Shown one piece after another: positions 1 to 44,884 of a stretch of 44,884 nt of DNA (the stretch's first letter is position 1; the number at the start of each line of letters is the position of its first letter). Source of the DNA: Candidatus Cloacimonetes bacterium HGW-Cloacimonetes-1 (lineage in GTDB: Bacteria > Cloacimonadota > Cloacimonadia > Cloacimonadales > Cloacimonadaceae); NCBI GenBank assembly GCA_002841975.1, contig PHBQ01000013.1, positions 1 through 44,884 of the forward strand. The letters are read 5' to 3'. A program made the translations under genes and the position numbers. Below the pieces are notes generated by a model. That model was not told the origin of the DNA, searched no databases, and was given only the letters and a program-made list of their open reading frames with translations.

Positions 1-319
1 TATGTGGACGATTAACGAGTTTCGAGACAACTGCCGCTAATGTTGAATTATGACTTACGAATACATCTGGCTGCACTTTGATAGCAATAGAAAGCATCTG
101 GAATATATTTTTTATCAGTCCTATCACTTTCATTATTAAATGCTTGTAATGGTGTCCGATACATATATATTCGATATTGTATGCTTCCAATAGTTCTATA
201 TTGTGTTGACGCTCTCTACATATCATAATAGCATAGTCGCCATTATTGATAAGTTTGCTATAGACATGTTTAAAAGTATGTATATCTTTTGGGTGCCCGA
301 TATCAAATAAAACTTTCAT
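1..319 (-). CDS. DUF354 family protein, N-terminal part (runs off window)
   Basis: The 106 visible residues begin MKVLFDIGHPKDIHTF, the characteristic opening of DUF354 proteins, which have the fold of the UDP-GlcNAc 2-epimerase / GT-B glycosyltransferase group and are common in surface-polysaccharide clusters. A later VSHNST segment fits the glycine/serine-rich part of that N-terminal Rossmann domain. The ATG lies 7 bp after the stop of the phosphatidylserine decarboxylase gene, so it is the last gene of the long minus-strand glycan operon that can be seen here. The 3' end lies outside the window, so the length and catalytic residues cannot be judged. The family assignment rests on the N-terminal motif; sugar specificity is unknown. 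Confidence 0.75.
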   Translation of the reverse strand, partial: MKVLFDIGHPKDIHTFKHVYSKLINNGDYAIMICRERQHNIELLEAYNIEYICIGHHYKHLIMKVIGLIKNIFQMLSIAIKVQPDVFVSHNSTLAAVVSKLVNRPH

Positions 320-326
320 GCAGTAT

Positions 327-1136
327 CTATTTCTTAGCAATCAATGATGTTCCAGCATATACTTGATCTCCCTCCCGAACTTGAACAATATATGATCTTG
401 GAACAATCAAATCAACTTGGGATCCAAATCGAATTTTGCCAATAATTCCACCCTGTTTAACTTGATCTTTCTCATTTACTGTAGCAATGCAACGACGTAC
501 TCCTCTAGCAGCAATTTGTATTACTCCAAATAGATTCTTGTCATCGTCCTCAATCACAAAAGTATTCCTTTCATTAATGAAAGTTGAGTCTGGATTTCGT
601 AAACCCAATGCAACACCATCAGTATGTTGAATCAGTTTTACTTTACCATCCACAGGTGTTCTATTGTAATGGACATCAAAAAGGGTCATTGCAATACCAA
701 TTAGGTAGCACGGTGTTTTTAACATATCTGTCTTTGTAATCTCATCCAAACGAATCATGTTTCTTTTCTTAACACTTACGGGGAAAGTGCGATCATCAAG
801 TTCTTTAATATAGATTATACGACCATCAGCAGGTGACAATACATGATTTTTATTATATACTATTTTTCTGTTTGGATTTCTAAAAAAGCGATACAAAAAC
901 AATATAAAGAACAAAATGAATGTAAATGCTGGCATGACTATAAAGAACTGCACCAAACCGTGTATTCTAAAGACACTATCGATATACACAATTAACAGAG
1001 TTGTTGCAACTGCAAGCAAGGGGTTATCAGTAAACAGAAATTGCTTATTGAATCCACCCTTAATAATAAAAAAACCCATCAGTAATGTGCTCCAGAAGAA
1101 GCATCCAGTAAATGCATTAAGTATTGTTTGAATCAT
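327..1136 (-). CDS. psd: phosphatidylserine decarboxylase
   Basis: This is a 269-residue member of the pyruvoyl-dependent phosphatidylserine decarboxylase family, which makes phosphatidylethanolamine at the inner membrane. The N-terminal 85 residues hold two or three hydrophobic segments. SPADGR (Asp104), DVHYNR (Asp154, His156) and the self-cleavage site RFGSQVDL (Gly238-Ser239) are all present, so it should mature to a pyruvoyl enzyme of the short archaeal-type form. The ATG is preceded by GGGAG at good spacing, and the gene lies 25 bp after an ATP-grasp gene in a polysaccharide operon. No phosphatidylserine synthase gene is visible, although one could lie beyond the left edge. Its place among glycan genes is odd: it could decarboxylate a phosphoserine group on a lipid-linked glycan precursor, but that is speculation. 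Confidence 0.9.
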   Translation of the reverse strand: MIQTILNAFTGCFFWSTLLMGFFIIKGGFNKQFLFTDNPLLAVATTLLIVYIDSVFRIHGLVQFFIVMPAFTFILFFILFLYRFFRNPNRKIVYNKNHVLSPADGRIIYIKELDDRTFPVSVKKRNMIRLDEITKTDMLKTPCYLIGIAMTLFDVHYNRTPVDGKVKLIQHTDGVALGLRNPDSTFINERNTFVIEDDDKNLFGVIQIAARGVRRCIATVNEKDQVKQGGIIGKIRFGSQVDLIVPRSYIVQVREGDQVYAGTSLIAKK

Positions 1137-1161
1137 TGATTACTCCCATTATTTCAGTTTT

Positions 1162-2310
1162 TTATCTATTTTTTAAAAATCTCATTGTTAGCAGGCCATA
1201 AACAAAGAATGGTAAAACATCATTTCTATCCCAACAGGCCTCGTAAAAGGATCTGTATGACTTCGCAATGTTCTTCACACTGTCCATACCTTTACTAATT
1301 CGCACAATTGAATAAGCAATATCAGTGTATATGTTTAACCAGTACTTGCCTTTGTCATAGTTAAACGTATTGGTGATTTCCCCTTTATCCATAAATTTAT
1401 AAATAATTATAGGGAAATTCACCCCACATTTGATCGCCAAATCGACCCATAACCACGTACGGGCATTAATTTCGATCAGCTTTGGTTCATTATCACGAGA
1501 ATCTCTGAGCCACTCTATTTCACATACACCTGTAAATTTCAACTCATTTACTAGCTTCCGACTCAAGTCTATCATCTCTTTATCATGTACGCTTTTACAA
1601 CATGTCGCTGTGCCAAATTTTGCTGGATGCTCTCTTAACTTCACCCCCATCCAATAGGAATGAACAACACCATTGACGGCAAAAACTGTAACAGAAACTG
1701 TCTTGTTAACGTATGGAATAACCTCTTGAATAAAATACTCTTCAGGAAGAGCACCATTCAAGCGTTCATGCCATACCTTAGTAAGTTCAGTAGGGGTATT
1801 TATTACGACTGCTTTTTGGCGAAAACGCTTATAAAAAGAAAGTCCGTTGTTACCCTTCACAATGATCGGATATCGCATATTCACTTGATAGGGATTTGTG
1901 TCGTCTGGCATTAATGTTTGGGGTATTGGTATGCCGATACTAGCAGCAATACGAAGTAACTCTCGTTTATTATAAATCTTTTCAATGGTATCGAGATCCT
2001 CTGTGATAACACCAAATAATTTACTCAATCTATCCTTATTTCTTGCGATAGTGTGAACAGCATGATCGTTTGAGGGAAGCAGCACCCATCCCTGAAGATT
2101 CTCTGCTCTGTGTAATCTAATGAGGAAATCTGCAAAGTCATCTGTTAAATAATCAGGGCATTTGAAGTATTTTTCGCAGTACTTTGAATATCTAGCAATA
2201 CAATTTGATTTATCGACAACAATAACGGGGATATTCGCTTTACCCAGAGCTCTTGTATTTGCCAATCCTTGGACATGACCCTCAATTACAATTACACCTC
2301 TATTTTTCAA
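1162..2310 (-). CDS. ATP-grasp enzyme (carboxylate-amine ligase type)
   Basis: About 382 residues. The N-terminal segment VIVIEGHVQGLANTRALG is a preATP-grasp Rossmann start; PIIVKGNNG and KLIEINARTWLW are the nucleotide-binding lysine strand and the metal-binding Glu/Asn strand of an ATP-grasp fold. The family joins a carboxylate to an amine through an acyl phosphate; relatives in glycan clusters attach amino acids or amides. I chose a TTG start at 2310, which overlaps the upstream glycosyltransferase by 11 bp and has AGAGG six bases before it. A longer frame opening at 2358 would lie deep inside the upstream gene and adds residues unlike the family. A second, unrelated ATP-grasp gene lies in the same operon. 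The substrate is unknown. Confidence 0.8.
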   Translation of the reverse strand: MKNRGVIVIEGHVQGLANTRALGKANIPVIVVDKSNCIARYSKYCEKYFKCPDYLTDDFADFLIRLHRAENLQGWVLLPSNDHAVHTIARNKDRLSKLFGVITEDLDTIEKIYNKRELLRIAASIGIPIPQTLMPDDTNPYQVNMRYPIIVKGNNGLSFYKRFRQKAVVINTPTELTKVWHERLNGALPEEYFIQEVIPYVNKTVSVTVFAVNGVVHSYWMGVKLREHPAKFGTATCCKSVHDKEMIDLSRKLVNELKFTGVCEIEWLRDSRDNEPKLIEINARTWLWVDLAIKCGVNFPIIIYKFMDKGEITNTFNYDKGKYWLNIYTDIAYSIVRISKGMDSVKNIAKSYRSFYEACWDRNDVLPFFVYGLLTMRFLKNR

Positions 2311-3361
2311 ACTTAACCTCTTTAAAAATCTTATCCCATTTTTTGGTAGCTGATTCAAATGAATGATTTTTCACAATCATATGCCTCGCATTTTTTCTAA
2401 CGAGTCCGTAGTCATTGTATTTGTCAAGTAGTTCAGCAATCTGTGAAGCCATCAGCGAAGGTTTTATCGTTTGATACAGAAAGCCTGTTTGTGATGGAAC
2501 GATAATATCCGGGATGTTCCCAACATCAGTAACTATGCATAGTCTTTCACATGCCATAGCTTCCATCAAAGCGCAGGGCAATCCCTCACTATTGGATGCC
2601 ATTGTAAATACTCTTGCTGAACAGAGTAAAGTAGGAGTAACTATTTGGTGCCCAAGTAAATAGACATGCTGAGAAAGCCCCAAAGTCTCGATTTGGTTTT
2701 CTAAATGCGACCTTTGGTTGCCTTCGCCAACTACGGCAAGAGTCACCTTAACCCCCATTTTATGAAGTAGGTAAATGGTATCAATTATTAGACTTACTCT
2801 TTTCAGCTTTGTAAGAACACCCACACACATCAAATCATACTTAACTTCTGCGTCTGTTGGCTTAAACATATCAATATCTATAGTGCTATGTAGAATGTTT
2901 ATTGGTTGGCTAAGGTACTTACCCCAAAATCGAGAAGATTGTAGCCCTGGTACATTTATTTGAATAGCTCTGCGTAAAATCGTTAAAATGAGCTTCTTTC
3001 CCAAACTGTTTTCGAACAACGTTACGACATCCATATCTATCTGGGAATAAATGAAAGGCTTCCTCAATAGTTTTGATACGACAAATGTATATATTGTGTG
3101 TGGCATGAACCTGTAGGTTATGAGCAAGTCAATATCCAGTTTTCTCAACTGATATGCTACATAAAAAGGCGTTAAAGTCCAATATAATGGCTTAAATTTC
3201 GTGAACTTTGGTAACACAAACTGAACTAACTTTTCGTGGGATACCTCATACTTATTCTTACGAAAAAGCACAACCAACGAGACCATGTCTGAACGCAGCA
3301 AGGGGGTGATTTTGTACGTAACCTGTGATGGCTTCAACAATGCGATGACTGCTATTTTCAT
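2300..3361 (-). CDS. glycosyltransferase, GT4 family
   Basis: About 353 residues with a GT-B fold. The C-terminal half carries the GT4 signature EGLPCALMEAMACE followed by VTDVGNIPDII, where the paired acidic residues contact the nucleotide-sugar donor. The N-terminus MKIAVIALLKPSQ is a typical opening strand, so I take the ATG at 3361. A TTG at 3385, overlapping the upstream stop as TTGA, would add eight residues and is also possible. No signal peptide or membrane anchor is evident, so it should act on the cytoplasmic face of the membrane on a lipid-linked glycan. Donor and acceptor cannot be read from sequence. Confidence 0.9.
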   Translation of the reverse strand: MKIAVIALLKPSQVTYKITPLLRSDMVSLVVLFRKNKYEVSHEKLVQFVLPKFTKFKPLYWTLTPFYVAYQLRKLDIDLLITYRFMPHTIYTFVVSKLLRKPFIYSQIDMDVVTLFENSLGKKLILTILRRAIQINVPGLQSSRFWGKYLSQPINILHSTIDIDMFKPTDAEVKYDLMCVGVLTKLKRVSLIIDTIYLLHKMGVKVTLAVVGEGNQRSHLENQIETLGLSQHVYLLGHQIVTPTLLCSARVFTMASNSEGLPCALMEAMACERLCIVTDVGNIPDIIVPSQTGFLYQTIKPSLMASQIAELLDKYNDYGLVRKNARHMIVKNHSFESATKKWDKIFKEVKFEK

Positions 3362-3381
3362 TGTCTTAGATTTAGTGATAT

Positions 3382-5238
3382 TCAACTAACTACCCCGAGC
3401 AAGTACTTTGAGAATACTTCCTCAATCCAATACACTAATGATCCTGCTGAACAATGGTAAGCAGAGTTTCTTAACAAATCAGAAATAGCTTGGCTTTGAT
3501 GACACTCTCGGCTGAGAAATCCATCTTGAAAGATTGCATCAGTGGGTTTTGTATTAAAGGCATCTAATCTACCAATAGACTCTGATAACACTCTCATCGA
3601 TAGAATTTTTATGCTTCCCGTAATAGTCACAGCATCTTTCATGCTATAGCCTCGATCAGTCTTGTAAACAGCCAGTTTTGGGTAATTATGCATCACAAGA
3701 TTTGCATAAAGCTCTGTTGTCTGTTGCTTTTGTCTTAAAGTCGCCTTTGCGTATGGGTAACGAAATCCTGCAAAATGAGTACTGGCATATACATTCAAAA
3801 AATCAAAGTCTATGAAAGGAGAATAACAATCGATGAAATCGCTATAACTGTTTACTTCTGTTCCAAAATACTTACGGAGATTATTCATAAATCGGAAGGC
3901 ATAATATTGATGGCTCTTATTAGCATAATTACCAAACTCTTCACAAATCTTTTCAATTCTATCGCACAGTTCATTAACTACATCAGTGTCGTGAAACACA
4001 GGCAGTTCAGAAAGAGCTGATGCCTTAAATCCAGTTCTAAATACCTCTGTCGAAAAATTACTCTCAATCAAACTAATTAAATTGGTTGATAGCACACTAC
4101 AATCCTGCGGTTTACCCAGTTTCAACACTTCATCCCCAAATATACCACTGAACAAGATCCCACCGTATTTATGCATTATCTTCATTGCATAAATGTAATG
4201 AGATCTTTTATAATGTCGGTTTCCATTTGAGAGAATGATGGTATCCCGAGCATTCGAAAGAAAGTCTGAATTGAGATAATTGTCGTCTAACAAAATGGCG
4301 TTATAACGAAGATCTTCTTTCTCCGCTATCATCTGCGGGATAAGAATATCAGGGGATTGATCTGCCCCAAAGGAATATAGACTAATGCAATCACGATCTC
4401 CTTTCATCAAGTAGGATAGTAACAAACGGCTATCCCAACCACCTGTAAGAGAGATATTGATTTTGTTATGATTAGTGTAGATCTTCGATATTGCTTCGCT
4501 AAGGGCAGTGTTTAAAGCCTCAAAGCCTTGACTGCTTGCAATGAGCTTAAAATCCAATAAACTGGAAAAATGCCAGAAATTCTGAACCTTGCTACCACTC
4601 ATATGTAAACTAGTGATACTTGCAGGTACCAAAGTATCTATCCCCTTGATAAAGGTATGATCTGATATAACATAGTTGAAGAACAGATGTTCGGCAATCG
4701 AAGCATAATCCAGTTCATGTTTATCCATCAAACCACAAGCCATTAGACTCTCAATTCTTGAGGAGAACACAAAACAGCGTTCGTTTTCATAGCAGAACAA
4801 TGGTAAATAGCCAAATCTATCGTTGATCAGAAAGCAATTCCCTGAATGCGTATCACAAACAAACATGTTGAACTGCCCAGTGATATGAAGCGGAAGCCCA
4901 AGTTGGTAGTAATCGTAGAGATACGGTAAGTACTCTGAATTATCAAGATCAATTGAAATGCCGTATACATCATTAACTAGCTTTCTTTCGGAATCTGATA
5001 CGAAAATCAAACCCTCAAACGCTATAGAAGTATTTTTATGCTTTTTTATCAAGGGAGCTGATCTTTCTGGAGATCCTAATGCAGCAACTACGGCAAACAA
5101 AGCATTACCCGTTTCACCAGTGCATTTACATTGTTTATCAGAATAAGCAAGTGCACCGATCATCTTGTCAAAAGCCAGACGATAAACTGAAACAGATGCA
5201 TTGGCTTGTTTCAAATATATGCCTGCAATCCCAGCCAT
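3382..5238 (-). CDS. asparagine synthase-like protein without the catalytic Cys2
   Basis: This 618-residue protein has the two-domain layout of glutamine-hydrolysing asparagine synthetase. An N-terminal class II glutamine amidotransferase-like domain covers roughly residues 1-225, and the ATP-pyrophosphatase domain has its PP-loop as SLTGGWDS (about 263-270). True synthetases start MCGI, with Cys2 as nucleophile; this one starts MAGIAGIY, and the glutamine-binding RGPD motif near residue 30 is also missing. Glutaminase activity is therefore unlikely, while the adenylating domain looks intact. The start is secure because the ATG overlaps the upstream stop by one base (TAATG). Related Cys-less proteins occur in biosynthetic clusters as amide-bond or lactam-forming enzymes. 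Here it probably adenylates a carboxylate, perhaps a uronic acid of the glycan, for amidation using ammonia or an amine. Confidence 0.85.
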   Translation of the reverse strand: MAGIAGIYLKQANASVSVYRLAFDKMIGALAYSDKQCKCTGETGNALFAVVAALGSPERSAPLIKKHKNTSIAFEGLIFVSDSERKLVNDVYGISIDLDNSEYLPYLYDYYQLGLPLHITGQFNMFVCDTHSGNCFLINDRFGYLPLFCYENERCFVFSSRIESLMACGLMDKHELDYASIAEHLFFNYVISDHTFIKGIDTLVPASITSLHMSGSKVQNFWHFSSLLDFKLIASSQGFEALNTALSEAISKIYTNHNKINISLTGGWDSRLLLSYLMKGDRDCISLYSFGADQSPDILIPQMIAEKEDLRYNAILLDDNYLNSDFLSNARDTIILSNGNRHYKRSHYIYAMKIMHKYGGILFSGIFGDEVLKLGKPQDCSVLSTNLISLIESNFSTEVFRTGFKASALSELPVFHDTDVVNELCDRIEKICEEFGNYANKSHQYYAFRFMNNLRKYFGTEVNSYSDFIDCYSPFIDFDFLNVYASTHFAGFRYPYAKATLRQKQQTTELYANLVMHNYPKLAVYKTDRGYSMKDAVTITGSIKILSMRVLSESIGRLDAFNTKPTDAIFQDGFLSRECHQSQAISDLLRNSAYHCSAGSLVYWIEEVFSKYLLGVVS

Positions 5239-6254
5239 TAAGACGATCTTCCATTAATATGATCAGCAATTTGCCCCATAGTCCCTATCCATAGAAGGCC
5301 TTTATCTCTTTGTTCGGCAGCATACTTCAATACTGCAGGGATCACATTATCAAGAGTCCATCTGTCTACTGACGGGTGAAGCCAGATATGTGCTGCCGTC
5401 TTGGTTTTAATAGCTTTATCGATCATTTTGACAAATCGTGTAATATACTCATCAGCAGACCAGTCATAACCCCTGCCAAAACTTGATGTAGACAATGTAA
5501 CAATCATGTTTTCTTTGTCCAGATATGGATACGCAAGATCATACTTATCATTCTTCCGATAAATACCAAACTTATGCTTTCTCAGTATTGCATAGTTACC
5601 GGCTGTCCCCCCGGGAAAGACAAAGGACTTCAATCCAATTCCCCATCTAGACGCGACATCTACACATGCCTTTAGTTCGTCATCGAGAACCATTGGCGGA
5701 CAATTTTTATCCGAACAGTCTATGTGAGAAAATGTATGACATCCAAATTCATGCTCAACTTTTGAATTTAGTATTCTTTCAATCAAATCTGGAGCATACC
5801 ATGCATTATTCAACATATAGTTTGAATAAGGATCATGATCAAACCAATCACCAGCAGCAAATTTCCAATGATCGTCAAAATATGGAATCCGACTCATCCA
5901 GTCGTGATCGCCCTTTTTGCAGCTCTCCAAAAATAAGTGACCTACAGTTGCCCATGTAACTTGAATATCATAATGTTCAAAAAGGGTTACTAGAATGGGC
6001 ACATGCGAACGTTCTAACTGTGCCATTTTTAATGGATCAACTTTCCTTTTTGAAAATCTAAATGCCCACGCCATTTCAAAGTCTATGGAAAATATTAACG
6101 TTCCTTGGCTATTACTAGGATTACTTAGTGTCGAATCTTTTTTGATCCTTTTCACGTAAGGTTTCCCTGAATAACGGAATGCTATCTGAGAGAGCTTTGC
6201 TCTTGTTTTACTTGAAGACACTTTTCGAATTGCAGCATATACTCTATTGATCAT
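5238..6254 (-). CDS. polysaccharide deacetylase (NodB domain)
   Basis: This 338-residue protein has the metal-dependent NodB/CE4 fold. FSIDFEMAW supplies the catalytic and metal-binding Asp, HTFSH is the metal-binding H-x-x-x-H motif, and FVFPGG forms the substrate groove. All key residues are present, so it should be active. The family removes N- or O-acetyl groups from sugars. No signal peptide is visible, which suggests action on a cytoplasmic lipid-linked or nucleotide sugar; alternatively it belongs to the PuuE-like branch that cleaves C-N bonds outside peptidoglycan metabolism. It overlaps the RimK-like ATP-grasp gene by 11 bp at its 5' end and the asparagine-synthase-like gene by one base at its 3' end. 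GGAGAACAGGA precedes the ATG. A free amine exposed by deacetylation would be a natural acceptor for the ATP-grasp ligases. Confidence 0.88.
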   Translation of the reverse strand: MINRVYAAIRKVSSSKTRAKLSQIAFRYSGKPYVKRIKKDSTLSNPSNSQGTLIFSIDFEMAWAFRFSKRKVDPLKMAQLERSHVPILVTLFEHYDIQVTWATVGHLFLESCKKGDHDWMSRIPYFDDHWKFAAGDWFDHDPYSNYMLNNAWYAPDLIERILNSKVEHEFGCHTFSHIDCSDKNCPPMVLDDELKACVDVASRWGIGLKSFVFPGGTAGNYAILRKHKFGIYRKNDKYDLAYPYLDKENMIVTLSTSSFGRGYDWSADEYITRFVKMIDKAIKTKTAAHIWLHPSVDRWTLDNVIPAVLKYAAEQRDKGLLWIGTMGQIADHINGRSS

Positions 6255-7290
6255 TCCTGTTCTCCAAAAGACTAATCGCGTGCGACAATCTCAACTGGTA
6301 GCATTCATACTCAGCCCAATCACCTTCTTCAAATACCCATGATCCATTAATTCGTTGGTAACGGCCAGCAATTCCCCCAACCCTCATTTGTATTGGATCG
6401 GATTGTCCAAAAAACGTTTGTATTTCGTTAACTACATAACCAGATGGTGTTTCAAACAAGTCGATAGATGTGCTGCTTAAATCAGTCTTGATACAAAAAT
6501 CATAGACGAAGTCAAACAGAGATAACGGAGGGTCGTCATAGCCTTTAAGCAAAGAACCACTGGCTTTTGATCCAGAGACTATTTTTTTGTGAGCAAAATA
6601 TGACTCGCCAATTACTACAACTCTCCATTCAAAGCTATGTTTAACATAGCCTTGCAGGATCGCATACCTTTGTGGTTCATTATAGATCGACTTATAAACC
6701 TTAACTTTGTGGGCAAGCAAGCCTTTACTTGATATCATTTTTTTAATCTTAGAAACGATCGAAGAAGTCCTAAAATTCGGACCGATATATGGCCGTATAC
6801 CATTATTAAATATTTGGTTCACATACTTGTTTGCTTTTTCAAAATCCCGTAATATCGTGACTCCCTTCCCAGAAGAGCCAATGTTAATTTTACCCACAAT
6901 TGGAAACTTGGTATTGCAAAGAAACTCTAAGCATTCTGTTTTTGAATAGAATACTTGCGTCTGGGGCGTGGGAATACCTTGTATGGTTAGCCATTGCGCT
7001 AACAACCTCTTATTCTCATAAATTAACAGTTCTTGCAATGACGGGTATATGTGTTTTCCCATCATTTTGGACAAAACAACAATCCTTTCATCAAACAGTT
7101 GTTTGATGGAAGTTGTGGTGCCAGGAGCTTTCACTAAGAACAGCTGATAATCGACGCTCAAACACTGTTGTAACCAGTCATGAGATGTGATATCAATACA
7201 GCAATACTCAATACTTTTGTTCATCTTAAGTACCTGTTGCCACTGTGAGTCGTCAGAAAAGCAATATAACAAGGCTACTTTATATTTCAT
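6244..7290 (-). CDS. ATP-grasp ligase (RimK-like)
   Basis: About 348 residues. The core FPIVGKINIGSSGKGVTIL is the ATP-grasp lysine strand followed by the glycine-rich loop, as in RimK and other carboxylate-amine ligases. EWRVVVIGESYFAHKK and VVNEIQTFFGQ are the later ATP- and magnesium-binding strands. The N-terminal 100 residues are a short alpha/beta domain. The ATG overlaps the stop of the upstream glycosyltransferase by one base (TAATG) and the gene overlaps the deacetylase by 11 bp, so the three should be translated together. The likely role is attaching an amino acid or another amine-carboxylate pair during assembly of the glycan repeat unit; the substrate is not recognisable. Confidence 0.8.
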   Translation of the reverse strand: MKYKVALLYCFSDDSQWQQVLKMNKSIEYCCIDITSHDWLQQCLSVDYQLFLVKAPGTTTSIKQLFDERIVVLSKMMGKHIYPSLQELLIYENKRLLAQWLTIQGIPTPQTQVFYSKTECLEFLCNTKFPIVGKINIGSSGKGVTILRDFEKANKYVNQIFNNGIRPYIGPNFRTSSIVSKIKKMISSKGLLAHKVKVYKSIYNEPQRYAILQGYVKHSFEWRVVVIGESYFAHKKIVSGSKASGSLLKGYDDPPLSLFDFVYDFCIKTDLSSTSIDLFETPSGYVVNEIQTFFGQSDPIQMRVGGIAGRYQRINGSWVFEEGDWAEYECYQLRLSHAISLLENRNDQ

Positions 7291-8414
7291 TATATTCTCA
7301 CCATTAAATCTCTCGCGGTCGACTCACCTGCAAATATGCTATGAATCAAATGCTCATAATTGATAATCATGACCTCCGCAGAATACTTTTTAAGGACAAT
7401 TTGGTATGATCTTTCGGCCATGTTCTTTCTAGTCTCACTCTCTTGGTACAACAATTTAATTGCTGTGCTTAATTCCTCATCATTTCCATAGTTATACAAT
7501 ATTCCATTGTCTTCTATCACTTCGGAGGTACCTCCAGTGTTTGAGGCAATTACTGGTAACCCTGCATACATCGCTTCCAGAACTGCATTTGGGCACCCTT
7601 CCCCTTTAGAGGAATGAACAAATATATCACATTTCGCGAGATAACTTTCGGGGTTAGGGATATTCCCAATAAAGGACACTAAATCAAGTATCTTCAAGTC
7701 CCTGGCATACTGTTCATATTGAGATCTCAGTTTTCCATCTCCAATTGCGATGAGATGTGTAATAATTCCTTGACACCGCAGCCTATCCATAGCCCTGAAT
7801 ATTGTTGGATAATCTTTGTACGGTACCATGTTAGCTATAGACACCATGTAAAACGGTTTAACTCGGACACAATCCTGAATATCGACTTCATCCCTATGCG
7901 TATTTTCTTTATCAAACTTCTTATCTACTCCGTTGTACAAGACATAACCCTGAGACAATTGATTAGCTCTTAAACCGGCTTTTGAATTTGCTATGACAAT
8001 CTTACTCACATGTGCAAGGTACTTTCTTAGAAGCCCATGAATATTATTCTGATAAATTCCATGACGAATGCTACCATTAACAAAACAATAAGCCTTGGAG
8101 ATAGAGCATATTAGTGATATAAGAGATGTAAGAGTGTCCCAGCTAACTACAATATCTGGGGTTACTTCTTTCATTATTCTCGAGAACTCGATAACTCTAC
8201 CAATGAAGCTATGGCTTTGTATAACCCTAATGCTTTCACTCTCCTCGAGGTAGTTTTGTGAAGGCATGTACAGCGATATTACATGGTGCTCAATCGCCGT
8301 AGAATTCCTCACAATAGTCATCAACTGTCTCTCAGCACCACCGCGCCTTACCGTCGGCGTAAAATGTACCACAGAAACTTTTTGGGGAAGCTGCCGAGAT
8401 TTAGCCTTAATCAC
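7290..8414 (-). CDS. glycosyltransferase, GT4 family
   Basis: About 374 residues. HFTPTVRRGGAERQLM is the donor-side glycine-rich loop of GT4 enzymes, and GEGCPNAVLEAMYAGLPVIA carries the conserved acidic pair that binds the sugar nucleotide. VSFIGNIPNPESYLAKCDIF is the usual strand before it. I chose a GTG at 8414, which overlaps the previous gene by 8 bp. A TTG at 8450 would add twelve residues and overlap it by 44 bp; neither has a convincing ribosome-binding site, so the start is uncertain. It probably acts in the cytoplasm on an undecaprenyl-linked acceptor. Confidence 0.9.
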   Translation of the reverse strand: MIKAKSRQLPQKVSVVHFTPTVRRGGAERQLMTIVRNSTAIEHHVISLYMPSQNYLEESESIRVIQSHSFIGRVIEFSRIMKEVTPDIVVSWDTLTSLISLICSISKAYCFVNGSIRHGIYQNNIHGLLRKYLAHVSKIVIANSKAGLRANQLSQGYVLYNGVDKKFDKENTHRDEVDIQDCVRVKPFYMVSIANMVPYKDYPTIFRAMDRLRCQGIITHLIAIGDGKLRSQYEQYARDLKILDLVSFIGNIPNPESYLAKCDIFVHSSKGEGCPNAVLEAMYAGLPVIASNTGGTSEVIEDNGILYNYGNDEELSTAIKLLYQESETRKNMAERSYQIVLKKYSAEVMIINYEHLIHSIFAGESTARDLMVRI

Positions 8415-9678
8415 ATTGATGACCCGTGGATAATGAGAACACTTTCTCAAATTGTGATAAATAATTCAATGGATCAAAATTAGTTAAAGCCACCTCTTTA
8501 CCAGCCAGTCCAACGCCAATTCGATTTTGATCCTTGAGAATAAACTTAAGTAACGTTTTTAGATTCTCTTTATTGTAATCTACGCATTTTAGTATGTAAG
8601 CACTTTTTCTATTATCTAAAAACATTTCGACATCGCTTACGTCAGTTGTCAATACAGGTACACCTGACATCAAATACTCAGCAAGTTTTGTTGAAAACCC
8701 AAATTGGGCTTGCATTGACTTCTTTCTCAGCATGACCAGTAAATCGTAAGAATGATATTTCTCAACTAACTCTGCATTAGGAATTACGCCATAATAGAAG
8801 ACATTCTCAAATCTGGTTTCTTTCTTTACTCCTATTCCAAGAAGCTTCGCAGAGACTTTGCTAGCGTTTCCGTAAATGTGAAGCCGACAGTTCATACTTT
8901 TCAATTCCTCATCATCCATCAACTCGCATAGATCTATCAGCATATCCTTCTTTTCTGTGATCATACCTGCATAGCAGATATCAAATGAACTTTTTGATTG
9001 CTCTTTACATGAAGGATCGTAGAGAGAATTTTGGTTCGGATTGCATAATATTGGGATTCGTACGATAGTTTTATTTGATAGCCGGCTGTATACACCATCT
9101 AATCGCGTGGATATAGCTATTACACCATCATAAAATAGGGCTGCGAAATCTCTGAAGATCATTAACACCGAGTCAACCATTAAAATTGGGACACTTAAAA
9201 TTCTGGCCAATATTGCATCAGGGAACTGATAGTTAACCCGATTCGCTATTGCAAGTTCATTCTTCTCAATTACAGCTATTTTTCTATAAATCTTGCTGTA
9301 GAACAATGCAAGCAGGGTCAATGCAAAATTTTCTGTACACACAAATACTCTATCAATTTCATGCTCCTCGCAATATTTCATTATTTGTTTTAGATACTTG
9401 GAAGTGACAATAAGATCGACTTCTTTGAATAGCATCCGATATATTTGACTTTGTGAACGAATTTCTTTGTGTTTGAACTGCTCGGTAATGAGGTCTTTGT
9501 TTGGTTGTTTTAAAAAAATCTTTGAAAACTTCATGCTGGATATGTGTACGTCAACGCCCAGTGCATTCATGGCCCTACAATAGTTGAGTAGCCGACTATA
9601 CATAGCCGATGACTTGCTTTCAAGATCAATTGTCGAAATCACCATTACTTTCGCCAAGGAAGAATTTTGCAAGATCAT
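8407..9678 (-). CDS. glycosyltransferase, GT4-like
   Basis: About 423 residues. Near the N-terminus VMVISTIDLESKSSA resembles the glycine-poor variant of the GT-B opening strand. Later IVRIPILCNPN, YYGVIPNAELVEKYHSYDLL and LAEYLMSGVPVLTT follow the usual GT4 order, with KLAEYLMSGVP replacing the more common E-x7-E motif. It is more divergent than the other two glycosyltransferases of the operon. The start is the ATG at 9678, which forms an ATGA overlap with the upstream membrane protein gene; a GTG at 9705 in the same frame is less likely. Sugar specificity is unknown. Confidence 0.8.
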   Translation of the reverse strand: MILQNSSLAKVMVISTIDLESKSSAMYSRLLNYCRAMNALGVDVHISSMKFSKIFLKQPNKDLITEQFKHKEIRSQSQIYRMLFKEVDLIVTSKYLKQIMKYCEEHEIDRVFVCTENFALTLLALFYSKIYRKIAVIEKNELAIANRVNYQFPDAILARILSVPILMVDSVLMIFRDFAALFYDGVIAISTRLDGVYSRLSNKTIVRIPILCNPNQNSLYDPSCKEQSKSSFDICYAGMITEKKDMLIDLCELMDDEELKSMNCRLHIYGNASKVSAKLLGIGVKKETRFENVFYYGVIPNAELVEKYHSYDLLVMLRKKSMQAQFGFSTKLAEYLMSGVPVLTTDVSDVEMFLDNRKSAYILKCVDYNKENLKTLLKFILKDQNRIGVGLAGKEVALTNFDPLNYLSQFEKVFSLSTGHQCD

Positions 9679-10883
9679 GTATATAGCTTCGCTTTGCGTT
9701 TCCACATAAAATCCATCCCTGTATAAATAAACATCAATGTCAGAAAGGAGTACATGTGTACCGGTTGAGAAGACATAGCAAGCGATAAAGGCAAAACCAG
9801 TGCCAGTTTTGCAGCCATATTTACCTTGCCTTTGTACTTTTTAATAAAGAATATTATGTACCCATAGAGTCCCGACATATAAATCGCAAAGATTGTAATT
9901 CCCATTTTCGCCCAAATATCTAATACGGAAAATCCCCCCACCTCGGTAGTGCTTGCGGTTTCATAAGTTTTTGCATTAATACCTCGTCCAAATAGCCAAT
10001 ATCTGCGAAAGATAGACAGTGATTTTGTCGCATCGTGTATTCGTGAACCACGATCATCAAAATCATAAGCAGCATTTGCGGTTGCAATTTCATTTTGGAT
10101 TTTATCCCTGATAAATGGGGCATTCATAAAAGCCGTAGCCATAATAAGCACCGCTAATATGATCAAAGCAGAACTTGTGAATTTCTTTGTTGCAGTAGCA
10201 GATATTACCAGCAACAAAGCGAAAGCAATGTAGCCGGCTGTGGACTGGGTTAACAGTAGGGCAATTGTAAAGATCAAATTCTGAACATTAAATATACTAT
10301 TGTACCTAAACCAGTTTAACATCATTGCAAGCAACAAATACAAAGCATAAGCTCCTGGCTCTGTAAAAGGGCCCTGTAACCGAGCAATGATTTGATATGT
10401 GTATAGTGAAGAGGGGAAAAAGTGGCTATAGACTATTATCGATCGCCTTTGTTCCTCATAAAGCTCAATGCCATTAGTTCTGATAAAATCCAAGATTATA
10501 GGGTTCAGTAATGAAAACAAGTAAATCACCAAGCTTACTAAAGTCCATACATATAGCACATTCACAAAATACCTGTCGATTTGATAATCAAATCTGCGGA
10601 TGATAAAATATGGAACCGTGAACATTGCCACTTGGTTAGCAAATTGAAAAATTGTTACATCTCCTCCGTAGAAGAAAGCCTGTATCACCATTGTGCCTAC
10701 TAATGTGATAATCAACACTATAAACACTCTTGATAAGTGCATTTTTCTGAAGTAAACAAGTCCAAATACAAAAAACAAATATCTTGCAGAAGCTATGTAA
10801 AAATGTGGCAGTGCAGTTAACCCTACAATGATAGTCATTAAAAAGTATCCCTTCCAGTTAAGAAGTTCAGTACTGTCGTGCAT
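9675..10883 (-). CDS. Wzy/O-antigen ligase-like membrane protein
   Basis: This 402-residue protein has about ten strongly hydrophobic segments and one larger hydrophilic loop (around residues 255-305, containing RDKIQNEIATANAAYDFDDRGSR). The layout, with a segment reading RLQGPFTEPGAYALYL before the loop, is typical of O-antigen polymerases and ligases (Wzy_C/WaaL superfamily), which join lipid-linked repeat units on the periplasmic side of the inner membrane. These proteins share little sequence, so polymerase versus ligase cannot be decided. AGAGAG precedes the ATG, and the gene follows the acetyltransferase with a 36 bp gap, one of the few real gaps in this operon. With the flippase two genes upstream it points to a Wzx/Wzy-dependent pathway. 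Confidence 0.75.
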   Translation of the reverse strand: MHDSTELLNWKGYFLMTIIVGLTALPHFYIASARYLFFVFGLVYFRKMHLSRVFIVLIITLVGTMVIQAFFYGGDVTIFQFANQVAMFTVPYFIIRRFDYQIDRYFVNVLYVWTLVSLVIYLFSLLNPIILDFIRTNGIELYEEQRRSIIVYSHFFPSSLYTYQIIARLQGPFTEPGAYALYLLLAMMLNWFRYNSIFNVQNLIFTIALLLTQSTAGYIAFALLLVISATATKKFTSSALIILAVLIMATAFMNAPFIRDKIQNEIATANAAYDFDDRGSRIHDATKSLSIFRRYWLFGRGINAKTYETASTTEVGGFSVLDIWAKMGITIFAIYMSGLYGYIIFFIKKYKGKVNMAAKLALVLPLSLAMSSQPVHMYSFLTLMFIYTGMDFMWKRKAKLYT

Positions 10884-10919
10884 AAATTCTCTCTTGTCTT
10901 GGAGTTTTATATGTGGATG

Positions 10920-11612
10920 TTAGCATTTAGACCCTGTATGAGTGGCGTTGGGGCTGAAAGCTCTTATGAATTTCTTTACATCATGAAAACATGCAAAGTT
11001 CATTGCAATATCTTCTAAACTATAGTCCCACCAACTGATCTTGAGCATCTTCTCTATAGTCTCTTCATCAAAGCGCATTTTCAATAATCTCGCCGGCACT
11101 CCACCCACAATTGAATACGGGATAACATTTTTTGTTACAATTGCTCCCGCAGCCACTATAGATCCATCTCCAATCGATACACCAGACATGATAATGGCAC
11201 CATAACCAATCCATACATCGTTGCCAATTACAATCGTATCACCTATTTCGTCAAAATACATTTTATCCGCAAAAGTGGGGAAACCCTTGTTATTAGAATA
11301 GAATGCAGGATGTGTAGATGCCATGTTCGTTGGATGCTTTCCCAATCCCATTACAACATTTGAGCCCACAGATGTAAATTTCTTTATAGTCACATTGGTC
11401 AGACGACACCCACTATTAATATACGAATGATCCCCAATCAAGCAATCCTTAATGGAAACATCATGATTGATATAAACATTATACCCAACAGCTGTGTTAC
11501 ATAGCGAACTATTCAACCCAACGTGTAACCCCTTTCCAAATTGCTTTTGTAAGCGATGTCGGCGGTAATGTAGCAATAAGTGTCTTATGTTCAGATAATT
11601 TATCAGCCGCAT
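10920..11612 (-). CDS. hexapeptide-repeat acetyltransferase (CatB/LpxA-like)
   Basis: About 230 residues of left-handed parallel beta-helix. The C-terminal half has the classic run GNDVWIGYGAIIMSGVSIG followed by GSIVAAGAIVTKNV and IVGGVPARLLKMRF, the closing motif of CatB/VatD/WbbJ-type O-acetyltransferases. These enzymes move acetyl from acetyl-CoA to a sugar hydroxyl in the cytoplasm. A TTG at 11627 would overlap the flippase, but the ATG at 11612, two bases after the flippase stop and preceded by GGGGAAAG, is clearly better. It supplies the O-acetyl decoration of the glycan made by this operon. Confidence 0.9.
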   Translation of the reverse strand: MRLINYLNIRHLLLHYRRHRLQKQFGKGLHVGLNSSLCNTAVGYNVYINHDVSIKDCLIGDHSYINSGCRLTNVTIKKFTSVGSNVVMGLGKHPTNMASTHPAFYSNNKGFPTFADKMYFDEIGDTIVIGNDVWIGYGAIIMSGVSIGDGSIVAAGAIVTKNVIPYSIVGGVPARLLKMRFDEETIEKMLKISWWDYSLEDIAMNFACFHDVKKFIRAFSPNATHTGSKC

Positions 11613-11614
11613 AT

Positions 11615-12982
11615 CTACTTTCCCCAAATACCTGTGGCCCCATTCAAGATTTTGTGCGCTTGAATAGGTGAAAGAATAGCAAGGGGGAGGACTTGGAAAA
11701 CTATTAATGAAATAACGATAGCTTCAGAACCCATTCCGGCGAACTTTACTAACAACACTCCGAATAAGACATAGAAAACCGCCATCGGGATACATAACAT
11801 CATCTGTAATTTGAGTTTCGAAGTAGAGTTAATAAAGGGGTTATAAATGGAAACTATCATAAACAGACTGAAATACAGTACAAGCAACGAAGAGAGTAAA
11901 TAATTCACCTGAACTTTGCCATGAAGCCAAATATCGAATATCGGTTTTTGAACAAAAACCATTAATATCATAACAGCCATAACTACAACCCACAACATCT
12001 TAAGTCTTCCAAATGTTTGCCTTATCCAGGAGTAATCCCCCCTATAGTATGCATCACCATAACCAGTCCATAGTGGCTGAACCATCATTGCAAACATCAT
12101 AGAGATCAAAGAAAAATACTTCATACTAATGCTATAATCCGTTACACTCTCAGGTCCAAGTAAATTGCTGATTAATAGATTTGTCGATTGAGCAAAAACT
12201 ATAAGAGATAATTGAATTACAAAGAACTTTACGCCTACGTTGACGAGATCGTGCCACAGAGAAAGTTTAAACTTTGAAAGTGACGGAGCAATGGCTTTAT
12301 AGGTAGTTCTGAACAAATATATGGATGCTATAACTGTAACCGACACATTCGAACCAGTGTACAGTAAAGCATACTTTAAAATCGAGGGCGTTGTAAATCT
12401 TGAAAGGACAATTATGCCAATGAAGGTGATTACTTGTGCAATAGTTGATAGTCCATTACTGATCGCATTCTTTAGGTCAGCTGTTAGAATAGTGTTAATC
12501 AATCTAACAACAAAATTTATGCTCATTACAAAAAAAACGATAAAGACTGTTTCGGATAACTCGCCTTTCATACTGTCTGGAGCATTTAACACCTTACTCC
12601 AGTCAATGAACCGATTAAGGCTGAAGAATATCCCTGTCAGGACTAGGGCTATCAGACCAAACAAGACATAAGCAGTACTGACATATTCTTTGATTTCATC
12701 AAATCTGATTTTGGCCTTCAGTTCCGTAAACTTATTACGTAATCCATTTCCTATACCTACATCGAAGATCAATATCCATGCTAACATCGAAGACAGGGCT
12801 GCCCATAACCCATATCTGGTTTTGTCCAAATAATTCAAGGTGATTGGTACCATCACAAAACCAATTAACATGTTGATAAACTTCAATATTATTGACGACG
12901 ATAAATTCGCGAATATTTTACCGTTGCGCGTGGAGTAAAATTCTTTGGATGTTAATCTATCGAAATATTGTTTTCCCTTCAA
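11615..12982 (-). CDS. Wzx-like polysaccharide flippase
   Basis: About 455 residues with twelve or more hydrophobic segments and the repeated layout of the MOP superfamily (Wzx/RfbX/MATE). An early segment ending in LNYLDKTRYGLWAALSSMLAW, with a conserved aromatic-glycine motif, is typical of Wzx N-termini. Such proteins move undecaprenyl-diphosphate-linked oligosaccharide repeat units from the cytoplasmic to the periplasmic leaflet. The start appears to be a TTG overlapping the upstream lipoprotein stop as TTGA, so translation is probably coupled. Downstream lie the acetyltransferase and the Wzy-like gene. Confidence 0.88.
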   Translation of the reverse strand: MKGKQYFDRLTSKEFYSTRNGKIFANLSSSIILKFINMLIGFVMVPITLNYLDKTRYGLWAALSSMLAWILIFDVGIGNGLRNKFTELKAKIRFDEIKEYVSTAYVLFGLIALVLTGIFFSLNRFIDWSKVLNAPDSMKGELSETVFIVFFVMSINFVVRLINTILTADLKNAISNGLSTIAQVITFIGIIVLSRFTTPSILKYALLYTGSNVSVTVIASIYLFRTTYKAIAPSLSKFKLSLWHDLVNVGVKFFVIQLSLIVFAQSTNLLISNLLGPESVTDYSISMKYFSLISMMFAMMVQPLWTGYGDAYYRGDYSWIRQTFGRLKMLWVVVMAVMILMVFVQKPIFDIWLHGKVQVNYLLSSLLVLYFSLFMIVSIYNPFINSTSKLKLQMMLCIPMAVFYVLFGVLLVKFAGMGSEAIVISLIVFQVLPLAILSPIQAHKILNGATGIWGK

Positions 12983-14565
12983 TGCGATATCCCCGCATTA
13001 CTGACTCTTGTCGCCTTAATGGGATTGATATTAAAATAGCCTGTCGACTCAATAATCATATTAGGATGCCCCAAATACTGATAGTCTTCTCTATCCAGTA
13101 TTTTGGATTGAATCAGTGGGATATCCACCGTCCCAAAATAGTTCATTGTTGCATCAACATCAAACAGGTTCCAAGCTATTAGATAGAGGAACACTTCCTG
13201 AGAGAGAATATTGTTATTGTGAATAACAGGTTGACAGTTAGTATAGGTAGCACCCAAATCAAAACCGACCATTATACCCATTTTCGAAGTGATCAAATTG
13301 TAATCAATTGTCGGGATTAACTGATGACCACAAACTCGTATGTCATATCTATCGCTGGAGTCAAACACATTGTGATGAATTCGTGTCTCTGAAGCATATG
13401 ATTCACTTGCATATCTGTTTCTGGAAAAATAGCAATTAGAGACTTGACCATAACACAAATCCTTAACCTTCACTCCACTTGAGTTATTTAAGACTATGGA
13501 GTTTTTAATGTTTACACTCTGGCATCCAATAGTGTAAAAGCCTGCATACGATGTGAATAGGCCATCTATATTCTCACGAATGTTCATGGCTATACAGCGG
13601 TCAACTACTACAGAAGTACCTTGATTAAAGGTAATCCCGGCTGTACTGTTTCTAACGATACAGTCAGTAACTACAGAGGAGCTATTATTGACGCGCAAAC
13701 CATTAGTAGAATTTTCGATAATGCACTTCCTCAAATCCACATCTCCAAAAACCTGAATCTCATTATATCTATTACTCAGCTCACCGATCGCAGAATTAGA
13801 AGTGATCAAAGAGAACTCGCCGTTACCATTATCTTCGGAAGACAGATTTCCTGTGACCGTTAAATTCTTATTAGTAGCAACATTAACACGGCTCCCGTTC
13901 TCAATAATCAAGTTTCCGGATATTGTTAGATTATCGTTGATCAGATAACTCTTATCACGTTTAAATCGATAATCACCCACAATAGTTCCAGATAGTACTT
14001 TTACCGGATACAATGTAAGCACGTTCTCATTTCTATAGATCTTATTTGGTTGTGGATTAGCTTTGTTTGGAATCCTATCAAGTAAGGTGTTTTCACCCTT
14101 ACTTATGCTGAAATTATAGGCACAATGAAGCCCCCACCCAGATTTGGACAAGAGAACATTGTAGCGTCCTACCGGAATATCCTCAATTTTAAAAGTACCA
14201 TCCGTACTGGCAATAACTGACTTTACAGGTTGAGCATTTCTATGATCAAATTCTGTTTCTTGGCTGATTTGCACACCAACATTCGGGTACTCACGATTGA
14301 TCCGGACAATAGTAGTATCAAGCTCTGCCAATGGATATAAGGCTACAGTTACTCCACTAAAATCTATAGGATCCAGGAGAGGGTCGCCGGTATCATTTAC
14401 TAATTCAACTCGTCCACTTAGGGAGCCTACTTCAGGGGATGTGGAAGATGAGCACGACATAATGAAAAGTAAAGAAGCTGCCAGAAGCAAACATAGTATC
14501 AACCTTATGTGGCTAAGACCTCGTTGGTTGCATTTAAATGTTTCTTGTGTCGCATTAAGATACAT
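12979..14565 (-). CDS. beta-helix lipoprotein with N-terminal regulatory-like domain
   Basis: This protein of about 528 residues begins at the ATG at 14565, which has a strong AAAGGAG site, and carries a lipoprotein signal ending FIMSC (Cys38). Residues of about 47-150 form a carboxypeptidase-regulatory-like beta-sandwich (SLSGRVEL, GVTVALYPL, GTFKIEDIPVGRYNVLLSKSG). The rest is a right-handed parallel beta-helix of the NosD/pectate-lyase type, with rungs such as VTDCIVRNSTAGI and VSNCYFSRNRYA. It is the first gene of the long glycan operon and should sit on a membrane facing the periplasm or outside. Beta-helix proteins in such places act as lyases, epimerases or binding scaffolds; no catalytic residues can be assigned here. 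Confidence 0.85.
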   Translation of the reverse strand: MYLNATQETFKCNQRGLSHIRLILCLLLAASLLFIMSCSSSTSPEVGSLSGRVELVNDTGDPLLDPIDFSGVTVALYPLAELDTTIVRINREYPNVGVQISQETEFDHRNAQPVKSVIASTDGTFKIEDIPVGRYNVLLSKSGWGLHCAYNFSISKGENTLLDRIPNKANPQPNKIYRNENVLTLYPVKVLSGTIVGDYRFKRDKSYLINDNLTISGNLIIENGSRVNVATNKNLTVTGNLSSEDNGNGEFSLITSNSAIGELSNRYNEIQVFGDVDLRKCIIENSTNGLRVNNSSSVVTDCIVRNSTAGITFNQGTSVVVDRCIAMNIRENIDGLFTSYAGFYTIGCQSVNIKNSIVLNNSSGVKVKDLCYGQVSNCYFSRNRYASESYASETRIHHNVFDSSDRYDIRVCGHQLIPTIDYNLITSKMGIMVGFDLGATYTNCQPVIHNNNILSQEVFLYLIAWNLFDVDATMNYFGTVDIPLIQSKILDREDYQYLGHPNMIIESTGYFNINPIKATRVSNAGISH

Positions 14566-15047
14566 GATATGCTCCTTTACTTGTGACCAATCCACAGCTT
14601 CGCCCCATCGCTTACAGTTCAATGTCCATAAGCTCTATCGGGGAAATACTGGCGTTTAGATTATATTTAGACGGGGGAACTTGTTGATGATTGGAAGGAT
14701 TGAGCTGCTGTAAAAAATACTGGTTGAGATGGGATTATTGGCGTAGTGCATAATAGTAATCAAATGCTTTCGCCCAAGTTTCTGTATATTTCTTGCATAG
14801 CAATCTATCATTATTCCAATCACTTACTTATCTAATTTTGTAGTGAACCAACCTCTAGTATTGAACCTAATCTGTCAAATGTTTTTTTGGTCATACAACC
14901 GACAAAAACTCTGGGTAGTTTCCTTGTTGCAGCCTTGTATTGCTAATATCTGTTCATTGAAATAGAAGTAACAATGCAACTCTGACGTCTCCACGTAGTT
15001 GTGCGATATAGATACATCATTCCCCTGCTTTCACTTGCGAACATCTA
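14566..15047. other. A+T-rich intergenic region with a short coding-like remnant
   Basis: This 480 bp stretch between the glycan operon and the 148-residue protein gene has no full gene. Besides the candidate promoter, the minus strand from about 14826 to 14735 has 30 open codons reading DWNNDRLLCKKYTETWAKAF and onward to a stop. Its aromatic, charged composition looks like the tail of a real protein, but no start or family was found, so it may be the end of a lost gene or chance. Confidence 0.35.
14660..14687 (-). promoter_or_regulatory. candidate promoter of the glycan operon
   Basis: On the minus strand a perfect TATAAT (14665-14660) lies 16 bp after TCAACA (14687-14682), which matches the -35 consensus at four of six positions. 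The start of transcription would be near 14653, giving a leader of about 88 bases before the lipoprotein ATG. It is the only good -10 box in the gap and would serve the whole minus-strand operon. Confidence 0.4.
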
Positions 15048-15494
15048 TCATATCTGACTTTGCATCTCTAGATAGCCTGGCACTTTCTCCAGTAATCCGG
15101 CATCAATTGCCCTGGCAAGTGTGAGGCATGGAATGCTCTCTGCGATAATCTGATCTCTAGTCAAAACAGTGTAATCAATGTCTGGATAATCTGTTTTTAA
15201 CCTCATCAAGATGCGCATCAGTACATTGAGCCAGGAATTCAAGGCTCTGCCCCTACGTCGGTTTTGTTGATTGTAGAGACTGATATAGCGTCGGCAATCC
15301 TCTTTGTAAGCATCCGACACTGCTATCCTCTTGATAAACGCATGGATATCACAGAATGTAGTATTGGGTGGAACTCTGCGGGGCATCACCTTTTTTCTGG
15401 CGATCAGGCAGTTGAGCCGTGAATTGTAATAAATTACCATGTCGTCCATATTCCCGGCAAAACCCGGAAGAGCCAGTTTGACCTTTGCTTTCAT
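15048..15494 (-). CDS. hypothetical protein of 148 residues
   Basis: I do not recognise this protein. The ATG at 15494 follows a strong GGAGG site, so translation is likely; a longer frame back to 15596 crosses the promoter and is rejected. The N-terminus KAKVKLALPGFAGNMDDMVIYYNSR is followed by a basic stretch (ARKKVMPRRVPPN) and then a mostly helical segment with many Arg and Lys residues. The opening, a G-x-x-G-x-x-x-x-x-V-x-Y-Y pattern followed by a proline-rich basic strand, faintly recalls small DUF6266/phage-like proteins, but this is only an impression. It is a single-gene unit with its own promoter, next to a repeat-rich region. Confidence 0.7.
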   Translation of the reverse strand: MKAKVKLALPGFAGNMDDMVIYYNSRLNCLIARKKVMPRRVPPNTTFCDIHAFIKRIAVSDAYKEDCRRYISLYNQQNRRRGRALNSWLNVLMRILMRLKTDYPDIDYTVLTRDQIIAESIPCLTLARAIDAGLLEKVPGYLEMQSQI

Positions 15495-15537
15495 GTTTCC
15501 TCCAAACAGTTTAGCGAGCAAGCGCTCATATTTAGTG

Positions 15538-15566
15538 ACACTATCAAAAAGCTGATTTTTTGTCAA
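15538..15566 (-). promoter_or_regulatory. candidate promoter of the 148-residue protein gene, with internal inverted repeat
   Basis: On the minus strand a perfect TTGACA (15566-15561) is followed after 17 bp by TAGTGT (15543-15538), a weak -10. The spacer contains the inverted repeat CAAAAA-atcagc-TTTTTG, which could be an operator. The gene's ATG lies about 44 bases downstream of the -10 box. Confidence 0.45.
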
Positions 15567-15652
15567 GCATTGTGAGTGGCGCTTATTTGCGCACAATTGA
15601 TCGGCATAGCATGAGATACCGTAAGTTACTGCTTTTCAATGGAATAATAGCC

Positions 15653-15690
15653 ACCCTCACCCCAGCCCTCTCCCAGAACGGGAGAGGGAG
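15653..15690. repeat. GC-rich hairpin repeat (CCCTCTCCC type)
   Basis: CCCTCTCCC and GGGAGAGGG form a perfect 9 bp stem around the loop AGAAC, preceded by CCCTCACCCCAG. Sequences of this kind are widespread as intergenic repeats in many bacterial genomes. A decayed copy is at about 16326-16349. There is no T-tract, so it is not a standard terminator. Confidence 0.6.
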
Positions 15691-15830
15691 TTCATTTGGT
15701 TTAATAGTCACACGGATTTCTTTACTCCGTTATACATTAAATCAATGGAATATGGCGATGTTGTGGCGTCCTAGCGGATTCTTTTCGGTTTTAGGGCATT
15801 GCTCTGAAGTAGTGTACAGGCTTTGATTTG

Positions 15831-15933
15831 TGTCGCCCGTGAAGGGCTCTGTCGGGGAGTGGAACCATAACGAGGGTCTTCGTGCCTGCGGCACTCCGAA
15901 CCCGTCGCTATCGGATGTCGCCCACGAGGGGCT
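15831..15933. repeat. dispersed element of about 103 bp, copy 1
   Basis: This copy matches 33650-33752 at roughly nine of ten positions over the same length without a gap. Both ends carry the same short motif, TGTCGCCC followed after about five bases by GGGCT, which can form a GCCC/GGGC mini-hairpin. The centre includes the shared block AACGAGGGTCTTCGTG. No open reading frame runs through it. Confidence 0.75.
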
Positions 15934-16389
15934 AATCTGGATTTCAAAATTCCCGCTATAGGGACTTTTTCAGCAGACTTACCCGTTTTAACGGGTAACG
16001 GATTACAGGCGTTCGATTTATCCCACGTACCGAGAAATGTGCCAACCTCAAACCGGTGCTAACCGGTGGCGGACTTTGGATGGGATTTCAATCCCCGTCT
16101 TTTCCCCAATGCCTTCACATAACATGCTACGTTAACCACTATATCGCATCTATATAGGCAAGAGTGATACACCTCTGATTCCCAAATCGAGTTTGGAATG
16201 ACGACGGTTTCAGGGCAGCGTATACTTTGAGTGAAAATTCCGGCGACGAATATTGAACATAGAACTGTGTTCTATCTGCAGATACGAAGATCTGCAAATC
16301 CCGTAGTTGGCTTAGTCAACATTCTTCTCTCCCAAAATGGACGAGGGAGTAGAAATATCCGCTTCCGACCTTCTCCTTCCTTATTGAGA

Positions 16390-16454
16390 TATGGCTATGA
16401 TGTGGCTATGCCGCCCCATGAATCATAGGGCGGCATATCCACATCATAGCCACA
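16390..16454. repeat. long palindromic element, copy A
   Basis: Two 32 bp arms (16390-16421 and 16423-16454) are almost perfect reverse complements around a single central base, with the centre CATGAATCATAG. The arms share the core GATGTGG-TATGCCGCCC with the element at 32473-32559. Outer sequence on the right (CACAACTAAGTA) also matches that copy, while the left flank has decayed. It ends about 28 bases before a TTGACA and 88 bases before the microprotein gene. Confidence 0.8.
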
Positions 16455-16481
16455 ACTAAGTAGGAGGCGAGTAATCTGCGC

Positions 16482-16542
16482 TTGACAGATTTGTTCGGGC
16501 ATTGGAGATTGAACTCCAGTTTTTTGGAATATTGGAGTTTCG
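16482..16542 (+). promoter_or_regulatory. leader of the acyl-shuttle operon with alternative hairpins
   Basis: A perfect TTGACA lies at 16482-16487, but the expected -10 (GAGATT at 16505-16510) is poor, so the promoter is uncertain. Hairpin 1 pairs TGGAG (16503-16507) with CTCCA (16514-16518) and is followed by six T (16520-16525). Hairpin 2 pairs AACTCCA (16512-16518) with TGGAGTT (16533-16539), which contains the GGAG ribosome-binding site of the microprotein. The two cannot form together. Confidence 0.3.
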
Positions 16543-16701
16543 ATGAAATGGTTTACCAGACTTTTGGATAATAAGCCGCTAGTAGCGTTTTTCTTGAAAT
16601 ACACCACGCTGTTTTTCATCCTATTCATGACGGTCGGATTATCGGCACTACTCAAGATCATCAATACTGAGAGCAATCCGTTCTTTTATGCGAATTTCTA
16701 A
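16543..16701 (+). CDS. DltX-like membrane microprotein with C-terminal acyl-shuttle motif
   Basis: This small gene encodes 52 residues, with a GGAG site five bases before the ATG. It has a short basic N-terminus (MKWFTRLLDNKP), one transmembrane helix (about residues 13-36) and a C-terminus ending exactly in FFYANF. FxYxxF at the extreme C-terminus is the signature of DltX, the microprotein of teichoic acid D-alanylation, whose tyrosine accepts the acyl group from the MBOAT protein outside the membrane and passes it to the serine of a second transferase. The DNKPLVAFFLKY start also resembles DltX (N-K-P before the helix). It is the first gene of a unit with kbl, ACP, MBOAT and SGNH genes, which fits that role well. 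The call rests on the motif, the topology and the neighbours. Confidence 0.8.
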   Translation: MKWFTRLLDNKPLVAFFLKYTTLFFILFMTVGLSALLKIINTESNPFFYANF

Positions 16702-16750
16702 ACTACTACAGTCACTATTCCGGTAAATATCAGTTTTATAAGGAGAGCTT

Positions 16751-17998
16751 ATGTCTTACAATCAGAATCTCAAAGATAAGTATTGCGATATTTTGAACAA
16801 TCTCAAGTCGAGCGGACTTTTTAAACAAGAACGCCTGATTACTGGCCCCCAAGACGCCGTCATCAATGTAGAATTCCCAATTGGTACTCCCGAAATGCAA
16901 GTGATCAATATGTGTGCCAACAACTATCTGGGTCTCTCCAGCCATCCCGACATCATCCAGGCTGCACATCGCGGATTGGATGAATGGGGCTATGGTATGT
17001 CTTCCGTGCGTTTTATCTGTGGAACTCAAAGTCTGCACAAAGAATTGGAGAAAGTAGTCACAGAATTCCTGGGCACAGAGGATACCATCCTCTTTAGCTC
17101 GTGTTTTGACGCCAATGGTGCAATTTTTGAGGCAATCCTGGACGAGCATGATATCATGATATCAGATCGCTTGGTACATGCTTCCATAGTGGATGGAATG
17201 CGCCTCGCCAAAGCTCAGCACGACACTTACAAACATAGCGACATGGCTCACTTACGCAAAAAACTGGAGCAACATAAAGACTACCCCCGCAAATTGATCA
17301 TCACCGATGGTGTATTTTCGATGGATGGCGATGTGGCAAAACTGGATGAGATAGTAGCCTTGGCAGAGGAATTTGACGCCATGGTATTTGTGGACGATTC
17401 GCATGCCTCCGGATTCATGGGCAAAACCGGAAGAGGAACTCATGAGCTATGCAATGTCATGGGCAAAATCGATATCATCAGCACAACTTTTGGCAAAGCC
17501 TTGGGGGGAGCTTCCGGTGGCTGTATCTCCGGAAGGGCAGAATTGGTTGAGATGCTACGTCAAAAGGGAAGACCATACCTATTTTCCAATACCCTTGCCT
17601 CTGTGATTACGGCTGCAACTCTGGAAGTATTCAGGATCCTGAACAAGAGCACTGAAAGGCGTGATAAACTGGAACAAAACACGATTTACTGGAGAAAGGG
17701 ACTTTCTGAATTGGGCTTTGTCCTGAAAGAAGGTGATTCCCCCATAGTTCCCGTGATGCTCTTTAATGCCAAATTGGCTCAGGAGATATCCTATGACCTC
17801 TACCAGGAAGGCGTCTATGCTATCGGCTTTTTCTTCCCTGTGGTAGCACAAGGACAAGCCCGCATCCGCACTCAGCTTTCAGCAGCTCATTCCACAGCTC
17901 AATTGGACAAAGCTCTGTTGGCTTTTAAAAAAGTAGGCAAGAAACACGGAATTTTGGGACTCAGCAAAGAACAATTGATCGAGAAATACGGTCTGTAA
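16751..17998 (+). CDS. kbl: 2-amino-3-ketobutyrate CoA ligase (glycine C-acetyltransferase) homologue
   Basis: This 415-residue PLP enzyme is a close full-length match, from memory, to E. coli Kbl. The active-site residues line up with a constant offset of five: His143, Asp215, His218 and the PLP lysine Lys249 in TFGKALGGASGG. SVRFICGTQ, ITDGVFSMDGD and RPYLFSNTLA are also family blocks. Kbl interconverts glycine plus acetyl-CoA and 2-amino-3-oxobutyrate plus CoA. It is normally paired with threonine dehydrogenase (tdh), but no tdh gene is near. Here it sits between the DltX-like microprotein and the acyl carrier protein gene, in the place where a dlt operon has the DltA ligase. AAGGAGA precedes the ATG. 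It may load the carrier protein or make a special acyl donor; alternatively it is an ordinary Kbl that happens to be here. Confidence 0.9.
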   Translation: MSYNQNLKDKYCDILNNLKSSGLFKQERLITGPQDAVINVEFPIGTPEMQVINMCANNYLGLSSHPDIIQAAHRGLDEWGYGMSSVRFICGTQSLHKELEKVVTEFLGTEDTILFSSCFDANGAIFEAILDEHDIMISDRLVHASIVDGMRLAKAQHDTYKHSDMAHLRKKLEQHKDYPRKLIITDGVFSMDGDVAKLDEIVALAEEFDAMVFVDDSHASGFMGKTGRGTHELCNVMGKIDIISTTFGKALGGASGGCISGRAELVEMLRQKGRPYLFSNTLASVITAATLEVFRILNKSTERRDKLEQNTIYWRKGLSELGFVLKEGDSPIVPVMLFNAKLAQEISYDLYQEGVYAIGFFFPVVAQGQARIRTQLSAAHSTAQLDKALLAFKKVGKKHGILGLSKEQLIEKYGL

Positions 17999-18039
17999 AC
18001 TATCAATAACAATGAAATCTAAATATTAGGAGCATATAA

Positions 18040-18270
18040 ATGGAACAGAAATTAATAGACTTTATCACAGAAGAATTCCTCTCGGACGATGACGACCCTA
18101 TCACCACCCAAACCAAACTGATCTCCAGCGGACTGATTGACAGCTTTTCCCTGGTCTCCTTGCAGACTTTTATCGCCAAAGAGTTTGGGAAAAAAATCCC
18201 TGCTCCCAAAATTACCGCTCAGAGCTTTGATACAGTAGCACAAATGATGGAGATTATCGATCAGTTCTAA
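18040..18270 (+). CDS. acyl carrier protein (DltC-like)
   Basis: This is a 76-residue helical carrier protein. GLIDSFSLV contains the phosphopantetheine attachment serine, Ser35, in the D-S motif. Charged helix 1 (KLIDFITEEFL) and the short C-terminal helix (VAQMMEIIDQF) fit the PP-binding fold. It is DltC-sized and not close to the fatty-acid AcpP, whose site usually reads DSLD. AGGAG lies before the ATG. It sits 42 bp after kbl and 38 bp before the MBOAT gene, so it most likely carries the acyl or aminoacyl group that the MBOAT protein exports. What is loaded onto it is unknown; no adenylating ligase is encoded nearby. Confidence 0.88.
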   Translation: MEQKLIDFITEEFLSDDDDPITTQTKLISSGLIDSFSLVSLQTFIAKEFGKKIPAPKITAQSFDTVAQMMEIIDQF

Positions 18271-18307
18271 AGACAAATTGTCTGTGTTTGGCTTATAAAG
18301 GAGCAGT

Positions 18308-19459
18308 ATGTTCACAAATGTTCTCTATTTCCCATTCCTGATGGTCTCTGCACTGATCTATTGGTTATTGCCAAAACGTGGACTCAGGACAGGGTTTTTA
18401 AGCCTGTGCAGTCTTGCCTTTATCTGGCACTTTGATCCCAAGGCTCTCTATGTAGTGCTCGCTCTCACGCTGTTTACTTATGGCATGGCCCTGTTAATGG
18501 TGAGATCTCAGAGACAGCAGTTGTATCACAGCATCGGCTTGTTGGGATTGCTGCTGGTTCTCATTGCATTCAAATATCTGGGATTCTTGACGGAGACAGT
18601 TAACGGCTTGACTAGCTTCGTGTCCAGTCTCCCGCAGTTTGAGATCGAAAAGTTATTCCTACCACTGGGTTTATCGTACATTATCTTCAAATATATCAGC
18701 TACTTAACAGATATCATGTGGGGTATCGTGAAACCCGGAAGGTTTATCGACTTCCTCTGCTATGGTTCTCTTTTTACAACCTTTGTAGCCGGACCGATCG
18801 AGCGTTTTGAAAGACTGAAGCCACAGCTAGAGTCACCCCGAGACCGCTTTCAAGTCAATCATTTGGAAGTGGCATTCTTTCGTATTGTAATAGGTCTATT
18901 CAAAAAGCTCGTGATTGCGGACTGGATGGGCTACTTCATCAATCCCATTTGGCAGCACCCCAGCGAGTATTCAGCCATCATCCGGGTCGCAGCACTGTTT
19001 GGTTATTCCATGCAGATATACTTTGATTTTTCAGGTTATAGTGATATAGCTATCGGCTCTTCCAGACTCTTTGGATTGACTATTATGGAAAATTTCAATA
19101 ATCCATATTTCGCTCCAAACATTAGTCAATTCTGGAGAAGGTGGCATATCTCATTATCCGATTGGATTCGTGATTATTTATTCTTTCCTTTGTCACAAGG
19201 ACGCTCCAGCAAATTGTGGCTCACATTATTCGTGCCTGTCATTGCTATGGGTTTATGCGGATTGTGGCACGGCGCAGCATGGCATTATATGATCTGGGGA
19301 GTATGGCATGGGATCGGAATTGCTATCTATCAATATTGGAACCAGTATAAACGCGCTCACAAAAAGAGAATGGGCTGGACAAAGGCAAAATGGGCTAACA
19401 ATCTGGGGATATTGATGACATTTGTCTATGTGACCATTGGATGGTGGTGGTTCAGATGA
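18308..19459 (+). CDS. membrane-bound O-acyltransferase (MBOAT, DltB/AlgI-type)
   Basis: This 383-residue membrane protein has about ten hydrophobic segments. FWRRWHISLSDWIRDY (around residues 275-290) and GLWHGAAWHYMIWGVWHG (318-335) are the two MBOAT signatures; His321 is the likely catalytic histidine. The protein stops right after its last membrane helix (GWWWFR), so it has the length of DltB and lacks the extra C-terminal part of AlgI/PatA, where a shuttle motif can be fused. That agrees with a separate microprotein carrying the motif. AAAGGAG precedes the ATG and the stop overlaps the SGNH gene as ATGA. Base composition shifts to higher A+T in the last third, as in the next gene. Confidence 0.93.
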   Translation: MFTNVLYFPFLMVSALIYWLLPKRGLRTGFLSLCSLAFIWHFDPKALYVVLALTLFTYGMALLMVRSQRQQLYHSIGLLGLLLVLIAFKYLGFLTETVNGLTSFVSSLPQFEIEKLFLPLGLSYIIFKYISYLTDIMWGIVKPGRFIDFLCYGSLFTTFVAGPIERFERLKPQLESPRDRFQVNHLEVAFFRIVIGLFKKLVIADWMGYFINPIWQHPSEYSAIIRVAALFGYSMQIYFDFSGYSDIAIGSSRLFGLTIMENFNNPYFAPNISQFWRRWHISLSDWIRDYLFFPLSQGRSSKLWLTLFVPVIAMGLCGLWHGAAWHYMIWGVWHGIGIAIYQYWNQYKRAHKKRMGWTKAKWANNLGILMTFVYVTIGWWWFR

Positions 19460-20451
19460 AGAAAATACTACTATTGAGTCTGTCAATCTTCCTTGCTCTT
19501 GTAGCTACTGAACTGACTGTTAGATATGTTATTGGCTATCCTAGCTATACTCCTGGTAACAGGCAATATATCTCCTCAGATCATTTAAAAGACTATCGGA
19601 CTATTACTTGGAAGGCTCCTTATAGTAAATTCTGGAGTGTTGAGGGAGGGAATCAAGTCTTTCGTTACAATAATATCGGACTTCCCGGAAGTGATATTGA
19701 CACCAACTTCGATAAAAGTATATTCTTACTAGGTGACTCTTTTATTGAAGCTCTGCAAGTTCCGAACACTAATACTGCAAGTGCTGTTTTTCAAGATAAC
19801 CTTATAGCAAACAACCGCTCTTTTAATGTACTGAATCTTGGATCATCTGCTCATGATCCATTCGTACTTTGGCATCGTTCCATGTTTTTTGCTCAACATT
19901 TTCGTCCTTCTACAGTTATTCTGGTATCTGAAAGCTACTCCACAATGATGCTATATTTAAAGAGACACACCCTACCACTAAGATTTTACACTCATGACAG
20001 TTTTGGCTCAATAATTCCTCCTAATATGAGAAAAATTTACATCGACCGGGTAAGATCACTCTCAGCATTTTTAACTCTATGTACAGTGTTCAAAGACAAA
20101 AGGGATGATACTCTCAAACAAGTTGACGATTCAATTGCCAAGATTCCGAGTAACCCGGATAGTATTAGTTTATTGTTCGAGTGCTTAGAGCAATTTGATG
20201 AAACTTATGGTGATAAATTTGTATTTGTATCACTTATGAATGACAATCCTCACGAGAAAGAGCTTGCAGAATTCTGCACAAATCAAGGCATCAAGTATTT
20301 TCAGAATAACCAGATTATGAAACCATACAATCAAATACATGGTGAAGGTCATTTAAATGAAATAGGAAATCGCCAGCTAGGAGTTTACTTATCAAAGACA
20401 TACATGACATTGTATCAAACAGATAACAAATTGAGATCTCTTGGCGAATAA
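19456..20451 (+). CDS. membrane-anchored SGNH-type acyltransferase (DltD/AlgJ-like role)
   Basis: About 331 residues with an N-terminal signal anchor (KKILLLSLSIFLALVATEL). FLLGDSFIEAL is the SGNH block I, with nucleophile Ser95; NLGSSAHDP may be block II, and HGEGHLNEIGN (His299) is block V. The usual Asp three residues before that His is a Gly here. Such proteins beside MBOAT genes accept the acyl group from the shuttle tyrosine on their serine and pass it to a glycan in the periplasm. The start is the ATG forming an ATGA overlap with the MBOAT stop. The gene is clearly richer in A+T than kbl or the downstream operon. A fragment related to its C-terminus lies 100 bp downstream. Confidence 0.82.
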   Translation: MKKILLLSLSIFLALVATELTVRYVIGYPSYTPGNRQYISSDHLKDYRTITWKAPYSKFWSVEGGNQVFRYNNIGLPGSDIDTNFDKSIFLLGDSFIEALQVPNTNTASAVFQDNLIANNRSFNVLNLGSSAHDPFVLWHRSMFFAQHFRPSTVILVSESYSTMMLYLKRHTLPLRFYTHDSFGSIIPPNMRKIYIDRVRSLSAFLTLCTVFKDKRDDTLKQVDDSIAKIPSNPDSISLLFECLEQFDETYGDKFVFVSLMNDNPHEKELAEFCTNQGIKYFQNNQIMKPYNQIHGEGHLNEIGNRQLGVYLSKTYMTLYQTDNKLRSLGE

Positions 20452-20548
20452 TTGGATAACATTCAATTTTCACAAAGTATAACCCAATCTTGATCTGATT
20501 AACACAGTACCAGACAGGTATCTGTCTCAAGACATGATGATTTGATTT

Positions 20549-20677
20549 AATTCGCTCAGCTGTGTCCCCTTAATCAAGCTGGAGCACGTGTTCCACGGAG
20601 CCGGCCACCTCAATACCCCCGGCAATCAGGCACTGGGTATTGAACTGTATAAATGCTTCCAAACTCACATCAATTGA
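20549..20677 (+). pseudogene. 3' remnant of a second SGNH acyltransferase gene
   Basis: An open frame to a TGA at 20675 reads LEHVFHGAGHLNTPGN followed by QALGIELYKCF. It aligns with the C-terminus of the intact SGNH protein just upstream (IHGEGHLNEIGN, then RQLGVYL), sharing HGxGHLN, the GN pair and the LG pair. It has no start, no upstream SGNH blocks and a higher G+C content. The simplest reading is the leftover tail of the original gene after replacement by the present A+T-rich allele. The left limit is approximate. Confidence 0.7.
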
Positions 20678-20726
20678 TGCAATAATACCACCGGCTGCAG
20701 ACACAACTATAAAATTCCGATTTTCC

Positions 20727-20755
20727 TTGACACCGCATCCCTTTCGTGATCTAAG
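20727..20755 (+). promoter_or_regulatory. candidate promoter of the second glycan operon
   Basis: TTGACA (20727-20732) is followed after 17 bp by TCTAAG (20750-20755), which matches the -10 consensus at four of six positions. Transcription would begin near 20762, leaving a leader of about 25 bases that contains the AAAGGA site before the deacetylase ATG at 20788. Confidence 0.5.
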
Positions 20756-20787
20756 GGTATGCACAAGAATTGGCAAAAGGAATAGCA

Positions 20788-22455
20788 ATGATCTCCGTAT
20801 TTATTGATTATAAATTAGAACGTTATAAACGGGAAATCAAATACACCTTTGATTTCATTTTCCACACTTTGGGTTACAGCCATCGCTATGTGTCGTCCCC
20901 TGAAAAGCTGAAGGACAATGACATCCTCTTTATCTACGGCTTGGCAGAGCCGGAACTCGAAGAGCTGATCCCCATTGCCAAGCAGTACATCACCCTGTTT
21001 GTACAGGCCAACACCAATCTTTATGACCATCGTGCTATGACGCCGGACAAACTGCGCCGTCAACTGCGCGAAATCAAGCTGCTCAGCGCTACTCCAGTCA
21101 TCTCGGAACGCAAGTTTGACGTCCCTGCGGAAAACTATTCCGAAGCGGATATCAATGCCGGCAAGATCAATTTTGACCTCGTGGGAAACCTATTTTTTCA
21201 CCTGGCAGATTTGGAACCCTTGATCGACAATCATCGTGATCTCCACGGCTTTTTCCCCGAAGATGCCAGCGCCTTTTATACCTGGAAAGATACTCCCTTC
21301 ATCGACAATCTGTTGTGGCTGGTGGACAGCATGATCAAGGAACACACCCGCTCCAAAAAGCAGTACATTGTCCAAAAACACTATTGGCCGGAAGGACAGC
21401 AAGCCGCAGTTACGCTCACTCATACCGTGGACGACCTCCAAAAGTGGGACTTTAACAGCCTCATCCTTTCCGTGATCGACGATATGGTGATGTTTGCGAC
21501 GCTCAAATGGCAACAGCTCTACCGCAATATCTGGAGCAAAACCAAATACCTCTTTACCAACTACGAAATGTATTGGAATTTTGACGAATATCGCAATATA
21601 GAACGCGAATACAATTGCAAATCCACCTATTTTATCGCTGCGGAACAATCCCCGGATCTGGACTATTCTCTGGATGATCCGGATCTGCAGGAAGAGATTG
21701 CCAGTATCCTGCGCGAGGGACACGAAATCGGGCTTTTGACCACCGACGACAAGCTGAATCGGGACGACTTTGTCACGCGTAAACAGATCATGCTGCATCA
21801 GATTCACAAAGAGCAAATCGGCATCCGTCAATATGGATACCACGTGAACGAAGCCCTGCGAGATTTGCACCTGAAACTCGCTCCTGCTTACGACAACAGC
21901 AGTGCCTTTCAGGATTGTCAAGGATTCAAAGGTGGCTTTTCTGTGCCGTACTACCCTTGGATAACTGCCATTAAGGCAAATTTTGTAGCCTTGCCGACGC
22001 AGTTCCGGGATCGTTTTTTACGCGTCAACAAACACAGCTTTCTCCAGCTCGACGATGCCAAGCATCAGTTCAAGAAAATCTTCCAAAACACCCTGCGCAC
22101 CCGCGGCGTGTTCTGCTGTGATTTCTCGCTCGCCGGCTATTCCGAGATTCCCTTTTGCAACAAATTGTACGAGTATATCCTGGCTTTGATCCAGACCAAT
22201 AAAGTGTGGCAAACCAACGGTTCCGAGATCGCCGCATGGTGGGATAAACGCAGTCGTATCACCATCGAAGAGAGTGAGTACGAGATCAGCGTCTATTTCC
22301 CTGATGCCGTGGACAATTTTGTCCTGCAGATTTTTAACGATTTTAAAATAGCCGAGATCGTGGGCAATTCCGGGAAAATCGATGGCAACAGCATCGCGTT
22401 TTCCAATGTGAAAGCCGATACCTATGCCATGATCCGGCTCCAGCAAAATACTTGA
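20788..22455 (+). CDS. polysaccharide deacetylase-like protein (DUF7033/NodB type), degenerate metal site
   Basis: About 555 residues. The N-terminal region (MISVFIDYKLERYKREIKYT, then FDFIFHTLGY) looks like the DUF7033 domain found before NodB-like domains in Bacteroidetes-type surface clusters. The middle has the deacetylase order: AVTLTHTVDDLQKW, STYFIAAEQSPDLDYSLDD and REGHEIGLL. In active relatives these read THDVD and GHEIGLH; here the first motif is shifted and the histidine is replaced by Leu, so metal binding may be lost. A C-terminal beta domain of about 70 residues follows. I use the ATG at 20788 with AAAGGA; an in-frame TTG at 20770 lies too close to the promoter. It is the first gene of a four-gene plus-strand operon. 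Confidence 0.75.
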   Translation: MISVFIDYKLERYKREIKYTFDFIFHTLGYSHRYVSSPEKLKDNDILFIYGLAEPELEELIPIAKQYITLFVQANTNLYDHRAMTPDKLRRQLREIKLLSATPVISERKFDVPAENYSEADINAGKINFDLVGNLFFHLADLEPLIDNHRDLHGFFPEDASAFYTWKDTPFIDNLLWLVDSMIKEHTRSKKQYIVQKHYWPEGQQAAVTLTHTVDDLQKWDFNSLILSVIDDMVMFATLKWQQLYRNIWSKTKYLFTNYEMYWNFDEYRNIEREYNCKSTYFIAAEQSPDLDYSLDDPDLQEEIASILREGHEIGLLTTDDKLNRDDFVTRKQIMLHQIHKEQIGIRQYGYHVNEALRDLHLKLAPAYDNSSAFQDCQGFKGGFSVPYYPWITAIKANFVALPTQFRDRFLRVNKHSFLQLDDAKHQFKKIFQNTLRTRGVFCCDFSLAGYSEIPFCNKLYEYILALIQTNKVWQTNGSEIAAWWDKRSRITIEESEYEISVYFPDAVDNFVLQIFNDFKIAEIVGNSGKIDGNSIAFSNVKADTYAMIRLQQNT

Positions 22456-23591
22456 TGCCCAAAAAACTGCTGCATATCCAGCTACTCCCCTTGCTCTCCG
22501 GAGTGCAGAACTTCTCGTTACATTTACTGTCTGCTTTACCTGCCTCGGAGTATGAAATCTATGTGGCATCCCAGCCCGGTGGCGAGCTGGTGTCTGCCGT
22601 CAAAAACGCCGGTTATCACTATGTTCCCATGCGTTTTATGAAACGCAATATCAATCCTTGGGATGTCATTGCATTCCTCGATTTGATCCGTATTATCAAG
22701 ACCCATCACATCGACATTGTGCACACAAATTCTTCCAAACCCGGTCTGTTTGGCAGATTGGCAGCCTGGATCTGCAACGTTCCTCTGATCGTTCATACGG
22801 CGCACGGAACTGCATTTCATTATGGACAATCTCCTATTGTGTACCGCTGTTACGAGCTCTCCGAACTCTTTGGAAATCGCTTTTGTCACAAGACGGTGTT
22901 TGTCAACAATTCGGGGCGGGAGTATTGCATCGAGCATGGTTTGATAGCAGAACAGAAAGCCGTGACAATCTACAATGCCATCAACCCAGTACTGCAACAG
23001 AGCTTGGAAACTATAGCCGTTCAACGCAGCTTTTTTGCCGATGGAATGATCACAATCGGCTCCCTTTTACGTTTTTCTGATCCCAAGAATATCATCACGA
23101 TCGTCAATGTTGCCTGCCATGTCTGCCGCCTCAAACCCAACCTCCGCTTCATCCTGGTGGGTGATGGCGAGCACTTGGAATTGTGTCGGACGATTGTCCA
23201 CAGCTTTGGTCTCAATCAGCGGATCATCCTGCCGGGGTGGGATTCAAACCCGGAGCCTTGGCTCGCCAAATTTGACCTTTTTATCCTCTATTCGCTCTGG
23301 GAAGCTTTGCCTATGAGCATCATCGAAGCTATGTTTGCCGGCTTACCGGTGATAGGATCCGATGTCCCCGGGATCTGTGAACTGGTGGATGATTCCACCG
23401 GATATATCGTTCCCAAAGCCGATCCAGCTCTGCTCACTGAGACTTTGATCTATATTGCAGATCATGCAGACGAAATCCCCGCTAAATCTCTCCGCGCCCG
23501 TGCAGCGATAGCCGCAAAGTGTTCATTTCCGGAGATGATCCGGGCTTATACTGATATTTATGCAAATGTCGAAGAGGTTCTACTGTCATGA
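22455..23591 (+). CDS. glycosyltransferase, GT4 family
   Basis: This 378-residue GT-B enzyme opens with KKLLHIQLLPLLSGVQNFSL, where the SGVQ segment is the donor-side loop. IGSLLRFSDPKN, LRFILVGDGEHLELC and SLWEALPMSIIEAMFAGLPV are standard GT4 blocks, with the E-x7-E pair intact. The ATG overlaps the previous stop (TGATG) and its own stop overlaps the next gene as ATGA. Next to a WecA-type enzyme, it probably adds the second sugar to an undecaprenyl-diphosphate-linked glycan. Confidence 0.92.
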   Translation: MPKKLLHIQLLPLLSGVQNFSLHLLSALPASEYEIYVASQPGGELVSAVKNAGYHYVPMRFMKRNINPWDVIAFLDLIRIIKTHHIDIVHTNSSKPGLFGRLAAWICNVPLIVHTAHGTAFHYGQSPIVYRCYELSELFGNRFCHKTVFVNNSGREYCIEHGLIAEQKAVTIYNAINPVLQQSLETIAVQRSFFADGMITIGSLLRFSDPKNIITIVNVACHVCRLKPNLRFILVGDGEHLELCRTIVHSFGLNQRIILPGWDSNPEPWLAKFDLFILYSLWEALPMSIIEAMFAGLPVIGSDVPGICELVDDSTGYIVPKADPALLTETLIYIADHADEIPAKSLRARAAIAAKCSFPEMIRAYTDIYANVEEVLLS

Positions 23592-24631
23592 TCGATATCA
23601 TCCAGGTTTTGGGCATTGCCTTTTTTGTCCTGATCGGGACTTACCTGCTGGTTCCTCTCAATATTCGGCTTTCAAATCGCTGGGGTATTATCGCCCTGCC
23701 AAGCGAGCGCAAGATCCACAAACTGGCTCGACCGGAAGCCGGAGGACTGTCTTTTGCAATCCTGATCGTGATAGCACAAGCCATTGTGGGCTTTTTGCAC
23801 AGTTCCGAATTTATCGGACAGGCATTGCTAAAGCTGAGTGCCGTAGGGATTGTGGCAATAGTCTTGGGTGTGATAGACGACAAGTATGACAGTAAAGCAC
23901 GTTATAAGTTTCTGGGGCAGATCTGCCTCGGCATCATTATGTATATCATTGGATACAGGGTCCACAGTCTCACCAATCCTATGGGTTCGGATTTCATCTT
24001 GGGATGGATGTCTTTTCCCATCACCGTTATCTGGTACCTGGTCATGATCAATGCCATCAACTTGATCGATGGGATAGACGGCTTGGCCTGCGGCATCACT
24101 ATCATCGTCTCTGCCATCCTGCTGGTGGTGGGTATCCGGGAACAGAACATCCTGGCAATCACACTTTCTTCCTTGCTGATGGCAGGGAATCTGGGGTTTA
24201 TCCGCTATAACTTCTTTCCTGCCAAGATCTTTATGGGTGATACCGGATCACTGTTTATCGGGCTCAATATCGCTGCCATTGCTACTGCCGGATCTTCCCA
24301 ATACAAAGGCATCACGACGATGACCCTGATGATCCCGATCAGCGTCATGGCCATTCCCTTGATAGACGTGCTGTTGGCTGTATCCCGCCGGATCAAAGAC
24401 GGCAACCTCTTCAAAGCAGATCGAGCCCATCTGCATCATACGATGTTGGATTTTGGGCTTTCTCAAAGGGCAATCTCGATTATCGTATATATAGCTACCT
24501 TCCTTTTTGGGTTGATAGCAATCGGGTTTTCGTTTTCATCCAAAAAAATACTATTTTCGGTGCTACTGGGGCTGATGACCATTATGGTGATAGTTGCCTA
24601 TATTTTGATGCGCCAAGAGGACAAGAAATGA
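23588..24631 (+). CDS. WecA/MraY-family undecaprenyl-phosphate sugar-1-phosphate transferase
   Basis: This 347-residue protein has about ten transmembrane helices. VIDDKYDSKARYKFLGQI holds the Asp-rich motif and the basic loop, NLIDGIDGLACG is the central cytoplasmic motif, FMGDTGSLFIG the metal-binding one and RAHLHHTM the histidine motif of the WecA branch. The enzyme starts glycan synthesis by moving HexNAc-1-phosphate from a UDP-sugar to undecaprenyl phosphate. MraY itself normally lies in the division and cell wall cluster, so a WecA/TagO-like role in the neighbouring glycan pathways is more likely. It could prime repeat units for the minus-strand Wzx/Wzy operon as well, which shows no initiating transferase of its own in this window. 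Confidence 0.92.
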   Translation: MIDIIQVLGIAFFVLIGTYLLVPLNIRLSNRWGIIALPSERKIHKLARPEAGGLSFAILIVIAQAIVGFLHSSEFIGQALLKLSAVGIVAIVLGVIDDKYDSKARYKFLGQICLGIIMYIIGYRVHSLTNPMGSDFILGWMSFPITVIWYLVMINAINLIDGIDGLACGITIIVSAILLVVGIREQNILAITLSSLLMAGNLGFIRYNFFPAKIFMGDTGSLFIGLNIAAIATAGSSQYKGITTMTLMIPISVMAIPLIDVLLAVSRRIKDGNLFKADRAHLHHTMLDFGLSQRAISIIVYIATFLFGLIAIGFSFSSKKILFSVLLGLMTIMVIVAYILMRQEDKK

Positions 24632-27123
24632 GAAAGTTTTTCTTACTGCTATCCATCATTATCTTATGTGCCGTTTTAGGAGCACAAAATTGGCAAACAT
24701 TTACCAATACTACCCATGTGTACGATGCCTATATCGTCGAACCGGGAATAAACTTTTACTCCACTTGGGGCGGAGTAGTCTATAACGGCTTTTATAAACT
24801 CAGTCCCCCCCCCCTCAGCATAGTACCGCCTTCCGAGATGGGAACTTATACCACTCGGGATGGTTTGGTATCCAATGATATCCGCTGTGTGGAGTTTATC
24901 CGGGAAACCCAAAACCTGTGGCTGGGCTCTTCCGCAGCCGGGATCAATATCATCAGTCCTAGTGGCATTCAAGTAATAAATAACACCAACGGACTGCCCT
25001 CGAACAACATACGCAAAATCGTGGAAAACAACTCCGTCATCTATGTCGCTACCGATCAGGGCTTGAGTGTTTTTTCCTATTTGGAGGGAGTTTCTTTCCC
25101 CTTGCTGCAACACCAATACAATTCCCAAAACACCAGTTCCGGTTTGGCTAATAACAATATCAACGACATGCTCTTGGCTGCAAACGGATATCTCTATATC
25201 AGTACCGCATTTGGAGTCAGTTATGTGCATGTAGATTCACTTTATCAAGATAGCGCCTGGCAGAATTGGAATATCACCAATTCCCCTATCGATACAGGTT
25301 TCACCAGACATCTCTCTGCCAATGGAAATTCCATTATTATCAGTCAGAATAAGACCGTGTACCGTCACAGTATCGAACCGAATGTCGGGTTCTGGACAGG
25401 CTATGGAGTCTTGCAAGGGGTCCGTGATCATGAAATATCCGGTGTGTGCATCGATAACGACAATAATATCTGGATCAGCTATGGAGAATGGAACGAGAAT
25501 CTGCTCCGCTATTCACTTTCACAGGATGTGCTGCTTACCAGGATTGATGCAAACAATGTGGTTGTCAACTGGCAAAAGAACACTTCCGGTCTATCAACAG
25601 AGCCCATATCTGCAATCCTGACCCAGGCCGGAGAGATGTTTCTCTGTTCATGGGGAAATGGCTTTTATAAACTTTCAGATGACATTTGGAACCGCGATGA
25701 GCGGATGACAATAGGCTTCCCCAAGGTTGCAGAAATCGCCACTGACCATACGAATAAAATCTGGCTCACCAGCGGAAACATCGGGATCGATTATGTCCGC
25801 AAAGGCACTATGGGCGTCAGTAAATACGATCATAAAGTGTACAATAAATGGACAAACTTCAATCAATCCAATAGTCCGATTATCTCGGATAACATCATTT
25901 CGGTCACCGTTGACTCTCACAACCGTAAATGGTTTGGCACCTGGGAAGTTGTAGATGGCAGCAGTCCTGTCGGTTGGAAGAATGGACTGACAGTGTATGA
26001 TGACAATGCCGATCCTGCAACCTGGAAGCGATTTTCACGGCAAGGTTCTACTCAGTGGAATCCTACCACCCAAACCTGGCAGTCCATTCCGGGATCTCTG
26101 CTCTTAGGAAATACTATCAGTGAGATAGCCATCGATCAAAACTCTAACATGCTTGTGGCGTGTTCCGGAGATGGTGTCACTGTTCTCAATTCAGTTGACC
26201 AATTGGTTGCCAATTTTCAAGTACCTGCGCTCACAAGCCAGAGAATACTGTACATCTACCACAGTGGTGATAAGTATTTCTTTGGTTCAAACAACGATCC
26301 AGGGATAGCGATTTGGAACGACTCATCCCTTCCCGTGACAACAGGAGAACATTGGCTGACTGGTATTCCTAGCGATCTACGTAGCTGTGTCTTGTATGGA
26401 GTTATCGATGTGAATACTCCCTATGAGGGTCGTCAATTTTGGCTGGCTGCCAGCTCCGGACTCTTTATGTGGGATCAGACAAACTGGTATCGATACGACA
26501 CTTCGGTCAAGAGATCGATCTACAGCGGTGGAGAATGGAGCACAGAGACCCCATATTATGCCGATGAAGAACGCTTGTTTGGCTCTGTCCGAACAACTCC
26601 TACCGCCATATACTTGGATCCCTTCAACCGGATTTGGATCGGTAGTTTGGGAAATGGGATTAGCAAATATGATCCGCAAACTGAACGCTTTACCAACTAC
26701 TTCATGCCCAATTATCCCCTCCTCTCTAATTATGTGACGAGCTTGGGTTATGAACCGGAACAGGGCTTACTCCTGATCGGAACACCAGACGGCCTCAATA
26801 CCATGGAGATCGGCACGAGGCTGAATGATACACAGACATTTGGCAAAGTAGTGGCATATCCCAATCCTTTTTATCCAGCTCGACACTCGGAACTCAGGAT
26901 TATCAATCTCCCGGAGATCAGTATGCCGGTCGGCACAAATATCTGCCGTGTTTACGACAGTTCCGGAGCTATGGTTTCAGAATTGAAACAAGATGAGTTT
27001 TCCCGCTTCACTTGGAACGGAAACAATGGCAATGGTAAAAAGTGCAGTAGTGGAATCTATTTCTATGTAGTCAGCGATCAGAATGGCAATAGCAAGCGTG
27101 GTAAAATCGCCCTGATCCGATAG
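24628..27123 (+). CDS. secreted propeller protein with C-terminal sorting domain
   Basis: This 831-residue protein has a signal peptide (RKFFLLLSIIILCAVLGAQ). Blades of the two-component-regulator-propeller type repeat along most of the length, for example TRDGLVSNDIRCVEF with NLWLGS, NGLPSNNIRKIVENN with IYVATDQGLSVF, and FNRIWIGSLGNGISKYDP. The last 90 residues (AYPNPFYPARHSELRI through SSGIYFYVVS) are an FlgD-like/Por-type immunoglobulin fold used as an outer-membrane sorting signal. There is no kinase or DNA-binding part, so it is a secreted or surface propeller and not a sensor kinase. It is the last gene of the plus-strand operon, starting with an ATGA overlap. Its task is unknown; glycan binding is possible. 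Confidence 0.85.
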   Translation: MRKFFLLLSIIILCAVLGAQNWQTFTNTTHVYDAYIVEPGINFYSTWGGVVYNGFYKLSPPPLSIVPPSEMGTYTTRDGLVSNDIRCVEFIRETQNLWLGSSAAGINIISPSGIQVINNTNGLPSNNIRKIVENNSVIYVATDQGLSVFSYLEGVSFPLLQHQYNSQNTSSGLANNNINDMLLAANGYLYISTAFGVSYVHVDSLYQDSAWQNWNITNSPIDTGFTRHLSANGNSIIISQNKTVYRHSIEPNVGFWTGYGVLQGVRDHEISGVCIDNDNNIWISYGEWNENLLRYSLSQDVLLTRIDANNVVVNWQKNTSGLSTEPISAILTQAGEMFLCSWGNGFYKLSDDIWNRDERMTIGFPKVAEIATDHTNKIWLTSGNIGIDYVRKGTMGVSKYDHKVYNKWTNFNQSNSPIISDNIISVTVDSHNRKWFGTWEVVDGSSPVGWKNGLTVYDDNADPATWKRFSRQGSTQWNPTTQTWQSIPGSLLLGNTISEIAIDQNSNMLVACSGDGVTVLNSVDQLVANFQVPALTSQRILYIYHSGDKYFFGSNNDPGIAIWNDSSLPVTTGEHWLTGIPSDLRSCVLYGVIDVNTPYEGRQFWLAASSGLFMWDQTNWYRYDTSVKRSIYSGGEWSTETPYYADEERLFGSVRTTPTAIYLDPFNRIWIGSLGNGISKYDPQTERFTNYFMPNYPLLSNYVTSLGYEPEQGLLLIGTPDGLNTMEIGTRLNDTQTFGKVVAYPNPFYPARHSELRIINLPEISMPVGTNICRVYDSSGAMVSELKQDEFSRFTWNGNNGNGKKCSSGIYFYVVSDQNGNSKRGKIALIR

Positions 27124-27145
27124 AGGATTGAATCAATGATCCTCT
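27122..27145. terminator. hairpin between convergent genes
   Basis: AGAGGAT and ATCCTCT form a 7 bp stem around a 10-base loop, right between the stop codons of the propeller gene and aroB, which point at each other. It lacks a T-tract on either side, so its role as a bidirectional terminator is only probable. Confidence 0.35.
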
Positions 27146-28140
27146 GAGAGGTCTTGCACGCTAACCGATACCACATCTACTTGTTGCCATCCGGTGAAAA
27201 GCACCAAGTTGATGCTATCACTATTCTTTTTGTCTTGCAACATGATGTCGATTAACTGTGAGGTATCCGGACTTGCTTGACTTGAGGGTGGACATAGCAA
27301 ACTAAGAGTGTTTTCGATTTTAGAGACAGTATCCGGATCGATCAGCTTCAAAGTCCGGCTCAGCTTTGCCGCCATACCGATACCGATCAGGACTGCATCC
27401 CCATGTTTGATCTTGTACCCCGAGACTGTTTCCAATGCATGAGCAAAGCTATGCCCCAGATTGAGCCACCTGCGTTCTTTGCGATCTTCCAAATCATGAA
27501 TGCAGAAGTTCAGCTTCAGATCCACACATTGCATAATAAGTTCGACGGAGGGGATCAAATCCTCGGGAATTTGCCCCAACTGCAGTCGAGGCGACAGCAA
27601 GTACATCTTGATGATTTCAGCCCAACCCTGCCGCAGTTCTTCGAGTGCTAAGCTATGCAGAAATTCAGGAGTAATGATCACCCTGCTGGCAGGATAGAAA
27701 CAACCCAAAAGGTTCTTAAACCCCTCGAAATTAACTCCGGCTTTTCCTCCTATCGCGGCATCCACCATCCCGATCAAGGTCGTGGGAATCAGGCTCAAAC
27801 GGCAACCCCGTTTAAAAGTCGCCACGGCATAGGCTGCCAAATCTGTAACTGTCCCACCCCCCAATACAATGATCTCTGCAGTGCGATGGATTTGATTTCC
27901 CAGCATCCATTGATAGATCAGCTGTAATTGAGCGTCGGTTTTGGCATCTTCCCCAGCCTGCAGAAAAAGGACATGTTCGAGCGGGATTCCTGCAAATAAG
28001 TGGGGGTACAAATGGAGCAAAACCCGATCTGCAATGATCCACTTACCGGGCAGCGCAAGATAATGCCTTAACTGATCCTGATTCATGGCGTCAATTGTCG
28101 TCTCCACGGAGCAGGCATTAAATGTGTAAAGCTGTGCCAT
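27133..28140 (-). CDS. aroB: 3-dehydroquinate synthase
   Basis: This 335-residue protein catalyses the second step of the shikimate pathway, turning DAHP into 3-dehydroquinate with NAD and a divalent metal. VLGGGTVTDLAAYAVATFKR is the NAD-binding glycine motif, IPTTLIGMVDAAIGGKAGVN the substrate-binding block and LNLGHSFAHALE carries the metal-binding histidines, with RQGWAEIIK supplying the metal-binding Glu. Length is slightly short for the family, but all blocks are present. It lies 12 bp after the M20 gene and is the last gene of an operon begun by asd. Confidence 0.95.
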   Translation of the reverse strand: MAQLYTFNACSVETTIDAMNQDQLRHYLALPGKWIIADRVLLHLYPHLFAGIPLEHVLFLQAGEDAKTDAQLQLIYQWMLGNQIHRTAEIIVLGGGTVTDLAAYAVATFKRGCRLSLIPTTLIGMVDAAIGGKAGVNFEGFKNLLGCFYPASRVIITPEFLHSLALEELRQGWAEIIKMYLLSPRLQLGQIPEDLIPSVELIMQCVDLKLNFCIHDLEDRKERRWLNLGHSFAHALETVSGYKIKHGDAVLIGIGMAAKLSRTLKLIDPDTVSKIENTLSLLCPPSSQASPDTSQLIDIMLQDKKNSDSINLVLFTGWQQVDVVSVSVQDLSEDH

Positions 28141-28152
28141 TAGATGCTTACA

Positions 28153-29259
28153 TCAGGAAAGAGCAATCCGCTCAAAGATGTCAATCCCCAGCTTGATGCA
28201 TTTGTCATCTGGCAAAAACACATCCGAATGCAAATCCTGATTGTTACTGCTGGCACCCAGCCAAAAGAGGAGTCCCGGGTAGCGAGTCGTGAAGAATCCA
28301 AAGTCTTCTCCGGTCATAAACACACCGGATTCCAAACATTTAACATTCATCTCTGCACACACAGTACCCAGTTTCTCATAAAGGGCTTTGTCATTGATCA
28401 CGGGATCATAGCTACACAAGAAATCTACTTTATAATCCAGCGAATGGCTTTGTGCAACGGCTTTTGCGGTATTGAGCAGTAAAGTATTGAGCCGTTCACT
28501 CATGTCCCGGGTGAGAGTGCGGTGAGTGCCTTCCAAAACACATCTATCCGGCACGATATTGCGAATACTGCCACTTTCCATTGTTCCCACGTGAAAGATC
28601 AACCGTTCGGCATGGCTTAGTTCTGCAGTTTGTGCTTGCATCTGAGCATAAAAATCTACTCCCGCATCCAAGGCATTTCTGCCATCTGCGGGAAACGCTG
28701 CATGAGCAGCTTTACCGATAAATTGAACGTCAAATTCTTGCGGTATTGCAAAGAAAATACCAGCTTTGGCAGAGACAGTCCCCACCGGTAGTTTCCCGCT
28801 CACATGCAAGGCATAGACGCTTTCTATGGGAAAAGTCTGGACGATTCCTTCTTTTAGCACCGCCTCTGCACCACCCTTGCCTTCTTCGGCAGGCTGGAAC
28901 AAAAAGAGCAGGTTCTTCTGGGGCTTCTCACTCACAATCTGCGAAATCAAGCCCATCAGAATTGCCATGTGCATATCATGACCACAGGCATGCATAATTC
29001 CGGGATGCAAGGAACTAAAACTACATCCTGTTTTTTCTGCGATCGGGAGGGCATCCATATCTGCCCGGAATAGTTTATAACTGCCTTCACCGTGCGAATA
29101 CTCGACTAAAATACCGGTATTTGTTTCAAATTGATGGATTCGTATTCCCGACATTTTAAGAAGTATCGACAACAGTAATGCCTTGGTCTTATGTTCTTCA
29201 AAAGCCAGCTCCGGGATCCGATGCAAGTTCTTTCGCAAGGATATGGAATCGATCTTCAT
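28153..29259 (-). CDS. M20-family amidohydrolase, probable N-acetyl-diaminopimelate deacetylase
   Basis: This 368-residue metallopeptidase has the M20D order of metal ligands: MHACGHDMHMAILMGL, LFQPAEEGKGGAE, the dimer-domain histidine in YALHVSG, and FMTGEDFGFF. The family removes acyl groups from N-acyl amino acids (hippurate, indole-acetyl-amino acids, N-acetyl-L,L-diaminopimelate). The gene overlaps asd as ATGA, and asd feeds the lysine/diaminopimelate pathway, so deacetylation of N-acetyl-diaminopimelate is the most likely task. The other acetyl-branch enzymes (DapH, PatA) are not in this window, so another N-acyl amino acid substrate remains possible. Confidence 0.85.
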   Translation of the reverse strand: MKIDSISLRKNLHRIPELAFEEHKTKALLLSILLKMSGIRIHQFETNTGILVEYSHGEGSYKLFRADMDALPIAEKTGCSFSSLHPGIMHACGHDMHMAILMGLISQIVSEKPQKNLLFLFQPAEEGKGGAEAVLKEGIVQTFPIESVYALHVSGKLPVGTVSAKAGIFFAIPQEFDVQFIGKAAHAAFPADGRNALDAGVDFYAQMQAQTAELSHAERLIFHVGTMESGSIRNIVPDRCVLEGTHRTLTRDMSERLNTLLLNTAKAVAQSHSLDYKVDFLCSYDPVINDKALYEKLGTVCAEMNVKCLESGVFMTGEDFGFFTTRYPGLLFWLGASSNNQDLHSDVFLPDDKCIKLGIDIFERIALS

Positions 29260-30230
29260 CGGTTGAATGCCGCGTGTTGCTTTAGGATACGCACGGCGTT
29301 TGCCGCTGCACCAATCCGGATGTTATGACCAACGTTCCAGAATGTCAAAGAATGCTTATCGCATCCATAGCGCAATCTGCAAACATGAGAATTATTGGTA
29401 CCATTGAGCTCACGGGGAGTGACGTAGGTATTGGCATAAAACTCTATAGATTCAGAACTTAACAGAGCTTTTTCTGCCTCTTCCAGATCTGTTTCCCGCT
29501 CAAACTCCGCATACACGGAAATGCTGTGGCCATACACCACGGGAACTCGAACAGTAGTAGCACTGATCAGGATATCTTCCCTGCGCAAGATCTTGCGTGT
29601 TTCCAGGTGCATTTTCTCTTCTTCCTGGGTATATCCATCATCCATAAAGCCACCGATCTGCGGGATCACATTGAGGTCTATCACCTGAGGATAGGCACCT
29701 TTGTCGTTTTCACCTTTACGCTGATTCATCAGGGTTTGGATTCCTTTATTTCCACTTCCGGAAACGGATTGATAGGTCGATATCACTACTTTTTTCAGCC
29801 CAAAGAGCTTGTCCAATACTGCCAAAGGTAACACCATCTGGATTGTGGAACAATTAGGATTGGCAATGATTCCCTGATAACCCTGCAAGATATCGCCATT
29901 GATTTCGGGAACTACCAAGGGGATATTGGCGTCTTTGCGAAAGCCGGAAGAATTGTCTATCACGATACTTCCCGTCTCTGCGGCGATGGGAGCGTAGGCA
30001 CGTGCCACTCCGGCTCCGGCAGAGAACATTACATAATCGTAGTGTTTGAGTAGTGAAGTTTCACACAGCTCTTGCACGGTGATGGGTTTATCGTTGAAAA
30101 ACAACAATGTCCCGGCAGATTTTGCCGAAGCAAAGAGATCGAGCTCTGTCACATTTATACTTAATTCGGAGAGGCAGGTAAGCATCATTCTTCCCACTTC
30201 ACCGCTTGCACCTATTATGGCTATTTTCAT
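29256..30230 (-). CDS. asd: aspartate-semialdehyde dehydrogenase
   Basis: This 324-residue enzyme reduces aspartyl phosphate to aspartate semialdehyde with NADPH, at the branch to lysine, threonine and methionine. GASGEVGRMML is the nucleotide loop, NPNCSTIQM contains the catalytic Cys127, and YQSVSGSGNKG and IRIGAAANAV are later family blocks. AAGAGG lies five bases before the ATG. It is the first gene of an asd, M20 deacylase, aroB unit and has a good promoter upstream. Confidence 0.96.
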   Translation of the reverse strand: MKIAIIGASGEVGRMMLTCLSELSINVTELDLFASAKSAGTLLFFNDKPITVQELCETSLLKHYDYVMFSAGAGVARAYAPIAAETGSIVIDNSSGFRKDANIPLVVPEINGDILQGYQGIIANPNCSTIQMVLPLAVLDKLFGLKKVVISTYQSVSGSGNKGIQTLMNQRKGENDKGAYPQVIDLNVIPQIGGFMDDGYTQEEEKMHLETRKILRREDILISATTVRVPVVYGHSISVYAEFERETDLEEAEKALLSSESIEFYANTYVTPRELNGTNNSHVCRLRYGCDKHSLTFWNVGHNIRIGAAANAVRILKQHAAFNR

Positions 30231-30259
30231 TTGAACCTCTTGTATTGGATTGGAGAGTT

Positions 30260-30288
30260 CTTATCTATGAATTGGCATCTTTTGTCAA
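30260..30288 (-). promoter_or_regulatory. promoter of the asd operon
   Basis: On the minus strand TTGACA (30288-30283) and GATAAG (30265-30260, four of six consensus bases) are 17 bp apart. Transcription would start about 23 bases before the asd ATG. Eight bases away a plus-strand TTGACA (30297-30302) points towards the tRNA, so two divergent promoters stand back to back. Confidence 0.6.
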
Positions 30289-30337
30289 TGCAAAACTTGA
30301 CAGAATTTGCTCTTACCAATTCCTTACACTACGAAAC

Positions 30338-30413
30338 GCCCCTGTAGCTCAGAGGATAGAGCAGCGGTTTCCTAAACCGTTGGTCGGATGTTCGAGTCAT
30401 CCCAGGGGCGCCA
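30338..30413 (+). tRNA. tRNA-Arg(CCT)
   Basis: The 76-base sequence folds as a cloverleaf. The acceptor arm pairs GCCCCTG with CAGGGGC, the D arm contains AGCTCAGAGGATAGAGCA, the anticodon arm GCGGT-TTCCTAA-ACCGT gives anticodon CCT, and the T arm contains GTTCGAGTC. The CCA end is encoded. It reads AGG arginine codons. A perfect TTGACA at 30297-30302 lies upstream, although its expected -10 (TTCCTT) is poor. An RNase II-type gene starts 21 bases downstream. Confidence 0.95.
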
Positions 30414-30434
30414 CCTTATCTACATTAGGATGTT

Positions 30435-32354
30435 ATGGAAACTATAAACCCCGGTTGCGTGGTTGCCTTTTACCATCACAATCAAATTCAGCTCGGTATT
30501 GTTGAGGCTATAACCGGCAATAATACTCTCGTCAACTCTCTTGATGGCAGCAGCATATCTTTGATTGCCTCCCGCATAGTGCTTTGCAGCATGAATACTG
30601 TTGCGGGCTTATCGGGACTTGAACTATTTGTCACCCAAGTCAATCAAAGCATCGAGCACCTAGATCTGCCGGGATTGTTCGCCGCCGTCTCCACTCCCCA
30701 AGAGGGCTTCACCTTTGCAGAGCTTACCCACACCCTCGCCATCAGCGATGATGTATCCCGATTTGCTTTCTTGATGAAGCTGAAAAATCACCCCGAATTA
30801 GCCGCATGTAAGGCAGATAACTACCATATTCGCAGCAGTGCGGAACGGGAACAGTATTTGCAAAACCAAGCCGTCCAAAAAGCCCTGCAAATTTACCTCG
30901 AGAGTGTTTATTCTCTCTTGGACGATGTCCTCTCCAATAGAGATCAGAACCCGCATATCAAGCCTGAAAGCGATTTCCGGATGCGACTCTGCGAAGACAT
31001 CTTTCAGATGTTGACAAAGGCACATTGCCCGGAACTGGCAAAGACTATCCGCTCTTGTCACAAAGACATCGAGTGGGATCATAAAATCATCGCCCTGCGC
31101 AGAGCCTTACAGGATGTAAATCCGGAGACCGATGACCCAGTCATCCTGGCCGGAATACCTGTGGCATTTCTGCAGCCCCCGGTAGGACCGGACACTCCAA
31201 ATGTGACACCACGTCGGGATTGTACGCACCTCAATATCTTTAGCATAGACGATGCGGACACCCTGGATATCGATGATGCCTTTTCTTGGGAAACTTACTC
31301 GGATCACTATATTCTGGGAATCCATATCTCGGATGTCACGGCAGCACTCCCTGCGGACAGCCTGCTCTATTCAGAAGCCCGGAAACGCGTCTCATCCTTG
31401 TATTTGCCTACCGAAAACGTCCCCATGCTTCCCCCCGAAATAGCCTATGACAAAGCCTCGCTCAAGGCTGAGGAACACCGTCCCGCATTATCCCTCTTTG
31501 TGACACTCGACAATGCGCTAAACTTCGTAGCTACTGAATTTTGCCAAACCACAGTCTGCGTACGTAACAACTTCAGCTACAGAGAGATCGACAAACGTAC
31601 GGAGGAATCTCCCTTCTGCGATCTGTTTAGACTCCAGCACAAATTGTTGTCATCTCGAAACAACGGTTCCAATGGCAATCAAGCCCGTTTCTTTTATTAT
31701 ACCAGAGTCAAAAACGGCAATGTGGAACTCAAACCTATAGACAATCAGAGCCCTTCGCGTCGCCTGGTGGCAGAAATGATGATCCTCTTCAATAGCCTCT
31801 TTGCCGAATATGCTTTCAAAAACAATATCCCTGTGATCTATCGCAACATCGAACGCTTTCTCTCAGATGCGACCGATCCGGATTCAGCGGTCATTGGCTC
31901 CACTGCATACCTCTCAGTTACCCCGGATTATCACCATGGGATCGGCACCGAAGCCTATATCCATGCCACATCACCGATCCGCCGATTTACGGATTTGGTC
32001 AATCAATACCAGATCTGCAACAGCCTCAACGGACAGAATCCCCCCTTTGACATCAAGGCTTTGGAAAATCACATTACCGAGATCGAAAGAACTCTATCAA
32101 TTCAAAGAGAAGTGATCTCTGCCACAGAACGGTATTGGTTCTTACGCTTCCTGGAAAAATCCTATTTGCATTATCCCCTCCCTGCCAAGATTCTCAAGCA
32201 TACGAAACACGGTGCAGTAGTAGAACTGAGTGACTGGAATCGCAAAATCCAAGTCAGCACCGATGCCTATGCCCCGATCAATACCAGTGTGATGCTCGTC
32301 ATCATGAGTATCGAGACCTCCAAACTCTCTGCAGATGCAGAGCTGATTCTTTAG
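30435..32354 (+). CDS. RNB-domain exoribonuclease (RNase II type)
   Basis: This 639-residue protein degrades single-stranded RNA from the 3' end. The RNB catalytic motif is IFSIDDADTLDIDDAFSW, with the metal-binding aspartates, followed by YILGIHISDVTAALP, RVSSLYLPTENVPMLPPEI and the closing HATSPIRRFTDLVNQ. The N-terminus (NPGCVVAFYHHNQIQLGIVE) is a small beta domain like those of cyanobacterial-type RNase II, not the two cold-shock domains of RNase R. The C-terminal S1-like part is short. The start ATG has only a weak AGGA site; it lies close behind tRNA-Arg and may be co-transcribed with it. Confidence 0.9.
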   Translation: METINPGCVVAFYHHNQIQLGIVEAITGNNTLVNSLDGSSISLIASRIVLCSMNTVAGLSGLELFVTQVNQSIEHLDLPGLFAAVSTPQEGFTFAELTHTLAISDDVSRFAFLMKLKNHPELAACKADNYHIRSSAEREQYLQNQAVQKALQIYLESVYSLLDDVLSNRDQNPHIKPESDFRMRLCEDIFQMLTKAHCPELAKTIRSCHKDIEWDHKIIALRRALQDVNPETDDPVILAGIPVAFLQPPVGPDTPNVTPRRDCTHLNIFSIDDADTLDIDDAFSWETYSDHYILGIHISDVTAALPADSLLYSEARKRVSSLYLPTENVPMLPPEIAYDKASLKAEEHRPALSLFVTLDNALNFVATEFCQTTVCVRNNFSYREIDKRTEESPFCDLFRLQHKLLSSRNNGSNGNQARFFYYTRVKNGNVELKPIDNQSPSRRLVAEMMILFNSLFAEYAFKNNIPVIYRNIERFLSDATDPDSAVIGSTAYLSVTPDYHHGIGTEAYIHATSPIRRFTDLVNQYQICNSLNGQNPPFDIKALENHITEIERTLSIQREVISATERYWFLRFLEKSYLHYPLPAKILKHTKHGAVVELSDWNRKIQVSTDAYAPINTSVMLVIMSIETSKLSADAELIL

Positions 32355-32472
32355 ATCCGGTTTTAACCCTCAATTCCTGCCCCCCCATGTCATACATGTC
32401 TCAACTTCCCAGCGCAGGCTGGGATCCAGTTGAAATGACACGTTCAGGCTTACAAGACACTCCCAGCATCCC

Positions 32473-32559
32473 CCTTACTTAGTTGTGGTAATGATGCGGC
32501 TATGCCTCCCTATGATTCATGGGGCGGCATAGCCGCATCATTACCACAACTAAGTAAGG
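32473..32559. repeat. long palindromic element, copy B
   Basis: Two 43 bp arms (32473-32515 and 32517-32559) are reverse complements except for two positions, around one central T. The ends read CCTTACTTAGTTGTGG. The inner part matches copy A at 16390-16454. As RNA or single-stranded DNA it would form a very long hairpin. It ends 11 bases before the -35 box of the following mscS-type gene. Confidence 0.88.
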
Positions 32560-32570
32560 AAAAAAAGGGA

Positions 32571-32599
32571 TTGACATAGCAGAGCAGGTGGTATATTAT
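32571..32599 (+). promoter_or_regulatory. promoter of the first mscS-type gene
   Basis: TTGACA (32571-32576) and TATTAT (32594-32599, five of six) are 17 bp apart. Transcription near 32606 supports the ATG at 32618 as start, because the in-frame GTG at 32588 would lie upstream of the transcript. Confidence 0.65.
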
Positions 32600-32617
32600 G
32601 TAGCGAGGCAGGTGGAT

Positions 32618-33493
32618 ATGGATATTGTAAATATTATAGCAAAGTACTTTGAAAACCCTTTGGTAGTCAAGCTCAGTCTCACATTGTTGATATTTTTATT
32701 ATTGTGGATCTCCCAAAGATTGGTGGCTGGGATTATAGATCGTAGGGTCAAGGATCCCGGCAGCGTGTATTATTGGAGTAAGACTATGTCTTACGTGGTG
32801 CTGATCGTAGGGTTTATCTTCCTGGGGAAAATCTGGTTTGGGGGGACGAAATCTTTGGTCACCTACATCGGATTACTGTCTGCGGGTATTGCTATCGCCC
32901 TCAAGGACATGCTGAGTAACTTGGCAGGATGGATCTTCATTATGTGGCGGCGGCCTTTTGAAGTAGGTAACCGCATCCAAATCGGTGAAACTGCCGGAGA
33001 TGTGATCGACACCCGCCCCTTCCAATTTACGGTTCTGGAGATAGGAAACTGGGTCAAAGCCGATCAAAGTACCGGCCGTATTGTGCATATCCCCAATAAC
33101 TTGATCTTCACCCAAGCTCTGTGCAATTATGACAGCGGATTCCGCTATATCTGGCACGAAATACCGGTACTGCTCACCTTTGAAAGTAACTGGGAAACGG
33201 CAAAAAAGATTCTGACTGAGATTGCCAACGACAAGGCCATGACTATTACCAAGGATGTCAAACGCGAGATTGATATCTCTGCCAAAAAGTACATGATTAT
33301 CTACAATAAGCTAACCCCAATTGTGTTCACATCCGTAGAAGACAGCGGGATTTTACTCACCATTCGCTTCCTCACCGAAGTGCGAAAACGTCGCAGCGTA
33401 ACCGAACAGGTGTGGGAAGAAATCCTGCGCCAGTTTGCCACGCACGACGATATCCAGCTGGCATATCCCACCATGAGGATTGTGAAGCCCTGA
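32618..33493 (+). CDS. small-conductance mechanosensitive channel (MscS family)
   Basis: About 291 residues. Three N-terminal membrane helices are followed by the pore-lining TM3 (VTYIGLLSAGIAIALKDML) and NLAGWIFIMWRRPFEVGNRI, the start of the cytoplasmic beta domain. VHIPNNLIFTQALCNYD is the conserved MscS strand. Such channels open under membrane tension and protect against osmotic down-shock. AGGTGG precedes the ATG. The gene is alone on the plus strand, converging with a second mscS-type gene about 470 bp away. Confidence 0.92.
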   Translation: MDIVNIIAKYFENPLVVKLSLTLLIFLLLWISQRLVAGIIDRRVKDPGSVYYWSKTMSYVVLIVGFIFLGKIWFGGTKSLVTYIGLLSAGIAIALKDMLSNLAGWIFIMWRRPFEVGNRIQIGETAGDVIDTRPFQFTVLEIGNWVKADQSTGRIVHIPNNLIFTQALCNYDSGFRYIWHEIPVLLTFESNWETAKKILTEIANDKAMTITKDVKREIDISAKKYMIIYNKLTPIVFTSVEDSGILLTIRFLTEVRKRRSVTEQVWEEILRQFATHDDIQLAYPTMRIVKP

Positions 33494-33539
33494 GCAGTGG
33501 GAGGGGATTGCACCAAAGTCCGCAGGACGATACAATGTT

Positions 33540-33561
33540 ACACGGTACGCAAGTGCCGTGT
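33540..33561 (+). terminator. hairpin downstream of the first mscS-type gene
   Basis: ACACGGTAC and GTGCCGTGT form a 9 bp stem (one G-T pair) capped by a GCAA tetraloop, 46 bases after the stop codon. There is no T-tract, so it may stabilise or process the 3' end instead of ending transcription. Confidence 0.35.
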
Positions 33562-33649
33562 TCAAGATCCCAGTTCAGTTCTTAGTCCGGCAGGACGGCA
33601 CAAAATCCCTATACCTGATCACATGGGATAACATTCGTAACAATGTGAG

Positions 33650-33752
33650 TGTCGCCCGTGAAGGGCTTTATTGGGGTGTGGAACAATAACGAGGGTCTTC
33701 GTGGCTGCGGCACTCCGAACCCGTCGCTTTCGGATGTCGCCCTGCCGGGCTA
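33650..33752. repeat. dispersed element of about 103 bp, copy 2
   Basis: This is the second copy of the element at 15831-15933, in the same orientation, differing at roughly one position in ten. Both ends again carry TGTCGCCC-N5-GGGCT-like motifs. The shared central block CTGCGGCACTCCGAACCCGT is unchanged. Confidence 0.75.
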
Positions 33753-33881
33753 GTTTCGTCGTGACTCTATGCTCATTGTTCTATCTAAAATGCCGTTCCG
33801 ATAGAACTCACAGCGATCACAGGTTGCACAAAAAGGGCATATAACTGCGTTCTATCTACCGAGCTCCGACTTTCTCCCATT

Positions 33882-33916
33882 AAAAAAAACCGCCATTTAC
33901 AATGTGCAAAAGGCGG
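33882..33916 (-). terminator. intrinsic terminator of the second mscS-type gene
   Basis: Reading the minus strand, CCGCC and GGCGG close a stem extended by TTT/AAA after one mismatch, followed directly by eight T (33889-33882). It lies about 50 bases after the stop codon. Confidence 0.8.
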
Positions 33917-33964
33917 GCTTTATAGTTTCCTGAAAACAGACTTTATTCGTTTACTTAGCTTCCA

Positions 33965-35584
33965 TTATTCCTTCGGGATCGTAATCTGATTTCCATTTCT
34001 AAAGGCGGTGTAGGCAGGAGACATGATTTCGACATTGCCTTCCCGGAAACAATCCTGAATATTCTGGTGCAATACGGAATAGGTGCGCGGCATGATCTCC
34101 GGCGCATCTGTATAAGCATTGAGTTCGTATGCGACATAATAATCATCCAGAGACTTTTGCAATACAAAAGGCTCGCGTTCCTTCATGATCCCTTCGGTTT
34201 GCATCGCTGCCTTGATCAGCAGTTCGTGAACCTGGCGCCATGGTACGTCGTAACCTATGGTGATCGTGGTATGGAGGATCAAATCGTCAGTGGGGCTATT
34301 CATCTTTGTATAATTTGTAATAGACCCGTTCAGAACCAGGGAATTGGGAATGGTGATTTCCTCATTTTTGAGAGTACGAATCCGGATCACCAGTAATGAA
34401 AATTCAAACAAGTGGCCAAATTTATCTCCCACTTTGATCATGTCCCCGATTTTGTAGGGGCGCATGTAGGTGAGGATGATGCCCGCTATCATGTTTGAAA
34501 TCGCCGAGGATGAACCCAGGGAAAAGATGATACCGACGAAGACGGAAACACCTTTGAATGCCGGGGAGTTCGATCCCGGCAAGTAGGGAAAGATGATCAC
34601 GATTACAAAGAAGAAGATCATAAACTTGACGATCTGGAAGGTGGGTTTGGACCATTCGGGATGGAATCCACCCAAGGCAATCCGCCCTTCTTCGATCTCC
34701 AACGCAATGTAGCGCAACAAGCTGAGCACATACTTTGCGATAAAGAGGATAACGCCGATGAAGAACAGATTTGGGATGTAATTGATAAATGCTTTACCGG
34801 CTGCAAACAGCGGCACTGTGATATAACTTTGGAGCTTTTGAGCTATGCTCCTGGTAAAGGGCAGAGTGTAAAGCACCAAGTAAAGAACTATATAAAACAA
34901 GATCAGAATTATTGCAATTTTGAGCAGGCGCAGAAAGAAGCGGATCATGGTATCGATCTGTTCCCGCGTGAGGAACCTGATACCTTTAACATAGAGGCCG
35001 GCTTGATTTTTGTTCTGGAAATTGGAGACTCGCCGGATCAGAGCTTTGAAGAGTCGATTGATCAGCTTAATCAGGAAGCCCAGTATGACAAATACGACTA
35101 TCAGAGTCAGTGTAATTTTGGCTATGTTGATGATTTTACTGCGGAGCGTAGTGGTTTGCAAAATAGGGATGAACTCTTGCTTGAGATTTGTGAGATATTC
35201 CTGGGTAAGCTCTGCGAGTGGCTTCTCAGCCTTGAGCGCATCATCTGCGCCCACCGTCATGATCAAAAACTCACCGTGCTGGATATTGTATTCACCATTT
35301 ACCGGCACTGCCCTGAGGCTTTCGGGATAGACTTTGGTATTGGAACTCAATTCCTCCAGACGAGTGGTAACAAGTGCAGCCCTTTCCTCAGGAGAAAATG
35401 GTCCGTAGAAACCGTAAATTTTAAACAGAACTTTGGATTTAAATGCGACACTTGCCAAATCCTTCACCAGAGTAGTGTCGGCAGCATTTACATCTGCTTT
35501 TTGGCCAATCAGTGGGACAGCTGACATCAGCAATATTGACAGAAAGATCAATCCGAGGATTTTTCGTAAGCTTCGAGCTTTCAT
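33965..35584 (-). CDS. large mechanosensitive channel (MscS family) with periplasmic domain
   Basis: This 539-residue protein has a signal peptide (LRKILGLIFLSILLMSAVPL) and a periplasmic region of about 120 residues. Four or five membrane helices follow (LILFYIVLYLVLYTL, FFIGVILFIAKYVLSLL, FMIFFFVIVIIFPYL), then the MscS pore and beta domain (VGIIFSLGSSSAISNMIAGI, YKIGDMIKVGDKFGHL, EEITIPNSLVLNGSITNY). It resembles the larger MscS/YnaI-like proteins with an extra N-terminal domain. It lies 88 bp after hisS on the same strand and ends at a strong terminator. Confidence 0.9.
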   Translation of the reverse strand: MKARSLRKILGLIFLSILLMSAVPLIGQKADVNAADTTLVKDLASVAFKSKVLFKIYGFYGPFSPEERAALVTTRLEELSSNTKVYPESLRAVPVNGEYNIQHGEFLIMTVGADDALKAEKPLAELTQEYLTNLKQEFIPILQTTTLRSKIINIAKITLTLIVVFVILGFLIKLINRLFKALIRRVSNFQNKNQAGLYVKGIRFLTREQIDTMIRFFLRLLKIAIILILFYIVLYLVLYTLPFTRSIAQKLQSYITVPLFAAGKAFINYIPNLFFIGVILFIAKYVLSLLRYIALEIEEGRIALGGFHPEWSKPTFQIVKFMIFFFVIVIIFPYLPGSNSPAFKGVSVFVGIIFSLGSSSAISNMIAGIILTYMRPYKIGDMIKVGDKFGHLFEFSLLVIRIRTLKNEEITIPNSLVLNGSITNYTKMNSPTDDLILHTTITIGYDVPWRQVHELLIKAAMQTEGIMKEREPFVLQKSLDDYYVAYELNAYTDAPEIMPRTYSVLHQNIQDCFREGNVEIMSPAYTAFRNGNQITIPKE

Positions 35585-35672
35585 AGTAACATCTCCTAAT
35601 CTACAGTAATAACAATCTCATAAGATATGTATCGTAATCGCTTTGTCAACATAATAATGTGGTAGAACAGAT

Positions 35673-36932
35673 TTACTGCATGTGCTCGACAATTATGTCT
35701 GTATCAGAGCTTGGGAAAGTGACCTGTTCTTTGGTTAGCAGGTTTTTGATGACTACAGTTTTTGTAGCTACTTCATCCTCACCCAGGATCATGGCAAAGC
35801 GTGAACTCTTGCCGTCTGCGGCTTTGAGTTGGGACTTCATAGTGGTTTTTTCCGGCTCATATTCTACATACAATCCTGCTCCCCGCAAGGTAGCAATGAG
35901 CGGTAGGATTGCTGCCTGTGCATCGTCTCCCAAAGCCACGGCATAGACATCCGGGCTAATGCGGCCACCAGAGATCAGATCTGCCTTTTCGATCGAGAGT
36001 AAAAGTCTTTCAAATCCTCCTGCAAAGCCTATGGCAGGGATAGATTTGCCCCCGATCTGTTCAAATAGCCCATTGTATCTGCCACCCCCAGCTATGGAGT
36101 TTTGCGCGCCTAATTGATCGTTGATAAATTCAAAGGCGGTATTGGTGTAATAATCCAGGCCTCGTACAATCTTCGGATTTACCACAAACGGCACTTTCAT
36201 GACATCAAGATAATTCTTCACTTGGTCAAAATGCTCGTGACACGGCTCGTCCAGGAAATCCAGTTGAGATGGTGCATCCTTGCCGAGTGCTTTGCAGGCA
36301 GGAACTTTGCAGTCCAAGAGACGACGTGGCTTGGTCTCGATCCTGGCTTGACAATCCGGGCACATGGCATCCAGATGCGGAGTATAATAGGTTCTGAGAG
36401 CTGCATCATAGTCTTTGGCACAATCTGCACATCCGACGCTATTGATTTCGACACGGATATCTTGCAGACCCAGGCGAGAGAGGAAATCCCATTGTAATGC
36501 TATCACTTCGGCATCATAGTAGGGGTGATTGCTGCCGATCAATTCCACACCATATTGATAAAACTGACGGTATCTGCCTGCTTGGGGACGGTCGTAACGA
36601 AACATAGGCCCCATATAGTACAATTTGGTGATTTTGGCTTGCATATCAAGGTGATTTTCGACGTAACTGCGCACCACAGGGGCTGTGCCCTCTGGACGCA
36701 AAGCAAAGCTTCTGTCCTTTCTGTCCGTAAAGCGATACATCTCTTTTTGCACAATGTCGGAGCTTTCGCCGGAGCTACGCTCAAAGAGTTCACTCATTTC
36801 AAAGATGGGTGTCACGATGCGTTCATAGCCATATACTTTTGCGACCTCGAAAAAGGTGCTTTCCAGCTGTTGCCACAGCCAGCTTTTATCCGGCAATATG
36901 TCAAAGGTTCCACGTGGGATCTTGTATTTCAT
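35673..36932 (-). CDS. hisS: histidyl-tRNA synthetase
   Basis: This 419-residue class II aminoacyl-tRNA synthetase shows all its blocks: PRGTFDILPDKSWLWQQLE (start), FALRPEGTAPVVRSY (motif 2), RYRQFYQYGVELIG, the histidine-specific RGLDYYTNTAFEF, and AIGFAGGFERLLLSIE (motif 3). The C-terminal anticodon-binding domain runs from about residue 325. Length is normal. GAGGA lies five bases before the ATG. Confidence 0.97.
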   Translation of the reverse strand: MKYKIPRGTFDILPDKSWLWQQLESTFFEVAKVYGYERIVTPIFEMSELFERSSGESSDIVQKEMYRFTDRKDRSFALRPEGTAPVVRSYVENHLDMQAKITKLYYMGPMFRYDRPQAGRYRQFYQYGVELIGSNHPYYDAEVIALQWDFLSRLGLQDIRVEINSVGCADCAKDYDAALRTYYTPHLDAMCPDCQARIETKPRRLLDCKVPACKALGKDAPSQLDFLDEPCHEHFDQVKNYLDVMKVPFVVNPKIVRGLDYYTNTAFEFINDQLGAQNSIAGGGRYNGLFEQIGGKSIPAIGFAGGFERLLLSIEKADLISGGRISPDVYAVALGDDAQAAILPLIATLRGAGLYVEYEPEKTTMKSQLKAADGKSSRFAMILGEDEVATKTVVIKNLLTKEQVTFPSSDTDIIVEHMQ

Positions 36933-37012
36933 GTAGTCCTCATAAATGTAATGTTGTTATGCTCTCACAAATCTATGATAGTCTCTTGCGTCAAGTATAG
37001 ATTTTTGTCCAT

Positions 37013-37047
37013 AAAAAAAGCCCCGTTACAAAAGTGCTAACGGGGCT
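37013..37047 (-). terminator. intrinsic terminator of the LruC lipoprotein gene
   Basis: AGCCCCGTTA and TAACGGGGCT form a perfect 10 bp stem around a 9-base loop; on the minus strand it is followed by a run of seven T (37019-37013). It stands 22 bases after the stop codon and separates this gene from hisS. Confidence 0.9.
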
Positions 37048-37068
37048 CCGAGAATTGGGAAAAGTAAA

Positions 37069-39039
37069 CTAGGGTCTAATATATATATACTGAGAATCAG
37101 TGTATCCTGGTAAGGAGAGGTACCAATTTGGATAACTGTTTCCGCTTGATTGAGCCCATGCTTTAAACATCAAATATCCTCTGGAGATCTGAGTCCGTTC
37201 TATCGGATAATTCCAAGTGGAGGGAACATGCACAGCATAGGGCAGGTTTGTCTTTGTATAATAATAATGTCCGGTGATTGGATTGCTTCCATCATGCATA
37301 GTGCCAAAATAGGCAGTATTTACCTTGCCTGTCGGGGCAAAACCGGGCAGATGCACTTCTTTGCCGCGCTCCGTGGTGCTAAATATAAATGGATTGAAGG
37401 GCGCTTGATGAGCAAAGGTGCTGGGGTCTATAGGAGTATTTAATCTGATATCCAAGGTCATGGTAACCGGTGTCAAATAGGCATTTCCGGGAGTGGTGTT
37501 AATGAAACCGCTACCGGGTTGTGCCGGGATCAGGTCAAAGGCATCGTCAAAGAGACGGAAGATAGCCTTCGCTTCGTCTGCCTCGTAACTGAGCCACTCG
37601 GGGTGATTGCCGGCATAGGTGCGGATGTTGGCAGGAGAAACTGGGAATTGGATAGCAAAGCCATTCTGGTTCCGAGCTCCGCTTGCCACCAGTTTAAACT
37701 TGTTTTTAATGATCACTACTTCGTTTTGAGCATTGGTGATCTGATTGATGTTGTAATCCATGACGATGTCATTGAAGTCATAATCTCCGGCATTGGGCCA
37801 TAAGTCTTCATAACCCAAGGTTCCCCATGTATTTTCGGATGGGGTAAAATTGTCAAACGCCAGTTCGGGATCATCCGGGTAATCGTCATAATCGTCAGGT
37901 ACGCCGTCTCCATCGCGATCGTTCTGTGGATCGATAGGAGGTAAATCGGCTATGTCAATAGCTGTATAGGGATTGGCTTTGACCGAAAATATCACATCAT
38001 TGAAGTCATTATCCGTAGAACCTTCACGATCCTGATCTTCAAAAGCTAAGACGATGTTGTGAGTTTCCCAATCATAGGCTTGCACCACATGCTGACGCAA
38101 GACGGGATTGACTTCTGTATTCAGGTTTGAATTGGAATAAACTGTGCGACGCGTGGAATTCACGGTGGAACCATTAACCCAGCCATTGGCTATCAAGAAC
38201 CAACCGACCATCATACCACCGGGAATCCTGCCGATATAAACCTGATCTCCGGCATTGAGCTCGCCACCGGCGCCGGTCTTGGAAGCATTGGGATATACTA
38301 TGAAAAGCGGACCCAAATCCGCTACGGTGTTGATCACAGTACCTTGGGGATAGACATAGAAACCAACTGTGTTTTTCCAGCCGGCACCTTCATTTACAAA
38401 GGTTATGCTGATGTCGGCTTCCTGATCGACCTTGAGCAGGGTCTTGGTACCGGGAGTAAAGAACTGGGGATGACGGCTTGGTAAAGCCTGATACTCCGGC
38501 AATAACTGGTTGATCCTGGTAACAAAAGCTGCGGAAAGGGGATCGTAGGTCATGGGTGAAGGGGTTCCACTGGCATTGTAATTAAGCCAGGCCAGATATT
38601 GAAAGTCCTTAGCTTGAGCTTTGGAAAAAGGTCCCGTTGCCTTAGCACCGGTACGGCCATATGTATACTGAATCCTACCACCAACAACAGGTAATTCCAA
38701 AGTCTCGAAGAATCCGACTACAAAAACTGATTGCAGGTGTTTTGGTAATGCTTTCACTGTCCGGAATATACCGTCGTTACCGGTAACACCCTTGGTCAAG
38801 AGGTCACCACCACTACGGGGGTCTGAATTGTAAACTTCAAAAAAGATACCCTTGAGTGGAGCAGAATCAATGTTTTGGACTTTGAGCTCGATGCTAACGT
38901 CTTGAGTATTGGCAAAATCAAAACTATCGCTGATTATCAAATCCTGAAACGGAGTAAGATCTCCATTTGTAGTATTTTTATCGCAAGAAACCATAGTTAT
39001 TGCCAATAACAAAACGAAAAATGTACTGATATATCTCAT
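37069..39039 (-). CDS. LruC/DUF4114-type surface lipoprotein
   Basis: This 656-residue protein carries a lipoprotein signal ending ITMVSC (Cys19). After an N-terminal beta-rich region, NIVLAFEDQDREGSTDNDFN resembles the DUF4114 motif. A calcium-binding DRDGDGVPDDYDDYPDDPE stretch of the thrombospondin type 3 kind follows, and then GYEDLWPNAGDYDFNDIVMD, the hallmark of LruC domains, continues to the C-terminus. Such proteins are exported to the outer membrane or cell surface in Bacteroidetes-like bacteria and in Leptospira; their function is not known. AGAGG lies six bases before the ATG, and the gene is a single-gene unit ended by a strong terminator. Confidence 0.85.
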   Translation of the reverse strand: MRYISTFFVLLLAITMVSCDKNTTNGDLTPFQDLIISDSFDFANTQDVSIELKVQNIDSAPLKGIFFEVYNSDPRSGGDLLTKGVTGNDGIFRTVKALPKHLQSVFVVGFFETLELPVVGGRIQYTYGRTGAKATGPFSKAQAKDFQYLAWLNYNASGTPSPMTYDPLSAAFVTRINQLLPEYQALPSRHPQFFTPGTKTLLKVDQEADISITFVNEGAGWKNTVGFYVYPQGTVINTVADLGPLFIVYPNASKTGAGGELNAGDQVYIGRIPGGMMVGWFLIANGWVNGSTVNSTRRTVYSNSNLNTEVNPVLRQHVVQAYDWETHNIVLAFEDQDREGSTDNDFNDVIFSVKANPYTAIDIADLPPIDPQNDRDGDGVPDDYDDYPDDPELAFDNFTPSENTWGTLGYEDLWPNAGDYDFNDIVMDYNINQITNAQNEVVIIKNKFKLVASGARNQNGFAIQFPVSPANIRTYAGNHPEWLSYEADEAKAIFRLFDDAFDLIPAQPGSGFINTTPGNAYLTPVTMTLDIRLNTPIDPSTFAHQAPFNPFIFSTTERGKEVHLPGFAPTGKVNTAYFGTMHDGSNPITGHYYYTKTNLPYAVHVPSTWNYPIERTQISRGYLMFKAWAQSSGNSYPNWYLSLPGYTDSQYIYIRP

Positions 39040-39209
39040 ATTAACCTCTATTTATCTTAAATTCGGATCCTCCACCGGAAGAGCCGCTCTACAATAATAG
39101 GTTTGCAAATGTCATTCCAACTCAGCATATCTCGTAATTGAATATGATTCAGTGCATTAGCAAACAAGCGCTGTGGCAAATCTTGACTTGGTTGCACTAA
39201 ATGACTGTT

Positions 39210-39968
39210 TTATGTTGCACTAATTACAACATTAGGGTACTTCACTTCGATGAAGTACAATCCCTGGGGAGGAGCTGTGAAAATCAATCTTTGGATCGGA
39301 TTTGCTTCTTCTAACCACGTAGTGATCATTCGCGGGTCCAGATTGAGATGCGAGACATTGACCAGGGAGCCTACTATTCTCCGGATCATATTGTGCAAGA
39401 ATCTATCTGCCGTAATCGTGAACTCGTAGTGGTCCGTACGTTCCACTACATCCAGACGCAAGATCTCGCAGACGCGATTTGGTATATTCGGATTGGGCTT
39501 ACCAAAGGAAGAAAAGTCGTGCGAACCCAGAAACAGCGGAGCTGCTGCTTGCATGCGATCGAGATAGAGGTTTTTCTTTGTGATAAAGCCCATAAAGTTA
39601 CGATTGAAGGGATTTTTATCCTTTGCCAGGAGATAACGATAGGTTCTCTCAAAAGCGTCGTAGCGGGCATGAAAATCAGGCTCTACCGGCATCACCCGGA
39701 GGACCCGGATGTCGTCCGGCAGTACCGTACGAAATGCCAATACCAACTGTGTTGCAGACATCGAACCCTGATAATCAAAATGGGCTGCCTGTGCCAAGGC
39801 ATGAACTCCTGTATCTGTTCTTCCCGCACATGTCACGATCGCCCTTAGTTTGGTAAAACGAGTCAGGGCTTTCTCTATTTCTGCCTGTACGGATGCTTTG
39901 TTGACTTGGATTTGCCAACCACAATAGTTCGTGCCGTCATAGGCAACTTGCATTACAAATCGAGGCAT
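39210..39968 (-). CDS. truA: tRNA pseudouridine synthase A
   Basis: This 252-residue enzyme makes pseudouridine at positions 38-40 of the anticodon arm of tRNAs. AGRTDTGVHALAQ contains the catalytic Asp52. RTYRYLL is the active-site tyrosine block, and FLHNMIRRIVGSL is the conserved C-terminal RNA-binding block. It is the last gene of a run formed by the TPR lipoprotein, a membrane protein and truA, 9 bp after the membrane protein gene, with GTAAGGAT before the ATG. Confidence 0.97.
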   Translation of the reverse strand: MPRFVMQVAYDGTNYCGWQIQVNKASVQAEIEKALTRFTKLRAIVTCAGRTDTGVHALAQAAHFDYQGSMSATQLVLAFRTVLPDDIRVLRVMPVEPDFHARYDAFERTYRYLLAKDKNPFNRNFMGFITKKNLYLDRMQAAAPLFLGSHDFSSFGKPNPNIPNRVCEILRLDVVERTDHYEFTITADRFLHNMIRRIVGSLVNVSHLNLDPRMITTWLEEANPIQRLIFTAPPQGLYFIEVKYPNVVISAT

Positions 39969-39977
39969 GCTACATCC

Positions 39978-40622
39978 TTACAAGGCATAAATTATAGACA
40001 GGATGGCCAAAAATACTACCGCTATCAGATTGGGGTAAGTGATCGTTTGACGAGCTTCGTAGGAGCTCTCCAGGATAGCGCTCACTTCGGCATCGATCCG
40101 GGGTGAATTTTCGTAATTTGTGCCGAGGGCGTGCAAGACCTTGTTCATGACATTATGCATGGATTTGGATTCACTGAGGTCGGATGCGGCATAAATCTGA
40201 AAGTAAGATTGGATAAACAGCCATATTGCCAGAGCATAGTAAAAAATCCTCTGCACCACCCGAATTCTCCGTAACCCGATCGAGTCTTGCATCAATTGCT
40301 CAATCTCAAAAGTTCCAAAGATATAAACGCTGATCAAGACCAAAAATATCAGCCTCAAAGAGAAGCTGAGCATATCCATAAATTCTATTTTCCACAGCGT
40401 GGCAAATAACCAATAACCTGCAAAAAAGGGGAGGAGTTTGCGCATAGCAAAGCCTAGTCTGCCATAGATCCGGGTATCATAGAGGAAATACACCAGGAAT
40501 GTAATCGTTTGATAGGTCAGATGCCGGATCGACGCAAAACATCCACCAGCGATAGCAAGGGCAAATACCAGTGCTTTCAGCCAGCAGTTCTGAGCAAAGA
40601 ATCCATGTGCTTCCCGGTTCAT
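39978..40622 (-). CDS. hypothetical membrane protein
   Basis: This 214-residue protein is not recognised. It has about five hydrophobic segments (for example ALVFALAIAGGCFASI, LLPFFAGYWLFATLW, LRLIFLVLISVYIFGTF, IFYYALAIWLFIQSYF and a C-terminal LIAVVFLAILSIIYAL) separated by short loops, with one hydrophilic stretch before the last helix. It overlaps the preceding TPR lipoprotein gene as ATGA and lies 9 bp before truA. A link to the TPR lipoprotein, perhaps as a membrane partner, is suggested only by the coupling. Confidence 0.75.
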   Translation of the reverse strand: MNREAHGFFAQNCWLKALVFALAIAGGCFASIRHLTYQTITFLVYFLYDTRIYGRLGFAMRKLLPFFAGYWLFATLWKIEFMDMLSFSLRLIFLVLISVYIFGTFEIEQLMQDSIGLRRIRVVQRIFYYALAIWLFIQSYFQIYAASDLSESKSMHNVMNKVLHALGTNYENSPRIDAEVSAILESSYEARQTITYPNLIAVVFLAILSIIYAL

Positions 40623-42832
40623 TCGGTTGGCAATTCTTCCTGTTTGATGATGTCTTTGGGATCCTGTTCTCCGGTAAGGGTATCCAGTTCCGGCGTTTCC
40701 TCCGGGGGAGGTATTTCAGAAGTATCATCCGAATTCACTGCAGTGCTATCCTGAACATTCAAGGAATCTGCTACAGCTAGAGAATCCGCAATAAACAAAG
40801 AATCAGTGCGCACGCTATCGATCACGGTCACGCTATCGGCAAAGAGAGGAGAATTGCTAAACAGAAAGCGTTTACCATCATAGAAACGTCGTAAAGTCAA
40901 GCCGTAATCCCCGGAATTGGGATCAGCAAGCACTCTATTGAAGTACTCTTTGGCCTGGAGGGTGTCCGGGGCTTCAAATGTATAATACCAGCCTAGCCTA
41001 AAATCTGCCTTCATCCCGGTTCCAAACGCTGTTTCCTCGGTCAATTCGTTCAGCATTATCAGCATGGAATCCGGCATTGTTTCCGCATAACCCAGGGCAG
41101 TATCGAGCATTGTTTCACTCTTTACCCGCATTTTATCGATGAGGCGGATAGCTTCCCCTTTGCGCATTTGATTGAGCGATATCGTATATTTATCATCGGG
41201 ATAGTCACGGAGCATCAGGGCATACAAGCTGTCAACCGCACTCAGGTTTGATAGTTTGTTTTTATAAATGCTGCCCTTGGCAAAATAGCAAAATGGTATC
41301 AACTCGTTTTGGAACAATGTCAAAGAGTTTTCCAGGGATGTAATACGTGTTTGGATCTGTTCCTTTTGAGCTTCGATCTTGGCGATCTCCAGATCCGGAT
41401 TTACCGCAGGCTCCGCTACATCAGTTTGGAGCGTATCGGCAAGATCCACTTCGTCCGCCAATGAATCAATCTCCGTGGTCGTATGAAGCACCATCAAATC
41501 TGTACTGTCACTTGCGACCTTCATGGAATCAATTCCCTTTGATGTACCGGGAGTATTTTTCAGGGCTCTCAGGGAATCCAGATTACGATCGATGACCTGC
41601 ATTTTCTGCTGCAAAGAGTCCAGAGTAGCTCTGAACTGAAGTGGTTGTTTCAAAACCATATCATAACGCACCAACGCGGAGTCCGGAAGCTCCAAGGGGC
41701 TTACGAAATAATCAGCAGCCTGAAACTGGTAATCCGTAAACTGCTGGAGATTTTGCTCCACATTGACGACACTCGGTTTGATGATATGCGTCAAAGCTGT
41801 GGCTTTGATCTGGGATACGGCTGCAAAATCTGATGCGTTAAATTCACTTCGGACTCTGTTATAGCTGGCGATTGCATCCACAGCAAGGCCTTGGGTATAA
41901 TACTGATATTGAGCTTTGATATACTGTGCTTCTGCAGAGGCAGCAGTACGGGGATAGGTCCGTACGATGTAATCCATTTCCTGATCTGCATCTTTATAAT
42001 CCCGGAGTGCCAGGAGATAACGTGCTTTGAGTACTCTGGCCGGAGCTATTTTATCCGTACGATACTCATTATTTATCAATTTGCGGATCACTCTATAGCC
42101 ATTTTGATAGTCTTTCATATAGTACAGATTGAGTGCGATATAATAGTTGCCATCCATTTTCAGATCTTTTCCGATGCGGCGCGCAGCCACCAAAGACTTA
42201 AACTCGTGCAGGGATTTTGCATAGTCCTTTTGCAGGTAGTAGTTTTTTCCAAACAAAAAGTAGGCTTCTGCAAATTCTTTGGTCTTGGGATACTCGGAGA
42301 TAATTTTTTCCAGCCAATATTGAGCCCGCACAAAATCCTTGTCCTTGAGCTCAAAATCTGCCAAAGTAAGGAGTGCTTGAGGGTGATTGTCGCGGTATTG
42401 GGGCTTGCGGATAAATTCTTCCAAGAGTGCTTTGGCCTCTTTGGTACGATTGATTTCACGATTGACTTTTGCCAGATAGATATAGGCTTCCGGCACAAAG
42501 GGACTATAGGGGAAAGCTTTGATCAAATTATCAAATTGATCTTTTGCCTGAAAAGCGCTATTGCCTTTGTAATACAGTGCTTTTGCCATCAAAAACAAGG
42601 CATCGTCTGCATCCTGGCTATCCTTCCGCTCTGTCAAAATCACACCACACTTTTGGATAGTTTTGGTATAATCTGCCACGGATTGGGCTACAGGCTTACC
42701 GTTGGCATTGAGTGGTCTTTCCTGCGCCAACCGAAAGTACTTCTTGGCATTGTACATGGTGTTATCGATCCCACAAGCCGAGACTAACAGGATACAAAAG
42801 ATGGCAATGCCGATCAAACTGATATTTTTCAT
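40619..42832 (-). CDS. TPR-repeat lipoprotein
   Basis: About 737 residues, with a lipoprotein signal KNISLIGIAIFCILLVSAC (Cys20). The N-terminal half has repeated tetratricopeptide-like helices, such as ADDALFLMAKALYYKGNSAF, FVPEAYIYLAKVNREI and FAEAYFLFGKNYYLQKDYA, similar to BamD or Tol-Pal-associated proteins. Around residues 430-520 lie acidic, serine-rich and coiled-coil stretches. Near the C-terminus a short repeat of the type DSL-x3-DSL-x3-DS occurs (FIADSLAVADSLNV). The ATG at 42832 gives a proper signal peptide; an in-frame ATG at 42850 is possible. It probably sits in the outer membrane facing the periplasm and may be an assembly or scaffold protein. Confidence 0.82.
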   Translation of the reverse strand: MKNISLIGIAIFCILLVSACGIDNTMYNAKKYFRLAQERPLNANGKPVAQSVADYTKTIQKCGVILTERKDSQDADDALFLMAKALYYKGNSAFQAKDQFDNLIKAFPYSPFVPEAYIYLAKVNREINRTKEAKALLEEFIRKPQYRDNHPQALLTLADFELKDKDFVRAQYWLEKIISEYPKTKEFAEAYFLFGKNYYLQKDYAKSLHEFKSLVAARRIGKDLKMDGNYYIALNLYYMKDYQNGYRVIRKLINNEYRTDKIAPARVLKARYLLALRDYKDADQEMDYIVRTYPRTAASAEAQYIKAQYQYYTQGLAVDAIASYNRVRSEFNASDFAAVSQIKATALTHIIKPSVVNVEQNLQQFTDYQFQAADYFVSPLELPDSALVRYDMVLKQPLQFRATLDSLQQKMQVIDRNLDSLRALKNTPGTSKGIDSMKVASDSTDLMVLHTTTEIDSLADEVDLADTLQTDVAEPAVNPDLEIAKIEAQKEQIQTRITSLENSLTLFQNELIPFCYFAKGSIYKNKLSNLSAVDSLYALMLRDYPDDKYTISLNQMRKGEAIRLIDKMRVKSETMLDTALGYAETMPDSMLIMLNELTEETAFGTGMKADFRLGWYYTFEAPDTLQAKEYFNRVLADPNSGDYGLTLRRFYDGKRFLFSNSPLFADSVTVIDSVRTDSLFIADSLAVADSLNVQDSTAVNSDDTSEIPPPEETPELDTLTGEQDPKDIIKQEELPTE

Positions 42833-42862
42833 GGAGCTATGGAATATCATCCTATAAGTGTG

Positions 42863-44392
42863 TCAAAGCATTTTTACTTCGGCACCATATAATGCATGCA
42901 ACAATTTTTGAGATTTTAACAAGCTGATAGATGCCTGCATATCCGGATACAATATTCTGTCCTTTTCCAGAGGTGTCACCACTCCCCGAACCAGTGCTTT
43001 CACGCTCTCCAATGCAGGAGAACTGACATATTCGCGCTGATCGAGAGCTGATGCTGCGATCATTAGCTCGATTGCCAGGACGTTATTTACGTTCTCCAGT
43101 ACTTGCATTACTTTGTTGGCAGAGATGGAACCCATGCTCACATGGTCTTCCTGATTGGCAGAGGTCGGAATGGAATCCACCGAGGCAGGATGAGCCAGTA
43201 CTTTGTTTTCAGACACCAATGAAGCAGCCGTGAGCTGGACTATCATATATCCGGAATCGATACCCGGACGGTTTGCCAAAAATGGAGAAAGCCCGCGATT
43301 GAGCGCGGGATTGAGAATCTGTTCGACCCGGCGTTCGGAAATCGATGCCAGCTCGGAAATCGCAATTGCCAAGGTATCCAGGGCGATGGCAAGAGGTTCA
43401 CCATGAAAATTTCCACCGGAGATAACCTGTTCTTGCTCGGCAAAAATCAAAGGATTGTCGGTAGCTGAATTGATCTCAATCTGCAGGACTCCCCGCACAT
43501 AGGTGATGGCATCCCGAACTGCGCCGTGCACCTGAGGAGTGCAACGCAGGCTATAAGCATCCTGGATGTTTTCACACTTGCGATGCGACTCGCGGAGGAC
43601 ACTGCTTTTCAAGAGACTCCGGATATTCGCTGCTGAAGCCAATTGTCCCGGATGAGGTCTTAGTCCATGGATTAATTCGTCAAAAGCCTTCGGAGTTCCC
43701 TTCAGGGCATCAATAGACATAGCGGCGGTGACGTCTGCATATTTGCACAGTCTTTCTGCCTCCAGTAAAACTAAAGCGCCGATGCCTGCCATGACCTGAG
43801 TGCCGTTGTTTAATGCCAGTCCTTCTTTGGCTCCCAGTTTTACGGGCGTGATCCCTGCAGTTTGCATAGCTGCTGCCCCACTCATGATTTTGCCTTTGTA
43901 TTCTGCTTCACCTTCACCAATCAGCACAAGTGCCAAATGCGACAAGGGAGACAGATCTCCACTGGCGCCAACGGAGCCACGCATCGGGATTTGGGGATGG
44001 ATGCCAAGATTGAGCATTTGGATCAAAGTATCTAGAGTTTCGATGCGTATTCCGGAGTAACCTTTGGCGAGAACATTGATACGTAACAACATGATCGCAC
44101 GGGTAATTTCTTTGGAATACACGGGTCCCACGCTGGTGGCGTGACTACGGATCAGATTTACTTGCAATTCTTCGATGTGTTCCTTGGGAATTGTAACCGT
44201 GCTAAACTTGCCAAAACCGGTAGTGAGACCATAGACAATCCGGCCTTCACTGATCACTCTGTCCACAAATTCCCGGCAGTGTATCACTTTTGCCCGTGCC
44301 GCAGCAGTCAGTTTGATCTCTGCATGTCCGTTGGCTATTGCTTCTACATTTTCCAGGCTCAGGCTGTTTCCATCGATATGTATTACTTGCAT
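42863..44392 (-). CDS. hutH: histidine ammonia-lyase
   Basis: This 509-residue enzyme removes ammonia from histidine to give urocanate. MRGSVGASGDLSPLSHLALV includes the Ala143-Ser144-Gly145 triad that cyclises to the MIO cofactor. VYGLTTGFGKF holds the catalytic Tyr54, and NFHGEPLAIALD and SSANQEDHVSMGS-like blocks (here SANQEDHVSM) are also present. Length is typical. GAGAGGAT precedes the ATG. No other histidine-degradation genes (hutU, hutI) are nearby, so the rest of the pathway must be elsewhere. Confidence 0.96.
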   Translation of the reverse strand: MQVIHIDGNSLSLENVEAIANGHAEIKLTAAARAKVIHCREFVDRVISEGRIVYGLTTGFGKFSTVTIPKEHIEELQVNLIRSHATSVGPVYSKEITRAIMLLRINVLAKGYSGIRIETLDTLIQMLNLGIHPQIPMRGSVGASGDLSPLSHLALVLIGEGEAEYKGKIMSGAAAMQTAGITPVKLGAKEGLALNNGTQVMAGIGALVLLEAERLCKYADVTAAMSIDALKGTPKAFDELIHGLRPHPGQLASAANIRSLLKSSVLRESHRKCENIQDAYSLRCTPQVHGAVRDAITYVRGVLQIEINSATDNPLIFAEQEQVISGGNFHGEPLAIALDTLAIAISELASISERRVEQILNPALNRGLSPFLANRPGIDSGYMIVQLTAASLVSENKVLAHPASVDSIPTSANQEDHVSMGSISANKVMQVLENVNNVLAIELMIAASALDQREYVSSPALESVKALVRGVVTPLEKDRILYPDMQASISLLKSQKLLHALYGAEVKML

Positions 44393-44496
44393 TGTATCCT
44401 CTCCATGGTTCTATTTGAAAATGCATCATTGATGCTTTATAGCGCAAGCATTTGAAGTACATCTATTTTGTCAAATCGATAATTGCCACCCTATAG

Positions 44497-44521
44497 AAAA
44501 GCCCCCACGAGTGTGAGGGCT
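44497..44521 (-). terminator. intrinsic terminator of the sorting-domain gene
   Basis: On the minus strand AGCCCTCAC and GTGGGGGCT form a 9 bp stem with one mismatch and a 4-base loop, followed by a short T run. It stands 28 bases after the stop of the sorting-domain gene and upstream of hutH. Confidence 0.7.
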
Positions 44522-44548
44522 GTTTCGGGATTTTATAGTCATTTGATA

Positions 44549-44884
44549 CTATTTCATCAGCATCATTTTCTTGGTTTCCGTCTTACCATTGGCAGTCAGT
44601 TTATAGAAATAGATACCGCTGGTGACACTCTTGCCGCTATTGTCGTCACCATTCCAATCAACACTGTTTGAACCGGCAGCTATGGTGCTATTGAGCAGGG
44701 TCTTTACCAGCTGACCTTTCACGTTGTAAACGGAGAGCTTTGCGTTTCCGGCTTTGTGCATATTAAAGCTGAGTGTAGTGGTGGGATTGAAGGGATTGGG
44801 ATAGTTTTGTCGGAGCACCGCTGTCAGGCCTGGCGTTTCAGGATCGTCACTGCCGGAAGGCCCCAGATTCACCAGCCGGGTATA
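44549..44884 (-). CDS. C-terminus of a secreted protein with Por/FlgD-like sorting domain (partial)
   Basis: The visible 111 codons are open to the right window edge, so the gene continues beyond it. RQNYPNPFNPTTTLSFNM, a middle strand NAKLSVYNVKGQLVKTL, DWNGDDNSGKSVTSGIYFYK and the closing KKMMLMK make up a standard type IX-like/FlgD immunoglobulin sorting domain, the outer-membrane export signal of many FCB-group bacteria. The passenger part is not visible. A terminator follows the stop. Confidence 0.9.
   Translation of the reverse strand, partial: YTRLVNLGPSGSDDPETPGLTAVLRQNYPNPFNPTTTLSFNMHKAGNAKLSVYNVKGQLVKTLLNSTIAAGSNSVDWNGDDNSGKSVTSGIYFYKLTANGKTETKKMMLMK

Follow-up and report, generated by a model that had tools for sequence, protein, structure and literature searches.

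A 52-amino-acid open reading frame (ORF) at the head of a five-gene operon in the window (the whole stretch of DNA analysed here, 44,884 nucleotides) is a real, conserved gene, and we consider it highly likely that its product serves as a free-standing acyl shuttle in an MBOAT/SGNH system for surface O-acylation that is fed by a carrier protein, the acyl-tyrosine chemistry being argued by analogy. The very probable task of the microprotein is to move acyl groups across the membrane for decoration of the sugar coat, the job of DltX, here performed in Gram-negative-type bacteria and from an operon other than dlt. A published account describes non-Dlt MBOAT/SGNH pathways as having neither a carrier protein nor a DltX-like microprotein (PMC12148441), and we found no carrier-protein-fed non-Dlt MBOAT/SGNH system in the open-access literature searched. 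In Cloacimonadota and Ignavibacteria-type genomes both the acyl carrier protein (ACP) and the microprotein occur outside Dlt, together with a different loading enzyme. The gene also illustrates how a component that its pathway probably cannot do without may, at this small size, go unnoticed in operon annotation.

Operon layout and gene content

The operon is a + strand run of five genes encoding the microprotein, a Kbl-type enzyme, an ACP, an MBOAT and a membrane-anchored SGNH protein, with gaps of 49, 41 and 37 bases between the first four; its neighbours are glycosyltransferase and polysaccharide genes. The features are as follows.

16534–16537, + strand: GGAG ribosome-binding site, 5 bases ahead of the microprotein ATG, read directly
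16543–16701, + strand: 52-aa single-helix microprotein, probable DltX-like acyl shuttle (from the ORF, its relatives, selection and hydropathy)
16681–16698, + strand: codons of the C-terminal FxYxxF motif (FFYANF), read directly; motif residues invariant in 21 copies
16751–17998, + strand: Kbl-type PLP enzyme (glycine C-acetyltransferase / 2-amino-3-ketobutyrate CoA ligase), 415 aa (TIGR01822, 7bxp)
18040–18270, + strand: 76-aa acyl carrier protein, DltC-like, with DSF motif and phosphopantetheine Ser35
18308–19459, + strand: short MBOAT, 383 aa, DltB-like (TIGR04091, 6bug/8jem, predicted fold)
19441–20451, + strand: predicted SGNH-type membrane-anchored acyltransferase, 336 aa (predicted fold, family conservation)

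The microprotein ORF runs from an ATG at 16543 to a TAA stop at 16699–16701 and encodes MKWFTRLLDNKPLVAFFLKYTTLFFILFMTVGLSALLKIINTESNPFFYANF, with Tyr49 specified by TAT at 16687–16689. An initial sequence-only reading had described a GGAG site, one membrane helix and an exact FFYANF end, all of which are read at these positions. The single hydrophobic segment spans residues 22–40 (best 19-residue Kyte-Doolittle mean 2.23), and the net charge of +3 on its N-terminal side and -1 on its C-terminal side fits an N-in/C-out topology. For the SGNH gene, which overlaps the end of the MBOAT gene, the first ATG is used as the start; a second ATG, at 19456, also overlaps the MBOAT end.

Just 5′ of the microprotein, at 16382–16462, lies an inverted repeat with 40-base arms that are 85% complementary and separated by 1 base; a third, imperfect copy of its core is found at 32522–32544 on the - strand. 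Rfam gave no match in 14500–21000, the inverted repeat included. On the 3′ side of the SGNH gene, 20770–22455 encodes a 561-aa protein with a weak DUF7033 match, and a similar protein of 559 aa follows a fused-type operon (see below) in another genome, G046 (L137:6932-8611).

Relation to dlt operons

The microprotein resembles DltX in its length of about 50 aa, its one helix and its exact C-terminal FxYxxF with an invariant tyrosine and, as in dlt, its neighbours are a DSF carrier protein, a DltB-type MBOAT of the short kind and an SGNH-type protein anchored in the membrane. The earlier statement that it ends as DltX proteins do stands with respect to the proposed mechanism but not with respect to family membership. 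The DltX Pfam model PF12459, which did recover true DltX genes in Bacillota, gave no match to the window microprotein at E ≤ 1 or to three of its relatives at E ≤ 5, and the alignment with this family that had been suggested was confined to the 8 terminal columns NPFFYANF (hhalign, 21 versus 3 sequences, probability 8%). Because the protein is so short, the absence of full-length DltX homology is weak evidence. Pfam and NCBIfam scans of the microprotein, and a profile search with nine microproteins against solved structures, likewise returned no match.

The window MBOAT scores 204.7 bits against the DltB model TIGR04091, below its cut-off of 375; its nearest solved structures are nonetheless DltB (6bug/8jem, E = 1e-39), its predicted fold (pLDDT 82) matches DltB best (TM 0.80), and its conserved His280 and His321 align with DltB His289 and His336 (numbering from PMC11035591). 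The ACP motif GLIDSFSLVSL contains the DltC-like DS(F/M) serine, with a score below the DltC cut-offs. For the SGNH protein, a Pfam scan gave no match, DltD included; its predicted model matches SGNH esterases such as TesA with probability 1.00 (a moderate model, pLDDT 63, used for fold class only), and G-x-S100, N132 and H304-x-N are invariant. The elements of an MBOAT/SGNH system are present: an MBOAT with the invariant histidine, an SGNH partner and an FxYxxF motif that the charge pattern would place at the outer face.

Could this be a divergent D-alanylation (dlt) operon whose proteins esterify a surface polymer with D-alanine or a different amino acid, DltA being encoded at another locus? 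Microprotein, ACP and short MBOAT are laid out as in dlt, DltB is the closest match of the MBOAT in both sequence and predicted fold, and in a relative (L144) a DltA-like enzyme feeds an ACP-MBOAT-SGNH operon. We nevertheless regard this explanation as unlikely, as the SGNH protein lies outside the DltD family, the microprotein fails the DltX model, and a long, fully supported branch parts all DltB rows from all of these MBOATs. Three AMP-binding proteins were found in the window's genome (99% complete), none with DltA among its best models: two resemble long-chain acyl-CoA ligases and one the ligase part of acyl-ACP-phospholipid acyltransferases. Membership in a dlt operon was rejected on the missing DltA and DltD-family SGNH protein; the window operon further differs from dlt in containing Kbl, and its type of microprotein, unlike DltX of dlt, occurs in Cloacimonadota and Ignavibacteria-type bacteria.

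The motif is separate beside short MBOATs and fused to long ones

The MBOAT of the window has neither a C-terminal extension nor an FxYxxF motif of its own, and the shuttle motif sits on a separate protein because this MBOAT is short, in agreement with the sequence-only reading. The two arrangements, hereafter split and fused, proved strictly complementary. MBOAT searches with the window excluded gave seven complete short MBOATs (G041:C33, G002, G012, G053, G092, L004 and L005/L176), and every one adjoins an FxYxxF microprotein, L004 and L005/L176 being from other phyla; all 28 complete long MBOATs that were checked, by contrast, end in their own FxYxxF and none has a microprotein nearby (7/7 versus 0/28, Fisher p = 1.5e-7, relatedness ignored). 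Several microprotein copies came to light through the microprotein itself; these do not test co-occurrence independently. In a survey of Cloacimonadota with the window MBOAT as query, six complete short MBOATs, the window's among them, end where DltB ends, and a microprotein shares the locus of each. From that survey, 19 long MBOATs (L118-L136), and likewise the long members L099, L137, L138 and L139 of the window MBOAT's own subfamily, have the exact FxYxxF end and no microprotein, and the extension adds two hydrophobic segments (hydropathy checked for the latter four).

The second MBOAT of the window's own genome (G000:C66) is of the long, fused type and ends in FIYFQF. In G045, a Kbl-ACP-MBOAT-SGNH operon (L099) shares with the window the Kbl type, the ACP family and an MBOAT about 51% identical; unlike the window, it has a fused tail (FIYAGF), no microprotein and an SGNH protein of another family. 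In the MBOAT tree, one supported clade of 20 contains split and fused forms intermixed (14 split, 4 fused), at least 4 changes between the forms occurred overall, and the sister of the window MBOAT, L137, is a fused form (support 97/95).

Shuttle form and SGNH type go together: the SGNH proteins of split systems form one family (365–424 bits for the full-length ones beside short MBOATs), whereas neither those of fused systems nor two DltD proteins match the split-system profile (≤7.6 bits). The SGNH protein of L176 scored 12.5 bits against this profile.

A proposed microprotein acyl shuttle

Acyl-tyrosine has been demonstrated on the FxYxxF motif of both DltX and PatA, and PatB accepts acetyl from acetyl-FIYANF (PMC12148441). 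The PatA/PatB pair is likewise an MBOAT/SGNH pair with FxYxxF, and the FIYANF of Neisseria gonorrhoeae PatA is one residue apart from the window's FFYANF. The systems differ in that PatA carries the motif on the MBOAT itself, takes acetyl-CoA as donor and uses no carrier protein, whereas the window encodes a carrier protein and has the motif on a protein separate from the MBOAT. Because the published acyl-tyrosine motif differs by only one residue, we propose a route from acyl-ACP through the MBOAT, Tyr49 and SGNH Ser100 to a glycan, acylation of Tyr49 being inferred from DltX and PatA. The microprotein helix would lie N-in/C-out beside the short MBOAT, with its FFYANF tail entering the outer funnel of the MBOAT. 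The MBOAT would pick up the acyl group on the inside, from the ACP's phosphopantetheine arm, and load it onto Tyr49; the acylated tail would then swing to the SGNH protein, whose Ser100 would pass the group on to a surface glycan, the product of the adjacent glycosyltransferase genes. Kbl may charge the ACP by thiolysis of 2-amino-3-ketobutyrate.

A structural or regulatory role, in which the microprotein stabilises the short MBOAT and its motif docks in the funnel without being acylated, seems to us very improbable. A regulatory role of DltX and DltD is treated as possible in the DltB structure paper (PMC11035591), but the residues that are invariant here coincide exactly with the catalytic shuttle motif, the tyrosine included, and the same motif is fused to long MBOATs and is acetylated on tyrosine in PatA.

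Conservation and distribution of the microprotein

The sequence-only reading had presented the ORF as a gene, and its relatives confirm that it is one. Intact same-family copies were recovered by tblastn (E = 3e-11, 1e-10, 2e-10 and 2e-8), all of which reach the exact C-terminus. The relatives, which are present in other Cloacimonadota and in Ignavibacteria-type genomes, have 40–60 residues, end exactly in PFxYxxF and adjoin short DltB-like MBOATs. Across 21 of 21 intact copies, P46, F47, Y49 and F52 are invariant and no residue follows the last phenylalanine, which settles the suggested check of the tyrosine and the C-terminus. Upstream of kbl, where a comparison had also been suggested, frame and terminal motif are kept in two other genera (L038, L039), and they are kept as well beside short MBOATs without kbl. 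The dN/dS ratio is 0.03–0.19 (seven pairs with estimable dS; dS was saturated in nine further pairs).

This conservation is stronger evidence for a real gene than an estimate of chance ORFs, for which small ORFs (35–110 aa) ending in FxYxxF were counted in dinucleotide-preserving shuffles of the window (3 in 60 shuffles, or 0.05 per window); the real window has one, immediately 5′ of the Kbl-ACP-MBOAT-SGNH run. That the frame is open by chance and untranslated is hardly credible. In favour stands the expectation of 0.05 such ORFs per window; against it, many genomes keep the frame, its position and its exact C-terminus, and its codons show purifying selection.

A profile search revealed further copies within Cloacimonadota and found the microprotein in 8 of 294 genomes of the class of an Ignavibacteria genome. 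With wider sampling, 2 of 395 genomes in the phylum of G125 had it, both previously known. In the phylum of G126, none of 398 genomes exceeded the threshold, a result that says little because the known L176 copy in that phylum fell below the threshold as well. Weak matches in about 40 further Cloacimonadota genomes (E 1e-3 to 0.1) were treated as chance; they are mostly partial, short of the motif or inside long frames, and the best weak match (G059, E 3e-4) lies out of frame within a 1923-aa gene. The majority of loci come from draft metagenome assemblies.

Some loci depart from the usual arrangement. In L037 (9712-10382), an intact microprotein precedes a chimeric ORF, in which a Kbl N-terminus is joined to an apparent dTDP-glucose dehydratase C-terminus, the result of a recent deletion or an assembly join; a short MBOAT was not found in this genome. 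G012 has a second microprotein (ending REPFIYVGF; L041:8165-9370) directly 5′ of an SGNH gene of the window's SGNH family, with no MBOAT in the surrounding 16-kb stretch; it may share the other short MBOAT of that genome. Three genomes (G125, G307 and G339; L164-L165, L171-L174) have two or three split systems each. In G125 and G307 a carrier-protein gene lies beside only one of these, so the ACP may be shared among split systems.

Loss of the tyrosine in a replaced system

Loss of the frame or of the terminal motif in a close relative had been named as grounds for giving up the sequence-only reading, and we found one such case, in G007 (L040). The microprotein there reads MKIINRLL...IIATESNTIF-stop-VNF-stop: the frame is kept up to the motif, the tyrosine codon is TAA, and the proline and first phenylalanine are changed. 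Downstream, KASIII, ACP, SDR, a 467-aa MBOAT ending in FLYYKF and an SGNH gene (family names taken from the homologous L143 genes) replace the Kbl-ACP-short MBOAT set. The exception supports the shuttle idea, because the motif is lost just where the replacement MBOAT brings its own. Together, the natural switches between separate and fused forms and this pseudogene with its lost tyrosine constitute evolutionary evidence for the acyl-tyrosine shuttle model.

Charging of the carrier protein and the acyl group

The window Kbl matches TIGR01822 over its full length with 554 bits (cut-off 493) and 7bxp with E = 4e-135, and it keeps the PLP lysine motif. It is a member of a second class of Kbl paralogues (about 540–570 bits, compared with 606–653 for housekeeping copies that are complete), one accompanied by a dedicated carrier protein. 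The gene lies between microprotein and ACP in the window, L038 and L039, and ahead of the ACP in L099 and L166. Kbl was rejected as a core part of the machine, being absent from many split operons (L002, L003, L004, L094, L164-L165, L168-L175). Some split operons have no adjacent carrier protein (L004, L094, L165, L175), which for these must come from elsewhere or be unneeded.

The closest relatives of the window Kbl and ACP sit in acetate-CoA-ligase-ACP-Kbl cassettes of several genera. These cassettes (L098, L101-L106; for example L098:5357-8591), with an acetate-CoA ligase, an ACP and a second-class Kbl, are conserved in several Cloacimonadota genera and often adjoin an ordinary kbl, which suggests acetyl-ACP metabolism around threonine and glycine. 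Acetyl is common to all three enzymes, which makes acetyl-ACP the simplest donor to suppose; it stays a guess because many split operons are without Kbl. The acyl group is most likely small, acetyl being the best, if speculative, candidate and the role of Kbl equally speculative. A more complete scheme can be offered tentatively, and we give it somewhat less than even weight: a diderm surface O-acetylation in which Kbl would charge a dedicated ACP with acetyl from threonine-derived 2-amino-3-ketobutyrate, for transfer through the short MBOAT and the tyrosine of the microprotein to the SGNH protein, and in which separate and fused shuttle forms would have replaced each other in evolution together with the SGNH partner.

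The ACP is an input that these systems have in common, since fused-tail relatives feed it by other enzymes (KASIII plus SDR in L040, L143, L145 and L146), and which acyl group is transferred probably depends on the loading enzyme. These KASIII-ACP-SDR-MBOAT-SGNH cassettes (L040:3197-7575, L143:1144-5494, L145 and L146) carry a fused FxYxxF, are ACP-fed outside dlt and possibly transfer a 3-hydroxyacyl group. Another locus, L144 (3571-7729), has a dlt-like set consisting of a DltA-like adenylation enzyme (197 bits against TIGR01734), an ACP, an MBOAT with fused FIYFQF and an SGNH protein.
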